From Erythrobacter litoralis (GTDB taxonomy: Bacteria > Pseudomonadota > Alphaproteobacteria > Sphingomonadales > Sphingomonadaceae), in the NCBI RefSeq assembly GCF_001719165.1, contig NZ_CP017057.1, positions 2,356,001 through 2,420,000 on the forward strand: DNA of 64,000 nucleotides. The letters are read 5' to 3'. Below are positions 1 to 64,000 of the stretch, one piece after another. A program made the position numbers and the translations under genes. Below the pieces are notes generated by a model, which saw only the letters and a program-made list of their open reading frames with translations, was not told where the DNA came from and did no database searches. Within the stretch, counting starts at the first letter, position 1. The number at the start of each line of letters is the position of its first letter.

Positions 1-435
1 TTCGATTCGGGCGTGGGCGAACTCTCCGACGCGGCAAGCGCGCTCGATTGGGTCCAGTCGATCCATCCCGAAGCGCAAACGACATGGGTCGCGGGCTATT
101 CCTTCGGCGCGCTGATCGGCATGCAGCTGCTCATGCGACGCCCGGAAGTGCGCGGTTTCATCTCGGTCGCACCGCCTGCGAACATGTACGACTTCTCTTT
201 CCTCGCCCCCTGCCCCGCGAGCGGTATTTTCGTGCAGGGCGCAGCCGATACCGTGGTCCAGCCGAACGCGGTGCAGAAGCTCGTCGACAAGCTGCGCACG
301 CAAAAGCACATCACGATCCATCACGAGGAAATCCCGCGCGCCAATCACTTCTTCGAGAACGAACTCGAGGAATTGATGGGTTCGGTCGATAATTACCTCG
401 ATTTCCGGCTTTCGCCCGACTGCCCGATCAAGTGA
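1..435 (+). CDS. Alpha/beta hydrolase, 5' end outside window
   Basis: C-terminal 144 residues of a small alpha/beta hydrolase; the frame is open from the first base, so the start lies upstream. The nucleophile elbow GYSFG is visible early in the fragment, followed by a plausible acid residue in GAADTVV and the catalytic histidine in ANHFFENE. This motif order resembles the COG2945 group of short predicted hydrolases. The substrate is unknown. No signal peptide can be assessed. A lower-GC spacer of about 200 bases with two palindromes follows, so the gene probably ends its transcription unit. Confidence 0.8.
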   Translation, partial: FDSGVGELSDAASALDWVQSIHPEAQTTWVAGYSFGALIGMQLLMRRPEVRGFISVAPPANMYDFSFLAPCPASGIFVQGAADTVVQPNAVQKLVDKLRTQKHITIHHEEIPRANHFFENELEELMGSVDNYLDFRLSPDCPIK

Positions 436-472
436 CTTCGTACATTCGCGGGCTTTGCCGCGTGAAACTTTG

Positions 473-510
473 GCGTAATTTAATTACGCAAGTTGGATTA
501 GTTTTAATCC
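473..510. promoter_or_regulatory. Two adjacent AT-rich palindromes upstream of the tonB-like gene
   Basis: GCGTAATTTAATTACGC (473-489) is a perfect palindrome with 8-base arms around a single T. Five bases on, GGATTA (495-500) and TAATCC (505-510) form a second inverted repeat with a 4-base gap. Both lie in an AT-rich pocket about 130 bases before the tonB-like gene. They look like regulator-binding sites or a promoter region. No regulator can be named from sequence. Confidence 0.4.
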
Positions 511-633
511 GCGACCGGTCCTGATCGGCAACTCGAAACAATTTCGTTTCTCTCCCGTTACATTGCAACCTGCCAGGCGAGCGGGCCGTTTCCTACGGCC
601 CCTCGCCTACAGGCAACGGGAAAGGAGCCCTTC

Positions 634-1312
634 ATGAGCACGCTCGCATATCGCGCGAAGCCGAATCCGGCCGCGCTCCTCGGCGCGCTCGGCGTGCCTG
701 CCGCCTTCGCCGCGCTGCTCGTCGCCGGCCTCGCGGTCACCGCGGTCACGCCCGAATTCGTGCCCAATCCGATCGCCGAGCCGATCGAGGACGAAGTGGT
801 CGAGATCACCCCCATGGCCGAATTGCCCGAGCGTCCGGTCGATCCCGCCGCACCGGCGACCGCGCCGGTCGAAACGGTCTCGGCCCGTCCCGACCGACAT
901 GCCGACACCCGCTTCGAATTCGGCGACACCGCCCCGATCGGGGCTTTGCCGGGCCTCGGCGACGCATTGCCCGGCGAGATCGGCGAGATCGCCCCGCCCC
1001 GCTTCCCGCCTTCGCCGATCCGGTGATCGCCAGGCCCAAGGGCAGTCTGGGCGAGTGGGTGACCGACGCCGACTATCGCAGCCGCTGGATCCGCGAGGGA
1101 ATGAGCGGGACCGCTCGCTTCACGCTCGCGATCGATCCATCGGGGCGGATCAGCGAATGCACCATCACCCGGTCTTCTGGCCATGCCGAACTCGATGCGG
1201 CGACTGTCGCCTGATCGAGCGCCGCGCCCGTTTCGAGCCCGCGCGCGATGGTGCAGGCAACAGGGTCGCGGGGACCTATTCCAACGCGATCAACTGGAAA
1301 ATCCCGGACTGA
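634..1312 (+). pseudogene. tonB-like energy transducer, broken by two frameshifts
   Basis: The N-terminal part (634 to about 1000) has a short cytoplasmic stretch, one membrane helix (residues about 14-38) and a Pro/Glu-rich periplasmic linker, as in TonB. The C-terminal TonB domain continues in two other frames: from about 1011 (GSLGEW, DADYRSRWIREG, GTARFTLAIDPSGRI, CTITRSSGHAELDAAT) and from about 1205 (CRLIERRARFEPARD to NWKIPD, stop 1310-1312). Each shift fits loss of one base: near the C-rich run around 1000-1010, and near 1203-1206. Intact, it would energise TonB-dependent receptors. It is either a decayed paralogue or carries two sequencing errors. Confidence 0.75.
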
Positions 1313-1345
1313 TCCGGGCGCAGGTGCACGGGGGGTGCGGGAGGC

Positions 1346-1561
1346 TCAGCCCTCCCCGCCTTTCTGCACTTCGCCGAGCGGCGTCGTCCCGTTGGAAGTC
1401 GGCACGGTCCAGATCAGCACGTTCGCCACCGCGATCAGCGCCAGCAGCACCATCAGCGCCGGATTGCGCACTTCGCCCGTGCGGCGCCACAGGACGAAAG
1501 CCCCCGCCAGCAGCGCGAGCGCGGCCAGCATCACGATCGAGAGTACGAGGTCCGTCGTCAC
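1346..1561 (-). CDS. Small two-helix membrane protein, unknown function
   Basis: 71 residues from a GTG start (1559-1561). Two hydrophobic segments (about residues 5-24 and 34-52) are separated by a short basic loop (WRRTGE), and the tail is polar. The arrangement predicts a small inner-membrane hairpin protein. I do not recognise the family. It lies convergent to the tonB-like gene and is probably expressed alone. Confidence 0.5.
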   Translation of the reverse strand: MTTDLVLSIVMLAALALLAGAFVLWRRTGEVRNPALMVLLALIAVANVLIWTVPTSNGTTPLGEVQKGGEG

Positions 1562-1697
1562 GCCTGCGTCCTTGTCCGGTTAAATCCGCCCGCGATATTC
1601 CCCCGCCTATGATAGCTCCGCCCGCCCCGATCAAGCGCCCGGCAGCTTTCGACGCCCGCGATTGACACCCGGGATGCGGACTTTAACACCCCGGCCC

Positions 1698-3587
1698 ATG
1701 AGAGAGAGCAACGCAGCCAAGATCCCCGCCCGTTCCGTCAATCGCCGCGAAGCGCTCGGCACGTTCGGCGGTGTTTCCGCGCTCGCGCTGCTGCCCGGTT
1801 GCGCCGCGGGATATTCCCAGCCGAGCCTGCGCGACACGCCGCCCGACACGCTTTCGCCCGACCGGATGCTCGACCGGATCGCCTATGCGATGCTCGAGCA
1901 CGAGCCGGGCCGTGCGACCGGCCTGGGGATCGACAACGGCGAATATGCCGGCTGGCGCGGGACCTTCGGCAAGGTCGGCGAGGAAGGGCGCGAGGCCTAT
2001 GCCTCGACCCTGCGTGACGCGCTCGAAAAGGCGCGGTCCTATCCGCGTGAGGGCATCTCCGCCGACCAGCAGGTCGGCTTCGAAGTGGTCGAGACCGCCT
2101 TTGCCAGCGCGCTCGAAGGCATGGCGCTGCCCTATGGCGAAGTCGCCGTCGGATCGTGGCGCAATGCGCCCTATGTCGTGATCCAGAATGTCGGCGGCTA
2201 TATCGACTATCCGCGCTTTTTCGGATCGACGCAGCCGGTGCGATCGGATTCGGACGTCTATTTGTACCTCAACCGCCTCAGCCAGGTGCCCACCATCCTC
2301 GATGCCGAGCGCGAACGCATGCGCGAGGCACGGGGCATGGGCGTGGTCCCGCCCGACTTCCTGCTCGACAAGGCGATCGCGCAGATGGAAGCAAGCATTG
2401 CGGCCGCCGCCGAGGGCACGCCCTATGCGGGGCCGCTCGCCGAGGGGATACGCGCGAATCTGCCGGACGGTTCGTTCGACGAACAGGTCGAGATGGCGCG
2501 CGAGATCAGCAGGCTCGACATTGCGCCCGCGCTCGCCGCGCAAATGGAGGAGCTGAAGGCCCAGCGCGCCGTCGCGACGTCCGATGCCGGCATGTGGGCG
2601 CGCCCGATGGGCGATGAATGGTACGACTGGGCGATCCGCGCCTCGACCACGACCTCGCTTTCGCCCGACGAAATCCACCGGCAGGGGCTTGAGGAACTGG
2701 CCGATCTGCATGGGAGGATGGACCCGATCCTGCGCGAAATCGGCTATACGAAAGGCACGGTCGGCGAACGGATGAAGGCGCTTTCCAAGGACCCGCGCTA
2801 CCAGTTCGCCAAGGGCGATGAGGGCCGGGCCGAGATCATGGCCTTCATCGAAGAGCGGATTGGCTGGATCAAGGCGCAGATGCCGCGCGCCTTCACGCAG
2901 CTGGTCGACCCCAACCTCGAAGTGCGCCGCCTGCCGCTGGCCGAGGAGCCGGGCGCGCCGGGCGCCTATGGCGGCGCGGGAAGCAAGGACGGGACCATCC
3001 CGAGCCGGATGTGGATCAACCTTCGCACCACCGATCTCCACCGCAAATACGACCTTCCCGATCTCACCTTTCACGAGACCATTCCCGGTCATGTCTGGGA
3101 GGGCGAGTTTTCCAACCGCCTGCCGTTGATCCGTTCGATCCTCGCCTTCAACGCGTTTTCCGAAGGCTGGGCGCTCTACGGCGAACAGCTCGCCGACGAA
3201 CTGGGCGCCTATGAGGAATTCAAGGTCGGGCGGCTGGGATACCTGCAGAGCCTCGCCTTTCGCGCCTGCAGGCTGGTGGTCGATACGGGCCTTCACGCAA
3301 AGCGTTGGACGCGCGAGGAAGGGCGCCGGTTCTTCGTCGAGGAAAACGGGTCGAAGCCGCAGGAAGTCGCAAGCGAGGTCGATCGCTATTGCAGCTGGCC
3401 GGGCCAGGCCTGCGGCTACAAGGTCGGGCACACACAGATCGTCGAACAGCGCGAGCGGGCGAAGACGGCGCTCGGCAGCGCCTTCGATTTCAGGTCCTTC
3501 AACACCGCGGTGATCCTTGGCGGAAACGCGCCCCTCAACGTGGTCGAGAACACGGTCGGCCGCTACATCGCCGGCGCGCGGGGGTGA
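1698..3587 (+). CDS. DUF885 family protein, Tat-exported lipoprotein
   Basis: 629 residues. I chose the ATG at 1698 because it places a twin-arginine motif (NRREALG) and a hydrophobic segment ending in lipobox LLPGC near the N-terminus; an upstream TTG at 1662 is less likely. The protein has the DUF885 architecture, with the family signature HETIPGH at about residues 459-465, a zinc-peptidase-like motif. DUF885 proteins are predicted metallopeptidase-like envelope proteins, several per genome in sphingomonads; the substrate is unknown. Export through Tat and lipid anchoring are inferred from the N-terminus. Confidence 0.85.
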   Translation: MRESNAAKIPARSVNRREALGTFGGVSALALLPGCAAGYSQPSLRDTPPDTLSPDRMLDRIAYAMLEHEPGRATGLGIDNGEYAGWRGTFGKVGEEGREAYASTLRDALEKARSYPREGISADQQVGFEVVETAFASALEGMALPYGEVAVGSWRNAPYVVIQNVGGYIDYPRFFGSTQPVRSDSDVYLYLNRLSQVPTILDAERERMREARGMGVVPPDFLLDKAIAQMEASIAAAAEGTPYAGPLAEGIRANLPDGSFDEQVEMAREISRLDIAPALAAQMEELKAQRAVATSDAGMWARPMGDEWYDWAIRASTTTSLSPDEIHRQGLEELADLHGRMDPILREIGYTKGTVGERMKALSKDPRYQFAKGDEGRAEIMAFIEERIGWIKAQMPRAFTQLVDPNLEVRRLPLAEEPGAPGAYGGAGSKDGTIPSRMWINLRTTDLHRKYDLPDLTFHETIPGHVWEGEFSNRLPLIRSILAFNAFSEGWALYGEQLADELGAYEEFKVGRLGYLQSLAFRACRLVVDTGLHAKRWTREEGRRFFVEENGSKPQEVASEVDRYCSWPGQACGYKVGHTQIVEQRERAKTALGSAFDFRSFNTAVILGGNAPLNVVENTVGRYIAGARG

Positions 3588-3748
3588 CGCCCGCGCCACC
3601 GCGCAAGGTGGCAAGGGGTGAGGTGGCAAGGGGCTGGAGCCGGGCGGCAAGTGCCTAAGTAGTCGCGGGTTCGGGGTGGCAACACGGCCGCGCCGAGCTA
3701 TAGTCCCGCCATCCGAAAAGCGTATCGCAGACGCTCAAGGGGGGACAT

Positions 3749-5314
3749 ATGCTTACCGACATCGCGCGCTTTCTCGCCCGCGCGGCCGCGTTCTTCGCCG
3801 CCGCGCTTGTTTTCGCTGCGCCCGCGCAGGCCGACTGGCACAAGGCCGAAACCGAACGCTTCGTCATCTATTCCGACAGCGATGCGCGCGACATCCGCGA
3901 ATTCGCCGAGCGGCTCGAACGCTATCACATGGCGATGTCGAAGCTTTCGGGCTTCAATCCCGCAGTTCCCAGTCCCTCCAACCGGGTGACGGTCTATGCC
4001 GTCGGTTCGGAGCGCACGCTGCGCAAGCTCTATGGCGATACCGGCTCGAATGTCGCGGGCTTCTACATTCCGCGCGCGGGCGGTTCGGTCGCCTTCGTGC
4101 CCAATGTGAGGCTGCGCGGGAACGAGACCGATTTCACCCTGATCGTGCTGATGCACGAATATGCGCACCATTTCTTTCTGTCAGCCACGCCCTATGCCCT
4201 GCCACGCTGGATCACCGAAGGCTCGGCGGAATTCTTCGCCGCCGCCCGGTTCCAGAAGAATGGCGGGGTCGATCTCGGTCTGCCGGCCAATCACCGGGTC
4301 GGCGACCTCAATTTCGCCGACCAGCTGTCGATCGAGGAGATCCTCGATTACGACCGGGTCGTCGCGGAAAGGGGTCGGCGGCGTGACGGTTTTTACGGGC
4401 AGGCGTGGCTGCTCTTCCACTACCTGATGTTCCACGAAACGCGCTTTCCGCAATACAGCGAATATGCCCGCCTCTACATGCAGGGCATGCCCAGCCTGCA
4501 GGCGGCCGAAGAGGCATTCGGCGATCTCGGCGAGCTCGAAAAGGAGCTGAAGGCATACCAGCGCAGCCGCCGGATCCCGGCCCAGCGACTGCCGGCGGAA
4601 CTCCTCCCGATCGGCCAGATCACCGTGTCCGAACTGTCCGAGGGCATGAACGAGATGATGGACGTGATCGTGAAATCGCGCCGCGGCGTGAACCAGGAGG
4701 AAGCGCTCGAACTGCTGCCCGACGCGCGCCAGGTCGCAGGCGAATTTCCGCAGGATGCGGGCGTGCTCACCGCGCTCGCCGAAGCGGAATACGATGCCGG
4801 CAACGATGCCGAGGCGATTGCCGCGGCCGACCGCGCGCTGGCGCTCGATCCGTCGCGCAAGAACGCCTATGTCCAGAAGGGCTATGCGCTGTTTCGCATG
4901 GCCCTCGACGCGAAAGACCAGGACGCCGCCTATGATCACGCGATGGAGCCGTTCACCGCACTGAACCAGATGGAGCCAGACCACCCGCTCCCGCTGATCT
5001 ATTATTACCGCAGCTTCGTTCAGCGCGGGATGCGTCCCGAGGAGAACGCGAAGCTCGCGCTCAAGCGGGCCTCGGAGCTTGCGCCCTTCGATCAGGGGCT
5101 GCGGCTCAATGTCGGGATGATGCTGATCAGCGAACGGCTCAACCAGGCGGCGCGCGCCACGCTAGCGCCGCTCGCCGCAGACCCGCACGGCTCAGGCGCG
5201 GCGCAAAAGGCGCGACAGCTCATCGCGGTGCTGGAAAAGACCCCGGACGGGACCCCGCTCGACATGTCGGCACTGGTGGCGGACAATGACGAGGACACCG
5301 AGAGCGGGGGCTGA
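3749..5314 (+). CDS. Secreted gluzincin-like metallopeptidase with TPR region
   Basis: 521 residues with a Sec signal peptide (about 1-29, cleavage after AQA). A zinc-binding HEYAHH motif at about residue 136 is followed by WITEGSAEFF, the glutamate-bearing downstream motif of gluzincins. The C-terminal half (from about 320) is helical with TPR-like units, such as the segment containing AIAAADRALALDPSRKNAY. It is probably periplasmic, combining a peptidase-like domain with a protein-binding scaffold. The ATG follows a GGGG-containing site. Whether it is catalytically active is not shown. Confidence 0.75.
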   Translation: MLTDIARFLARAAAFFAAALVFAAPAQADWHKAETERFVIYSDSDARDIREFAERLERYHMAMSKLSGFNPAVPSPSNRVTVYAVGSERTLRKLYGDTGSNVAGFYIPRAGGSVAFVPNVRLRGNETDFTLIVLMHEYAHHFFLSATPYALPRWITEGSAEFFAAARFQKNGGVDLGLPANHRVGDLNFADQLSIEEILDYDRVVAERGRRRDGFYGQAWLLFHYLMFHETRFPQYSEYARLYMQGMPSLQAAEEAFGDLGELEKELKAYQRSRRIPAQRLPAELLPIGQITVSELSEGMNEMMDVIVKSRRGVNQEEALELLPDARQVAGEFPQDAGVLTALAEAEYDAGNDAEAIAAADRALALDPSRKNAYVQKGYALFRMALDAKDQDAAYDHAMEPFTALNQMEPDHPLPLIYYYRSFVQRGMRPEENAKLALKRASELAPFDQGLRLNVGMMLISERLNQAARATLAPLAADPHGSGAAQKARQLIAVLEKTPDGTPLDMSALVADNDEDTESGG

Positions 5315-5340
5315 AACCTGCCGCCCGTTCCTGCCCGGCC

Positions 5341-5700
5341 TCAGCCCTTCCCGCCGAACAGACCTTTCGCCATCCCGGCAATGTCGTCCATCGCATCGCC
5401 GTCGCCGTCAAGATCGAGCAGCCCGGAAAGCGAGGAGGGGTCTTCCTCGATCATGCGCGCGAATTCGGAGAGCGAGCCATCGCCCCCGATCTGGGCGACG
5501 ATCTGCGACAGGATGCCGGTACCGAGCCCGGTTCGTTCGGAAGCGAGTTCGATCGTGTCGCCTTCCATCTGGTGCGTCTGGCCGAGAACCGCGATCGCTT
5601 TTTCCGCAAGGGCGGGATCGATGCCGACCTTGCTCGCCAGATTAGCCACGTCGTCGGGCGCGCCGCCGATATTCCTCATCAAATGATCGAGCATGCTCAT
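5341..5700 (-). CDS. DUF937/YidB-like small protein
   Basis: 119 residues from the ATG at 5700, preceded by a strong GGAGGACAG site. The sequence has the pattern of DUF937-type proteins: an N-terminal LDHLM segment, a helical middle containing GIDPALAEKAIAVLG, and a Gly/Asp-rich C-terminus. The C-terminal DLDGDGD looks like a calcium-binding EF-hand loop; calcium binding is only suggested. It has no signal peptide. It lies between pckA and the metallopeptidase gene, with no clear operon partner. Confidence 0.65.
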   Translation of the reverse strand: MSMLDHLMRNIGGAPDDVANLASKVGIDPALAEKAIAVLGQTHQMEGDTIELASERTGLGTGILSQIVAQIGGDGSLSEFARMIEEDPSSLSGLLDLDGDGDAMDDIAGMAKGLFGGKG

Positions 5701-5777
5701 AACTGTCCTCCCTCATCGCACGCGAGTCGGATTGGCGCGCGATGCAATCATGACAGCCTTACATTACGACGCAAGGA

Positions 5778-5808
5778 CGCTCCCCGCCGCCGACAGGGGC
5801 GGGGAGCG
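5778..5808 (-). terminator. Hairpin downstream of pckA
   Basis: CGCTCCCCGCC (5778-5788) and GGCGGGGAGCG (5798-5808) form a perfect 11-bp inverted repeat with a 9-base loop, starting 9 bases after the pckA stop on the minus strand. No long T-run follows, only TCCTT, so it may act as a 3' stabilising hairpin as much as a terminator. Confidence 0.6.
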
Positions 5809-5817
5809 CAGGCACGG

Positions 5818-7425
<1,608 letters not shown>

Positions 7426-7760
7426 CTTCTTGGTCTCCTGAACCGGATGGCGCTGATGCGGGCATGGTGTTCGACGTTCGGATCTGAAGGCCGGCGAATG
7501 CACCCGATTCTCCCGCGAATGCGAAGCGATTCGTGGCGCATCCGGACCCCCAAGACCGTTGGGCATAGGGGCGCGTCGGCGCGTCGTCAAACCGCCCTGC
7601 GCCCGCTTGCCCGCCATGCCCCGCAAGGCGTGGCCGGGCCTCTGCTTGCGACGGCGGCGTTGTCTTGGACGGGCGCCCGCGCTAACTCTGGTCCGGCGCA
7701 TGAGACGACCCGGGTAGCGTTCCGCAAGCGGGGTCCGGCGCGGGCGAGAGGAAGGACACG
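7426..7760. other. Divergent intergenic region pckA / chvI
   Basis: 335 bases between the two divergent starts, where both promoters must lie. It contains the pckA ribosome-binding site (7434-7439, minus) and AGAGGAAGG before chvI. I see no convincing -35/-10 pair, palindrome or reading frame with coding character. Sites for ChvI would be expected here but cannot be assigned by eye. Confidence 0.5.
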
Positions 7761-8582
7761 ATGTCGGCCAGCGATGACGCGATCGGCGAGACGCAGGCGC
7801 AAGCCGCCTCCCATGCGTCCGCGCCGGCGAACGCGGACGACGACGCGCAGTCCGGCAACGCCCAGCCGAGGGGCAGCGAAATCGCCCTGGTGGACGATGA
7901 CCGCAACATCCTCACCACGGTCTCGATCGCGCTCCAGGCCGAAGGGTTCGTGACCCGGCTCTATTCCGATGGCGAGACGGCATTGAAGGCGTTGGTCGAC
8001 AATCCGCCCGACCTCGGCGTGTTCGACATCAAGATGCCCAAGATGGACGGAATGGAATTGCTGCGCCGGGTGCGCGAACATTCCGCGCTGCCGGTCATCT
8101 TCCTCACCAGCAAGGACGATGAGGGCGACGAGGAAGCGGGGCTCGAACTGGGCGCGGACGATTACATATCCAAGCCGTTCAGCCAGCGCCTCCTGATCGC
8201 GCGCATCCGGGCGATCCTGCGCCGGGCCGAGCCGGCCCGCGCCGGGGCGAGCGAAAGCGGCGAGGCCCGGCCCACCCATCCGATCATCGAGCGCGGGCGG
8301 CTGTTCATGGACCCGGCCCGCCACCACGTCACCTGGGACGATCGCCCGGTCAGCCTGACCGTGACCGAATTCCTGATCCTCGAAGCGCTCGCCGCGCGCC
8401 CCGGCGTCATCAAGAGCCGCAACCAGCTGATGGACGCGGCCTATCCGGACGATGTCTTCGTCGACGACCGCACCGTCGACAGCCATATCAAGCGCATGCG
8501 CCGCAAGTTCCGCAGCGTCGATCCCGACTTCGGCGCGATCGAGACGCTCTATGGCGCGGGCTACAGCTTCAACGATGTCTAA
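7761..8582 (+). CDS. chvI: Response regulator, OmpR/ChvI type
   Basis: 273 residues. An unusual polar Ala/Asp-rich N-terminal extension (about 1-38) precedes the receiver domain (about 40-155; acidic pocket VDDD, phosphoacceptor D89 in [11 protein letters not shown], conserved K in YISKPF). A winged-helix DNA-binding domain follows (about 170-270, with [19 protein letters not shown]). It overlaps chvG by 8 bases, so the two are co-translated. ChvI/ExoS-type systems link envelope or acid signals to carbon metabolism and work next to HprK and the PTS, as here. Confidence 0.93.
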
Positions 8583-10239
8583 CCGCGGGGGCGCCCGGGC
8601 GCGGCCCGCCGCCCGTCTGTCCGCTCGCGCGCCCTCGCCCGCGCGCGTTATGGGGCGACTGCCGCCGGGTGCGCGGCGCGGCTCGGGCGAGGTCCATTCC
8701 GCGCTGCGCACGGGCGAGCAGTTCACCACCACCGGCCGCTTTGCGCTGACCGCGCGCATCCTCGTGGTCAACATCCTGCCGCTGGTGCTGCTGGGCGGCG
8801 GGCTGTTCTACCTTGACGGCTACCGCACGCAGCTCATCAACGAACGCTTCAAGATGGCCCGGATCGAGGCCCAGATCACGGCCGAGGCGCTTGCCGGCGC
8901 GACCCGCGAGCGGCAGGAGGCGTTGCTCGTCCAGATCGGCAAGGAACAGCGCATGCGGCTTCGGATGTTCGATGCCGAGGGGCGGCTGTGGGCCGACAGC
9001 TTCGCGCTCGCCGAGCCCGCCTTCCAGTTCGACGACATCTCCGACGACAGCTGGGACCAGCAATTCGCCCGCTGGCTCGACCGGACTGTGGACACGATCG
9101 TCTCGGCCGAACCGGTCACCGATTACGTCGAACCTGAAGCGCAGGAAGCCGACGCCTGGCCGGAACTCGCCCGCGCGCGCGAAGAGGGGGTGAGCCAGGT
9201 GCGGCTCTACGACTGGCTCGACGGGACGCCGGTCATCACCGCGGCGGCGCCGGTCGGCCTCAACGGGGCGACCCTGCTGACCGTGCGCAACGCGGTCGAC
9301 ATCACCGAAAGCGTGCGCGCGGCGCGATCGACGCTGGGCATCGCGGTGCTGTGCGTGCTCGCCGCCTCGATCCTGCTCTCGCTGTTCCTCGCCCGCACGA
9401 TCGTCACGCCGCTGCGGCTGCTCGCCAAGGCGGCGATGCGGGTGCGCGCCGGCCGCGAACGCGAGGTCGAGGTCCCCCGCCTGCCCGAACGCAGCGACGA
9501 GATCGGCCTGCTCGCCCGCGCGGTTTCGGACATGACTGGCGCATTGCGCCAGAGGATCGACGCGGTCGACAGCTTCGCCGCCGATGTCGCGCACGAGATC
9601 AAGAACCCGCTCGCGAGCCTGCGCAGCGCGATCGAATCCCTGCCCCGCGTCGAGGATCCCAATCTGCGCCGCGAACTCGAACAGATCGCCACCCACGACG
9701 TGCGCCGGATCGACCGGCTCGTCTCGGAAATCTCGGATGCGAGCCGGATCGACGCCGAGATGAGCCGCGCCACGCTCGAACGGATCGACCTTGCCGATCT
9801 CGTGCGCGCGATCATCGGCAGCCGCGAACACCGCTCGGAGAACGAAGGTCGCGCGATCGAGCTTGCCGCGCGCGGCTTCGCACCGATCGTCGCGGGAGTG
9901 GGCGCGCGGCTCGAAAGGGTGGTCGAAAACCTGCTCGACAACGCCGTCTCCTTCTCGCCGCCCGATGCGCCGATCGAGGTCGGGATCGACAATGACGGCG
10001 ACTGGGTGACGCTCACCGTGTGCGACTATGGTCCCGGCATCCCCGAAGATTCGCGCGACAAGGTGTTCCAGCGGTTCCATTCGGTGCGCCCTGAACAGGA
10101 GGATTTCGGCCATCATTCCGGCCTCGGCCTCGCCATCGCGCGCGCCATCGCCGAAGCGCATGACGGCACGCTTCGCGCCGACAGCCGCCCCGATGCCAAG
10201 CGCGGCGCCTGCCTGCGCCTGCGCCTGCCGGCCGCCTGA
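8575..10239 (+). CDS. chvG: Sensor histidine kinase, ChvG type
   Basis: 554 residues from the ATG at 8575, inside the end of chvI; a later ATG at 8650 is an alternative. Order of parts: a basic N-terminus; a first membrane helix (about residues 62-82); a periplasmic sensor domain of about 170 residues; a second helix; HAMP; HisKA with phosphoacceptor H340 in [15 protein letters not shown]; and an ATPase domain with [16 protein letters not shown] and [10 protein letters not shown]. It phosphorylates ChvI. The stop lies 8 bases before hprK, consistent with one operon. Confidence 0.93.
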
Positions 10240-10246
10240 AGCCGCG

Positions 10247-10699
10247 ATGGCGGAGGACGACACCACCGTCATCCAGGCGAGCGCGGTCGCGATTTCCGGC
10301 CGCGCACTTCTCATCGAAGGCGCGCCGGGCAGCGGCAAGTCGAGCCTCGCGCTCGCGCTGATCGAACGGGGCGCGAGACTGATCGGCGATGACGGCGTGT
10401 CGCTTTCGCGCGGTGAGGACGGCGCGCTCATCGCCGCACCGCCACCCCGCATCGCCGGTATGATCGAACTGCGCGGGGTCGGGATCGTGCGGCTGGAGAC
10501 CGCTCCTCCCGCCCCGGTCGCGCTGATTCTCGCGCTTCGCTCTCCCCGCGATGCTTCGCCGGAACGCCTGCCCGAGAGCGTGCCCACCCGCCCCTTGCTC
10601 GGCTGCGAGATCCCCGTCCTGCCCTTCGAACCCGGACCCCTCGCCCCGGCGATGCGCGCCGAATGGGCGCTGCGGCTGCATGGTCTGGCCCCGCGTTGA
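10247..10699 (+). CDS. hprK: HPr kinase/phosphorylase, short form
   Basis: 150 residues, consisting of the C-terminal catalytic domain only. This is the short form usual in Alphaproteobacteria; Gram-positive HprK is about 310 residues. Walker A GAPGSGKSS (residues 25-33) and the acidic IGDDGVSL motif are present. It phosphorylates and dephosphorylates the regulatory serine of HPr, encoded four genes downstream. The start ATG 10247 lies 8 bases after the chvG stop, in the same transcription unit. Confidence 0.9.
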   Translation: MAEDDTTVIQASAVAISGRALLIEGAPGSGKSSLALALIERGARLIGDDGVSLSRGEDGALIAAPPPRIAGMIELRGVGIVRLETAPPAPVALILALRSPRDASPERLPESVPTRPLLGCEIPVLPFEPGPLAPAMRAEWALRLHGLAPR

Positions 10700-10766
10700 A
10701 ACGCGCGGCGCCGAGCAGCACGAAGTGCAAAAAAGGCGCTTCCCATAGCTGGCTCTCCCGGCGAAA

Positions 10767-11714
10767 ATGCGCGGCATGACGAATTCCAGCGAACCCGAGG
10801 CCAATGCAGGGACGACCGACCGCCAGCGCTTGCTGCTCCTCACCGGCCTGTCCGGTGCGGGCAAGTCGACCGCGCTCGATGTGCTCGAGGATCTCGGCTG
10901 GGAGACGATCGACAATTTCCCGGTGCGCATGCTCAAGCGGCTGGTGGCACGGCCGGGCGAGGAACAGGGACGCCTCGCGATCGGGTTCGATTCGCGCACG
11001 AGGGGTTTCGTCCCCGCCGACGTGATCGCGCTGGCTAAGGAGCTTGCGGGCCGCGACCAACTCACCACCAGCTTCATGTTCATGGATTGCGCCGATGCGG
11101 AGCTCGAGCGGCGCTTCAACGAAACCCGCCGCCGCCACCCCATGGCGCAGGGGCGCCCGGTGCTCGACGGGATCGCGGCGGACCGCGAACTGCTCGAACC
11201 GCTGCGGCGCTGGGCCGATATCGTCATCGACACGACCGCGCTGTCATCGAACGACCTGCAGGCGCGCATCCGCGAGCTGTTCGGCGAGCGGGACGCGGAC
11301 GGGACCACGCTGACGATCTCGAGCTTCGGGTTCGCGCGCGGGATGCCGCCGCTCGCCGATCTCGTCTTTGACATGCGATTTCTCGACAACCCGCACTGGG
11401 CCCCGGGCCTGCGCGAGCTGACCGGCCGCGATGCGCCCGTCGGCGCGCATATCGAACAGGACCCCGCGTTCGCCGATGCCTTCGCGCGCATCCGCGACCT
11501 GCTGCTCACCCTGCTTCCGCGCTACCATGCCCAGGGAAAATCCTATGTCCATGTCGCCTTCGGCTGTACCGGAGGGAGACATCGCTCGGTCTACACCGCC
11601 GAGTGCATGGCGCAGGCCTTGCGCGAGCAGGGATTTTCGCCCACTGTCCGGCACCGCAATCTTGCCTCGCGCGCCGCGGACGAGCTCGAGCGCAGGCAGG
11701 CCGGTGTGACGTGA
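10767..11714 (+). CDS. rapZ: RNase adapter RapZ family ATPase
   Basis: 315 residues. Walker A GLSGAGKST (residues 27-35), the family stretch WETIDNFP and the C-terminal GCTGGRHRSV are all present. In E. coli RapZ controls glmS mRNA through RNase E and small RNAs. In Alphaproteobacteria its target is less clear, but it sits with hprK and PTS genes as here. An alternative ATG occurs at 10776. It is followed after 58 bases by the EIIA gene. Confidence 0.9.
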   Translation: MRGMTNSSEPEANAGTTDRQRLLLLTGLSGAGKSTALDVLEDLGWETIDNFPVRMLKRLVARPGEEQGRLAIGFDSRTRGFVPADVIALAKELAGRDQLTTSFMFMDCADAELERRFNETRRRHPMAQGRPVLDGIAADRELLEPLRRWADIVIDTTALSSNDLQARIRELFGERDADGTTLTISSFGFARGMPPLADLVFDMRFLDNPHWAPGLRELTGRDAPVGAHIEQDPAFADAFARIRDLLLTLLPRYHAQGKSYVHVAFGCTGGRHRSVYTAECMAQALREQGFSPTVRHRNLASRAADELERRQAGVT

Positions 11715-11772
11715 CACGATTCCTCTCCAACGGGGCGCTGCAACGCCGTGAACAAATGGACGTAATTCCGGC

Positions 11773-12210
11773 ATGATTGGTTTGATACTGGTCACTCATG
11801 GCCGCCTTGCGGACCAGTTCGTCGAGGCGATGGAGCATGTGGTCGGGCGGCAGGAAGGGATCGTCACGGTCTGTATCGGGCCGAATGACGACATGGAGCA
11901 GCGCCGGGCCGAAATCGCCGAGGCGATCACGACAGTCGATGAGGGCCAGGGCGTCATCATCCTCACCGACCTGTTCGGCGGCACGCCTTCGAATCTCGCG
12001 ATCTCGCTGCTCGATGCGGGCCGCGTCGAAGTGATCGCGGGGATCAACCTGCCGATGCTGATCCGGCTCGCCGGAGCGCGCAAGACATTGGGCGTGGTCG
12101 AGGCGGTCGAGGCGGCGCAGAGCGCCGGGCGAACCTACATCACCGTGGCGAGCGAACTGCTCGGCGACGACGGCCGCGCGCCGCGCAAGGCGAGCGGCGG
12201 CTCGGGCTGA
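11773..12210 (+). CDS. PTS EIIA component, mannose family (regulatory)
   Basis: 145 residues matching the EIIA-Man fold, with the phosphoacceptor His9 in ILVTHGRLA and the family motif ILTDLFGGTPSN. No EIIB, EIIC or EIID permease gene is adjacent. In Alphaproteobacteria this protein acts in a regulatory phosphorelay (EI-Ntr to HPr to EIIA), not in sugar transport. The tail after about residue 130 is polar and probably disordered. HPr follows 47 bases downstream. Often labelled manX; I leave the symbol empty because no mannose permease is evident. Confidence 0.9.
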   Translation: MIGLILVTHGRLADQFVEAMEHVVGRQEGIVTVCIGPNDDMEQRRAEIAEAITTVDEGQGVIILTDLFGGTPSNLAISLLDAGRVEVIAGINLPMLIRLAGARKTLGVVEAVEAAQSAGRTYITVASELLGDDGRAPRKASGGSG

Positions 12211-12257
12211 CCCCGCACCGGGCAATCGAGAGAGAAGGCCAGGGAGGGGGCCGCAGG

Positions 12258-12548
12258 ATGAACGAGAACAGGACCGAAATCCGCCGCAAGGTTATGATCG
12301 TCAACCGCCGCGGCCTTCATGCACGGGCCAGCGCTCGCTTCGTCGGCGCGGTGAGCGCGCTGGACGACGGGGTTGAGGTGCGCCTCGCAAAGGACGGCAA
12401 CAGCGCTTCGGGAGGGTCGATCCTTGGCCTCATGATGCTCGGCGCGGCCAAAGGCGACGAGGTCGAGCTGGTCGTTGCGGGCGACAATGCCGAAGCCGTC
12501 ATGGACGATCTCGCCGCTCTCATCGAAAGCGGTTTCGGCGAGGACTAG
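12258..12548 (+). CDS. ptsH: Phosphocarrier protein HPr
   Basis: 96 residues. The active-site His21 lies in NRRGLHARAS, and Ser54 in GGSILGLMML is the counterpart of the Ser46 that HprK phosphorylates in Firmicutes. It carries phosphate from EI (not in this window) to EIIA. The stop codon TAG (12546-12548) is part of the CTAG target duplicated by the IS5-family insertion, so the reading frame is intact. Any native 3' untranslated region or downstream ptsI (EI) gene is now cut off by the insertion. Confidence 0.94.
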   Translation: MNENRTEIRRKVMIVNRRGLHARASARFVGAVSALDDGVEVRLAKDGNSASGGSILGLMMLGAAKGDEVELVVAGDNAEAVMDDLAALIESGFGED

Positions 12549-13380
12549 GTTCTGAACTCATAGATCTTGCGTATTTTGGGAGAGGCTGATTCAAGGTTTG
12601 CGGAAGGAGCCTTGGAGATGGCGCGTTTTGATTTGTCGGATGCCGAATGGGCGATCATCGAGCCTTTGTTGCCGAACCGTCCGCGCGGTGTAGCGCGAGT
12701 GGATGACCGGCGAGTGCTCAATGGGATCTTCTATGTGCTGCGAACCGGATCGCCGTGGCGCGATCTGCCCGAGCGCTACGGTCCGCACACCACGGTCTAC
12801 AATCGTTTCAACCGGTGGGCGAAAGCGGGCGTGTGGCTGCGTGTATTCGAGGCGCTTGCGGCGCGAAGTCCGCGTTCGATGGCTTTGATCGACAGTTCGA
12901 TCATCCGCGCGCATCAACACGCCGCGGGGGCAAAAAAGGGGGTCCGGATAACGCCATCGGTCGCTCTCGTGGCGGATTGAGCACCAAGATCAATGTGGTC
13001 GTCGACGAGCGCGGACTGCCCGTTCGCCTGATCCTCTCTCCCGGTCAACAGCATGACAGTCGTGCAGCAGGTGCCTTGCTCGCCGATCTTAGGCCAGGTG
13101 CCGTTGTAATCGGGGATCGCGCGTACGACAGCAATGCCCTGCTCACGCTGGTCGCAGATGCCGGAGGGCAAACTTGCACTCCGACGCCCCGCTATCGCAA
13201 ACAGCAGCGCGTGATCGACGTCGAGCTCTATCGTCAGCGCAATCCAGTCGAGCGCTTCTTCAATAAGCTCAAGCACTTCCGCCGCATCGCCACTCGATAC
13301 GACAAACTCGCTAGCAACTTCCTCGCAGCCGTAGCCCTCGCAGCCATCCGGCTCTGGACCAGAAATTATGAGTCCACGAC
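12549..13380 (+). mobile_element. IS5-family (IS427-like) insertion sequence
   Basis: 832 bases flanked by a CTAG direct repeat (12545-12548 and 13381-13384), the 4-bp target type used by IS5-family elements. The ends are imperfect inverted repeats: left GTTCTGAACTCATA, right (complement) GTCGTGGACTCATA, 11 of 14 matching. It carries one two-frame transposase gene. The element sits precisely at the HPr stop codon. It looks complete and potentially active. Confidence 0.9.
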
Positions 13381-13384
13381 CTAG
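12618..13384 (+). CDS. IS5-family transposase, made by -1 frameshift
   Basis: DDE transposase in two overlapping frames. Frame one runs from ATG 12618 (DLSDAEWAIIEPLLP, then the first catalytic Asp in ALIDSSII) to a stop at 12978-12980. The second frame joins at the slippery run near 12932-12938 and continues with GGLSTKIN, the second Asp in VIGDRAYDS and the Glu in NPVERFFNKLKHFRR. The predicted fusion is about 255 residues, normal for the group. The final stop TAG comes from the duplicated target CTAG, not from the element itself. Confidence 0.88.
12932..12938 (+). other. -1 ribosomal frameshift site A_AAA_AAG
   Basis: The heptamer lies in the zero frame as codons AAA-AAG (12933-12938), with the preceding A ending codon GCA. 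This is the classical slippery sequence for -1 frameshifting, and the second transposase frame is exactly -1 relative to the first. A G-rich stretch follows immediately. Confidence 0.8.
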
Positions 13385-13416
13385 TCTTGCCGCGGCCGGC
13401 GGCCTACGGACGATCC

Positions 13417-14217
13417 ATGCGCAGGCACATCACCGGTTTCTCCAATCCCACAGTCAAGCACCTGCGCTCCTTGCGCGACAAGAAGCATCGCCGTCGGGCG
13501 GGCGAATTTCTCGTCGAGGGGCTGCGCCTGCTCGAGGATGCGCGCGCCAGCGGCCGCGTGCCGAGCCTGCTGGTGATGGCCGAAGGGCGCGCGCCGCACG
13601 CGCTGCTCGCCCGGCTCGAAGAGGAAGTCGAGGCGGCGGGCGGAGAAATCGTGGTGACCACGCCCGACATCCTCTCGAAGATCACTGGCAAGGAGAACCC
13701 GCAGGCGGTGGCCGGCGTGTTCGGCGAATGGGACACCGGCCTCGCCCGGCTCGACCGGGGAGCGGCGCCGATCTGGCTGGTCGCGCAGGACCTGCGCGAT
13801 CCGGGGAATCTCGGCACGATGCTGCGCACCGGCGATGCGGTCGGGGCGGGCGGGCTGATCCTGATCGACGATTGCGCCGATCCCTTCAGCGCCGAGGCCG
13901 TCCGCGCGAGCATGGGCGCTGTGTTCACGCAGGGGCTCGCACGGGCACGGTGGAGCGAGTTCGTCGAATGGCTGCGCGCGGGCGAGGGCCAGCTGGTCGC
14001 GGCATCCCTGCGCGATGCGGTGCCTTATCGCGGGGCTGCCTACCGGGCGCCTTGCTTCATCCTCGTCGGCAACGAATCCCGGGGTCTGCCCGCAGCCTAC
14101 GAGGCCGAATGCGACCTGCGCGTGACGATGACGATGCGGGGCAGAGCGGATTCCCTGAACGCCGCGGTCGCAGGGGCGGTTCTTGCCTATGAGGTGCTGG
14201 CGGCGCTGGAGGGGTGA
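13417..14217 (+). CDS. TrmH/SpoU-family RNA 2'-O-methyltransferase
   Basis: 266 residues from ATG 13417; an in-frame TTG at 13387 lies too close to the IS end. An N-terminal substrate-binding domain (NPTVKHLRSLRDKKHRR, FLVEGLRLLEDA) is followed by the SpoU methylase domain, with the knot motifs DPGNLGTMLRTGDAVGA, LVGNESRGLP and SLNAAVAGAVLAYE. It methylates ribose in rRNA or tRNA using S-adenosylmethionine. It is RlmB-like or TsnR-like; the exact target cannot be told from sequence. Confidence 0.9.
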   Translation: MRRHITGFSNPTVKHLRSLRDKKHRRRAGEFLVEGLRLLEDARASGRVPSLLVMAEGRAPHALLARLEEEVEAAGGEIVVTTPDILSKITGKENPQAVAGVFGEWDTGLARLDRGAAPIWLVAQDLRDPGNLGTMLRTGDAVGAGGLILIDDCADPFSAEAVRASMGAVFTQGLARARWSEFVEWLRAGEGQLVAASLRDAVPYRGAAYRAPCFILVGNESRGLPAAYEAECDLRVTMTMRGRADSLNAAVAGAVLAYEVLAALEG

Positions 14218-14265
14218 TGCTGTCAGCGTCCTGATCGAGCAGGACTCACCCGTCCGAGCCGACCG

Positions 14266-15690
14266 CTATTCCGCCGCGTCGCGATCGGCGCCGCTCGAAC
14301 CATCCAGCTTTAGTGTCTCAGGCACACGCGGATTCGTCTCGATGAGATCGACATCGGCGATCTCCCTCTTGCCGATCTCCACCCCCTTTTCATGCATCTT
14401 GCGCGCCGACACGACAACGCGGCTTTCAAAGCTGCGCGTGAAATCGTTGTAGCTCGACACCGCACGGCCCAAATGCGTGCCCATCTTGCCGAGATCTTCG
14501 GTGACCTTGGCAAGACGATCATAAAGTTCCGCCCCCATTCGCCCGATCTCGGCGGCTTCCTCCGCCATCCGGTCCTGCCGCCAGACCTGCGCGACCGTGC
14601 GCGCGATCGCAACGAGGTTGGTGGGCGTCGCGAGCAGAACCTTGTTGTGGAAGGCGAAGTCCCAAAGTTCCGGATCGTGTTCGAGCGCGGCGGCGACGAA
14701 GTGTTCGCCGGGGACGAACATCACGACGTAATCGGGCGCGTCCTCGAACTGGCTCTGGTAGCCCTTAGACCCCAATGTCTGGACGTGGTTGCGCATGCTC
14801 TTGGCGTGGAGGTCGAGATGCCGCTTGCGCTCGGCATCGTCCTCCGCCTCGAACGCGGCCTGGTAGGCGTTCAATGACACCTTGGCGTCGATCACCAGCT
14901 TCTTCTGGCCCGGAACGTTGACGATCGCATCGGGTCGGAGGCGTCCGTCGGCGGTGTTGACCGATTGTTCGAGCATGAAATCGGTGTGCTCGGACAGGCC
15001 GCATTGTTCGAGGACGTTCTGCAGCGCCCGCTCGCCCCAGCGTCCGCGGGCCTTGGGTGCGTTGGTCAGCGAATTGCCGAGCCGTTCTGCCTCCTTGCGC
15101 ACCTGTTCCTGAGAGACGCGCATCAATTCGATTTCGCGGTTGAGGCTGGAGAAGGCATCGGCGCGCTGTTTTTCCAGCGTTTCGACCTGGCGTTCGTATT
15201 TCTCCAGCCGATCGCTGACCGGTTTCAGCAGGTTAGCCACCGCATCCTTGTGCTGGCTCTGCGCCTCGCCAAGCCGTTTCGTCGCCTCGCTGTCGAAGCG
15301 AGCACGCGCCGCCTCCAGGACCTTGGCGCCGGTGTTCTCGAATTCCTTGAGCAGCTTTTCGCGCGATTCCTCGAGCAGGCGTTTCTGCTCCTCGAACCCG
15401 GCACGCTCGGCACGGAAGGTGGCGTTTTCCGCGCGCAGCTTTTCGACATCGCCCGACAGGCGATCGGCATGCGAGGCGCGTTCATTGGCCGCCGACAGCG
15501 CCGCCTTCGCATCCGAAAGCTCGATCCGCGCCTCGCCCAGTTCGGCGATCGCGGTCCTGAATTCCTCTTCGCGCGCGGCCAGCCGCGCCCGCAGGTCGGC
15601 CAGCGGGCGCGCGCCGAACCAGTGGCCGGCGGCAAGTCCGGATATCGCGCCGACAAGCAGCGCAGCGAGAGCGAGAATCGTCGGGTCCAT
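14266..15690 (-). CDS. rmuC: DNA recombination protein RmuC
   Basis: 474 residues. An N-terminal membrane helix (about 4-26, with LALAALLVGAISGLAAG) leads into a long coiled coil (about 30-210, Glu/Lys/Ala-rich). The conserved RmuC nuclease-like domain follows, with RGRWGERALQNVLEQCGL, DAIVNVPGQKKLVIDAKVSL and VMFVPGEHF. RmuC limits DNA inversions and rearrangements. It is convergent with the methyltransferase gene, 48 bases away. Confidence 0.93.
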   Translation of the reverse strand: MDPTILALAALLVGAISGLAAGHWFGARPLADLRARLAAREEEFRTAIAELGEARIELSDAKAALSAANERASHADRLSGDVEKLRAENATFRAERAGFEEQKRLLEESREKLLKEFENTGAKVLEAARARFDSEATKRLGEAQSQHKDAVANLLKPVSDRLEKYERQVETLEKQRADAFSSLNREIELMRVSQEQVRKEAERLGNSLTNAPKARGRWGERALQNVLEQCGLSEHTDFMLEQSVNTADGRLRPDAIVNVPGQKKLVIDAKVSLNAYQAAFEAEDDAERKRHLDLHAKSMRNHVQTLGSKGYQSQFEDAPDYVVMFVPGEHFVAAALEHDPELWDFAFHNKVLLATPTNLVAIARTVAQVWRQDRMAEEAAEIGRMGAELYDRLAKVTEDLGKMGTHLGRAVSSYNDFTRSFESRVVVSARKMHEKGVEIGKREIADVDLIETNPRVPETLKLDGSSGADRDAAE

Positions 15691-15749
15691 GACCTTCCCC
15701 TACACGGAACGAATAGGGAACGCCAGCGTCTTTCTAACGATTTCCCCGA

Positions 15750-16145
15750 CTATTGCTCCGCCTCGCCCGTCGCCTTCTTCTGCCACGGCCAGCGTCCGTC
15801 GATCTCGACCTCAAGGCTGAAACTGAGGAATGTCCGGATCAGCACGATCGCGCCCAGGACGAGGACGCTCTCAAGCGTCGGGTCGACCGCGACGGTCAGG
15901 ATGATGTCGGCTGCGACCAGCAATTCGAGACCCGTGAGGATCGAGCGGCCGAGCATCCGGCGGAACACCGCGATGCTGTCGTCCTCTTGCGCCTTGCCTG
16001 TCCCGCCCCGGGCGAGATTGCGGACCAGGTGGCCGAGCGCGATGAGGGCCCCGAGCAGGATCGCGCCGATCCCGGCGAGTTCGAACACCCGCGCGACGGC
16101 GTGGACGATGGCGAGCATTGTGTCGTCGCTGAACATGCCGAGCAA
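15750..16145 (-). CDS. DUF1622 family inner-membrane protein
   Basis: 131 residues with three predicted membrane segments (about 12-40, 70-90 and 92-112) and a polar C-terminus. The pattern, with GRSILTGLELLVAADII and the VLIRTFLSFSLEVEIDGRWPW end, matches DUF1622. Function unknown; some relatives are annotated as membrane proteins of about 120 residues. It is transcribed away from the Cys-rich protein gene at 16264. Confidence 0.8.
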   Translation of the reverse strand: MLGMFSDDTMLAIVHAVARVFELAGIGAILLGALIALGHLVRNLARGGTGKAQEDDSIAVFRRMLGRSILTGLELLVAADIILTVAVDPTLESVLVLGAIVLIRTFLSFSLEVEIDGRWPWQKKATGEAEQ

Positions 16146-16263
16146 ACGGGCGATGAGGCTGGTGTGTTCCGCCCCCTGCCCCCCGCCGGGCCGCGCGGCG
16201 AGACGCGATCTCGGAACCGAACCCCGGCACGGCTCGCTTCATTGGCGAAGGAGGAGCGAAGTC

Positions 16264-16677
16264 ATGTCGATCAAGGAAATGCTGAAGGAACACCCGCTCG
16301 CAGGCGGGGATCACGACGATCAGCTGGGCGAGGCGGTGAAGCACGCAATGTATGGCGCTGCGATCATGAACGCCTGCGCCGATGCGTGCCTTGCGGAGGC
16401 CGACGCGGATGCCCGCGCCGAATGCATCCGGCGCTGCATGGATGCATCTGATGCCTGCACCGCCTTCTACCGCATCGCCTCGCGCCGTGTGGGCGGCCAC
16501 GTGCGCACGATCAAGGCGGTCGGCGCGGCGGCGATCATCGCCTGCGAGGAATGCCACCAGCTGTGCAAGCAGCATGACGATGCGCATTGCAGGCGCTGTG
16601 CGATGATGTGCGAGGAAGTGATCGCCGACGTGAAAGCCGCCGTGCACGGCCTGATGGACAACGAAGCGGCGGATTGA
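16264..16677 (+). CDS. Four-helix copper-binding (Csp/DUF326-type) protein
   Basis: 137 residues from ATG 16264, preceded by GGAGGAG. About 13 cysteines are spaced along predicted helices in CxxxC-type patterns (NACADAC, CIRRC, ACEECHQLCKQ, CRRCAMMCEE), plus several histidines. This is the layout of cytosolic copper storage proteins (Csp3 type), which hold Cu(I) inside a four-helix bundle. No Tat or Sec signal is visible, so it should be cytosolic. No other copper gene is adjacent. Confidence 0.85.
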   Translation: MSIKEMLKEHPLAGGDHDDQLGEAVKHAMYGAAIMNACADACLAEADADARAECIRRCMDASDACTAFYRIASRRVGGHVRTIKAVGAAAIIACEECHQLCKQHDDAHCRRCAMMCEEVIADVKAAVHGLMDNEAAD

Positions 16678-16847
16678 GGCCGCAAACTCGATGAACAGGC
16701 GCAAATTCGGCGCGCAGCGCCGTAAGGCCGGATTCGAAGCCGAAAGCGCAGACGTGCGAAGCGCACCTGCACCCCCGCCCGCAGCGGCCGCAGCTATGCT
16801 GCGCGCCTGGCGAGGACGACGGTGCGAATGCACCTTCGCAAGGCAAG

Positions 16848-17420
16848 CTAGGCCGCCTGACGGATCTTCTTGAGCTTTTTCAGCGCCATCGACCGCTTCA
16901 GCCGCGAGAGGTGATCGATGAACAGGATCCCCTCGAGGTGGTCCATCTCGTGCTGGAGGCAGGTCGCCATCAGCCCTTCGAGCTGTTCCTCGTGGTGGTT
17001 CCCGTCGAGGTCCTGGTAGCGCACCGTGCAGGTCGCCGGGCGATCGACGTCGGCGTAGATCTCGGGGACCGATAGGCAGCCTTCCTGATAGGTCGACAAT
17101 TCCTGTGCCGGATCGACGATCACCGGGTTGATGAAGATGCGCGGGTCGTTCTTCGTCGCCGGATGGGTGTGCTTGTGCCCGTCATGTTCGCATTCGACCG
17201 GCTCGGCGTCCGGGTCCTCGGGCTGGAGGTCGATGACGAGCACGCGCTTGGGCACGCCGACCTGGATCGCGGCAAGGCCGATGCCGGGGGCATCGTACAT
17301 CGTCTCGAACATGTCGGCGACCAGACTGCGCAGGTCGTCATTGAATTCGTCCGGTTCCACCGGGGTCGAGACGGTCTTGAGCCGGGGGTCCGGCACTTCG
17401 AGAATTTCGCGGATAGCCAT
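16848..17420 (-). CDS. def: Peptide deformylase
   Basis: 190 residues from the ATG at 17420. The three deformylase motifs are present: [15 protein letters not shown] (metal Cys) and QHEMDHLEG (HExxH). The enzyme removes the formyl group from nascent proteins, in a pathway with Fmt, encoded nearby at 18171. Between motifs 1 and 2 there is a His/Glu-rich insertion ([17 protein letters not shown], about residues 79-95) not found in E. coli Def; a role in metal binding is only a guess. Confidence 0.95.
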
Positions 17421-17520
17421 GGGACGCAAGATAGTCGCGCGGTGCGTTTGCTGCAAGACAAAGGGGGCGATCACGATGATCGAAAATGCGCCGAGTCGAG
17501 CGGGCGGCGCACCCGTGGTG

Positions 17521-18117
17521 TCAGTCGAGCGGGCGACGCGCCCGCAGGGCCTGCGCCAGCGTACCCTCGTCGAGATAATCAAGCTCGCCGCCGACCGGCA
17601 GGCCGTGGGCGAGCTGGGTAATCCGGACATTGTGCGGTTCGAGCCGTTCGGCGACGTAATGCGCCGTCGTCTGCCCCTCAAGCGTCGCGTTCATCGCCAG
17701 CACCACCTCGTCGACCGCCCCGTTCTCGACCCGCGATAGAAGAGAGGGGATGGCAAGGTCCTCAGGCCCAACCCCGTCGAGCGCCGAAAGCCGCCCGCCC
17801 AAAACGTGGTAGCGTCCCTGGAACAGCCGCGCACGGTCGAGCGCCCAGACATCGGCGACATCCTCGACCACGCAGATCGCGCGCTCGTCGCGCCGGGGAT
17901 CGGCGCAGATGCCGCAGGGGTCGCGCGTGTCGACATTCCCGCAGTTCGAACATTCGACGAGAGTCTGCGACACGGCGTCCAGTGCCTCGAGCAGAGCGGG
18001 GAGCGCGGCCTCGCGGTTCTTGACCAGCCACAACACCGCGCGCCGGGCCGAGCGCGGGCCCAGGCCGGGCAACCGGGCGAGCGCACTGGCGAGGGTCTCG
18101 ATCTCTTGCGATGCCAT
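17521..18117 (-). CDS. recR: Recombination protein RecR
   Basis: 198 residues, the usual length, from the ATG at 18117; an earlier in-frame start would add 11 residues. It has the helix-hairpin-helix ([15 protein letters not shown]), the C4 zinc finger ([16 protein letters not shown]) and a Toprim domain with [11 protein letters not shown]. It loads RecA at gaps together with RecF and RecO. It diverges from fmt, leaving only 53 bases for both promoters. Confidence 0.95.
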
Positions 18118-18170
18118 GGGGGGACAGATAGGGGCGGACAGCAGTTTCACAAAGCTCGGGCTCCGCTCTT

Positions 18171-19076
18171 ATGCGCATCATCTTCATGGGAACGCCCGAT
18201 TTCGCCGTCCCGGCGCTTGTCGCGCTTCACGAGGCCGGGCACGAAATCGCCTGCGTCTACACCCAGCCGCCCGCGCGCGCCGGGCGGGGGAAGAACCTGC
18301 GCGCCTCGCCGGTGCAGACGAAGGCGGAGGCGCTGGGCCTGACGGTGCGGCACCCCAAATCGCTCAAGGGGGCGCAGGAACAGGCCGACTTCGCCGCGCT
18401 CGGGGCGGACGTGGCGGTGGTCGCGGCCTATGGCCTGATCCTGCCGCAGCCGATCCTCGATGCGCCGCGGCACGGCTGTCTCAACATCCATGCCTCGATC
18501 CTGCCCCGCTGGCGCGGCGCGGCGCCGATCCACCGCGCGGTGCTGGCGGGCGACGCCGAGACAGGGGTGACGATCATGCAGATGGAGGCAGGGCTCGATA
18601 CCGGACCGATGCTGCATGTCGTCAAGACGCCCATCGACCGCAAGACGACCGGGGAACTGACCGGGGAACTGGCCGCTATCGGAGCGCGGGCGATGGTGGA
18701 AGTGCTTGCCGACCTCCCCGCCTTCCCGCCCGTGGCGCAGGACGACGCCGACGCCACCTACGCGCCCAAGATCGACAAGGCCGAGGCCCGGATCGACTGG
18801 TCGAACAGCGCGGAGACGATCGAGCGGCAGGTGCGCGGACTTGCCCCCTTTCCCGGTGCCTGGTTCGAATGGGGCGATGAACGGGTCAAGCTGCTGCTGG
18901 CGGAACTCGCGCAAGGCTCGGGCGAACCGGGCGAAGTGCTCGATGCGGACATGACCATCGCCTGCGGGTCCGGCGCGATCCGCCCCGTTCGCCTGCAACG
19001 CGCGGGCAAGCCCGCCATGGCGCGCGAGGACGTGCTGCGCGGGCGCCCGGTCGCGGCGGGAACGCGCCTGTCTTGA
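18171..19076 (+). CDS. fmt: Methionyl-tRNA formyltransferase
   Basis: 301 residues. The formyltransferase domain has [11 protein letters not shown], the catalytic stretch [19 protein letters not shown] and GLDTGPML; the C-terminal tRNA-binding domain starts near residue 205. It formylates initiator Met-tRNA using 10-formyl-THF. The fmt stop overlaps the truA start by 4 bases. The def gene lies close by on the other strand, so both ends of the formylation cycle sit together. Confidence 0.96.
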
Positions 19077-19846
19077 CCCGCTTTGCTCTCACCCTCGAAT
19101 TCGACGGCACGCCCTTCCACGGCCTCCAGCGGCAGGCCCACGGGCCGAGCGTGCAGCAGAGCATCGAGGATGCGCTCCACCGGATCACCGGCGAGGAGGC
19201 GACGCTTCACAGCGCAGGCCGCACCGATGCGGGGGTCCACGCGCTCGCCATGCGCAGCCATGTCGATCTTGCGAAAGACATCGCCCCGTTCCGCCTGATG
19301 GGGGCGCTGAACGCGCATCTGCGGCCCGACCCGATAGCGGTCACCCATTGCGAGATCGTGCCCGACGACTGGCACGCACGCTTTTCCTGCATCGGGCGGC
19401 GCTATCTCTATCGCATCGTCAACCGGCGCGCCCCGCTCACGCTGGGGCGCGGGCGCGCATGGCATGTCGCGGCCGAGCTCGATCCGCTCGCGATGCACCG
19501 CGCCGCGCAGGCGCTGGTCGGGCGGCACGATTTCACCACCTTCCGCAGCGTGCAATGCCAGGCGAAGGACCCGGTGAAGACGCTGGACCGGCTCGACGTC
19601 GCCCCGAGCGCAGGCGAGTTCGGCCCCGAAATCCACATCCGTGCCGAGGCGCGCAGCTTTCTCCACCACCAGGTCCGCTCGATGGTGGGCTGCCTCAAGC
19701 TGGTGGGCGCAGGCACGTGGCCCGAGCATCGCGTCGCCGCAGCGCTCGCAGCGCGCGACCGGTCCGAATTGGGCCTTAACGCGCCGCCCCACGGCCTCTA
19801 CTTCGTCGAAGCGATCTATCCCGAAACCGGAGAGGAAACATCATGA
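19073..19846 (+). CDS. truA: tRNA pseudouridine(38-40) synthase
   Basis: 257 residues from a TTG start (19073-19075) that overlaps the end of fmt; no ATG would give the family N-terminus ([18 protein letters not shown]). The catalytic Asp lies in [15 protein letters not shown], and a second family motif is [15 protein letters not shown]. It modifies uridines in the anticodon arm of tRNAs. The 4-base overlap continues into the next gene, so fmt, truA and the oxidoreductase form one unit. Confidence 0.95.
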
Positions 19847-20955
19847 CAACGACCGGAAAACAGCTTTTCACCACCCTTACCGCCGACGGCAAGCTGACGC
19901 TCGAAGTGGCCGAGGCAAGCTTCCCCGAGCCGACCGGTAACCAGGTGCTGCTCAAGATGGAGGCGGCGCCGATCAACCCTTCCGACCTCGCGATCCTAAC
20001 GGGCGCTGCCGATTTCGAGAACGCGGACTATTCCCCCGGCAAGGTCGTCGCCGACATGCCGGAGCCGTTCCTGTCGGGCCAGAAGGGCCGCCACGGCCAG
20101 CGTCTTCCGGCTGGCAATGAAGGCGCGGGCACGGTCGTCGCGACCGGCGACAGCGACGCGGCGAAGGCGCTGATGGGCCAGCGGGTCGCCTGCGTTCCTG
20201 GTACGGCGTTCTCGCAATACGCCATTGCCGATGCGATGATGTGCCTGCCGCTGGGCGATCACTCCGCCGAAGCCGGCGCGTCCTCCTTCGTCAATCCGAT
20301 GACCTCGCTGGGCTTCGTCGAGACCGCGAAGATGGAAGGGCACGACGCGATCGTCCATCTCGCTGCCGCGTCGAACCTCGGCCAGATGCTCAACCGGATC
20401 TGCATCGAGGACGGAATGAAGCTGGTCAACATCGTGCGGCGCAAGGAACACGTCGACCTGCTGAAATCGCAGGGCGCACAATACGTCGTGAATTCATCGG
20501 ACGACGATTTCATGGATCAGCTGCGCAGCGCCATTGCCGAAACCGGGGCCTATCTCGGCTTCGACCCGATCGGCGGCGGCAAGAACACCGACCATGTGCT
20601 CAAAGCGATGGAACAGGTCGCCTCCAGCCAGATGAAGGAATTCTCCCGCTACGGCTCGAACCAGGACAAGAAGGTCTACATTTACGGCAGGCTCGATTTC
20701 TCGCCCACCATCCTGACGCCTTCCTATGGCCTGCAATGGACCGTGTCGGGCTGGCTGCTGACGCCCTTCCTCCAGCGCGCGGGAATGGAGACGGTGGTGA
20801 AGATGCGCCAGCGCGTGCTCGCAAATCTCACCACCACATTCGCCTCGCATTACAAGAGCAAGGTCGACCTCGAAGGGATGCTGACCAAGGAGGCGATCTG
20901 CGACTACCGCCAGATGAAGACGGGCGAGAAATATCTCGTCACGCCCTGGGGCTGA
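19843..20955 (+). CDS. MDR-superfamily zinc-type/quinone oxidoreductase
   Basis: 370 residues. The medium-chain dehydrogenase fold is recognisable from the N-terminal GroES-like part ([25 protein letters not shown]) and the Rossmann part ([24 protein letters not shown]). The classical zinc-binding cysteines are missing, as in quinone-oxidoreductase-like members, so it is probably a zinc-free NAD(P)H oxidoreductase. It is translationally coupled to truA (4-base overlap). The substrate is unknown. Confidence 0.8.
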
Positions 20956-20980
20956 AAGGGGCGCAGGGCCGCCGCAGGCC

Positions 20981-21002
20981 CCGCCGCCGGGAGAGGCGGC
21001 GG
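20981..21002 (+). terminator. Hairpin after the fmt-truA-oxidoreductase unit
   Basis: CCGCCGCC (20981-20988) and GGCGGCGG (20995-21002) pair around a GGGAGA loop, 25 bases after the stop, followed by TCTT. It is a plausible terminator between convergent genes. Confidence 0.55.
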
Positions 21003-21028
21003 TCTTCGGCTTACCGGAGATCGCCCCT

Positions 21029-21481
21029 TCATTCGGCCTCTGTCGGTTCCCACACCAGAATGCCGCCATCGGCCATCAGCGCCATGTTGAGGCGCCCGTC
21101 CCGCATGACGTAGCTGCGCACGAAACCAAGCTGCTGGCCGAGCTTTTCGCTCAGCGAATCCGGCGGGCACATCGCCATGGTCGAGGCGATGTTCCCGAAC
21201 TGGAGCGAGCCCTGCTTCGCGCCGGTGCTGGCGGTCTCGTAGGAACTGCGCCCGCGATTGCAGTCGAGCTTCATATAGGCCGTCCCGTCCTCGGCGAAGG
21301 TGATCGTGTAGCGGTCGGGATTGTCGGCGCGCGTGGTCCCCTGCGCATCGTCCATCGACTGCATTTCCAGCAGCCGCCAGCTCGTGCCGGCCAGCGGCTC
21401 GGCCATGTCTGGCGTGGTCGTGCAGGCGGCAAGCAGTGCAGCGCCCGCGATTGCGGACATTGAGGCAAGGATACGTGTCAT
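21029..21481 (-). CDS. META/HslJ-domain lipoprotein
   Basis: 150 residues. The signal peptide ends in lipobox LLAAC (Cys20). The META domain follows, with LAGTSWRLLEM, the strand pattern YTITFAEDGTAYMKLDCNRG and the MAMCPP motif. HslJ-like proteins are envelope-associated and linked to heat or novobiocin tolerance in E. coli; the role here is unknown. It follows the Ntn-hydrolase gene by 36 bases on the same strand and may be co-transcribed. Confidence 0.85.
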   Translation of the reverse strand: MTRILASMSAIAGAALLAACTTTPDMAEPLAGTSWRLLEMQSMDDAQGTTRADNPDRYTITFAEDGTAYMKLDCNRGRSSYETASTGAKQGSLQFGNIASTMAMCPPDSLSEKLGQQLGFVRSYVMRDGRLNMALMADGGILVWEPTEAE

Positions 21482-21517
21482 TTCTGTTCTCCCTAGGTCA
21501 GAGGCTTGGCAAACGGG

Positions 21518-22573
21518 TCATTGGGCCGGTTCGAAGGTGAAAGGGGTGGCCGGGACGAAAGCGGCCGAGGTTTCGCCCGAATGGATCGCCGTCATGTCGA
21601 GGCCGAGGTCCAGTTTCATGACCCCTGCGCCTTCGCTGAAGTCGAGCTGGTCGAGTTCGACCCAGAAGACGTTCGGCGACACGGCGGATTCGACGTAGAA
21701 GCGACGATCCTTGTGGTCGGCCACCACCCTCCAGCGCGTGGTCGAAAGGTTGGGCGCATCCTCCATGCTGATGCCATAAGGGACCGAGGCATTCCGCATG
21801 ACGCTGAATACGGAAGCCGCCGCAATCCGAGGGTCATCCGACTGGCGTACTGCGTCGATGTAGTGCGAAGCGCGCACGAAGCGATCGCTCGCGCGGTTCG
21901 TCCCGGGAAGGAACTCGCGTCCGTTGACGCCTTTCCAGTATGCCCGGATCGCGAGCTGATCTTCGAATCTCGGCTCGTTCGTCATCACGCGGTATTCGCG
22001 GGAATGGTGGATTTCGAGCTTGCCATCGACCCATTCGAGAATCGCACTGTCGCCGCTTGCATCGGACAGCGAGAGGTGGACCGTAGTCAGCTTGCCGGGC
22101 TGGTCTGGCACGTCGCCGGTAGCAAGGTCGATCGGGTTGCTGCGGATATGGTCGACCGCCTCTTCGACACTGGCGAAATTGTCGAGGAAGTATTGTGCCC
22201 ACATTGACAGCGAAAGACGCGGTGTCGTCCCGTCATCCTCGGGATATTCGGAATCGGCCAGCCACAGCAGGTTCGCGACGAGCCCCTTCTCGTTCATCCC
22301 GTCGACGGTCGAGATGTCATAGCCCGAGAAGATCATGCTGCCGTGCTTCGAGGTCCACCTGACCGAACGAGGCCCGGCCGCCCCCTCGCGTTCCATTCCG
22401 CGCGGGAAGACCCAAAGGTTGGAAATCATCGGCAGCTTCCAGTCCATCGAGCGTCCGGTGAGCACGCGCCCCTCCGGCCCAAGATAGGTTACGCGGGTGC
22501 AGGCAAGAGCCTGCGCGCTAACCAGGCCAAGGGCGCAAAGCAGCACGGTGAAACACCTTATCAGGCTGGCCAT
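21518..22573 (-). CDS. Choloylglycine hydrolase/penicillin V acylase-family Ntn hydrolase
   Basis: 351 residues from the ATG at 22573, which follows AGGAGAAAG; an upstream ATG (22624) lacks this. The signal peptide ends in AQALA, and the next residue is Cys25 in ACTRVTYLG, the N-terminal nucleophile expected after cleavage. RSMDW, WTSKHGSMIFSGYD and MNEKGLVANLLWL are family motifs. It hydrolyses linear amide bonds, such as acyl-homoserine lactones, penicillin V or bile-salt-like amides in relatives; the true substrate is unknown. Periplasmic. Confidence 0.85.
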   Translation of the reverse strand: MASLIRCFTVLLCALGLVSAQALACTRVTYLGPEGRVLTGRSMDWKLPMISNLWVFPRGMEREGAAGPRSVRWTSKHGSMIFSGYDISTVDGMNEKGLVANLLWLADSEYPEDDGTTPRLSLSMWAQYFLDNFASVEEAVDHIRSNPIDLATGDVPDQPGKLTTVHLSLSDASGDSAILEWVDGKLEIHHSREYRVMTNEPRFEDQLAIRAYWKGVNGREFLPGTNRASDRFVRASHYIDAVRQSDDPRIAAASVFSVMRNASVPYGISMEDAPNLSTTRWRVVADHKDRRFYVESAVSPNVFWVELDQLDFSEGAGVMKLDLGLDMTAIHSGETSAAFVPATPFTFEPAQ

Positions 22574-22791
22574 GTCTTTCTCCTGCATCTGTTCAAGTCT
22601 TCGAAGGGGAAGAGGGTCATCCACAGGAACGGACCGGAAGCTGCCATTGCGGGGGAAGTGATGCTTCGCATGACACCGCCGGCGAGACAGGCCAGCGCGG
22701 GCGCGGCACGCGTCCGGGCGGGCGTCGCTGCGCTCGCTCGTTCCTTCTTGCCGATGGCGCTTTCGCGCACTGCGTCCAAGCCCGCCTCCCT

Positions 22792-23543
22792 TCAGAACCT
22801 CTGGGTCACGCCCACCAGCGGCCCGGTCTGGCTGCCCTCGAAGGCGGTACCCGCATCATCGTAGTCGAGATGAAGATGCCGCCAGCCCACGGATACGAAG
22901 GTGCTGCGGGCGATCCGGTAATTGAGCGTGCCGACAACCTGGTAGGTGAAGTCCGAGCCCACGCCGAAGCCGCCGATATCGGCATGGACGATTCCCGAAA
23001 GCCGCTCGGCGAGCGCGATGTTGACCCGCGCGGCCACGATCGGATCGACGAATGTCTTGTCGGGTGCGACGCTCACTCCGGCGAGCGGCACGTCGACCCG
23101 CCCGTCGAGATTCCACAGGCGCGCCCCTGCGAGCAGGTCGACCGTGATGTCGTCGCCATCCTCGACCCGGGCGCCTGCCAGCGCGGTGATCGCAAGCTGC
23201 GAGACCTCACCCGAAGCCGGTATGCCGGGCGGGACCAGCCCCTCGCGCGAGAGCGAGGCGTAGGACACGTCCGCAACGACCACGAAGCGGTTTCGCCGGA
23301 ACTGCCCGCTGGCAAAGAAGGCCGCATCGAGATCCTCCAGCACCTCGCCGAAGGAATTGTCGAATTCGAGTGCCGGTGCGCCCGCGAAGGGGGTGAAATC
23401 TCCGGTCGCCTCGGCGAGCCAGCCATAGACGGTTATCTGCCCGCCCCGTCGGAAGCCTCTTCGTCTTCCACCTCCTGCGCATGGACGGGCGCCGCGAGGG
23501 CAGCGAGAGCGGCCGCACCCAGAAATGCCTTCGCAAGGTCCAT
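22792..23543 (-). pseudogene. Outer-membrane beta-barrel protein, frameshifted
   Basis: The N-terminus (ATG 23543) reads a good signal peptide (MDLAKAFLGAAALAAL to APVHAQ) and then stops at a TAA near 23434 after EASDGAGR. One base out of frame the protein continues as QITVYGWLAEATGDFTPFAG, then AFFASGQFRRNRFVVVADVSY, through alternating beta strands to a terminal QRF, the C-terminal Phe of outer-membrane barrels. The shift lies in the G/C run near 23438-23446. Full length would be about 250 residues. Either a recent mutation or a sequencing error. The start overlaps the amidohydrolase stop (TGATG). Confidence 0.7.
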
Positions 23544-24895
23544 CACGGCGCGCCCTTCACGATGCGGCCATCCTTCATGATGACGGCGAAATTGCGCTGC
23601 GGATCAGCGATCAGGTCGATATCGGCAAGCGGGTCGCCCTCGACGAGGATGAGATCGGCAAGCGCCCCTTCCTCCACCACGCCGAGCCGACCCTCATAGG
23701 GCGTGCGCGGCCCCGAGAGCGCGAGCAATTGCGCGTTGTCATGCGTCGCGAGGCGCAGCAATTCGGCCGGCGTGAAATAGGGCTTGAGCCGCAGGAGATA
23801 GGCGTTCTGCTGTTCGTTGAGATCGGGTTCGAACAGGAAATCGGTGCCCCAGGCGAGCTTGACGCCGAGCCGCTTCGCCAGGGGCCAGACGCGCTTCTGG
23901 CCCTCGATCACGGGCTTGCGCTTCTCGCGCCGTTTCGGGTCCATCGCCTCGGTCGATTCGACGAGCATCTGGCCCGACAGCCACACGCCCTTTTCCGCCA
24001 TCAGCTTCAGCGTGTCCTCGTCGAGCAGGTTGCCGTGCTCGATCACCTTCACCCCCGCCTCGATCGCACGGCGGACCGATTTCGGATGATAGGCGTGGAC
24101 GGTGACATAGGTGTTCCAGTCGGAGGCCGCATCGACCGCGGCCTTCATTTCGTCGAGCGTGTATTGCGTGACATCGAGCGGGTCGTATTCCGAGCTTGTC
24201 CCGCCGCCCGCGGCGATCTTGATCTGGCTGGCGCCGAAACGCAGGTTCTCGCGCACCGCGGTCAGCACTTCGGCCCGGCCATCGGCGATGACGCTTGCCC
24301 AGACCTGCTCGGCGCGCGGGATCTTGCCGGTGAAACGGCGCGATGGCTCGTCCGGCAGGCGCAAATCGGCATGGCCCGAAGTCTGCGAGATCATCGGCCC
24401 TGACGGCCATATGCGCGGCCCCATCACCCGGCCGCTGTCGATCAGGCGCTTCAGTTCGAAAGACGGCCCTCCGACATCGCGCACCGCGGTGAAGCCCCGC
24501 AACAGCATCGCTCGCGCCTGCCCGGCGGAAAGCTGCATCACCTTTTCAAGGCCCATGTCAGGTTCGAGCATCTGCGCGGGCGAAAGGCTGTTGAACATCA
24601 TGTGGACGTGGTTGTCGATCAGGCCGGGCATCAGCGTGCGCCCGCGCCCATCGATCACGATCGCGCCCTCACCCGAAGCCTTCGCCCCGGCCCCGATCGC
24701 CGCGATCGTGTTGCCTTGCACCAGTACATCGGTCGAATCGGAGAGCGTTTCCGAAGATCCGTCGAATATGCGGACGCCGGTGAACAGGACTTCATCGGGC
24801 GGCGCATCCTGCGCGGAAACCGACACGCAGAAAAATGCAGCGAGCAGAAAGACCAGCAGCGGGCCGAGCGCGCCCTCGATCGAAGTCGTCCTCAT
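23543..24895 (-). CDS. Secreted amidohydrolase (imidazolonepropionase/prolidase-like)
   Basis: 450 residues from the ATG at 24895, with GGAGGGGAG upstream. A signal peptide (about 1-28, ending VSAQ) is followed by a TIM-barrel amidohydrolase: metal-binding HVH in LIDNHVHMMF, further histidines in VHAYHPKS and IEHGNLL, and the Asp in LAWGTDFLF. Close relatives are Xaa-Pro dipeptidase or organophosphate-hydrolase-like enzymes; the substrate is not predictable. It is translationally coupled to the downstream beta-barrel gene, hinting at a shared envelope role. Confidence 0.85.
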   Translation of the reverse strand: MRTTSIEGALGPLLVFLLAAFFCVSVSAQDAPPDEVLFTGVRIFDGSSETLSDSTDVLVQGNTIAAIGAGAKASGEGAIVIDGRGRTLMPGLIDNHVHMMFNSLSPAQMLEPDMGLEKVMQLSAGQARAMLLRGFTAVRDVGGPSFELKRLIDSGRVMGPRIWPSGPMISQTSGHADLRLPDEPSRRFTGKIPRAEQVWASVIADGRAEVLTAVRENLRFGASQIKIAAGGGTSSEYDPLDVTQYTLDEMKAAVDAASDWNTYVTVHAYHPKSVRRAIEAGVKVIEHGNLLDEDTLKLMAEKGVWLSGQMLVESTEAMDPKRREKRKPVIEGQKRVWPLAKRLGVKLAWGTDFLFEPDLNEQQNAYLLRLKPYFTPAELLRLATHDNAQLLALSGPRTPYEGRLGVVEEGALADLILVEGDPLADIDLIADPQRNFAVIMKDGRIVKGAP

Positions 24896-24937
24896 GAAGG
24901 TCTCCCCTCCTTCCTTGCGACCCGACACTGTCTAGGC

Positions 24938-25020
24938 CTGCAATTTTATCATATGATGACAGATCGAGATGAATTTGAAAGAAACTTATTTCGCCAATGG
25001 AGCGATGAATAATATTTAAT
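24938..25020. other. AT-rich pocket with palindrome and a very short ORF
   Basis: This short AT-rich stretch between two minus-strand genes contains the palindrome ATCATATGAT (24948-24957). It also holds a plus-strand mini-ORF (24953-25012, 19 codons, beginning MMTDRDEFERNLF), whose charged composition resembles the start of a normal protein. It may be the amidohydrolase promoter region or the stub of a lost gene. Neither can be proven. Confidence 0.3.
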
Positions 25021-25047
25021 TATGATTTCACTCGATCTTCGGGTCCC

Positions 25048-25644
25048 TCAGTCGGCATATCGCTCGACTATCCAGGCCGCCTCGAGAACGAGGAAGGCGA
25101 TCACGAGGGCAAGGTGGAACCGGCGATTGTCCCAGCGGATCGCGGCAAGGCAGGCGATTGCATAGGAGACCTGGCGCACCGGATAGAGCGCTCCGAGCGA
25201 GGCGAAGTGCGCCGGGCCCTTCAGCGCGGTATCGACCATGTCGAACAGGAACAGCGCACCCAGAAAGCCGAAGAACCAGCCGCGATGTTCGAAGAAGTAA
25301 TCTTCGTAAGGCGCCCCTTCGTCCAGCTGGTCGGGAAACAGCAGCGCCGCCGTGAAGAAATGCAGCGAGGCGAAGAAGATGAGGAAGGCATAGGTCTCGA
25401 ACGGCCAGAAGGTGACCTTGGCGAGCGCGAATTCGAACCACCAGAAATGCGCGGTCAGCAGAAGCAGGAAAATCGCCCACAGCGTATGGACGAGATAGGG
25501 CGTGTTGCGCCGCCGGTTCTGGGCGAAACCTGCAAGGCCGTTGAGTATCCGCGCGATGGCCAGCGAGGTGACCACGCCAAGGATCACTCGGATATGCGCG
25601 AAGGTCGCCTCGTCGACCTGTACCGGCTCCATCCCGTCGATCAT
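25048..25644 (-). CDS. Multi-pass membrane protein, unknown function
   Basis: About 198 residues if started at ATG 25644 (MIDGMEPVQ); a longer start exists at 25713. Five hydrophobic stretches rich in Phe, Trp and Leu predict a five-helix inner-membrane protein (for example HTLWAIFLLLLTAHFWWFEFAL and FLIFFASLHFFTAALLF). I do not recognise a family. It is separated from the asparaginase gene by about 120 bases and is probably monocistronic. Confidence 0.6.
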   Translation of the reverse strand: MIDGMEPVQVDEATFAHIRVILGVVTSLAIARILNGLAGFAQNRRRNTPYLVHTLWAIFLLLLTAHFWWFEFALAKVTFWPFETYAFLIFFASLHFFTAALLFPDQLDEGAPYEDYFFEHRGWFFGFLGALFLFDMVDTALKGPAHFASLGALYPVRQVSYAIACLAAIRWDNRRFHLALVIAFLVLEAAWIVERYAD

Positions 25645-25764
25645 GCGCACCTGCCCTGTGTCCGTCCCGCCGCACCAATGCGCTGGCCGGGCCGAGCCTA
25701 GGGCCGGGATCATCGCATTCCAATGCGCCGGGCGGGATATCGACAGGAGCGCGCCGCCCGCCGC

Positions 25765-26751
25765 TCACCGTCCGTCGAACGCCGCCTGTATCCGGGCGGG
25801 GTCGGTAATCCCGTTCGCGATCAGCACCATCAGCAGCACTCGCGCCTTGGCGGGGCCAAGTGCGCGCGCGGCGACGAAGCCGTGCGCATCGTCGTCGACC
25901 TCGACATTGCGATCGACCATCCCTTCATCGACCCGGGCCGAACGGACCACTGGCACGCCGCCTGCGGCTGCCCTTGAAAGCGCCTCGATCACCACGCGCG
26001 GCGCGTTGCCCTGCCCCATCCCGGCAAGCACGATCCCCTTGCATCCGATGCCGAGCAGCGCTTCGACAGGCTTTGCATCCATGCCCGCGCCCGCCGTCAG
26101 GATGGCGACGCGGGGAAGCGCGTCGGGCCAGGCAAAGCGCGCCGGGCTGCCGGTGCGGTGGGCGGGCGCGAACCAGTCGAGGCTCGAAGGGGTGACGCGC
26201 GCCAGCGGCCCGCGCGGAAAGCCCCTGAACGCGTCGATATTCGCGGTCGCGGCCTTGCGCACATCGGCGGCGGCGAAGACCGTGTCGGCCATGACGACGA
26301 GCACCCCGCGCCCGGCGCTTTCGGGATCGCTAGCCACCCGTACCGCATTGGCGAAATTGCGCATCCCGTCGCTTCCCACCGCGTCCGAGGGCCGCATCGC
26401 GCCCACCAGCACGACAGGCTTTCGCGGGGGCAGGGTGAAGTCGAGCAGGAAGGCGGTTTCCTCGGCCGTGTCGGTGCCATGGGTGACGATGATCCCGGCG
26501 ATCACGGGGTCGTCCTGGGCCGCGGCGATGTCCCGGTGGAGCGCGTCCCATTCCTTCCAGCCGATGTCCTGCGAGCCGATCCGCGCGACGGGACGGGGGA
26601 CAAGCTCCGCCTCGAGCTCGAGCGAGCCGGCTTCGCCGAGCATCGTCTCAAGCGCCACCTCGCCTGCGGCATAGGCCTTGCCCGTGCGCGTACGCGCCGC
26701 CCCGGCGATGGTGCCGCCGGTGCCGAGAACGAGGATGCGCGGTATCGTCAT
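25765..26751 (-). CDS. L-asparaginase, bacterial type I/II family
   Basis: 328 residues. The two asparaginase signatures are present: LGTGGTIAG near the N-terminus, with the nucleophilic Thr, and IIVTHGTDTAEETAF (Thr-Asp pair). GAMRPSDAVGSDG is also conserved. It hydrolyses asparagine to aspartate and ammonia. There is no signal peptide, so it should be cytoplasmic. It ends 14 bases before the next gene's stop region on the same strand and may share transcription with the downstream lipoprotein gene. Confidence 0.9.
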   Translation of the reverse strand: MTIPRILVLGTGGTIAGAARTRTGKAYAAGEVALETMLGEAGSLELEAELVPRPVARIGSQDIGWKEWDALHRDIAAAQDDPVIAGIIVTHGTDTAEETAFLLDFTLPPRKPVVLVGAMRPSDAVGSDGMRNFANAVRVASDPESAGRGVLVVMADTVFAAADVRKAATANIDAFRGFPRGPLARVTPSSLDWFAPAHRTGSPARFAWPDALPRVAILTAGAGMDAKPVEALLGIGCKGIVLAGMGQGNAPRVVIEALSRAAAGGVPVVRSARVDEGMVDRNVEVDDDAHGFVAARALGPAKARVLLMVLIANGITDPARIQAAFDGR

Positions 26752-26764
26752 CGGGCCACCGCGC

Positions 26765-27583
26765 CTAGAGCGCGAGCGTCACGCGCGAGCCCGCGGCGAT
26801 CAGACGGCCGCGCTCGAAAGCGAGCGTGCCGGGCCTTTCGGCGCCGGGATAGGCCTGGCCCAGCAGGTCGAGCGCTTCGCGGATATCCGCGGCGAGACCG
26901 GGCTTTGCGGCGAGGATCGCGGGCTCCGCATCCTCGAAAGCGCTCGCGGCGGCGCGATAGAAACCGTAGCCGTCGAGATAGGGTTCGTAACGATCGGAAC
27001 CCTGCGCCTCGCCGTACATGGCGATCGCGCGGTCGATCATGTTGGAGGCGACCCGAGCGGCGATGTCGGCCTCGCTCGCCTGACTGTCCGGGGCCTTGCG
27101 CCCGGCTTCCTCGATGGCGGCCAGGATCGCGCCATAGCGTTCATTCACCTCGATATCCGCGCGGCCGGACAGCACCGCCTGCGAGGCCTCGTTGAAGCGC
27201 GGCTTCAGATCGGCGACGCCCAGTTCGGCAAAGACCGGGTCCATGTCGGCGAGCACTTCGGACACCGGGTGACCGAACATTTCCGCTGCCGGATCGGTCT
27301 TTCCGGCAAGAAAGGCGTCGTAGGCAGCGATCGCATGCGCCTCGGCCACGGCAAGCGCGGTGAGGTAGACCACCGGATCGCGGGCGGCGGCATCGAAATC
27401 GACGCCGCCCTCTCCGGTTTCGCCGCCCTCTCCGGCTTCACCACCTTCGCCGCCTTCGCCCGCGGGGCCGGGCTGCATTTCGGCGGTTTCGCCATCGGTA
27501 TCGACGGGGGCTTCCTCCGCGCATCCGGCAAGGCCCGAACCCGCCAGCGCGCCCGCAAGCCCGAGTTGCGCCCATGTCTTCAT
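26765..27583 (-). CDS. Lipoprotein with Gly/Glu repeat linker, unknown family
   Basis: 272 residues from ATG 27583; another ATG lies four codons upstream. The signal peptide ends in lipobox SGLAGC. A low-complexity linker follows, built of repeated GEGGE/GEGGEA units (about residues 40-62). The rest is a helical domain rich in Ala (YLTALAVAEAHAIAAYDAF, EVNERYGAILAAIEEAG), somewhat reminiscent of imelysin-like helical envelope proteins. I cannot name it with confidence. Confidence 0.6.
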   Translation of the reverse strand: MKTWAQLGLAGALAGSGLAGCAEEAPVDTDGETAEMQPGPAGEGGEGGEAGEGGETGEGGVDFDAAARDPVVYLTALAVAEAHAIAAYDAFLAGKTDPAAEMFGHPVSEVLADMDPVFAELGVADLKPRFNEASQAVLSGRADIEVNERYGAILAAIEEAGRKAPDSQASEADIAARVASNMIDRAIAMYGEAQGSDRYEPYLDGYGFYRAAASAFEDAEPAILAAKPGLAADIREALDLLGQAYPGAERPGTLAFERGRLIAAGSRVTLAL

Positions 27584-27675
27584 TTCAACCTTCATCGCGC
27601 AGCCCTGTGCCTGTTTTTCGTCGCCCGCTCCCTAGGACGAGGGTGGAGCGCATGCAAAGGAAAGCGGGCAGCGGA

Positions 27676-29112
27676 TCAAAGGCCGAGGATGGCCGGATCG
27701 ATCCCCTGCGCCTCGAACGCCTCGACGAGATTGGCCTGCGTGCGGGCAAGATCGTGCGCGCTGGCGCGGCGCTGCATTTCAGCGAGCGCCTGACGGTCGA
27801 ACAGCCGCCCGCCCGCGATCACCGCATCAGGCGAACCGAGCATGCCCAGATCGCCCCGCGGATCGCCGCCAAGCAGCAGGAGGTCGGCCCTCTGGCCTTC
27901 CTTAACGGCGCCCCATTCGCCTTCCTCGTCCAGCACCTTTGCCGCGTTCAGCGTCGCCATGCGCAGCGCATCGGAGGGCGCGATTCCCGCTTCGACCAGC
28001 AGGTGCAGTTCATCGAGCAGCGAAGTGCCGGGAATGTTGGTGAAGATTCCCGCATCGCTCCCTGCAACCAGCAGCACGCCTTCTTCGTGGAGCATCCTCG
28101 TCATCGCCTTGTAGAATTCGAACGCCGCGCGGTGGCGGATGGGGTCCTCGTTCGACCAGCGCTCGTATTCAGCGCCGCTGGCTGCGACGAGCAGCGGGTT
28201 GAGCCTGTCGGTGCCGGGCCGATCGAGATAGGCGCCTCCCGTCTCGGCCACCTGCAACAGGTTGTAGAAAGCGAGCAGGGTCGGATCGACCGGCACGCCC
28301 GCTTGCGCGATTCGCCGCGCGAGGGCACGGCCCGCCGCATCGTCATGCGCATCGCGAAGCCCGTGCCAGACGATGGATTCGACATGCTCGATCGTGACGA
28401 AGCCGTCGTCCAGCACCTCTTCGAAAGCGATGGCGAAAGGCTTCTCGTGAGGCATGCCCGGCAGCCGCTCACCCTCGGGCGTGTGGCCCATGATCGTCAT
28501 GCCAAGCTGGCGCGCTTCCTCCAGCACCGCTTCATAGGCCGTGCGCGTGAGGTTCGAATAGACCTTGAGCCTGCGAAAGCCCGCCGCGTGGTGCGCCCGC
28601 ACGGCAGCGCGCGCCTCCTCGGCGGTGACCACCATGTGATGATTGACCTGCGCATTGGGGCCGGGGCTGTTTAGGATCGGACCGGTCGTGACCAGCCTCG
28701 GACCCGGCATCTTGCCGCTCGAAATCCGCCGGGCGAGCCGCAGGTGGAACGGCATGCCCGAAGCGTTGCGGATTGTCGTGACCCCTGCCGCGAGATAGGC
28801 ACCGAGCGAGGCTTCGTCCCAGACATGGACATGCATGTCGGCAAGGCCCGCCATGACGAGGCGGCCATTGCCCTCGATCATGCGCGCACCCGCCGGCGCT
28901 GTCAGCGATGAGGCCTCTATCCGCGCGATCCGTCCGTCGGCGATCAGGATCGAGCGCCCGGTCTCGATCCGGCCGCCCGGCTCGTCGAGGTGGAGCACGC
29001 TCACGTCATCGAGCAGGATCGTCTCGCCGTCCCCGGTCGTCCCGCCGGCCCCCGCCTGCGCGCTCAGCCCGAGCAGCGCGGCGAACCAGAAACCCAGATG
29101 CCAAATCCGCAT
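27676..29112 (-). CDS. Secreted amidohydrolase, second copy type
   Basis: 478 residues with a signal peptide (about 1-21, ending QAGAG). Amidohydrolase features: LADMHVHVWDE (HxH), further histidines in IMGHTPEGE and TIEHVESIVWHG, and the Asp in LLVAGSDAGIFTN. It differs clearly from the enzyme at 23543, with a different metal-site context, so it is a separate subfamily. A role in scavenging peptides or xenobiotics in the periplasm is possible but not shown. Confidence 0.85.
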   Translation of the reverse strand: MRIWHLGFWFAALLGLSAQAGAGGTTGDGETILLDDVSVLHLDEPGGRIETGRSILIADGRIARIEASSLTAPAGARMIEGNGRLVMAGLADMHVHVWDEASLGAYLAAGVTTIRNASGMPFHLRLARRISSGKMPGPRLVTTGPILNSPGPNAQVNHHMVVTAEEARAAVRAHHAAGFRRLKVYSNLTRTAYEAVLEEARQLGMTIMGHTPEGERLPGMPHEKPFAIAFEEVLDDGFVTIEHVESIVWHGLRDAHDDAAGRALARRIAQAGVPVDPTLLAFYNLLQVAETGGAYLDRPGTDRLNPLLVAASGAEYERWSNEDPIRHRAAFEFYKAMTRMLHEEGVLLVAGSDAGIFTNIPGTSLLDELHLLVEAGIAPSDALRMATLNAAKVLDEEGEWGAVKEGQRADLLLLGGDPRGDLGMLGSPDAVIAGGRLFDRQALAEMQRRASAHDLARTQANLVEAFEAQGIDPAILGL

Positions 29113-29242
29113 GCCCCTCTCCGCGGTGACTTGCCCGGCGCAGCGAAGCCATCATCGCTCCCCGGCGACTGGTGGCAAGCGATCGAAGACCCGTGCTTGA
29201 CCACCTCGATACCTAAGCCTAATCGGCATCCCTCTCGCAAGA

Positions 29243-29318
29243 GGGCGATTAGCTCAGTTGGTAGAGCATCTCGTTTACACCGAGAGGGTCGGCAGTTCGA
29301 GCCTGTCATCGCCCACCA
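29243..29318 (+). tRNA. tRNA-Val (anticodon TAC)
   Basis: 76 nucleotides with a complete cloverleaf. The acceptor GGGCGAT pairs with ATCGCCC; the D-arm is AGCTCAGTTGGTAGAGC; the anticodon loop TTTACAC gives TAC; the T-arm is GGCAGTTCGAGCCTG; CCA is encoded. Confidence 0.97.
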
Positions 29319-29383
29319 GTTTCCGGACCGTCCGCGTGGCGATTTCGGCCGGATCACTCCGGGGCGCAGGGCCGAACCCTCGC

Positions 29384-29965
29384 CTAGCCGCCCAACGCTT
29401 CCCCGATGAGCGCGCGCGCCTCCTCACCGTCCCATTCATACCCGCCAGCGATCCGCAGCACCTCGCGCCCCTGTGCATCGTAAAGCACGGTGAGCGGCAG
29501 CTGGCCGCCCTCGCTCATCCGCACGGCCAGTTCGCTGCCGGGATCGAGCCACGGTTCGAGCCTTTCGAACCCGCGCTCGTCGAAGAAGGGCTCGACCTTT
29601 TCCGCCCCGCGAATGTCCTGGCTGACCGTCACCACCCTCAGCTCGCCCGCCATATCCTGCGCCAGCGCATCGAGCATCGGCATCTCGACCACGCAGGGCG
29701 CGCACCACGTCGCCCACAGGTTGAGCAGGACAGGCCTTCCTTCGAGACTGGCAAGATCGAGCGTATTGCCGGCGGGATCGGTGACCGTGAATTCGGGCAG
29801 CGGCTCCCCCGCCTGATCGCGCGAGACGACTCCGGCGAGCGCCGTGGTATCGTCCCCTTCCGCCGCCTGCGGGGCGTTCGTTGGTTGCGCCTCGCCCTCG
29901 CGCGCCCTATCGCAGCCGCCAAGCGCAAGGACCATCGCGGCCAGAATGAACGAGAAACGCAACAT
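29384..29965 (-). CDS. TlpA-like thioredoxin-fold lipoprotein
   Basis: 193 residues. The signal peptide ends in lipobox LALGGC. A polar linker leads to a redoxin domain with active site WCAPC ([15 protein letters not shown]) and a cis-Pro region (QLPLTVLYD). TlpA/ResA-like proteins reduce disulfides in the periplasm, often for cytochrome maturation. The ATG (29963-29965) lies within the beginning of argH on the other strand, so the two genes start head to head with about 20 bases of overlap, unless argH starts later. Confidence 0.88.
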
Positions 29966-31427
29966 ATCGGGTACCTCTCAGGCTTCCGCCCGCCCCGGCG
30001 GGAACGCTGCGGCAGGCGGCGGCAACGCGATGTGGGGCGGCAGGTTCGCCGAAGGCCCTAGCGCGATCATGCGCGAAATCAACGCCTCGATTCCCTTCGA
30101 CAAGGCGCTCTGGCGGCAGGACATCGCGGCCTCCGAAGCGCATGTCGCCATGCTCGCGGCGCAGGGCATCGTCTCGGCCGAGGACGCGCGCGCGATCAGC
30201 GACGGGCTCGCCGCAATCGCCCACGAATACGAGCGCGACGGCGTGCCAGAGAACTGGGACCTCGAGGACATCCACATGACGACCGAGGCCCGGCTCGCCG
30301 AACTGATCGGGCCGGCCGCGGGGCGCCTCCACACGGCGCGCAGCCGCAACGACCAGGTGGCGACCGATTTCCGGCTCTGGGTGCGCGAGGCGTTGGACGA
30401 AATGGATGCCGGGCTCGCTGCGCTCCAGCGCGCGCTCGTCACCCGCGCGGGCGAACACGCCGCCACCATCATGCCCGGCTTCACCCATCTTCAGACCGCA
30501 CAACCCGTGACGCTCGGCCATCACCTGATGGCCTATTACGAGATGTTCCGGCGCGACCGTTCGCGCCTTGCCGATGCGCGCGATCGGCTGAACGAATGCC
30601 CGCTGGGGTCCGCTGCGCTCGCCGGGACCGGCTTTCCGATCGACCGCGAGATCACCAGCGAGGCGCTGGGCTTCGACCGGCCCACGGCCAATTCGCTCGA
30701 CGCCGTGTCGGACCGGGATTTCGCGCTCGATTACCTGTTCACCGCCAGCGCGTGTGCCCTCCACCTCTCTCGCCTGGCCGAGGAACTGGTGCTGTGGGCG
30801 AGCCAGCCCTTCGGTTTCGTGCGCCTGCCCGACAGCCTTTCGACCGGCTCCTCTATCATGCCGCAGAAGAAGAACCCGGATGCCGCCGAACTGGTGCGCG
30901 GCCATGCGGGCCGGGTGATCGGCTGCGCGACCGCGCTGATGGTGACGATGAAGGGCCTGCCGCTCGCCTATTCGAAGGACATGCAGGACGACAAGCCGCC
31001 GGTGTTCGAGGCGGCGTCGCTGATGGCGCTGTCGATCGCGGCGATGACCGGCATGATCGGCGATGCGACCTTCGCCACCGCGCGGATGCGACAGGCGGCC
31101 GAGATGGGCTATGCCACTGCGACCGACCTTGCCGATTGGCTGGTGCGCGAGGCGGGGATCCCCTTCCGCGAAGCGCATCACGTGACCGGCGCGGTCGTGA
31201 AATTCGCCGATGCGCGCGGCCTTGCGCTCAACGAAGTACCGCTGGCCGACCTCGCCGCGATCGACGAACGGATCGACGAGCGCGTGTTCGACGCGCTTTC
31301 GGTAGATGCCTCGGTCGCCGCGCGCGCCTCCTATGGCGGAACCGCGCCCGAACAGGTGCGTATGCAGGTCGATCGGGCGCGCGCGGCGCTCGGCATGGAA
31401 ACCTTGACCGGCGAGGCGGGCGAATGA
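29946..31427 (+). CDS. argH: Argininosuccinate lyase
   Basis: 493 residues from ATG 29946, or 465 from the ATG at 30030 (MWGGRFAEG, the conserved family start). The first 28 residues are Gly/Ala-rich and look dispensable, so the start is uncertain. Key motifs: [29 protein letters not shown] and the fumarase-superfamily signature [13 protein letters not shown]. It splits argininosuccinate into arginine and fumarate. It overlaps the downstream lipoprotein start (ATGA), and lysA follows, the usual alphaproteobacterial order. Confidence 0.95.
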
Positions 31428-31672
31428 GGCGCATTGGATTCGGCATCGGTATCGCCGCGCTGGCCGGTGCCCTCGCGGGATGCGGGGCGAGCGCACCGCT
31501 CACCCCGCCGCCGGGCGAGACGCTCCCGCCTGCGCCCTACGGCGCCCCCGCCCGGCTCGATGCCGAGGAATTGCTCGAACTCGATGCGCTCGCCGCTCCC
31601 GAACGCTCGGTGGAACTGCGCCGCCGCTCCGAGGAACGCGAGGACGACCCCTTCGATCTTCCGCCCGAATAG
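31424..31672 (+). CDS. Small lipoprotein, LptM (YifL)-like
   Basis: 82 residues whose ATG overlaps the argH stop. The signal sequence ends in lipobox LAGC (Cys20), followed by [15 protein letters not shown], similar to the short post-cysteine motif of LptM/YifL, and then a charged tail. In E. coli LptM helps LptD assemble at the outer membrane and its gene precedes dapF. Here it sits between argH and lysA, a common alphaproteobacterial position. Assignment rests on position and the N-terminal motif. Confidence 0.7.
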
Positions 31673-31696
31673 GCCTATTGCGAAACGAACACGATC

Positions 31697-32953
31697 ATGG
31701 ACCACTTCGCATACAAGAACGGCGTCATGCATGCCGAAGACATTCCCCTGCCGCGCATCGCGGAGGCAGTCGGCACGCCCGTCTATGTCTATTCCCGCGC
31801 AACGCTGGAACGCCACGCCCGCGTCTTTCGCGAGGCGCTGGACGGCGTGCCGGACAAGCTCATCGCCTTTGCGGTGAAGGCCAATCCCAATCTCGCCGTT
31901 CTCAAGGTGCTCAAGGGCCAGGGATATGGCGCCGATGTCGTGTCGGTGGGAGAGATGCGCCGCGCGCTCGCGGCGGGGATCGCGCCCGAAAAGATCGTCT
32001 TCTCGGGTGTGGGCAAGACCGCAGCCGAACTCGCCGCCGCGCTCGAAGCGGGGATCGGCCAGTTCAATATCGAAAGCGCCGAGGAAGGCGAGGAGCTCGC
32101 CGCGATCGCCGAAGCGATGGGCATGTGCGCGCGCTGCGCCTTGCGAGTGAACCCCGATGTCGATGCCGGGACCCATGACAAGATCTCGACCGGCAAGGCC
32201 GACAACAAGTTCGGCGTGCCGATCGACGAGGCCGGGCAGATATTCGGCCAGCTTGCAGGCCTGCCGGGCGTCGAGATGCGCGGGATCGCGGTCCATATCG
32301 GCAGCCAGCTTGCCGACCTAGCCCCGCTCGAACGCGCCTTCGGCAAGCTCGGCGAACTGATCGAGGCGCTGCGCGGGGCGGGCCATACGATCACCCATGT
32401 CGATCTCGGCGGTGGTCTGGGCGTGCCTTACAAGCGCGGCGAGGAATTGCCGAGCCCGGCAGAATACGGGGCAATGGTCGCGCGGGTGACGAAGGGCTGG
32501 GGCGTGACCCTGATCTTCGAACCCGGCCGGGTGATCGCGGGCAATGCGGGCGTTCTGCTGACGCGGGTGGTGCGGGTGAAGCGCGGGCTCAATCATCCCT
32601 TCGTGATCGTGGATGCAGCGATGAACGACCTCGCGCGGCCGGCACTTTACGGCGCGTATCATGACTTCGTCGGGGTCGAGCCTTCGGGCGAGAACATGAC
32701 CGCGAATATCGTCGGGCCCATCTGTGAGACCGGCGATACCTTTGCGATGGGCCGCGAATGCGACCGGCTCGCAGCGGGCGAACTCGCCGTGTTCCGCACT
32801 GCCGGCGCCTATGGCGCGACCATGGCGTCGTCCTACAATTCGCGCGGTTTCGTCGCCGAAGTGCTGGTCGATGGCGACCGCTACGCCGTCGTTGCCGACC
32901 GGATCGAGGCTGCTGCGATCATGGATGCGGAGCGCGTTCCCGAATGGCTCTGA
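31697..32953 (+). CDS. lysA: Diaminopimelate decarboxylase
   Basis: 418 residues. The PLP lysine lies in AFAVKANPN; other family motifs are VDLGGGLGVPY, EPGRVIAGNAGVLLTRV and the C-terminal CETGDTFAMGREC with AYGATMASSYNSR. It produces L-lysine from meso-diaminopimelate. It is the third gene of argH-lptM-lysA, 24 bases after the small lipoprotein gene, and is followed after 15 bases by a siroheme-synthase-like gene. Confidence 0.96.
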   Translation: MDHFAYKNGVMHAEDIPLPRIAEAVGTPVYVYSRATLERHARVFREALDGVPDKLIAFAVKANPNLAVLKVLKGQGYGADVVSVGEMRRALAAGIAPEKIVFSGVGKTAAELAAALEAGIGQFNIESAEEGEELAAIAEAMGMCARCALRVNPDVDAGTHDKISTGKADNKFGVPIDEAGQIFGQLAGLPGVEMRGIAVHIGSQLADLAPLERAFGKLGELIEALRGAGHTITHVDLGGGLGVPYKRGEELPSPAEYGAMVARVTKGWGVTLIFEPGRVIAGNAGVLLTRVVRVKRGLNHPFVIVDAAMNDLARPALYGAYHDFVGVEPSGENMTANIVGPICETGDTFAMGRECDRLAAGELAVFRTAGAYGATMASSYNSRGFVAEVLVDGDRYAVVADRIEAAAIMDAERVPEWL

Positions 32954-32968
32954 GCCCCACCCGCTGAC

Positions 32969-33820
32969 ATGGCCGAACTTGAAAGCCTCCCGTTGTTTCA
33001 CCGGATCGAGGGTCAGAAGGTCCTGGTGCTGGGCGAAGGGCAGGCGGCCGAACCCAAGCGGCGGCTTGTGCAGCGTGCTGGCGGGATAATCGTCGAGGAC
33101 ATGCAGCGCGCCATAGACGAGGGGGTGCGCATCGCCTTTGTCGCGCACGAGGACGCGAAGGCCTGCGAGGTGGCGGCGATCAACCTGCGCTGTGCAGGAA
33201 TGCTTGTGAATGTCGTCGACCGGCCAGAATTGTGCGATTTTACCACGCCGAGCCTGCTCGACCGCAAACCCGTCCTGATCGCGGTCGGCACCGGGGGAGC
33301 TTCGGCCGGCCTTGCGAAGCACCTGCGCCTGAGGCTTGAACGGATCCTTCCCGATCAGCTGGGCGGGCTTGCCGATGCGCTGTTCGCATTCCGCGCCCGC
33401 CTGCGAGATAGGTTCCCCGACGCTGCCGAACGCCGCCGCGCGCTCGATGCGGCGCTGCGCGAAGGTGGCGCGCTCGATGTGCTCGATCCCGCCTCGCACG
33501 AGCGGGTTGGCGATTGGCTCGAGGCAGCCGATACGCCGCGCCCCCCCACCCTTGCCGAATTCACCATCCGAAGCGATGATCCCGAAGACCTCACCGTGAA
33601 ACAGGCCCGGATGCTTGGCGAGGCCGACACGGTCTGCGCCGATCCGGGGATCGCCCCTGCGATCCTCGCCCGGGTCCGCGCAGATGCGCGGCGGATAACC
33701 TGCGATCGTCTGTCCTGCCGTTCTTCAGAAAGGCCGCGATGCGCTTTTCCGGACGGCGGCGCAGACCCGGCCGGGATGACGGTTATCCTGCGCCATGGTA
33801 CTGGCGCGAACCCCGGCTAG
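32969..33820 (+). CDS. Precorrin-2 dehydrogenase/ferrochelatase (CysG N-terminal type)
   Basis: 283 residues. The NAD-binding half begins KVLVLGEGQAAEPKRRLVQRAG and includes NVVDRPELCDFTTPSLLDRKPVLIAVGTGGAS, typical of the CysG-B/Met8 family. The methyltransferase domain of full CysG is absent; the C-terminal 60 residues are unusual and Arg/Cys-rich. It converts precorrin-2 towards siroheme, needed for sulfite or nitrite reduction. Its stop overlaps the stop of the convergent gene in a shared CTAG. Confidence 0.85.
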   Translation: MAELESLPLFHRIEGQKVLVLGEGQAAEPKRRLVQRAGGIIVEDMQRAIDEGVRIAFVAHEDAKACEVAAINLRCAGMLVNVVDRPELCDFTTPSLLDRKPVLIAVGTGGASAGLAKHLRLRLERILPDQLGGLADALFAFRARLRDRFPDAAERRRALDAALREGGALDVLDPASHERVGDWLEAADTPRPPTLAEFTIRSDDPEDLTVKQARMLGEADTVCADPGIAPAILARVRADARRITCDRLSCRSSERPRCAFPDGGADPAGMTVILRHGTGANPG

Positions 33821-34806
33821 GCGGGCTGCGCCAGCGGCACCTCGACTTCGGCGAAATAGCGCGACATCGCCTCGATCGAGGCATCGCTCAGCGCGATGAA
33901 GGCGCGTCGACGGTCGGTTTCGTCGGCGATCCGCCGGAAGATACCGGTTTCGACCATCTGCCCCAGCCAGCGCAGCGCCGTTGTCGCTGGCACGTCCGCA
34001 GAGATGCACAGCGAGGTCACTGAAACCTTCTGCCCTTCTCCATGGGCTGCGGTGAGGTCGAGCAGCATGTCCCAGGCAGGATCGACGAAAAGCGCGCCAT
34101 CGAAGAAGCGCGCATGCGCCTGTCGGCCGGCGATGATCCTGCGCACCATGCGCGGATCGGGGAGCGGGGGGTTTTGGGAATCGTACAGCCGGGCCGGGCT
34201 CGAAGGCTGGTGGGCGGGCGTATCGGGTAAGGACCGGCCCTCCCCCGCATTGTCGGCCTGCCCATGCGGCCCGGCAAAGCGGCCGCTGCCCGAAAGCCCA
34301 TCGAGCTTGCTCGCGATCGCTTCGACCTGCTGCGAAAGGCGCAGCAGGTCGAAGCGGTCCTCTTCGGTCATTTCGCGTACGCGCGGATCGGCGATCTCGG
34401 CCATGACGCGGCCGACCGCCACGACCCGCTCTGCCCGGCTGGGCGTGACGAGGATCTGCGGTTCGCACTGGTCGAGCGCGGCGAACACGTCGTCGAGCGC
34501 CTTCATCGAGGTCGAAACGATCAGCCGGGCACCCGACTGCGCGACGCGCATGTCGAGGCGGGCGAGCGCGGCAAGGTGCTGCGCATCGACGGCGGGGCAA
34601 TCGACCAGAACGACATCGCCCAGCAAAGTGATCGGCCCGCCGAGCAGCGCATCGAGCGCGCCCCCGTCGATCGTCCGAAAGCCCGCCCCGGCAAGATCGC
34701 CGAGCATTTCGCGGCGTCTTGCCGTGCCATCGGCGAAAACGGCGATGCGAGAGGGAAGCCCCGCCGCATCGCTGGCGAGGTCATATGCAAAATCTGTCGC
34801 GCTCAT
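33817..34806 (-). CDS. Winged-helix protein with receiver-like N-terminus, unknown role
   Basis: 329 residues from ATG 34806; a start ten codons earlier is possible. The N-terminal part (about 15-130) has the strand pattern of a pseudo-receiver or ATPase-like fold (RIAVFADG, VVLVDCPAVDAQ, GARLIVSTSMK). A long polar linker follows (about 175-215). The C-terminal MarR-like winged helix includes VTSLCISADVPATTALRWLGQMVETGI. A DNA-binding regulator is likely, but I cannot name its targets. Confidence 0.7.
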   Translation of the reverse strand: MSATDFAYDLASDAAGLPSRIAVFADGTARRREMLGDLAGAGFRTIDGGALDALLGGPITLLGDVVLVDCPAVDAQHLAALARLDMRVAQSGARLIVSTSMKALDDVFAALDQCEPQILVTPSRAERVVAVGRVMAEIADPRVREMTEEDRFDLLRLSQQVEAIASKLDGLSGSGRFAGPHGQADNAGEGRSLPDTPAHQPSSPARLYDSQNPPLPDPRMVRRIIAGRQAHARFFDGALFVDPAWDMLLDLTAAHGEGQKVSVTSLCISADVPATTALRWLGQMVETGIFRRIADETDRRRAFIALSDASIEAMSRYFAEVEVPLAQPA

Positions 34807-34912
34807 CGAATTGCCCCTTCTGCCTGATCGGAACAAAATTAGAACAAAGCGCGATCATGTCAAGTCCAAAAGCCGTCCCGACCGCTTGACGCGGGGGCGG
34901 GTTCAGGCCGCT

Positions 34913-35473
34913 TCAGGGCCTGATTTCGATCGGGGTGCCGTCGGGGACGAGCCGCCAGAGTTCCTCGATCTCGGCATTCGAGAGCGCGATGCAGCCATCG
35001 GTCCAATTGCCGGGCAGAGGCGGTCCGGGATAGCCGTTCGGCTGGCCGTGGATGAAGATGTCGCCGCCAGCAGAACGCCCGTAACGCGCGGCGAAAGCGC
35101 GGTCGTCGGCATTGGGATAGGAGATCCGCAGGGACAGGTGATAGCGGCTGTTGGGATTGCGCAAGTCGATGCTGTAGATCCCTTCCGGAGTGCGTTCGTC
35201 GCCTTCGAACCGTTTGTGACCCATCGGCGCGTCACCGAATGCGAGGCCGCGATAAGCGCGGATCGGCTCGCCTCTGCTGTAGGCAACCAGAAGCCGTTCC
35301 GACTTGTCGACCAGAAGGTAGTCCGCGACCAGCGCACGGCCCGGCGGCAGCTCGCGCGAGGCCGGGCTGCGCGTGGTGGTGATCCCCTCGCTCGGCGCGC
35401 GCACGACCTCTTCCGGAGGACCGGAACAGGCGGCAAGGATGACCAGCAGGACCGCTGAGATCAGGCATCGCAT
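34913..35473 (-). CDS. L,D-transpeptidase (YkuD) family lipoprotein
   Basis: 186 residues from ATG 35473. The signal peptide ends in LAAC. The YkuD catalytic motif is clear: HGQPNG with the His, then WTDGCIALSN with Ser/Gly and the active Cys. Such enzymes cross-link peptidoglycan or attach proteins to it, using a thioester on the Cys. The single domain without a LysM or anchoring motif matches the ErfK-like short type. It is probably anchored to the membrane by its lipid. Confidence 0.88.
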   Translation of the reverse strand: MRCLISAVLLVILAACSGPPEEVVRAPSEGITTTRSPASRELPPGRALVADYLLVDKSERLLVAYSRGEPIRAYRGLAFGDAPMGHKRFEGDERTPEGIYSIDLRNPNSRYHLSLRISYPNADDRAFAARYGRSAGGDIFIHGQPNGYPGPPLPGNWTDGCIALSNAEIEELWRLVPDGTPIEIRP

Positions 35474-35543
35474 GGCTGCGCACAATACAGCCGCGCCGGT
35501 TTCCGTTCAATTGGGGGCGACCCCCGGCACTTGACTGTTCGCC

Positions 35544-36833
35544 TCAATCCTCGAACGGGTCGCGCACGAGGATCGTGTCATCGCGCTCGGGACTGGTCGA
35601 GACTAGCGCGACGGGGCATTCGATCAGCTCCTGCACGCGCTGGATGTACTTGACAGCATTGGCCGGAAGATCGGCGAAGCTGCGCGCGCCCGCAGTGCTT
35701 TCGCGCCACCCTTCCATCTCCTCGTAGATCGGCTCGACGCTGGCCTGGTCGCCGGCATGGCTGGGGAGGTAGTCGTAGACATTGCCGCGCAGGCGATAAC
35801 CGGTGCAGATCTTCACCTTTTCGAGCCCGTCGAGCACGTCGATTTTCGTCAGCGCGATGCCGGTCACGCCGCTGATCGCGCAGGTCTGGCGCACGAGCAC
35901 CGCGTCGAACCAGCCGACGCGCCGCTGGCGCCCGGTGACAGTGCCGAATTCGTGCCCCCTCTCGCCCAGCGACTTGCCGGTTTCGTCGTCGAGTTCGGTC
36001 GGGAAAGGCCCGGAGCCGACGCGGGTGGTGTAGGCCTTGACGATGCCAAGCACGAAGCCGGTCGCGTTGGGCCCGAGCCCGCTTCCGCTCGCCGCCGTCC
36101 CGCTCACCGTGTTCGAACTGGTGACGAAGGGATAGGTGCCGTGGTCGACATCGAGCAGCACGCCCTGCGCGCCCTCGAACAGCACCTTGGCCCCGGCCTT
36201 CCTGATCTTCTTGAGCCGTTTCCACACCGGCTGGGCGAAACGCAGCACGAAGGGGGCGACATCGCGCAATTGTTCGAGCAGCTCCGCGCGGTCGACCGGC
36301 GGCTGGTCGAAGCCTGCCCGCAGCGCATCGTGATGCGCGCACAGCCGGTCGAGCTGCGGCTCCAGCGTGTCGAGATGGGCGAGGTCGCAAACGCGGATCG
36401 CCCGCCTGCCGACCTTGTCCTCGTAGGCAGGGCCGATCCCGCGCCCGGTCGTGCCGATCTTGCCCTTGCCCGCAGCGCCTTCGCGCAGCGCGTCGAGGTC
36501 GCGGTGCAGCGGCAGGATCAGCGGGCAATTGTCGGCGATGGCGAGATTGTCGTCATCGATCTTCACCCCCTGCCCTTCGAGCTTGCCGACCTCGTCGCGC
36601 AGCGCCCAGGGATCGAGCACGACGCCGTTGCCGATGAGGCTCATCGTGCCCGAGACGATACCGGAAGGCAGGAGCGAAAGCTTGTAGGTGGTCCCGTCGA
36701 TGACGAGCGTGTGGCCCGCATTGTGCCCGCCCTGGAACCGCACGACGGCATCGGCGCGGCTCGCCAGCCAGTCGACGATCTTGCCCTTGCCTTCATCGCC
36801 CCACTGGGCGCCGATCACGGTGACGTTGGCCAT
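35544..36833 (-). CDS. purA: Adenylosuccinate synthetase
   Basis: 429 residues from the ATG at 36833, giving the family start [17 protein letters not shown] (GTP-binding loop). Other motifs are [25 protein letters not shown] and [11 protein letters not shown]. It joins IMP and aspartate in AMP synthesis. The length is normal. It is a monocistronic-looking gene with about 220 bases before the next gene upstream. Confidence 0.97.
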
Positions 36834-37054
36834 GTATGTCCTTTGCGAGTCCTCTCGGCCGCGCCCGGCTCGGGCGCGCAAACCGGGCGGGGTTAGGCGC
36901 TTGGGCAGCCAAGGGCAAGCACCGCCGGAGCCGCCCCGCTGCGGTCATTGCGCGAACCTTGCCGCGCTGCTTGCTTGCACTCGCTCCCCGGGCGGGCGAA
37001 GGGTGGCGGCGAAGCGCGCGTTAAAGCGATAGAGGCAAGCAAAAAGGGGTCAAC

Positions 37055-38107
37055 ATGACGAAATTCACAGCCGCGCTCGCCGCCCTCGTGGCTGGCGCGC
37101 TCGCCGCGACGCCGATCCTCGCGCAGCAGCGCGCGGGCCGCCTGTCGGAAAACTGCCGCGAGGAGCTGATCGCGCTGTGCTACGAGGTGGACGAAGCCGA
37201 CCGCGCGGCATTCCGTGCCTGCCTGCGCGAGCGGCGGGCCGAGATCCCCGATGAATGCAAGGCCGAGCTGCGCGCCCGGATCGAGGCGCGCGGGCGTCAG
37301 GGCTCGCTCGAAACCCGTCCCGAGGGCCTGCGCCCGACGGCAAAACCGACGCGCAGCGTTCTCTATGGGAAAGATGCGCGCCAGCAGGTCGACGTCTACG
37401 AACCCGAGGGCGCGGTCGATCCGCTGCCGCTGGTGCTGTTCGTCCATGGCGGAGGCTGGCGGATGGGAAACCACAAGCTGGTGCAGGTGAAGCCGGCGCA
37501 TCTGAACGCGCAAGGGTATTACTTCGCGTCGACGGGATACCGGCTGGTGCCGGATGTGAGCGTGGCGGAGCAGGCCGGGGACATCGGTGCGGCCCTGCGG
37601 GCGCTGCGCGGACAAGCGGGCGCGATCGGCTTCGACGCGGACCGCATCGTGCTGATGGGCCACAGCGCGGGCGCGCATCTCGCCGCGCTGGTCGCGACCG
37701 ATCCGAAATACGCGGACGAGGCGTTCCACGCGATCCGGGGCGTCGTCCTGCTCGACGGGGCCGGCTACGACGTGAAGGCGCAGATGGCCTCGGCCGCGCC
37801 CGAGTTCTGGCAGGTCTACTACAACGCCTTCACCGCGGACGAAGCGGTGCAGGAGGCGTTTTCCCCCGTCACCCATGTCGGCGGCAAAGACGCGCCCAAC
37901 TGGCTGGCGCTCTACGTCGCGGACCGCGAGGCTTCCTCCGCCCAGTCCGAGGCGCTTGCCGAACGCCTGCGCGCGGGCGGCGTCGAAGCGGAAGCGGTGG
38001 CGGTCGAAGGGACCGACCACGGGCGGATGAACCGCGAAATCGGCACCGAGGCGGGCGGGGTGCAGACCCGGGAGGTGGATGCGTTCCTGGCGCGGGTGCT
38101 CGGATAA
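37055..38107 (+). CDS. Secreted alpha/beta hydrolase (esterase, BD-FAE-like)
   Basis: 350 residues with a signal peptide (about 1-23, ending ILAQ). A Cys-containing N-terminal helical segment (about 25-85) precedes the hydrolase domain: oxyanion motif VHGGGWRMG, nucleophile GHSAGAHLAAL, and the probable catalytic His in EGTDHGRMN. It resembles carboxylesterases of the hormone-sensitive-lipase/feruloyl-esterase-like group. The substrate is unknown. A transposon starts only 51 bases after the stop. Confidence 0.83.
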   Translation: MTKFTAALAALVAGALAATPILAQQRAGRLSENCREELIALCYEVDEADRAAFRACLRERRAEIPDECKAELRARIEARGRQGSLETRPEGLRPTAKPTRSVLYGKDARQQVDVYEPEGAVDPLPLVLFVHGGGWRMGNHKLVQVKPAHLNAQGYYFASTGYRLVPDVSVAEQAGDIGAALRALRGQAGAIGFDADRIVLMGHSAGAHLAALVATDPKYADEAFHAIRGVVLLDGAGYDVKAQMASAAPEFWQVYYNAFTADEAVQEAFSPVTHVGGKDAPNWLALYVADREASSAQSEALAERLRAGGVEAEAVAVEGTDHGRMNREIGTEAGGVQTREVDAFLARVLG

Positions 38108-38229
38108 GGGCGAGCGGCCCTGCCGAGAGCCGACAGCGGACTGTCCGCTTACGACCCCTATTCTGTTGAAAAACTCCGCTTGCAGAAGGGCTAAGCTGCT
38201 GATTCAGTGATCTTCGCGAAGCGGGAGAT

Positions 38230-39130
38230 ATGCTGATGATGGGCGAGCGGACGGTGATGCAGGAGGCGCTGTTCTACAGCTTTCGCATCGAGGATCATGT
38301 CCCCGAAGATCACTTGCTGCGTTCGATCGATCGGTTCGTCGATCTTGATGGCATCCGCGAGCACCTGAAGCCGTTTTGCAGTTCGACCGGTCGCCCTTCG
38401 ATCGATCCCGAACTGATGATCCGAATGCTGATCATCGGCTACTGCATGGGCATCCGATCAGAGCGGCGGCTGTGCGAGGAAGTTCATCTCAACCTTGCCT
38501 ATCGCTGGTTCTGTCGACTTGATCTCAATGGGTCAGTGCCCGATCACTCGACCTTCTCGAAGAACCGGCATGGTCGGTTCCGCGACAGTGACCTCTTGCG
38601 CAAGCTGTTCGAGATGACCGTCGAGCGCTGCATGGCCGAAGGGCTGGTGGGTGCCGAAGGCTTCGCGGTCGATGCCAGCCTGATCCGCGCCGATGTACAC
38701 CGGCAGCGTTCGGTGCCTGGCGAGGAGGGGCTGCCACCCGAAGCTGCGGGCCGCGCGGTGGCCGAGTATCTCGAAGTGCTCGACGATGCCGCGTTCGGTG
38801 GATCGACGCCGGTCACACCCAAGCGGATCAACCTCACCGATCCTGCCGCGCGCTGGACTGCGGCAACGCGCGAGGCGGCGTTCTACTCCTACTCCACCAA
38901 CTATATGATCGACCTCGACCACGCGGTGATCGTCGATGTCGAGGCGACCACATCGGTGCGCCAGGCCGAAGTGCTCGCCCAGCGCCGGATGATCGAGCGG
39001 ACGCAAGAACGCTTCGGGCTGTGGCCTGAAAAGCTGGTGGCAGATGCGGCCTATGGCTCAGCACCGAACCTCGCCTGGCTGGTCGAGGATCAGGGCATCG
39101 AGCCGCATATCCCGGTGTTCGACAAGTCGG
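38230..39130 (+). pseudogene. IS1182-family transposase, N-terminal part
   Basis: About 300 residues up to the inner insertion. It contains the family N-terminal domain (EDHVPEDHLLRSIDRFVDL, SSTGRPSIDPELMIRMLIIGY), the first catalytic Asp in GFAVDASLIRAD and the second in LVADAAYGSAPN. The frame runs five bases into the IS21 element and stops at 39133-39135. The catalytic Glu is in the right-hand fragment, so this piece alone should be inactive. Confidence 0.9.
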
Positions 39131-39232
39131 TGTAGCGCGACATTCAAGGTGAGAGTTGCGCGACGATCAGGATGAGAAGTTGATTGTCGCGGCGCGACAG
39201 TTTGTGCGCATTCTGATTGTCGCTGGCAAGGG

Positions 39233-41670
<2,438 letters not shown>

Positions 41671-41754
41671 CTACGCCCTGCGCCGGTTCCCCCACACCGG
41701 ATTCTCATCTTGATTGTCGCGCTTTCTCATCCTGATTGTCGCGCGACAAGTCGG

Positions 41755-42233
41755 CCAGAAAGGACGACACCTTTGAGCGATCAGCCTTCACCTTCGACCA
41801 TGAGGACGACAGCTATATCTGCCCTGGCGGCAAACGCCTCCGCCCGTCCAATCGCAACTTCAAGACGCCGCGTCCGCTGGCCAATGCCGATGGCTTCATC
41901 CGCTACCGCGCAAGCCAGAAGGACTGCCAGGGCTGCGAACTCAAGCAGCGCTGCACGCCCAAAATGCCCGCCCGCAAGATCATGCGCTCGATCCACGAAG
42001 GCGCACGCGATATGGCCCGCGATATCGCCAACACCGAAGCCTATCTCGTCTCACGCCGCCAGAGAAAGAAGGTCGAGATGCTGTTTGCGCACCTCAAGCG
42101 AATACTGAAGCTAGACCGCTTACGCCTGCGCGGTCCCAACGGAGCAAAAGACGAGTTCCACCTCGCCGCAGCAGCCCAGAACCTCCGAAAACTGGCCAAG
42201 ATGCAACCAATGCCGGGGCTCGCACCCGCCTGA
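41755..42233 (+). pseudogene. IS1182-family transposase, C-terminal part
   Basis: The continuation of the gene interrupted at 39130. Removing the IS21 element and one AGTCGG copy joins VFDKS to ARKDDTFE in frame. It carries the zinc-finger-like CPGGKRLRP and CQGCELKQRC motifs and the catalytic Glu region RKKVEMLFAHLKRILKLDRLRLRG. A start codon inside the IS21 end (41736) would give only this inactive fragment. Confidence 0.9.
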
Positions 42234-42368
42234 GCGGGATGGCAGCTCGCTCGCGTAAATCCAAACCTCGCCTTCAGCTCGCCCCTGCCGCGACTTCTTC
42301 AACAGAATAGACCCCTTTTCGGTCGTTCCATCCTGAGCGCGAGGGAGCTAAAAGCAGACAGAGCTGGA

Positions 42369-42761
42369 ATGAGGAAGCAGATGCAGAACACAGCGACAGG
42401 CACTTTTGACGTAAAGCTAACGCCAATCGGTTCGGATGATGGCCCAATCGGCGGTATGTCTATCGACAAGACTTTTCGCGGTGACCTGCAAGGAACGAGT
42501 GCTGGGCAGATGCTCGCGTTTCGCAGTGGCGTTGAAGGTTCCGCCGGCTACGTAGCGATGGAGCGTGTGACCGCCACTCTCGGCGGCAAACAGGGCTCCT
42601 TCATTCTCCAGCATAGCGGATTGATGGACAAGGGCACGCCATCACTGACGGTCGTCGTCGTCCCAGATTCCGCATCAGATGGGCTAACCGGACTCACGGG
42701 AACGATGACTATCGATGCCCTGCAGGATCGGCATGATTATGTGTTCCGTTACAAACTCTGA
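42369..42761 (+). CDS. DUF3224 family protein
   Basis: 130 residues. The pattern TGTFDVKLTP, MSIDKTFRGDLQGTSAGQML, YVAMERVTATLGGKQGSFILQHSG and GLTGTMTI fits DUF3224, a small beta-barrel protein family of unknown function. Codon use is more relaxed (more A/T-ending codons) than the neighbours, and it lies 60 bases from the transposon end, which suggests transfer. Its stop directly abuts the stop of the convergent DUF1697 gene. Confidence 0.88.
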   Translation: MRKQMQNTATGTFDVKLTPIGSDDGPIGGMSIDKTFRGDLQGTSAGQMLAFRSGVEGSAGYVAMERVTATLGGKQGSFILQHSGLMDKGTPSLTVVVVPDSASDGLTGLTGTMTIDALQDRHDYVFRYKL

Positions 42762-43277
42762 CTAAGCGACGGTCGCGGCCATCTCCGCGAGCTTCGCCAC
42801 GGTATTCATGTTCCGGGCCGTTCCGTGTCTGTCGCTCGGTATGCGAAGCCGGGTTTTGGCCATGCCGTCCGGATAGAGAACAAACAGTTCGCGTTTGCCT
42901 AGTCGCACCTCTTCGTTCGTGATCCCTTTCACGCCGTCAAGTGGATCGGTAGGAAGTGTTTCATTCACAAATAGCGCCGTGACGCGATTGCCTGGTGAGT
43001 CCGAGAACGGGTTGCGGGCCAATGTATCAGCGAGTTCGGTGGCCGTCCGCAAGACCACGCCCACGTCCCTGCCAGCATACTCTTTTAGCCGCTCCTCGAG
43101 AGCGGACCGCACCTCGCCCTCGGACCTCTTGCTTTTGAACACGACATTGCCGCTCGCGATGTAGGTTTTCACATTCTCAAACCCTGCCGCCTCGCTCATC
43201 CGAACCAGTTCGGTCATCGGCAATTTGCCGGTCCCGCCGACATTCACGGCACGAAGCAAGGCAACATATCCGATCAA
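42762..43277 (-). CDS. DUF1697 family protein
   Basis: 171 residues from a TTG start (43275-43277) preceded by GGAGAG 5 bases away; this gives the family N-terminus YVALLRAVNVGGTGKLPM. A longer ATG start at 43355 would add an atypical extension. Family motifs also include AGFENVKTYIASGNVVF and LFVLYPDGMAKTRL. Function unknown. Like the adjacent DUF3224 gene it has lower GC, so the pair may have arrived together. Confidence 0.85.
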   Translation of the reverse strand: MIGYVALLRAVNVGGTGKLPMTELVRMSEAAGFENVKTYIASGNVVFKSKRSEGEVRSALEERLKEYAGRDVGVVLRTATELADTLARNPFSDSPGNRVTALFVNETLPTDPLDGVKGITNEEVRLGKRELFVLYPDGMAKTRLRIPSDRHGTARNMNTVAKLAEMAATVA

Positions 43278-43378
43278 TTTCGCTCTCCGTATGGCAGCTA
43301 CTGTATTAACGCTGCCCAAAACCCGCCAGTCAGAAAACCACCCAGAAGCAGCCATTGCGGCCCTGGCTCAGCACCCCC

Positions 43379-43783
43379 TCAAACCACAGCGGTAACGTCG
43401 ATCTCCACCAGTAGCTCGGGCAGCGCCAGCCCCTTTACCTCCACCGTCGTGTCGGCAGGGTAGGGCGGCGTGAAGTATTTCTGCCGCGCTTCCACGATCT
43501 TGGGGAAATGCGCCATGTCGGTGAGGTAGATCACGACCTTGACCACTTTCGACAGGTCGCTTCCGGCCGCGGCCAGAACGCGTTCGATATTGGCGAAGGT
43601 CTGGGCAAGCTGGGCGTCGAAATCCCCTTCGCCGACGATGCTGCCGTCCTCGCCGATGCTCGCCTGCCCGGAGCACAGCACGAGGTCGCCCACGCGCCAT
43701 GCGGGGGCTATGAAATAGGGCGCGAGCGGGTCGTTTTCGAGCGCGATGGGGGCGGCCCCTACCTTCTTATCGGCGTCGGTCAT
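43379..43783 (-). CDS. RidA family (YjgF/Rid) protein
   Basis: 134 residues. The Rid-fold pattern is present (VGDLVLCSGQASIGEDG, AQTFANIERVLAAAGSDLSKVVKVVIYLTDM). The conserved Arg of true RidA (in the CARVEV region) is replaced: the end reads TVEVKGLALPELLVEIDVTAVV. It may therefore belong to a Rid subgroup without the imine/enamine deaminase activity. Its ATG overlaps the hisZ stop by 4 bases, so it is co-expressed with hisZ. Confidence 0.85.
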   Translation of the reverse strand: MTDADKKVGAAPIALENDPLAPYFIAPAWRVGDLVLCSGQASIGEDGSIVGEGDFDAQLAQTFANIERVLAAAGSDLSKVVKVVIYLTDMAHFPKIVEARQKYFTPPYPADTTVEVKGLALPELLVEIDVTAVV

Positions 43784-44910
43784 TGCGATGCCTCCAGTTC
43801 CTTCGGCGTGTCGCCTTCGAGCACGTGGGTGCAGCCGAGCATCCCCGCATCCTCGCCCTCGCCAAGCTGCGCGAGCGTGCGCCAGCCCTCGGCGCGCAGC
43901 TTCGCCGCCGCGTCCGCGTCGTGGCCGAGCGGGAGGTAGACCACCCGCCCGCCGCCCGCCTCGGGCGCGACCTCGGCGAGGTGGTCGACATAGAGCGAGA
44001 AACCCGTCGCCGCCTCCTCGCTCCCGCCGATCCGGTAGGTCCCGCCGCGCCCCGCCGCGCCGCGCAGGGCATCGGCATAGAGCGTGAAGCCGAACCAGCT
44101 CTGGTATTCGAAGCCATACCGCTCGGTCGGATCGAGCGTCAGGCGAACGTCCGGCCCGTGCGCCGCCTTCACCCGCGCCGCGATCGCTTTGAGCCCGTCG
44201 AGCCGCGTCGCGAGCGCCCCGCCCGCATCATATTCCCGCAGGTCGGCGAGTGCGCTGTCGAACGGACCGGCGGCGTAGAGCAAAGGAAGATAGGCCTCGC
44301 CGCCCGCATCTCTCAGCCCGCCCGCATCCTTGGTATCGAGTTCGCGCCGCACCGCCTCGATATGGTCAGGATCGGTGTCGCCGTCCCTCGCGGCCAGCGT
44401 ATCGACGAGGTCGGGGAGAGTGAAATCGACGCTGATACCGGTCAGCCCTGCGCCCATGAGCGCCTCTATCGCCACCATCACGATCTCGCTCGCGGCGGCG
44501 ATGGTATCCACGCCGATCAGTTCCGCGCCCAGTTGCAGCCGCTGGCGTGCGGGATCGAGTTGGCTCGCGCGGATCAGCGCGGTCTCCCCACAATAGGCGA
44601 GCCGCAGCGGGCGCGGGGCAGTCTTCATGCTGGTCGCGGCGATCCGCCCGACCTGCGGAGTGATGTCGGAACGCAGAGCGAGCGTTCGCAGGCTCGCGGG
44701 ATCGACGAAGCGGAACATGGCCTGCGTGCGGATGCCCTGCATCCGGCTCGCCAGCGAGCGTTCGAATTCGAGCAGCGGCGGGCGCACCCGGTCGTAGCCA
44801 TGGGTGTGGAGCACGTCGAGGCAGGCGCGCATCGCATGGGTGATGCGCGCGGCCGAAGCGGGAAGGCGGTCCTCGAGCCCCTCGGGCAACAGGTCGGTCG
44901 GTTGGGTCAT
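43780..44910 (-). CDS. hisZ: ATP phosphoribosyltransferase regulatory subunit
   Basis: 376 residues from ATG 44910. A class II aminoacyl-tRNA-synthetase-like fold without tRNA activity: GYDRVRPPLLEFERSL, MFRFVDPASLRTLALRSDITPQVGRIAAT, QLGAELIGVD. HisZ forms a complex with the short HisG in the first step of histidine synthesis; hisG itself is not in this window. A strong terminator precedes the gene, separating it from serA. Confidence 0.92.
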   Translation of the reverse strand: MTQPTDLLPEGLEDRLPASAARITHAMRACLDVLHTHGYDRVRPPLLEFERSLASRMQGIRTQAMFRFVDPASLRTLALRSDITPQVGRIAATSMKTAPRPLRLAYCGETALIRASQLDPARQRLQLGAELIGVDTIAAASEIVMVAIEALMGAGLTGISVDFTLPDLVDTLAARDGDTDPDHIEAVRRELDTKDAGGLRDAGGEAYLPLLYAAGPFDSALADLREYDAGGALATRLDGLKAIAARVKAAHGPDVRLTLDPTERYGFEYQSWFGFTLYADALRGAAGRGGTYRIGGSEEAATGFSLYVDHLAEVAPEAGGGRVVYLPLGHDADAAAKLRAEGWRTLAQLGEGEDAGMLGCTHVLEGDTPKELEASQ

Positions 44911-44923
44911 GTCGGCGCTGGCG

Positions 44924-44969
44924 CTAAAAGGAAAACGGCCCCCCGGCAAGCATGCGCGCCGGGAGGCCG
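44924..44969 (-). terminator. Strong intrinsic terminator of the serC-serA unit
   Basis: On the minus strand the stem CGGCCTCCCGGC/GCCGGGGGGCCG (44936-44947 with 44958-44969; 11 of 12 pairs, 10-base loop) is followed by TTTTCCTTTT (44925-44934). It lies 30 bases after the serA stop and ends 14 bases before the hisZ start. Confidence 0.85.
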
Positions 44970-44999
44970 ATGGATTCTCGCCAGCTTGGTGCGAGAGAC

Positions 45000-46583
45000 T
45001 TAGAACCTCAGCGCCTTCACCGTCTTAACGCCCTCGAGCTTTTCGGCCTCGGTCATGATTTCCGCGCCCGGATGCTCGTCGAGGCTGAGCAGCAGAACCG
45101 CCTCGCCCCCCGCATCGCGGCGGCCGAGATTGAAGGTGCCGATATTGATCCCGTGGCCGCCGAGCATGGTCCCGATCCTGCCGATGAAGCCCGGCTTGTC
45201 GTCATTGACCACGTAGAGCATGTCGCCGTCGAGTTCGGCCTCGATCCCGATCCCGAAAATCTCGACGAGGCGCGGAGACTGCGTCCCGAACAGCGTGCCG
45301 GCGACCGAGCGCGGACCGGAGGATGTCTCGACCGTCACCCGGATCAGCGTGTTGAACGCGCCTTCGCGGTCATGCCGGATCTCACTCACGTCCAATCCGC
45401 GTTCCTTCGCGAGATAGGGTGCGTTGACCATGTTCACGGTGTCCGAATAGCGCCGCATGAAGCCTGCAAGCACCGCGCCGGTAATCGGCTTGCCGTTGAG
45501 TTCGGCTGCCGCGCCCTCGCGCTCGATGCTGATCTTGGTAAGGCTGCCATGAGCAAGCTGGCCGACGAGGCTGCCGAGCTTTTCGGCAAGCGCCATGTAG
45601 GGGCGCAGCTTGGGCGCTTCCTCGGCCGACAGGCTCGGCATGTTGAGCGCATTGGTGACGCCGCCATTGACGAGATAGTCCGCCATCTGTTCGGCCACCT
45701 GCAGCGCGACATTGACCTGGGCCTCGGTCGTCGAAGCGCCGAGATGCGGCGTGCAGATGAAATTGGGCGCATCGAACAGCGGGTTGTCCGTGGCCGGCTC
45801 CTCAGCGAACACGTCGAGCGCTGCACCCGCGACCTGGCCGCTTTCGAGGCAGTCCTTCAGAGCGACCTCATCGATCAGGCCGCCGCGAGCGCAATTGACG
45901 ATGCGAATGCCGGGCTTGGCGTTCTCGAGCCGCTCGCGGCTGAGGATATTGCGGGTCTCGTCCGTCAGCGGCGTGTGCAGCGTCACGAAATCGGCACGCG
46001 AAAGCAGCGTGTCGAGATCGACCTTCTCGATCCCCAGTTCGATCGCGCGGTCCTCGGTCAGGAAGGGATCGTAGGCGATCACCTTCATCCTGAGACCCTG
46101 CGCGCGGGAGGCCACGATCGAGCCGATATTGCCCGCGCCGATAAGGCCGAGTGTCTTGGCGGTCACCTCGACCCCCATGAAATCCTTCTTCGGCCATTCG
46201 CCCGCCTTGGTGCGGGTGTTGGCGTCGGGGATCTGGCGGGCGAGCGCCATCATCATCGCGATGGCGTGTTCGGCGGTCGTGATCGAATTGCCGAACGGTG
46301 TGTTCATCACGACGACGCCCTTGCCGCTGGCATAGGGGACATCGACATTGTCGACCCCGATGCCGGCGCGGCCGATCACTTTCAGATTGGTCGCAGCGTC
46401 CAGAATGTCGGGCGTGACCTTGGTCGAGGACCGGATCGCGAGACCGTGATAGTCGCCGATCACACCCTTCAGTTCATCCGGCGTCATGCCGGGCTTTACG
46501 TCGACCTCGCAGCCGCGCTCTTCGAAGATGCGCGCGGCATTGGGGTCCATCTTGTCGGAAATGAGTACCTTTGGCTTGCTCAT
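45000..46583 (-). CDS. serA: D-3-phosphoglycerate dehydrogenase, long (ACT-domain) form
   Basis: 527 residues from the ATG at 46583 (MSKPKVLISDKMDP). The N-terminal NAD-dependent dehydrogenase has the Rossmann motif GLIGAGNIGSIVA and a catalytic Arg/Glu/His arrangement (NCARGGLIDE, CTPHLGASTTEAQ). An intervening ASB domain and a C-terminal ACT domain (DKPGFIGRIGTMLGGHGINIGTFNLGR) can be involved in serine feedback control. It catalyses the first step of serine synthesis. serC lies upstream on the same strand. Confidence 0.97.
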   Translation of the reverse strand: MSKPKVLISDKMDPNAARIFEERGCEVDVKPGMTPDELKGVIGDYHGLAIRSSTKVTPDILDAATNLKVIGRAGIGVDNVDVPYASGKGVVVMNTPFGNSITTAEHAIAMMMALARQIPDANTRTKAGEWPKKDFMGVEVTAKTLGLIGAGNIGSIVASRAQGLRMKVIAYDPFLTEDRAIELGIEKVDLDTLLSRADFVTLHTPLTDETRNILSRERLENAKPGIRIVNCARGGLIDEVALKDCLESGQVAGAALDVFAEEPATDNPLFDAPNFICTPHLGASTTEAQVNVALQVAEQMADYLVNGGVTNALNMPSLSAEEAPKLRPYMALAEKLGSLVGQLAHGSLTKISIEREGAAAELNGKPITGAVLAGFMRRYSDTVNMVNAPYLAKERGLDVSEIRHDREGAFNTLIRVTVETSSGPRSVAGTLFGTQSPRLVEIFGIGIEAELDGDMLYVVNDDKPGFIGRIGTMLGGHGINIGTFNLGRRDAGGEAVLLLSLDEHPGAEIMTEAEKLEGVKTVKALRF

Positions 46584-46607
46584 GGGAAATTCCAATCCAG
46601 CGAGTCG

Positions 46608-46677
46608 CCCGCGCAGGCGGGGACTTCTTGCGGCAATGGGGAAGGCATGGGAACGAGGGCCCCGCCTGCGCGGGGCC
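46608..46677. repeat. Paired inverted REP-like elements between serC and serA
   Basis: CCCGCGCAGGCGGGG (46608-46622) recurs as an exact 15-base inverted copy (46660-46674), 37 bases apart. Each copy is itself a hairpin (CCCGC GCAG GCGGG; GGCCCCGC/GCGGGGCC at 46658-46677). This twin arrangement matches REP doublets (REPINs). The pair sits in the 111-base spacer between serC and serA, and may affect mRNA stability or processing. Confidence 0.7.
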
Positions 46678-46694
46678 TCACCCGTGAGAATGAC

Positions 46695-47876
46695 TCAGGC
46701 CGCGCCCTTGACGGTCGCGTAGGCCCATTCGATCCACGGCAGGAGGCGCTTGATATCCTCCTGTTCGAGCGTGCCGCCGCACCAGATGCGAAGGGAGGGC
46801 GGCGCATCGCGATAGCCGTTGAAATCGTAGCCGACATTGCGCTCTTCGAGCAGCTTGACGATCTTCTTCGGCACTGCGGCCTTCTCGTCCTCGGGCAGGT
46901 TGTCGTACCAGTCGCCCTGAAAGACCATGCATACGCCGGTATTGGTGCGCAGCGCCGGGTCGGAGACCATGTTGCGCAGCCAGGGTGTCGATTCGATCCA
47001 GTCGAGGACGATCCGTGCGTTCGCATCGGCGCGTTCGATCAACGCCTTGCGCCCGCCGATCGACTTCGCCCATTCGAGCGCGGCGATGTAATCCTCCGTC
47101 GCGAGCAGCGAGGGCGTGTTGATCGTCGCCCCTTCGAAGATCGCGCGATTCAATTTGTCGCCCTTCTTCAGGCGGAACAACTTGGGCAGGGGCCAGGCAG
47201 GATCATAGCTCTCGATCCGCTCGACCGCCTTGGGGCTGAGGATCAGCATGCCGTGCTGCGCTTCGCCGCCCATCACCTTCTGCCAGGAATAGGTCGTGGC
47301 ATCGAGTTTCGGCCAGTCCATCTCCTGGGCGAAGATGGCGCTGGTGGCATCGTTCAGCACGACGCCCTCGCGGCCCTTTTCGAGCCAGTCCGTGTTCGGG
47401 ATGCGTGCGCCCGAAGTCGTGCCGTTCCAGGTGAACACCACGTCATTGCGCTGCGGGATGGTGGTGAGGTCGGGGATCTGGCCGTAATCGGCCGAGAGGA
47501 TCTGCAGGTTCGGCAGCTTGAGCTGCTTGACCGCGTCCTGGATCCAGACATTGCCGAAGCTTTCCCACGCCGCCACCGTCGCGGGGCGCGCGGGATCGAG
47601 CATGGTCCACATCGCCGCCTCGATCGCGCCGGTGTCGGAGCCGGGCATGATCCCGACGAGATAGTCGTCGGGCACGCCGAGCAGCTCGCGCGAGAGGTCG
47701 ATCGCGTATTTGAGACGGCCCTTGGCATCGGCCGAACGGTGCGATCGGCCGAGCGATGCGGTCTTCACCTTGTCGAGGGACCAGCCCGGGAATTTCACCG
47801 TAGGGCCGGAAGAAAATTGCGGACGTTCAGGTTTCACGGGCGGCTCGTGCAGGAGCCCGCGTGCATATGCAGTCAT
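46695..47876 (-). CDS. serC: Phosphoserine aminotransferase
   Basis: 393 residues from the ATG at 47876, with AAGGAGAG upstream. The PLP lysine lies in TTYSWQKVMGGEAQHGM; VVFTWNGTTSGARIPNTDWL and EGVVLNDATSAIFAQEMDW are typical of the alphaproteobacterial (Methanosarcina-like) SerC subfamily, which is longer than E. coli SerC. Second step of serine synthesis, paired with serA downstream. Confidence 0.95.
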   Translation of the reverse strand: MTAYARGLLHEPPVKPERPQFSSGPTVKFPGWSLDKVKTASLGRSHRSADAKGRLKYAIDLSRELLGVPDDYLVGIMPGSDTGAIEAAMWTMLDPARPATVAAWESFGNVWIQDAVKQLKLPNLQILSADYGQIPDLTTIPQRNDVVFTWNGTTSGARIPNTDWLEKGREGVVLNDATSAIFAQEMDWPKLDATTYSWQKVMGGEAQHGMLILSPKAVERIESYDPAWPLPKLFRLKKGDKLNRAIFEGATINTPSLLATEDYIAALEWAKSIGGRKALIERADANARIVLDWIESTPWLRNMVSDPALRTNTGVCMVFQGDWYDNLPEDEKAAVPKKIVKLLEERNVGYDFNGYRDAPPSLRIWCGGTLEQEDIKRLLPWIEWAYATVKGAA

Positions 47877-47940
47877 GTATTCTCTCCTTCCAGAGAGCTC
47901 GCGCGGCGTTGGGACCGCGTGGCCCGCTGGCCGAACTAGA
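47877..47940 (-). promoter_or_regulatory. Candidate serC leader RNA (serC motif type)
   Basis: On the minus strand the serC leader ends in a small hairpin CTCTC/GAGAG (47882-47897) whose 3' side overlaps the ribosome-binding site AAGGAGAG. A second hairpin, CGCGG/CCGCG around TCCCAACG, lies just before it. The Rfam serC motif of Alphaproteobacteria occupies this position upstream of serC-serA and includes a terminal hairpin over the Shine-Dalgarno. A possible -35 TTGACT lies at 47955-47960. The match is by position and shape, not verified against the model. Confidence 0.45.
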
Positions 47941-48132
47941 CAGCTTGCGCGCCAAGTCAATGACGCAATGCAAAAACTTCGCCGAGCAAAACCTTCGGCG
48001 AGATGGTCTTTCGGCGACATTTTCCGGTCACTGGCCGCGCGAGCCGCGCGCCTTGGGCCAAAGGCGGGTCCTTGCGGCGCCGGTGCCTCCCTGCTTGAGC
48101 GTCGGCGCTGCCTCGCCTAAACGGGCCGGCTA

Positions 48133-49314
48133 ATGGAAACCAGTGACCTCCGCATCGCCCTGTTCAGCGGCAATTACAACTACACCCGCGACGGGGCGAA
48201 CCAGGCCCTGAACCGGCTGGTCGGCTCGCTGCTCGACGAGGGCGCGGCGGTGCGGGTTTATTCGCCCGTCGTGCCGGAACCGGATTTCGAACCGACCGGC
48301 GATCTCGTCGGCGTGCCCAATATCCCCATGCCGGTGAAGGGGCGCGGTGAATACCGCCTGCCGACCGGGCTCGGGGGGAAGGTGAAGCGCGATCTTGCCC
48401 GCTTCGGGCCGAACATCGTCCATCTGTCCTCGCCCGATCCCTCGGGCCATGCCGCGCTGCGCTGGGCGCAGGAACACGACGTGCCCGTGCTCGCCTCGGT
48501 CCATACCCGCTTCGAGACCTATCCGCGCTATTACAACATGGCCTTCCTCGAACCGCTGCTGGTGCGCCTGCTGCGGCGGTTCTACAATCGCTGCGACGCG
48601 CTCGTCGCGCCGTCGCAGAGCATGATCGACGAATTGCTGGCGATGGAGATGCACGACGATATCGGGCTGTGGAGCCGCGGGGTCGACCGCGCGGTCTTCA
48701 CCTCGAAGCGGCGCAATCTCGAATGGCGGCGCAGCCTCGGCCTTGCTGATGACGACGTGGCGATCGTGTTCCTCGGTCGGCTGGTGATGGAAAAGGGGCT
48801 CGACATCTTCGCCGAGACGATCGTCCAACTCCGCAAGCGCCAGGTGCCGCACCGCGTGCTCGTGATCGGCGACGGACCGGCGCGCGGATGGTTCGAGGAA
48901 GCGCTGCCGGGCGGCATCTTCGCCGGGTTCAAGACGGGCGAGGCCCTGGGCGAAGCGCTCGCCAGCGGCGACGTGTTCTTCAACCCCAGCGTCACCGAGA
49001 CTTTCGGCAATGTAACGCTGGAAGCGATGGCGAGCGGGCTGCCGGTCGTTGCGGCAGGCGCGACCGGCGCCTCGAGCCTCGTGGTCGACGGCGATACAGG
49101 GCGGCTGGTGCCACCTGGCGATGCGTGTGCCTATGCCGAGGCGATCGCGCCATATTGCGAGGATGCGACCCTGCGCGCCGCCCATGGCACGGCGGGCGAG
49201 GCGCGGGCGCGGGAATACAGCTGGGACGCGATCAACCAGGTGGTGGCGGATATCTATGTCCGTCTGGTCGAGGAGCGCCGCGCGCTGCAAAGGCGCGAGG
49301 CGGAAGCGGCCTAG
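48133..49314 (+). CDS. GT4-family glycosyltransferase
   Basis: 393 residues with a GT-B fold: N-terminal acceptor domain (IALFSGNYNYTRDGANQALNRLV, PNIVHLSSPDPSGHAALRWA, HTRFETYPRYY) and C-terminal nucleotide-sugar domain (FLGRLVMEKGLDIFAE, VLVIGDGPARGWFE, PSVTETFGNVTLEAMASGLPVVA with the EX7E pair). It resembles glycolipid mannosyl- or glucosyltransferases. The product could be a membrane glycolipid or exopolysaccharide unit; the sugar and acceptor are unknown. No linked polysaccharide genes are seen. Confidence 0.87.
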   Translation: METSDLRIALFSGNYNYTRDGANQALNRLVGSLLDEGAAVRVYSPVVPEPDFEPTGDLVGVPNIPMPVKGRGEYRLPTGLGGKVKRDLARFGPNIVHLSSPDPSGHAALRWAQEHDVPVLASVHTRFETYPRYYNMAFLEPLLVRLLRRFYNRCDALVAPSQSMIDELLAMEMHDDIGLWSRGVDRAVFTSKRRNLEWRRSLGLADDDVAIVFLGRLVMEKGLDIFAETIVQLRKRQVPHRVLVIGDGPARGWFEEALPGGIFAGFKTGEALGEALASGDVFFNPSVTETFGNVTLEAMASGLPVVAAGATGASSLVVDGDTGRLVPPGDACAYAEAIAPYCEDATLRAAHGTAGEARAREYSWDAINQVVADIYVRLVEERRALQRREAEAA

Positions 49315-49349
49315 TAGGCCGGGCGCAAGGGTCGCCCGGTATTCTCACC

Positions 49350-49811
49350 TCAGCGCAGGACCCCCGCCTTGGTCATGCGCGACGAATAATAGGCCATGCC
49401 GATCACCGACAGCCAGATGAGGACGCTGAATACGATCTGGAAGGTGTTCACGAAAGGCGCGGACGCCTCGGAGGCATAGGTCCAGGCCGTGGTTACGGCG
49501 AGGCCGGCCAACGAGGCGATGAAGGCGTGAACGGCGAAGCGGCTGCGCAGCACAAGCAGCAGCGAACCCCCCACCGCGCCCCACACGCCGAGCGCCCAGG
49601 CGATCGTCGCCCAGAGCGGAAAGCTCGCGACATAGCCGTCCATGATCTCGAGCGAAACACCGCTGCCCTCGGCTGCCATCGCAAGGTATTCGCGGTTGCC
49701 CAGCTTGGTCTGGAGGTAGTCGTTCGCGCCGCCTGCGAACCATATCAGGCTGACGAGGGCGAGCGCCCACAGGTGCCATGGCGCCCTTGCGCGCGATGCG
49801 GTCTCGGTCAT
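49350..49811 (-). CDS. Four-helix membrane protein, unknown function
   Basis: 153 residues from ATG 49811. Four hydrophobic segments (about 12-30, 62-82, 86-106 and 116-140) in an inner-membrane arrangement; the conserved-looking loop GGANDYLQTKLGNREYL is between the first two. I do not know the family, though similar small proteins are common in sphingomonads. It is transcribed towards the glycosyltransferase (convergent). Confidence 0.6.
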   Translation of the reverse strand: MTETASRARAPWHLWALALVSLIWFAGGANDYLQTKLGNREYLAMAAEGSGVSLEIMDGYVASFPLWATIAWALGVWGAVGGSLLLVLRSRFAVHAFIASLAGLAVTTAWTYASEASAPFVNTFQIVFSVLIWLSVIGMAYYSSRMTKAGVLR

Positions 49812-49947
49812 TGTCCTTCCCCTCTCCCGGTGGGCGCGACCCGCGCAAGGAATACGCAAGCGCGCCGGACGCGGCAATCGCCTTGTCTGCCAGCCCGCGC
49901 AGGCCGCTGTGCGGACGCCTCCCCCCCAGCGTCCACAGCGCGATCGG

Positions 49948-50589
49948 TCAGAGTCGTTCGATGCGCTTGGCGACCTCGTCGATGATATCGACGATCTCCT
50001 CCATCGCCGCCTTGTCCAGCCGCCCGCCCTTGGCCTTGTTGGCAAGAACATTGGCGAGATTGCCGAGCGCGCGCATCAGGTCTGGCGAACGGGCCTTTTC
50101 CGCGCGGCTTCCTTCGTCGGAAAGTCGGGCCATCAGCGCATCGACCTCGCCCTTGCGCTCGTCGAGTTCGGCGCGCCCTTCCTCGGTCGCCTCGAAGGGT
50201 TTTTTCGCGCCCTCCGCTTGGGCCTCGGCGATCTTGCCCTCGTCGGCAAGCAGCTGGAGCGTGGGATAGACCGCGCCCGGGCTCGGCGCATAGGTGCCGC
50301 CGGTCATCTCCTCTATCGCCTTTATCAGTTCATAGCCGTGGCGCGGCTGCTCGGCGATGAGCGCGAGGAGGGCAAGGCGCAATTCGCCGGAGCCGAACAT
50401 GCGCTGGCGGCGACGTCGCCGCCCCCCGCCGCGCGGCCCCGTGCCCCATTCCTCGCTCCAGTCGGCGTTCCAGTCGCCGCCCCAGCGGCCGCTCCCGGCT
50501 GCGGCCATCGCCATCAGCGGGCCGTAGAACTGCCACGCGGAGCCGCGCCGACCGCGGCCGCCATGGCGGGTAAATCTGAAACCTGTCAT
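49948..50589 (-). CDS. PadR-family transcriptional regulator
   Basis: 213 residues. I chose ATG 50589 because GGAGG precedes it by 5 bases; further ATGs exist at 50601 and 50616. An unusual N-terminal Gly/Arg/Trp-rich region (about 1-62) precedes the PadR winged helix (ELRLALLALIAEQPRHGYELIKAIEEMTGGTYAPSPGAVYPTLQLL). A C-terminal helix region for dimerisation follows. It probably represses its own promoter through the perfect palindrome just upstream; other targets are unknown. Confidence 0.88.
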   Translation of the reverse strand: MTGFRFTRHGGRGRRGSAWQFYGPLMAMAAAGSGRWGGDWNADWSEEWGTGPRGGGRRRRRQRMFGSGELRLALLALIAEQPRHGYELIKAIEEMTGGTYAPSPGAVYPTLQLLADEGKIAEAQAEGAKKPFEATEEGRAELDERKGEVDALMARLSDEGSRAEKARSPDLMRALGNLANVLANKAKGGRLDKAAMEEIVDIIDEVAKRIERL

Positions 50590-50613
50590 CGCATCCTCCA
50601 TGTTCGATAGGTT

Positions 50614-50627
50614 CAAGATATATCTTG
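50614..50627. promoter_or_regulatory. PadR-type operator palindrome
   Basis: CAAGATATATCTTG is a perfect 14-base palindrome 25 bases before the padR start, in the divergent spacer shared with rarA. The A/T-rich dyad is the kind of site PadR dimers bind, so autoregulation is likely. A role for rarA is open. Confidence 0.7.
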
Positions 50628-50687
50628 GATACAGCGATGCAAGCGGGCCGTGGCATTTTCCGACCGAAGGCCTATCTCACCGGACCA

Positions 50688-52022
50688 ATGGCAGACCTGT
50701 TCGGAGATGACGCACCCCCTTCCCCTTCGCCCGGCACCCTGAGCGGCGCGGGGCGCGATGATGCCCCGCTTGCCGACCGGCTGCGGCCTCGCGCGCTCGA
50801 TGAGGTGATCGGGCAGGAGCACCTGACCGGCCCCGAAGGCGCTATCGGGCGGATGGTCGCTGCCGGAAGGCTTTCGAGCATGGTCCTGTGGGGGCCTCCG
50901 GGCACCGGCAAGACCAGCATCGCCCGGCTGCTCGCCGATGCGGTGGACATGCGCTTCGTTTCGATCAGCGCGGTCTTTTCCGGCGTTGCGGATCTGAAGA
51001 AGGCCTTCGCCGAAGCCGATCGCATGGCCGGATCGGGCAGGAAGACGCTCCTTTTCGTGGACGAGATCCACCGCTTCAACCGCGCGCAGCAGGACGGATT
51101 CCTGCCCTTCGTCGAGCGCGGCACCGTCACCCTGGTCGGTGCGACGACCGAGAATCCCAGCTTCGCTCTAAACGCCGCGCTGCTCAGCCGCGCGCAGGTG
51201 CTGATCCTCGAACGGCTGGACCACGAGGCTCTTGGAAAGCTGCTCGACCGCGCGGAGGGACTCGAAGGCCCCCTCCCCCTCACCGACGAAGCGCGCGCCG
51301 CCCTGATCGCCAGCGCCGACGGCGACGGGCGGTTCCTGCTCGGACAGGCAGAAACGCTTTACAATGCGGGGCTCGACGAGCCGCTCGGCCCGGCGGAGCT
51401 CGGCGCGTTCCTCCAACGCCGCGTGGCGGTGTACGACAAGGACCGCGACGGGCATTACAACCTCATCAGCGCGCTCCACAAATCTCTGCGCGGATCGGAC
51501 CCGCAGGCCTCGCTCTACTATCTCGCGCGGATGCTGACTGCGGGTGAGGAACCGCTCTACGTCCTGCGCCGCCTCGTGCGCTTCGCCTCTGAAGACATCG
51601 GTCTCGCCGACCCGCAGGCGCTCACCCAATGCCTCGCGGCAAAGGACGCCTACCAGTTCCTCGGCAGCCCCGAAGGCGAGCTCGCCATCGTCCAGGCCTG
51701 CCTCTATTGCGCCACCGCGCCCAAATCGAACGCCGCCTATGCGGCGCAGAAGGCGGCGTGGAAATCGGCGAAGGAGACCGGCAGCCTGATGCCGCCCGCC
51801 AACATCCTCAACGCGCCGACAAAGCTGATGAAGGAGATCGGATACGGCGAGGGTTATTCCTACGACCACAATACAGGCGAAGGCTTCTCAGGCGACGATT
51901 ACTGGCCCGCCGAGTTGGAGCCGCAGGCCTTCTACACGCCGGTCGAGCGCGGATTCGAACGCAAGGTGCGCGAGCGGATGGAATACTGGAATCGCCTTCG
52001 CGCGGAGCGGCGCGGAGCGTGA
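50688..52022 (+). CDS. rarA: Replication-associated recombination ATPase RarA (MgsA)
   Basis: 444 residues from ATG 50688. AAA+ clamp-loader-like ATPase: LADRLRPRALDEVIGQEHL, Walker A WGPPGTGKTSIARL, Walker B LLFVDEIHRFNRAQQD, sensor VGATTENPSFALNAALLSRA, and a C-terminal tetramerisation part with RRLVRFASEDIGLADPQAL. It acts at stalled replication forks. Its stop overlaps the GTG start of the next gene (GTGA). Confidence 0.95.
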   Translation: MADLFGDDAPPSPSPGTLSGAGRDDAPLADRLRPRALDEVIGQEHLTGPEGAIGRMVAAGRLSSMVLWGPPGTGKTSIARLLADAVDMRFVSISAVFSGVADLKKAFAEADRMAGSGRKTLLFVDEIHRFNRAQQDGFLPFVERGTVTLVGATTENPSFALNAALLSRAQVLILERLDHEALGKLLDRAEGLEGPLPLTDEARAALIASADGDGRFLLGQAETLYNAGLDEPLGPAELGAFLQRRVAVYDKDRDGHYNLISALHKSLRGSDPQASLYYLARMLTAGEEPLYVLRRLVRFASEDIGLADPQALTQCLAAKDAYQFLGSPEGELAIVQACLYCATAPKSNAAYAAQKAAWKSAKETGSLMPPANILNAPTKLMKEIGYGEGYSYDHNTGEGFSGDDYWPAELEPQAFYTPVERGFERKVRERMEYWNRLRAERRGA

Positions 52023-52903
52023 GAGGCTTCGGGCATTTCCTTGCCGTCGACTGGTCGGGCGCTGCGGGTGAGCGGCAACGGGGGATCGCGCTCGCGCTTG
52101 CCCACGGCGCAGGCGGGGCCCCGGTCCTCATCCGCCCGCCTCACCCGCGCGGCTGGTCGCGGGGCGAGGTGCTGGCGCTGTTGCTCGATCTTCCGGGCGA
52201 CACGCTGGTCGGCATGGATCTCGGCATCTCGTTGCCTTACGCCGATTGCGACGCCTTCTTTCCCGGCTGGGATCGCTCGCCCCCTGCCGCGCGCGGCCTT
52301 TGGGCGCTGGTCGACGCGTTTGCCGGGGCCGACGATTACCTTGCTGCGGGAAGCTTCGTCGACCATCCCGAAATCGCCCCCTATTTCCGCCGCCATGGGG
52401 GACGCGAGGGCGCGCGCTTCAGGGCCGACGATGCTGCGCATGGCCGCGGGCGGCTGCGCGTGACCGAACATGCACAGGCCGCGATGGGCCTGAAACCCTA
52501 TTCCAATTTCAATCTCGTGGGGGCGGCGCAGGTCGGCAAGTCCTCGCTGACCGGCATGCGCCTGCTTCACCGGCTCGGGCGCGCAGTGTCCGTCTGGCCG
52601 ATCGACCCGCTTCCTGCGAGCGGCCCGGTCGTCTGCGAGATCTACACCTCGCTCGCCGCGATCGAGGCCGGGCGGTCCGCTTCGCGGGCCAAGATGCGCA
52701 GTGTCGAAGAACTGAACGAAGCGCTCGCTGCGCTCGGCGCGCCTCCGGTCCCGGGCGAAGGCCCGCTCGACGATCACAGCTGCGACGCGCTCATCACCGC
52801 CGTCTGGCTGCGCGCGGTGCACCGCGAGGAGGCGCGCTGGAAGCCGCGCGGCCTCACCCCCACGCTCGCGGCGACGGAAGGCTGGACTTTCGGCGCGTTG
52901 TGA
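52019..52903 (+). CDS. DUF429-like predicted RNase H-fold protein
   Basis: 294 residues starting at GTG 52019, overlapping the rarA stop. The N-terminus FLAVDWSGAAGERQRGIALA and the following LVGMDLGISLPY fit an RNase H-like nucleotide-binding fold with Asp residues; SCDALITAVWLRAV near the C-terminus supplies a further Asp, as in DUF429-type proteins. Function unknown. Coupling to rarA suggests a role in DNA or nucleotide metabolism, but this is only contextual. Confidence 0.7.
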   Translation: MRGFGHFLAVDWSGAAGERQRGIALALAHGAGGAPVLIRPPHPRGWSRGEVLALLLDLPGDTLVGMDLGISLPYADCDAFFPGWDRSPPAARGLWALVDAFAGADDYLAAGSFVDHPEIAPYFRRHGGREGARFRADDAAHGRGRLRVTEHAQAAMGLKPYSNFNLVGAAQVGKSSLTGMRLLHRLGRAVSVWPIDPLPASGPVVCEIYTSLAAIEAGRSASRAKMRSVEELNEALAALGAPPVPGEGPLDDHSCDALITAVWLRAVHREEARWKPRGLTPTLAATEGWTFGAL

Positions 52904-52948
52904 AGATAGAGGCGCTTTCCCGCGCGGGTCGCGGTTCGTGAAGCAAGG

Positions 52949-53024
<76 letters not shown>

Positions 53025-53922
53025 GATACCAATCCGGACAAGTTCAGAGAGGGCCGAGAAACCCGCAGAAAACTGGTATCTCGTAGGCTCCGAAAGTTCG
53101 GACAAGTTCACCGCGATCCATTGACAGATAAGCAATTTGGGGGCCACATTTAGGGGCCATATGGAAAAGTGGAACTGACCTAGCGCCGGATCCTCGACTG
53201 CTCAAAGGGAGGCCAGACTTGCCAGAAGCATTCGACTTTGCAGCCAAGCCTGAACGGTTCGTCACGCCGCCAAGCGTTGCTGGCGAATCAGGGCCGTGGA
53301 AAAGCTGTACAGTGGCGTCCCCAGAAGCCAGACTGCAATCACTAGGGCAGCAATTCGATCCGGCAGGCGAGACTGGCCCGGAGAAGCTCGCACGCATCTG
53401 CGAAAAACACCTAAGACAGATCGAAGCCGAGATGTCGGCATGTAACGACAAGCACGAACTCTCGACGCTTCGAATACGGCGAGACGAGGTCGAAGCTCTC
53501 CTCACCTACGCACAAAGCAGAAAGGGATTTAGGGGCCGCGTTCGTCGAAAACTCAGAAATCCGCCCGCATTGCTGCATAAACCGCGATCGATGAAAAGTC
53601 TGATCGCTGACCCCCCTGGAACTGAGGATAGGCAAGCGTTTCGGAACCGGCTGATTGGCTGTTTCCGAGCGGGCGATGTTGATCCCCAGTAGGACTTCTA
53701 CACCCAGACGAACCCTAGGGACTTTCCAGAATCGCCCAGTGGTGATCAGGCAGAGTCTGAGTGAGATCGCCGCGAACGCGGACAAGGAGCGCGCGAAGCT
53801 TCCATCTGCACCGTCGCTGTGCAAAGACGCGAACGTGAGACCCGCCCTGGGGCCGGGTCCTGTCATCTCCGCGCCGCATTCGTCGTTCGACAACGCCTCA
53901 GGCTCAAAGCAATGACTGCCTC
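53025..53922. other. Gene-poor, lower-GC stretch after tRNA-Thr
   Basis: About 0.9 kb clearly less GC-rich than its surroundings, directly 3' of a tRNA gene, a preferred integration place for mobile elements. It holds a 12-base direct repeat CGGACAAGTTCA (53035-53046 and 53099-53110) and one possible small gene (53219-53692). I see no integrase gene, no copy of the tRNA 3' end and no IS. It may be the remnant of an island. Confidence 0.45.
53219..53692 (+). CDS. Hypothetical protein in lower-GC stretch
   Basis: 157 codons from a TTG start preceded by AGGGAGG at 5-6 bases. The middle part is a charged helix (EKLARICEKHLRQIEAEMSACNDKHELSTLRIRRDEVEALL) of the kind seen in small phage or island proteins. 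The C-terminus is basic. No family recognised. An overlapping minus-strand frame is less protein-like. Real coding is uncertain. Confidence 0.35.
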   Translation: MPEAFDFAAKPERFVTPPSVAGESGPWKSCTVASPEARLQSLGQQFDPAGETGPEKLARICEKHLRQIEAEMSACNDKHELSTLRIRRDEVEALLTYAQSRKGFRGRVRRKLRNPPALLHKPRSMKSLIADPPGTEDRQAFRNRLIGCFRAGDVDPQ

Positions 53923-54684
53923 ATGAAGCTCCGTTCGCAAAAGTGGCAGCTAGCATGGTTCATGGCGGCGCTGGTCGGAATGGCAGCGCCTGCTCTTGCC
54001 ATGGTGCTTATTGTGAACGCGCACGCTCGCATTTCGTCTGCACCATTCCCGCTCGCCCAATTCGGCGGACCAATACTGGCGGTGGGCCTGATGGGAGCCG
54101 GGATGATCGGCGCGGCCGCTGCCTCTCGTCTCGGGGTAGGCATTCTGCTTGCGCTGCTGACCGGCGCCGGTCTTGTCGGTCTTGCGCGTGTGCTGGGCAT
54201 GCCGCCCCTCCCCAATCCGGTTTCACTGGGGCTGGCCGTCGTCATCGCCAGCACCAGCTTCGCCGCGCGCGGCGCCCTGTTTGCCCGTTCCGCCTCCGAC
54301 AAGGGCTGGTGGATCGCCCTGCTCGTGATCGCCGGGGAGGTTTCGATCGTCCTGACTGCCCTCGCCGCGCCGGAGGCCCTGCCGGACTGGCTGCTTGCCC
54401 TCTTGCCGGCCCAGTGGGCGAGCGTCGCGATCCAGACGGCGCTGACCGGACCGGGCGCTCTTGCCGCAGGCTCGGCCATGCTCGCCCTTGCGGGTACTGC
54501 GGCGGCGACCTTGCTGGTGGCATGGCTGTGGCCGCAGCGCTGGCCCTATCTGGTGATGTTCACCGCATGGCTCGCCCTTTCCGCACTCGTCCTGCACCAG
54601 CCAGGCCCACCGCTGCCGCGCGCCGACAGCGCCATAGTCGAGCCCCTGCACGCTGGGTCGCTCGCCTCGATGCGCTCGGCTTGA
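53923..54684 (+). CDS. Multi-pass membrane protein, unknown function
   Basis: 253 residues, with about seven hydrophobic segments from residue 10 to 225 (for example WFMAALVGMAAPALAMVLIV, AVGLMGAGMIGAAAASRLGVGILLALLTGAGLVGLA and YLVMFTAWLALSALVL). No motif points to a transporter family. It ends exactly at the TTGACA box of the B12-operon promoter, so the two units are separate. Lies between the tRNA-side stretch and the riboswitch. Confidence 0.55.
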   Translation: MKLRSQKWQLAWFMAALVGMAAPALAMVLIVNAHARISSAPFPLAQFGGPILAVGLMGAGMIGAAAASRLGVGILLALLTGAGLVGLARVLGMPPLPNPVSLGLAVVIASTSFAARGALFARSASDKGWWIALLVIAGEVSIVLTALAAPEALPDWLLALLPAQWASVAIQTALTGPGALAAGSAMLALAGTAAATLLVAWLWPQRWPYLVMFTAWLALSALVLHQPGPPLPRADSAIVEPLHAGSLASMRSA

Positions 54685-54710
54685 CAGCCAGCCGCGTCCA
54701 CAGCATTGAA
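54681..54710 (+). promoter_or_regulatory. Candidate promoter of the B12 uptake operon
   Basis: TTGACA (54681-54686) is a consensus -35 box, overlapping the preceding stop codon. ATTGAA (54705-54710) follows after 18 bases as a moderate -10. Transcription would start near 54717, exactly where the cobalamin riboswitch begins, which supports the call. Confidence 0.55.
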
Positions 54711-54715
54711 CAGTG

Positions 54716-54912
54716 CAGACGGTGCTGCGGGCAGACGAACGCCCGGAGCTAAGAGGGAAGCCGGTGCGCCTTTCGGGGCAAGGCCGGCGCTGTGCCCGCA
54801 ACTGTAGGCCGGGAGTCCCGAAGCACCCATGTCACTGGCAAGGCCCTTTCGGGGGCGGCGCCGGGAAGACGCTTCGAGGGCGACGATCGGTGAGCCAGGA
54901 GACCTGCCGTCG
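54716..54912 (+). promoter_or_regulatory. Cobalamin (B12) riboswitch
   Basis: Conserved blocks in order: AAGAGGGAAGCCGGTGCG, then CCCGCAACTGTAGGCCGGGAGTCCC (core), CATGTCACTGGCAAGGCC, CCGGGAAGACGC, and the B12 box GCCAGGAGACCTGCC (54894-54908). This is the standard order of the class I cobalamin aptamer. Binding of adenosylcobalamin should switch off btuB and the genes behind it. About 180 bases separate the aptamer from the btuB start, room for the expression platform. Confidence 0.95.
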
Positions 54913-55091
54913 CGTCGTTCGTCCGGGGCCGGGACCAGCCCAGTGGGACAGGAAAGCTTTTTTCCGAAGTAACGACAGCGAGGCCGGTTTCGGCGTCAGC
55001 GGTCCGATTGCGGGTGCAGCTGGCGGGCCAACTGTCTGCCGATCCGCGCGGGGAACCGGACCCCTCTCGCGGCACGACTTTGGAAACGCTC

Positions 55092-57044
55092 ATGAAAATC
55101 ACAATCCGGCTGCTTGCAGCCGTCTCCATCCTCGCCTTGGTGCCCGGACCCACGTTGGCCCAGCAGGCTCTCGATCGGCAGTCCTTCGACCGGTTGGGAG
55201 GCGAGGATCCGGAGGATGAGGAGATCATCGTCACGGCCAACCGCACCGCCCGCGCGAAATCGCAGGTGGGCGAATCCGTGACGGTCATCGGCGAGGAAGA
55301 AATCGTCAACCGCCAGCCGAGCGAGGTGCTCGACATACTTCGCACCGTCCCCGGCGTGACCTTCAGCCGCAATGGCGGGCTCGGCACGGTATCGGGCGTC
55401 TCGATCCGCGGCGCGCAGGCGGACCAGACCGTGGTCCTGATCGACGGGATCAAGCTCAACGATCCGGCCTCGCCCGGCGCCGGGTTCGATTTCGGCACGC
55501 TGCTGGTGGGCAATATCAGCCGGGTCGAGGTCGTGCGCGGCTCGCAATCGGTGCTCTATGGCAGCCAGGCGATCGGCGGGGTGGTCAACCTCCTCACAAG
55601 GGAGCCGAGCGAGGAGATCGAGACTTTCGCCCGCGCCGAATACGGCGCGCGCGACACGGCCGAACTGGTCGGCAATGTCTCCGGGCGCTTCGGCTCGGTC
55701 GCCGCCAGCGTAGGCGCGACCTATCTCAGGTCCGACGGAATTTCGGCCTTCAGCGAGGCGCGCGGCGGCACCGAGCGCGACGGGTTCGAAAGCCTCGGCG
55801 TGAACGGCAAGCTCGACATCGCGATAACCGACGCACTCTCTCTCGACCTGCGCGCCTTCTATGCCGATGGCGAAAGCGAGGCCGACGGCTTTGCTCCACC
55901 CACCTTCGCACTTGCCGACACGGACGAGCTTTCGCGCAGGCAGGATTTCGTCGGCTATGCCGGGATCAACGCGGCCTTTCTCGACGGGCGGCTGCGCAAC
56001 CGGCTCGGCTTTGCCTACACCAATATCGACCGGCAGAGCATCGATGTGTCCGGCGGTTCCGAGATCGAGACCTTCGATGCCAATGGCGAGAACCGCCGGT
56101 TCGAATACCAGGGCGTGTTCGATGCGACCGATTTCGCCGGCCTTGTCTTCGGGGCCGAGCGCGAGGAATCGGAGTTCCGCACGTCGAGCTTCGGCGGCCC
56201 GGCAAGCCTTGCCGATGTCTGGATCAATTCGATCTACGGGCAGGTAAATCTTACGCCGCTCGCCGGCCTCTCGCTTACCGCGGGCCTGCGCCATGACGAT
56301 CACGAAACCTTCGGCAGCGCGACCACCTTCGCCGCGAGCGGGGCCTATACGCCCAATGACGGCGATACGGTGGTGCGCGCAAGCTATGGCGAAGGCTTCA
56401 AGGCCCCGTCGCTGTTCCAGCTGTTCAGCGATTTCGGCAATCCCGGCCTCGATGCCGAACGCTCGGATGGTTGGGACATCGGGGCGACCCACGGCTTTCT
56501 TGGCGGACGGGCCGAGATCGGCGTCACCTATTTCGAACGCGAGGGGACCAACGAAATCGTCTTCGTCGGCTGTTTCCAGAACCCGCTGCCGCCCTGCCAG
56601 GTCCCCAATCCGCCCTTCGGCACCTACGACAACATCGCGCGCGCACGCGCCGACGGCTGGGAATTCGGGCTTGCGCTGCGCCCTGTGGACGGCTTCGACG
56701 TCGCGGTGAACTATTCGATCATCGACGCCTTCGACGAAGCCACCGGAAACCGCCTGCCGCGGCGGGCGGAGGAGACGTTCAGCCTCGTCGCCGACTATCG
56801 GATGGAAAACGGCCTCGGCATCGGCACGACGATCTTCGTCGCCGGGGACAGTTTCGAAAACGCCGCGAACACGATCCGGCTCGACGGCTATGTGGTGGCG
56901 GACATCAGGGTCAGCTACGGCATCACGCAAGGCCTGGAGGTGTTCGGGCGGATCGAGAACGTGACCGACGAGCGATACGAAACGGTGTTCCTCTATGGCC
57001 AGCCGGGCCGCGGCGTGTTCGGCGGCCTGCGTTACCGGATGTGA
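55092..57044 (+). CDS. btuB: TonB-dependent vitamin B12 receptor BtuB
   Basis: 650 residues from ATG 55092 (signal peptide about 1-24, ending TLAQ). TonB box and plug: EEIIVTANRTARAKSQVGESVTVI, VLDILRTVPGVTFSRNGG, SIRGAQADQTVVLIDGIKLND; then a 22-strand-type barrel ending in a terminal aromatic-rich strand (GVFGGLRYRM). The upstream B12 riboswitch and the downstream btuFCD genes fix the substrate as cobalamin. It needs TonB; the tonB-like gene in this window is broken, so another TonB must serve it. Confidence 0.95.
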   Translation: MKITIRLLAAVSILALVPGPTLAQQALDRQSFDRLGGEDPEDEEIIVTANRTARAKSQVGESVTVIGEEEIVNRQPSEVLDILRTVPGVTFSRNGGLGTVSGVSIRGAQADQTVVLIDGIKLNDPASPGAGFDFGTLLVGNISRVEVVRGSQSVLYGSQAIGGVVNLLTREPSEEIETFARAEYGARDTAELVGNVSGRFGSVAASVGATYLRSDGISAFSEARGGTERDGFESLGVNGKLDIAITDALSLDLRAFYADGESEADGFAPPTFALADTDELSRRQDFVGYAGINAAFLDGRLRNRLGFAYTNIDRQSIDVSGGSEIETFDANGENRRFEYQGVFDATDFAGLVFGAEREESEFRTSSFGGPASLADVWINSIYGQVNLTPLAGLSLTAGLRHDDHETFGSATTFAASGAYTPNDGDTVVRASYGEGFKAPSLFQLFSDFGNPGLDAERSDGWDIGATHGFLGGRAEIGVTYFEREGTNEIVFVGCFQNPLPPCQVPNPPFGTYDNIARARADGWEFGLALRPVDGFDVAVNYSIIDAFDEATGNRLPRRAEETFSLVADYRMENGLGIGTTIFVAGDSFENAANTIRLDGYVVADIRVSYGITQGLEVFGRIENVTDERYETVFLYGQPGRGVFGGLRYRM

Positions 57045-57054
57045 GGCGGTGACG

Positions 57055-57888
57055 ATGCGGACGATCCTCGCGGGCCTTGCCTCCCTTCTTCTCCTCGCCT
57101 GTTCGCAGGGCGCGGAGCGGGAGGAGTCCGCGCCGCGGCGGATCGTCAGCCTCGATTACTGCGCCGACCAGTATGTCCTGCGCTTTGCCCGGCGCGAGGA
57201 GATCCTCGCCCTTTCGCCCCATGCGCGCGATCCCTATTCCTACATGCGCAAGGCCGCCGAGGGACTGCCGCTCGTGCGGCCTCGCTCAGCCGATATCCTC
57301 GCGCTCGGGCCTACCCATGTGGTGCGTTCCTATGGCGGCGGGCCGAATGTCACCGGCTTCATGGAGCGCGCCAGGGTCGAGGTGGTGCAGATCGGCTTTC
57401 CCGAAACGCTGGAAGACGTCCGCGCAGAGGTGCTGCGCGTGGGCAGCGAACTCGGCGGGCCGGATGCCGCGCGCGCCGTCGCAAATGACATGGATGCGCG
57501 GCTGGCGGCGCTTGCGCAGCGCGATGGCCCGCGGCCTCGTGCGCTCTACATGACACCGGGCGGGGTGGCGGCGGGCGAAGGCACGCTGGTCCACGAACTG
57601 ATGCTGGCGGCGGGCCTTGCCAATTTCCAGGATCGCCCCGGATGGAACCCGATCCCGCTCGAACGGCTGGCCTATGAAAGGCCCGATCTCGTCGCCGCGG
57701 GTTTTCTCGAGGACCGGGCGAGCCATGTCGACAGCTGGAGCGCGATGCGCCACCCGGTCGCGCTGGAACTGCTCGGCGAAAAGCCGGTCGTCCGGCTCGA
57801 TGGGGCATGGACATCGTGCGGGGGCTGGTTCCTGGTCGATGCAATCAAGGCGCTGGCGCAGGGGCGCGGGCAGGCCGGCGCGCGATGA
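57055..57888 (+). CDS. btuF: Cobalamin-binding substrate protein BtuF-like
   Basis: 277 residues from ATG 57055. The signal peptide ends in lipobox LLLAC, so it is likely a lipoprotein. The TroA/BtuF-type fold is seen in PRRIVSLDYCADQYVLRFA, RSADILALGPTHVVR and RVEVVQIGFPETLEDVRAE. It passes B12 from the periplasm to the BtuCD importer. Its stop overlaps the btuC start by 4 bases. Confidence 0.88.
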   Translation: MRTILAGLASLLLLACSQGAEREESAPRRIVSLDYCADQYVLRFARREEILALSPHARDPYSYMRKAAEGLPLVRPRSADILALGPTHVVRSYGGGPNVTGFMERARVEVVQIGFPETLEDVRAEVLRVGSELGGPDAARAVANDMDARLAALAQRDGPRPRALYMTPGGVAAGEGTLVHELMLAAGLANFQDRPGWNPIPLERLAYERPDLVAAGFLEDRASHVDSWSAMRHPVALELLGEKPVVRLDGAWTSCGGWFLVDAIKALAQGRGQAGAR

Positions 57889-58862
57889 ACCGCATTTCCA
57901 CCATCCTCACCGCTGCGCTCGTGATCGCCTGTCTCTGCTCGCTGCTGCTCGGCTCGGTTTCCTTGCCGCTTGCGCGGGTGCTCGCGGCGCTGGCAGGAAA
58001 CGGGAGCGAGGGGGACGGCCTCGTCGTATGGCAGATCCGCATGCCCCGCGCGCTTGCCGCCGCAATGGTCGGCGCGGCGCTCGGCATGAGCGGGGCGGCG
58101 CTGCAGGGCCTGCTGCGCAATCCGCTTGCCGAACCCGGCATTCTCGGCGTTTCGGCGAGCGCGGCGCTGTTCGCGAGCTGCGTGCTCTATTTTGGCCTCG
58201 CAGGCGCCGGTCCGCTGGTCCTGCCGATCGCAGCGGTGACGGGCGCGCTCACTGCGACCGGCCTGGTCGCTGCCGCCGCGCTCAGAACCCGGTCGGTGGT
58301 TACGCTGATCCTGATCGGGGTCGGCCTTTCGAGCTTCGCCGCGGCGTTGATGGCGCTGCTGATGAATCTCGCACCCAACCCGTTCAGCCTTGCCGACATG
58401 GTCAACTGGATGCTCGGCACGGTCGCCAATCGCAGTTTCGCCGACATCGCCTTCTCTGCCCCCTTCCTCGGCGTCGGCATGGCGATCCTGCTTGTCGGAC
58501 GCGGCGGCCTTGCGGCGCTCGCGCTGGGCGAGGAAACCGCCGAGGGGCTGGGGCTCGATCTCACCCGCCAGCGGCTCGGCGTGATCCTCGGCGCCGGGCT
58601 TGCGACGGGCGCGGCGGTGGCGCTGGCGGGCGCGATCGGCTTTGTCGGGATCGTCGCGCCACATCTGGTGCGGCCCTTCCTGCGTTACGACCCGGCGCGG
58701 CTGCTGGTGCCCTCCGCGCTGCTCGGTGCGCTGCTGCTGGTGCTGGCCGATATCGGCGTGCGGCTCGTTCCGACCGACAGCGAGCTGAAACTCGGCGTCG
58801 TCGCGTCGCTCATCGGTGCGCCGATCTTCGTCTGGATCGCGTCGCGGCGGAGGCTCACATGA
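57885..58862 (+). CDS. btuC: Cobalamin ABC importer permease BtuC
   Basis: 325 residues of the FecCD/BtuC family with about ten membrane helices. Family motifs: VWQIRMPRALAAAMVGAALGMSGAALQGLLRNPLAEPGILGVSASAAL, and the coupling region GFVGIVAPHLVRPFLRYDPARLLVPSALLGALLL. It pairs with BtuD and BtuF. The start overlaps the btuF stop, and the stop overlaps the btuD start (ATGA). Confidence 0.93.
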   Translation: MNRISTILTAALVIACLCSLLLGSVSLPLARVLAALAGNGSEGDGLVVWQIRMPRALAAAMVGAALGMSGAALQGLLRNPLAEPGILGVSASAALFASCVLYFGLAGAGPLVLPIAAVTGALTATGLVAAAALRTRSVVTLILIGVGLSSFAAALMALLMNLAPNPFSLADMVNWMLGTVANRSFADIAFSAPFLGVGMAILLVGRGGLAALALGEETAEGLGLDLTRQRLGVILGAGLATGAAVALAGAIGFVGIVAPHLVRPFLRYDPARLLVPSALLGALLLVLADIGVRLVPTDSELKLGVVASLIGAPIFVWIASRRRLT

Positions 58863-59641
58863 GCGCGCTCGAAGCCCGCTCGCTCACCTACCAGGCGCAA
58901 GGTCGGCTGCTCGTTGCGGAGGCCGGTTTTGCGCTCGAAGAGGGCGCGCTTACCGTGCTGATCGGGCCCAATGGCGCGGGCAAGACGACGCTCCTTCGCC
59001 TCGCGCTCGGCCTGCTCGCACCCGATGCAGGCGAGGCGCTGATTCTTGGGCGGAACGCCCGCGCCCTTCCCCCGCGCGATCGCGCCCAGCTCGCAGCCTA
59101 CCTGCCGCAGCAGCGCCCGCTCGTCTGGCCGCAGCCGGTGCGCGATATCGTCGCTCTCGGCCGCTTCGCCTATGGCGGCACGCCCGCCCGGCTTTCCCCC
59201 GATGACGCGCAGGCGGTCGAGCGCGCGATCGCCGCCTGCGGCCTCGCCGGGTTCGAGGAACGCGCAGCCGACACGCTGTCGGGCGGGGAGATGTCGCGCG
59301 TCCACCTCGCCCGCGCGCTCGCCGCCGAGGCGCGGGTTCTGGTCGCCGACGAACCGGTCGCAGCGCTGGACCCGCGCTATCAACACGAGGTGCTGCGCAT
59401 CTTCGAGCGTGCGGCGAGCGCGGGGACGGCCGTGCTGACGGTGGTCCATGACCTCGCCCTCGCCGCGCGCTATGCCGACCGGCTGCTGTGGATGAAGGAT
59501 GGCCGCATCGTGGCCGACGGATCGCCTGCCGAAACCCTGACGCCCGAACGCCTCCGCGCCGTCTTCGGGATCGAGGCCGAACGGGCGCCGGACGCCGGGG
59601 GACGCGTGCAGGTGCGGATCATCGGTCCTTCGCCGCAATAG
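58859..59641 (+). CDS. btuD: Cobalamin ABC importer ATPase BtuD
   Basis: 260 residues. Walker A LIGPNGAGKTTLLRLALGL, Q-loop in AAYLPQQRPLVWP, signature LSGGEMSRVHLARALA, Walker B RVLVADEPVAALD and switch His in VLTVVHDLALA. It matches the FecE/BtuD group of Fe-siderophore/B12 importers. Last gene of the riboswitch-controlled operon; no clear terminator follows in the 51-base gap. Confidence 0.93.
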   Translation: MSALEARSLTYQAQGRLLVAEAGFALEEGALTVLIGPNGAGKTTLLRLALGLLAPDAGEALILGRNARALPPRDRAQLAAYLPQQRPLVWPQPVRDIVALGRFAYGGTPARLSPDDAQAVERAIAACGLAGFEERAADTLSGGEMSRVHLARALAAEARVLVADEPVAALDPRYQHEVLRIFERAASAGTAVLTVVHDLALAARYADRLLWMKDGRIVADGSPAETLTPERLRAVFGIEAERAPDAGGRVQVRIIGPSPQ

Positions 59642-59692
59642 GCCGCTGCTCCTGCCCCCGTCGGGCATCCCCACGGACTTATCGACGCGGCC

Positions 59693-59875
59693 CTATCGCG
59701 CGGCTAGCCCCGCCAGCCTCGCACTCGCGGCCTTGCTCGCCACACGTCTTTCATCGCTCGTCATCGTCGGCCAGCCGGTAATCTCGCCCAGGGTGCGCCC
59801 GCAGCCGACGCAGAGCTGGCCGTCCTGCGACAGTTGGCAGATCTTTCGGCAGGGAGACGGCACGCAATCGTCCAT
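59693..59875 (-). CDS. DUF1289 family small zinc-ribbon-like protein
   Basis: 60 residues. The pattern PSPCRKICQLS, LCVGCGRTLGEITGW matches DUF1289, with four cysteines able to hold a metal ion. Function unknown; in many Proteobacteria it is a short stand-alone protein. It faces the B12 operon (convergent). Confidence 0.88.
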   Translation of the reverse strand: MDDCVPSPCRKICQLSQDGQLCVGCGRTLGEITGWPTMTSDERRVASKAASARLAGLAAR

Positions 59876-60007
59876 GCGGGGAACCTTTCGACCGAGCGAA
59901 AGGCGCGGTGTAACCGTTCAGTGCGGCAAGTGGCAACCGGTTGGCATCGCGTCCGTCGGCGGGCCCTCATGCCCGAAAGCCGCACGCCCTTGACCGGGCA
60001 GGCCCGG

Positions 60008-60580
60008 CTATCGGCCGCGCCGCCCGAGATCGCCCACCTTGCGCAGCCCGCGCGCGCGCGCGTCCGCGTCCTCAACGCTCCCGATAAGTGTCATCCTGAC
60101 CGGGGAGATGCCCACGAAATGCAGCATGTTGCGCTTCAGGCTGCGAAGGCTGTGGGAGAAGAAGTAAAGGCGATAGCCTGCCGCCGGCATGCCCATCGTG
60201 ACGATGACCCGGGCCGACTTGCCCAGCAGAAGCTTGCCGAACAGCCCGCCTTCCTTCGGCTGGATCGCGAAACCGGGCCGCAGCACCTGCTCGAGGAAGC
60301 CCTTGAACAGGGCCGGCACGTCGCCGAGCCAGAGCGGGTAGAGAAACACCAGGTGTTCGGCCCATTCGATATCGCGCTGGACCTGCTCGAGGCCGGGGGG
60401 AACCTTGCCATTGCGCCACTGCGCCGGGTCGCGCAGCAGCGGAAAGTCGAGCGCGGCAATCTCGACATCGCGGACCTCGTGAGAAACGCGGGCGGCGTCG
60501 GCATAGGTCCGCGCGAGGGCATGGACGAAGCGATCGGGGTCGGGATCGGGGTGACCGTCGATGATCGTGATGCGCGCCAT
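60008..60580 (-). CDS. NAD(P)H dehydrogenase (quinone)-like flavodoxin-fold protein
   Basis: 190 residues from ATG 60580. Flavodoxin-2 fold: ITIIDGHPDPDPDRFVHALA, the motif HLVFLYPLWLGDVPALFKGFLEQVLRPG and GKSARVIVTMGMPA. Typical of FMN/FAD-dependent NAD(P)H:quinone oxidoreductases such as KefF or MdaB types. It probably detoxifies quinones. The gene lies 30 bases downstream of the SDR gene on the same strand, suggesting co-expression. Confidence 0.85.
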   Translation of the reverse strand: MARITIIDGHPDPDPDRFVHALARTYADAARVSHEVRDVEIAALDFPLLRDPAQWRNGKVPPGLEQVQRDIEWAEHLVFLYPLWLGDVPALFKGFLEQVLRPGFAIQPKEGGLFGKLLLGKSARVIVTMGMPAAGYRLYFFSHSLRSLKRNMLHFVGISPVRMTLIGSVEDADARARGLRKVGDLGRRGR

Positions 60581-60609
60581 GCCGGTCCCGATTTTCCTGC
60601 GCCCGCTTG

Positions 60610-61398
60610 CTACTTGCCGTCCGGCACGGATTGCTCGCTGCCCGGGCTCTCCGGCTCCAAAGGCAGGCAGGTCCCGGCAAGGGCACCCCCATCGATCACG
60701 AATTCGCATCCGGTCGAATAGGAGGCTTCGCTGAACAGGAAGCGCACCATCCGCGCGACCTCCTCCGCTTCGCCGAAGCGCGCGATCGGCTGGTTCGCCG
60801 CTACCTTTTCGGGCATGTCCTCGGTCATCGGGGTGCGGATCGGGCCGGGATGGAGCGAGACGACGCGGATGCCGTCCCCGGCAAGATCGAGCGCGGCGGA
60901 TTTGGTGAGGCCCCGGATCGCCCACTTGCTCGCGACATAGGCGCACAGCCGGGCATAGCCCTGCATCCCGGCAATTGACGAGGTATTGACGATCGTCCCG
61001 CCACCTGCGCGGCGCAGTGCCGGGGCGGCGGCCCTGATGCCTAGGAATATCCCCGTAAGATTGATCTCGACGACCCGCCGGAATTCTTCGGGCGAACATT
61101 CGGTGACCGATCCGTGGGCGAGGATGCCGGCATTGTTGAACAGTCCGTCGATCCGCCCGAACAAGTCCTCGCAGCGCGCGATCGCGTCCGCCCAGCCCTG
61201 CTCGCTCGACACGTCGAGGCGGTGATAGGCCGCCCGCTCGCCGATTTGCGCGGCAAGGCTTTCCCCCTCCCCGTCGAGTATGTCCGTGACCAACACCCTT
61301 GCCCCTTTTTCGGCAAGGAGGCGCGCGCTCGCCGCCCCTATACCGCGGGCTCCCCCGGTGATCAGGATCGTCCGCGAAGCGTTCGGCGGGGCATTCAT
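60610..61398 (-). CDS. Short-chain dehydrogenase/reductase
   Basis: 262 residues from ATG 61398. Classical SDR: TILITGGARGIGAASARLL (cofactor loop), NNAGILAHGS, catalytic Ser in NTSSIAGMQGYA and the YxxxK pair in CAYVASKWAI. An NAG-type motif and the C-terminal GCEFVIDGGALAG complete the family pattern. It oxidises or reduces an alcohol/ketone of unknown identity with NAD(P). Shares an operon-like spacing with the quinone reductase gene. Confidence 0.9.
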   Translation of the reverse strand: MNAPPNASRTILITGGARGIGAASARLLAEKGARVLVTDILDGEGESLAAQIGERAAYHRLDVSSEQGWADAIARCEDLFGRIDGLFNNAGILAHGSVTECSPEEFRRVVEINLTGIFLGIRAAAPALRRAGGGTIVNTSSIAGMQGYARLCAYVASKWAIRGLTKSAALDLAGDGIRVVSLHPGPIRTPMTEDMPEKVAANQPIARFGEAEEVARMVRFLFSEASYSTGCEFVIDGGALAGTCLPLEPESPGSEQSVPDGK

Positions 61399-61572
61399 TG
61401 CAGCACTCGTCCTTCCATTGACCCTTCGCGCATCCTGCCACGCCCGCCGTCCGGCACGATTGGGAAACCTACGGAGGAAGGACGGGCGGCAGCTTCGCAA
61501 GACATCGGGGGAATTGCGGATGCAACGCACAGCCACGATGCCGCATTCAACTCCGCGCGAGAGGGGGCAGCG

Positions 61573-62187
61573 ATGTCTGCAAGCGAAGCGATCGATAGAG
61601 AGCCAGCAGGAAAAGCAGCGGGAGAGCCTAGTATCGTGGCGTTTCTCGATTGCCTGGCGCAGCTTGACGGGCGAATCCGGCTCGTTGTCGATCGCGACGG
61701 CATGATCGTTGCACGCCCGCGTCTCGCCTCCTCACTTCTCGGCAACATGATCGGCGACAACCAGCCCGCATCGCGCGGCAATGGCGGCGTCGCCTCGCGC
61801 ATCGTGGCAGCGCCCCGGCTGGCCGACCGCCTGCTGAGAGTGCGTGGCGACGAAACGGAAATCGCCATGCTCGAACGGGCGGACGGAGGTGGACCGATCA
61901 TCGTTCGCGCCTCGGCGATCGACGACAGGCATGTCTGCATTCTTTTCCTGATGGCGAGCGCGAAAAGGTCCGGCCGTATCGAGGAGCTCGGTTCGCTGTT
62001 CGGGCTGACGGCGTGCGAAGCCCAGGTCGTGCTCGACATGATTGAGGGACGCTCGCCCGCGGCGATCGCCGACCGGCGCGGCAATTCGATCCACACGATC
62101 CGCGCGCATATCCGGCAATGTCACCAGAAGATCGGCGCGAAAACCCGCGAAGAGATGCTGAGTCGTATTGCCAGAATCTGCCTTTAG
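61573..62187 (+). CDS. LuxR-type transcriptional regulator of the adjacent secreted cluster
   Basis: 204 residues from ATG 61573, preceded by GAGGGGG. The N-terminal part (about 20-130) is not a recognised autoinducer or receiver domain; it has no phosphoacceptor pocket and could be a small PAS-like or ligand module (LVVDRDGMIVARPRL). The C-terminal helix-turn-helix (about 143-204, LTACEAQVVLDMIEGRSPAAIADRRGNSIHTIRAHIRQCHQKIG) is of the LuxR/GerE class. It sits head-to-tail before the three secreted-protein genes and probably regulates them. Confidence 0.85.
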   Translation: MSASEAIDREPAGKAAGEPSIVAFLDCLAQLDGRIRLVVDRDGMIVARPRLASSLLGNMIGDNQPASRGNGGVASRIVAAPRLADRLLRVRGDETEIAMLERADGGGPIIVRASAIDDRHVCILFLMASAKRSGRIEELGSLFGLTACEAQVVLDMIEGRSPAAIADRRGNSIHTIRAHIRQCHQKIGAKTREEMLSRIARICL

Positions 62188-62208
62188 GTTTTTATTCAAT
62201 CGTCAATT

Positions 62209-62256
62209 TTGACTAATCGAATTTCATTGTTATCTACTTAGTTAATATTCGATTAG
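62209..62256 (+). promoter_or_regulatory. Promoter with perfect 10-bp inverted repeat before the secreted cluster
   Basis: TTGACT (62209-62214) and TATCTA (62231-62236), 16 bases apart, make a good sigma-70-like promoter. CTAATCGAAT (62213-62222) and ATTCGATTAG (62247-62256) are exact inverted copies with a 24-base spacer, overlapping the -35 box and lying just past the predicted start. The surroundings are very AT-rich for this genome. The arrangement suits a regulator dimer or looping repressor; the neighbouring LuxR protein is the obvious candidate. Confidence 0.65.
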
Positions 62257-62381
62257 TATAAAACCGGATGCATCCAGTCCCCGATACGGCGGATTATATC
62301 CCAGTCACGTCAAACCACACGGATCGATCCGATCTGGTCAGGTTTTGATCGGCTCCACGGAGTCGGACGGGAGGAGGAATC

Positions 62382-62876
62382 ATGCATTCGACATGGATTT
62401 TCGGCAGGCGCCCGCTCGCCTTGCCCTGGTTTCTAATGGCATCCCTTGCGGGGGCCATACCTCTTCCGGCGATTGCCCAGGAAACAGCCGCTACCGGCGC
62501 ACAGCCAGCAAGCGATGGCCACATCGTCTATTCCCGTGAAGTCGGCCACAGCGTCGGCGCACCGAATTTTCCGGGCCGCAGCCACGAGGCCGTGACCGCC
62601 CCGACGGGCATGCTCATAGCGACCGTGTCGAACGGGCTCGTCCCGCTTTCCGACCTCGAGACAGCCAGTGTGACCGCATCGCTGCCCCGCTCGCTCGCGG
62701 TTCTCGATCTCGGTGGGGCGCAGGGCATCATCGCCAGCACGCTCGGCGGGCAGGCGAACCAGATCAACCCATCCGAAAACGCCTCGCTCAACCCCGGTTC
62801 GACGATCGGAACGGCGATGCAATCGCTTCACGGCGCGCTCGGCAGCCTTTCGGTCATCACCGGGGGCAAGCCATGA
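62382..62876 (+). CDS. Secreted protein of the Fap-like cluster, unknown family
   Basis: 164 residues from ATG 62382 (after GGAGGAGG). A signal peptide about 1-32 ends AIAQ. The mature part has a Gly/Asn/Ser-rich C-terminal half (IIASTLGGQANQINPSENASLNPGSTIGTAMQSL) and ends GGKP. No catalytic motif. It overlaps the next gene by 4 bases (ATGA), so both are made together. Candidate roles: chaperone, nucleator or minor fibre subunit; none can be proven from sequence. Confidence 0.65.
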   Translation: MHSTWIFGRRPLALPWFLMASLAGAIPLPAIAQETAATGAQPASDGHIVYSREVGHSVGAPNFPGRSHEAVTAPTGMLIATVSNGLVPLSDLETASVTASLPRSLAVLDLGGAQGIIASTLGGQANQINPSENASLNPGSTIGTAMQSLHGALGSLSVITGGKP

Positions 62877-63526
62877 GCGGCGCGCGAAACATGTCGTGGC
62901 CCGCCTTCGCCATGCTGGCTTTCGGGCCGATCGTTCCGGTCGCGGGCCTGTGTGCCCAGAGCGCCGGGTCGGCCACCCAATCCCCGTCCGAGGACGTGCG
63001 AACTCAGGATGTCGTTGTCCTCGAAGGCGAACAGGGTGCGGGCGGGAGCGGACGTCTTGCGGTCAATATCGCGGCCGGCGATCTCAACCAGCAGGCCTCC
63101 AGCGTGGTTCTGGCCCAGGGTGCGATCGCGGTGACCCGCGAACGGGTGGTCCAGAAAAGCGAGGCGAGCGGCGCCGAGGAGCGGTCGACCAGGATCGTTC
63201 TGGGCGACGGGACCTTTGCGGGCCATGCGGGCCTTGCCAGCCTCAACATCACTGCCGGGACGGGCAACCAGTCCGCCAACCTGGCTTCCATCGCAATCGG
63301 ACAGGCAAGCGCGCTGTCGGACCAGCTGCTCGAGCAGACGCGCGCTCCCATCGAACCATCCGGGGGGCCGAGGGCGGCCGCGAGCGGGCGGAATGACTCC
63401 ATCGAAATCGACGATGGGGCATTCGCCGGCGGAAGCGGCGTTTTCCAGGCCAACCTGATCGGTGGCGAGAGGAATTCCTCCGCCAACACCTTCTCGCTCG
63501 CCGTGATGGCGGGTGGGCAACCCTGA
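62873..63526 (+). CDS. Secreted protein with three Fap-like amyloid repeats
   Basis: 217 residues with a signal peptide (about 1-28). Three imperfect repeats occur at about residues 47-83, 108-143 and 177-215. Each has a short strand, a Gly-rich turn (GAGGSG, FAGHAG, FAGGSG) and then NIAAGDLNQQAS, NITAGTGNQSAN or NLIGGERNSSAN, ending in alternating aliphatic residues. This is close to the Fap repeat of Pseudomonas functional amyloid (GNVGVNVAAGDNNQQANAAALA type). I infer an amyloid-forming or nucleating subunit. No cysteines lie in the repeats. Confidence 0.65.
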   Translation: MSGARNMSWPAFAMLAFGPIVPVAGLCAQSAGSATQSPSEDVRTQDVVVLEGEQGAGGSGRLAVNIAAGDLNQQASSVVLAQGAIAVTRERVVQKSEASGAEERSTRIVLGDGTFAGHAGLASLNITAGTGNQSANLASIAIGQASALSDQLLEQTRAPIEPSGGPRAAASGRNDSIEIDDGAFAGGSGVFQANLIGGERNSSANTFSLAVMAGGQP

Positions 63527-63547
63527 GTGAACTGAAGGAGAAACGAG

Positions 63548-64000
63548 ATGAAGAAACTTCTGCTTTCGTCCGTCGCGGCGTCGGCGTTCATCGCCATGCC
63601 GGCTATGGCCCAGGACGCGGATGTCGAGGTCAGCGTCGATCTCGACTATTCGAACAACATCGACACCAGCCTCACCACCGATGCGACGTTCTTCAAGCTC
63701 GTCGGCATTCTCGGCGGTGCGATCGTGACCGGTGTCGTCGAAGTCGACAGTTCGGCGGTGGCGATCACCGATGCCAAGCAATTGCAGCAGGGCGTCGCGG
63801 TGACCTATCGTGAAGAGAACGAGCTCAACGGCGAGAACGGCTATGTCGATCCCATCTTCGGCCCGGCCTGGAGCGAAGCGGGCAACGACCCCAATGACGA
63901 TCTGATCGACGGCTCCCTCGAACCGCGCATCCGCGCCGGTTACTTCGCGCCGATCATCAATACCGTGGACGAGTTCTCGATCGATTCCTCGGGCAATACG
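63548..64000 (+). CDS. Large secreted protein of the Fap-like cluster, 3' end outside window
   Basis: 151 residues visible, from ATG 63548 with a very strong site AAGGAGAAA. The signal peptide (about 1-21) ends AMAQ. The mature N-terminus is rich in Asp, Asn, Val and Ser (VEVSVDLDYSNNIDTSLTTDATFFKL, GVVEVDSSAVAITD) and reaches FSIDSSGNT at the window edge, where a Fap-like repeat block might begin. It is the third gene of the unit, 21 bases after the repeat protein. Whether it is the main fibre subunit needs the next kilobases. Confidence 0.7.
   Translation, partial: MKKLLLSSVAASAFIAMPAMAQDADVEVSVDLDYSNNIDTSLTTDATFFKLVGILGGAIVTGVVEVDSSAVAITDAKQLQQGVAVTYREENELNGENGYVDPIFGPAWSEAGNDPNDDLIDGSLEPRIRAGYFAPIINTVDEFSIDSSGNT

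Follow-up and report, generated by a model that had tools for sequence, protein, structure and literature searches.

To understand whether the genes at the 3′ end of the window form a functional amyloid (Fap) operon, and what distinguishes them from the fapABCDEF operon of Pseudomonas, we examined a stretch of 64,000 nucleotides (the window, G000:C1:2356001-2420000 of a 3.25-Mb single-contig genome) in which an earlier note had proposed such an operon, with its own LuxR-type regulator and a gene order unlike that of Pseudomonas. The window stops within fapC, the third fap gene, and the remaining genes lie in the genome continuation, of which 19 kb were read from C1:2416000 (positions in this continuation equal window positions minus 59999). 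Together, the two contain a complete fap operon, luxR–fapA–fapB–fapC–fapD–fapE–X–fapF, with all genes on the forward strand. The proposed departure in gene order was not borne out, as the genes visible in the window are fapA, fapB and fapC and continue as fapD, fapE, (X) and fapF. The other features described there were recovered: the regulator ahead of the genes is a GerE protein (61573-62187), and three consecutive genes follow whose products FapA, FapB and FapC have signal-peptide-like starts, judged by eye, with an ATGA overlap of fapA and fapB at 62873-62876 and a GGAG-type ribosome site ahead of fapC.

Gene identities and amyloid repeats

NCBIfam models matched five of the genes, those for FapB, FapC, FapD, FapE and FapF, with E-values from 3e-17 to 5e-111, each under the curated naming cut-off. 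The fapB gene (62873..63526), predicted to encode a minor amyloid subunit or nucleator, matched NF058557 (E 5.6e-18; 65 bits against a cut-off of 190), and fapC (63548..64000, running on to C1:2420567), encoding the predicted major amyloid subunit of 339 aa, matched NF058558 (E 1.5e-19). The genes 3′ of fapC occupy C1:2420737-2424382. Here fapD (4738-5475 in the continuation) matched NF058616 (E 2.7e-66; 223 bits against 330), fapE, which sits after fapD (5487-6344), matched NF058559 (E 2.7e-17; 63 bits against 250), and fapF (6980-8383) matched NF058560 across residues 32-467 (E 5.1e-111; 371 bits against 700). Because just 7 of the 19 FapB-matching genomes among 369 sampled from the phylum pass the FapB cut-off, we read this value as a naming threshold and not as the border of the family. 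With scores under the automatic naming cut-offs for all five clearly matched Fap genes, operons of this kind can readily escape annotation.

The FapA model NF058617 gave a doubtful match to the protein encoded by the first gene (62382..62876; E 0.061) and matched 10 of 20 homologues at E up to 1 (best 1.5e-5). A Sphingomonadales FapA profile finds the gene preceding fapB in 11 of 16 non-alphaproteobacterial fap loci, and hhalign comparison of the Sphingomonadales FapA alignment with seven FapA-position proteins of non-alphaproteobacterial fap operons, chosen from the 11 found with this same profile, gave E 4.9e-12 over 64 columns. On the basis of these sequence comparisons the first gene is fapA, encoding a candidate periplasmic chaperone of the amyloid subunits. 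When the FapA family HMM was run against the window's own genome, its sole match was at an unrelated place.

The three Fap-like repeats reported for the middle protein are present in FapB as NIAAGDLNQQAS, NITAGTGNQSAN and NLIGGERNSSAN. The repeat motif, which was written after these repeats had been seen, averages 0.0014 per protein in composition-preserving shuffles, with a maximum of one in any of 5000, and three matches are therefore not attributable to chance. More repeats were found in the third protein: FapC has three G-N-x-G-x-N..G..N-x-Q-x-N cores (149-165, 236-252 and 299-315 in the numbering of the first aligned sequence), invariant in a 20-sequence alignment, of which the strict FapB-derived motif scores just one. 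The FapC family profile matched solved FapC (PDB 9nqd, E 5e-17; 9u4u, E 7e-17). Fap repeats are simple and rich in G, N and Q, and repeat-bearing surface proteins with another function could appear Fap-like through their composition; we rejected this explanation as very unlikely, because separate Fap components match in canonical order, among them FapD and FapF, which lack repeats, and because of the profile matches of FapA to its counterparts and of FapC to solved FapC.

The C39 peptidase and the FapF-like porin sought past 64 kb were both found. According to its sequence, FapD is a C39 peptidase with an intact catalytic Cys/His/Asp triad (C75, H159 and D175, invariant in 21 of 21 sequences) and predicted activity, and FapF combines a coiled-coil-like N terminus, judged by eye, with a barrel. 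In these features, as in the presence of all six genes in the same order and of three repeats in both FapB and FapC, the locus resembles Pseudomonas fapABCDEF. It differs from the six-gene operon in that the genes are not contiguous, X being inserted between fapE and fapF, and in that a GerE-type regulator gene adjoins it; the fap operon expressed in P. aeruginosa encodes no regulatory proteins, according to a 2018 review (PMC6173800). Searches of the window's genome for curli, through CsgG and curlin repeats, were empty. We conclude that the locus is a member of the Fap system in a variant form, the novelty of which lies in X and the linked regulator.

Occurrence of the operon and its inserted gene X

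The view that such a fibre system would be poorly described in this bacterial group stands only in part. In a 2013 survey Fap is confined to Beta-, Gamma- and Deltaproteobacteria, with none in Alphaproteobacteria (PMC3792158), and the 2018 review already names ‘Erythobacter’, Porphyrobacter and Novosphingobium as carriers of Fap (PMC6173800), so that Fap as such is not new to the group. For X and for a GerE regulator adjoining fapA, no description was found in searches of the text of open-licence PMC papers. Of two GTDB screens from 2025, one reports the full gene set in 950 of 1172 clusters (PMC12392863) and the other the canonical order in >90% of 1602 clusters (PMC12822426); in both, clusters are mostly fapABCDEF or fapBCDEF (PMC12392863, PMC12822426), and the latter account, a review, terms Fap evolutionarily ‘fixed’, with a conserved gene order (PMC12822426). 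Because these screens used models of known genes, an inserted gene would have been invisible to them.

Our first set comprises 21 fap loci, that of the window among them, collected from the window's genome, 60 relatives and 396 genomes of the order. FapC exceeds 160 bits in 20 of these 396 genomes; a further 10, with matches at E 6.7e-5 to 8e-4, are not counted. When named genomes were scanned with the FapC alignment, 25 loci emerged, 13 of which are shared with the first set; the genera represented are Erythrobacter, Alteraurantiacibacter, Altererythrobacter, Allopontixanthobacter, Pontixanthobacter, Parasphingorhabdus and Sphingomonas. Loci were also found in MAGs named Erythrobacter, Altererythrobacter, Novosphingobium, Erythrobacteraceae, Sphingomonadaceae and Sphingomonadales, and in one (L113) titled Alphaproteobacteria. 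Among 385 genomes of the class, FapC occurs in three Sphingomonadales, in G540, which belongs to another alphaproteobacterial family, and weakly in G716, where the profiles of this study detect no further fap gene within 16 kb.

The gene X (6377-6964 in the continuation) carries no Fap name, and its position between fapE and fapF, the feature in which the locus differs, lies outside the window. Its product begins like a secreted protein, with a putative signal peptide; a small helical domain, tentatively likened to HdeB, contains two invariant cysteines, and the C terminus is a peptidoglycan-binding domain (Pfam PG_binding_1). The N-terminal match to HdeA (PF06411) is sub-threshold, the query reaching 13.5 bits under a curated cut-off of 22, and the family matches 9 of 20 X members at E up to 1 (best 0.0033). 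In addition to this score, X differs from the acid-stress periplasmic chaperones HdeA and HdeB in that the domain is fused to a peptidoglycan-binding domain and is encoded within an amyloid operon. CsgH is an extra periplasmic factor attached to the alphaproteobacterial curli operon, and X, as a predicted periplasmic factor added to an alphaproteobacterial amyloid operon, resembles it, although the amyloid family differs.

The slot between fapE and fapF is kept by X in 20 of the 21 Sphingomonadales loci, the window's included, and the X proteins of these operons form one clade (support 0.999). X scores above 200 bits in 19 of the 396 genomes of the order, all within the 20 genomes with FapC above 160 bits, and none of the 396 has such an X without FapC; lower scores, in 13 genomes at 100-156 bits and in 32 below that, most of the latter through the peptidoglycan-binding part alone, are outside these counts. 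In a separate scan, which scored up to 8 candidates per genome and set aside matches confined to the peptidoglycan-binding part, at least two genomes, G1091 and G1075, have near full-length X-like proteins with no FapB match among the matches listed. The most likely role of X is that of a wall-tethered periplasmic helper, which, while export proceeds, would keep the amyloid subunits, or else the coiled coil of FapF, at the peptidoglycan.

X could instead be a bystander or serve the envelope in general, for instance as a stress protein linked to peptidoglycan, and would then be co-transcribed with fap but dispensable for the fibre. Peptidoglycan-binding domains are common, the 13 genomes with X-like proteins at 100-156 bits include none of the 20 with strong FapC, and 9 of 14 X-like loci adjoin genes for secreted nucleases, metalloproteases or PEP-CTERM proteins. 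Sphingomonas hankyongi (G328) has fap genes without X, its fapF being detached. The single clade and constant slot of the fap X proteins, their absence above 200 bits from genomes without FapC, and the lack, at the thresholds applied, of any shared flanking gene in 10 of the 21 loci nevertheless render a bystander unlikely.

A further alternative is that X acts on FapF and not on the subunits, and that it gates the pore by anchoring or spacing the coiled coil of the FapF trimer at the peptidoglycan. X adjoins fapF in the 20 loci that contain it, the sole X-less locus is the one with a detached fapF, and Rouse et al. (2017, PMC5557850) propose that this coiled coil may interact with peptidoglycan or be anchored beneath it. 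However, the link with detachment comes from one exceptional locus, and the N-terminal domain of X is likened to small chaperones rather than to a coiled-coil partner, so we regard an action on FapF alone as a tentative option beside the preferred wall-tethered helper. In G540 the gene order is B-C-D-E-X-F; FapF and X trees have low support here, and its X and that of the Sphingomonadales may reflect shared ancestry or separate recruitment.

The GerE-type regulator adjoining fapA

The regulator gene (61573..62187) encodes a predicted PAS-like N-terminal domain followed by a GerE helix-turn-helix. GerE matched its product at 22.1 bits (E 1.2e-4), just below the Pfam cut-off of 23.5, and each of the 17 aligned homologues at E up to 1 (best 3.9e-12); outside the helix-turn-helix the window's regulator has no Pfam match, PAS included. 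Its AlphaFold2 model (mean pLDDT 81) gave VqmA, a PAS-GerE protein, as the best Foldseek match (E 1.8e-6, probability 1.00, TM ~0.34, rmsd ~13), and EL222 of Erythrobacter litoralis followed the VqmA entries. The predicted arrangement of a PAS-like sensor and a GerE helix-turn-helix would be like that of VqmA and EL222, but identity to them is 14-20% and global superposition is poor; inspection of the window's regulator by eye for a LOV-type cysteine motif found none. We rejected an AHL quorum-sensing LuxR protein as a candidate, since the 16 Pfam families that one or more of the 17 members match at E up to 1 include no autoinducer-binding family.

Linkage of the regulator to the operon is conserved in relatives. 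Of the 19 first-set loci with upstream sequence, 17 have a full-length GerE gene immediately ahead of fapA and in the same orientation; in the remaining two, the opposite strand encodes a short protein made up of GerE only (89 aa in G018; 103 aa in G328, where the ORF lies between fapF and fapA), and a GerE-type gene accordingly adjoins fapA in all 19. The 23 named loci with upstream sequence, which overlap with this count, include 17 with a full-length GerE gene and four with a short divergent one, together with Parasphingorhabdus (L114), which has a Crp-type gene in this position, and MAG L133, which has no adjacent GerE gene. The nearest GerE gene in G540 is 3 kb off on the other strand. 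In 16 non-alphaproteobacterial fap loci the regulator profile gave no match at E <0.05, a search that short GerE proteins could escape, as the profile detects them weakly (E 2.6e-5 to 0.02).

Between the regulator gene and fapA, an imperfect inverted repeat (62207..62262) marks a candidate operator or promoter region of fapA, with arms at 62207-62222 and 62247-62262 of 16 nt each that are 88% complementary. TGACTA occurs on either strand in 9 of 17 luxR–fapA intergenic regions, among related sequences, against 0.92 expected, and shuffled intergenic sets also hold 6-mers common to up to 12 of 17. These data hint weakly at a conserved candidate operator upstream of fapA.

The adjacent regulator, a PAS-like/GerE one-component protein and putative ligand or redox sensor, most likely controls fap transcription. 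Control might otherwise come from elsewhere, for example from a PAS-kinase and FixJ-like response-regulator pair and the stress genes 3′ of fapF in part of the lineage, with the GerE protein not being the main switch. Relatives of the PAS histidine kinase and response regulator of the window's genome are found near the operon in 9 of the 21 loci, the regulator upstream of fapA differs in length, strand and type among lineages, and in Pseudomonas fluorescens the known fapA regulator is the c-di-GMP-responsive BrfA (PMC13101488). Set against this, a GerE-type gene is found beside fapA in every first-set locus with upstream sequence, and of the nine loci that have the two-component pair, eight fall within one clade of the FapF tree. 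The identity of the 103-aa ORF of G328 as a GerE protein also speaks against control from elsewhere, which we consider rather improbable.

Proposed mechanism and genomic surroundings

A complete, Sphingomonadales-type Fap operon with an added X, under GerE control, is on the whole a highly probable reading of the locus. In published accounts, FapA acts as a chaperone, FapD is a protease needed in the periplasm, FapF exports as a trimer and FapC forms the fibre (PMC5557850, PMC12822426). By homology, FapA would hold FapB and FapC unfolded in the periplasm, FapD would carry out the processing required for export, and FapF, with its coiled coil and outer-membrane barrel, would export the subunits; we infer that FapB and FapC could then stack via their three imperfect repeats into fibres for aggregation and biofilm. 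X, as a seventh protein added between FapE and FapF in this lineage, would be tethered at the wall and help FapB and FapC, or FapF, during export, and the GerE one-component protein would sense a putative ligand or redox state and direct fap transcription. More tentatively, this could amount to a distinct alphaproteobacterial Fap machine, in which X is required as a peptidoglycan-tethered, HdeB-like chaperone that passes unfolded subunits to FapF, with or beside FapA, and in which an own GerE-type switch, with a PAS-type sensor in most loci seen, couples fibres to a small-molecule or redox signal.

With a conserved seventh component beside the exporter and a regulator linked to the operon, the Fap export machinery would prove to contain parts specific to a lineage. 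This would also provide a handle on the way in which subunits prone to aggregation are dealt with between the inner membrane and FapF, and on what switches the fibre on in Erythrobacter-type bacteria.

An Hsp20 gene is next after fapF in the window's genome, and genes for PfkB, a phosphoribosyltransferase, an erythromycin-esterase-like protein and GH94 are found further on. Among the nine loci with the kinase and response regulator, eight have an Hsp20 gene and six a Usp gene. Such gene sets are typical of low-oxygen or stress regulons, which suggests that fibre production may be tied to a low-oxygen or stress response.

The fap operon neighbourhood and its variants

Past the end of the window, the fap operon is adjoined by a gene island (L003:8655-18973, in a 19 kb stretch of the same genome whose positions are window positions minus 59999) that includes genes for Hsp20, Usp, a REC-GerE response regulator, a PAS kinase and PfkB, together with phosphoribosyltransferase, erythromycin-esterase-like, baeRF and GH94 genes. 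Elsewhere, FapC is both shorter and diverged at two loci, comprising 306 aa in Sphingomonas edaphi (genome G137, L083:9148-10068) and 282 aa in genome G269 (L088:7146-7994). Our search of 396 genomes of the order returned each of these in two pieces, one of the two split matches having a stop within the searched stretch. Outside Alphaproteobacteria, genome G870 carries two fap gene sets in tandem (L174), the second with no recognised fapF or fapA within the stretch fetched.

Divergent and partial systems

A second, divergent Fap-like system is present in two genomes of the same genus (L029:4776-9544 and L030:6697-12321), in which genes for FapB/C-like subunits of 354-387 aa, matching the NCBIfam FapB model NF058557 at 4e-20 and 4e-21, are followed by those for a C39 peptidase FapD and for a FapF that is only distantly related, at 31-33% identity. 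In other relatives in the order (L028, L031-L039), FapD and FapF homologues are encoded near each other, sometimes on opposite strands, and our profiles detected no FapB, FapC or X at these loci; a short FapE-like gene lies between the two in L037. These pairs may represent other export systems that use the same two proteins.

X-like proteins

Proteins resembling X, the product of the gene between fapE and fapF, are also encoded at L096, L099-L102 and L105-L108, and combine an HdeB-like part with a PG-binding one. Their genes adjoin those for PEP/VPLPA-CTERM proteins at six of these loci and for ExeM-type nucleases at the other three, which suggests that wall-linked partners of secretion form a broader family.
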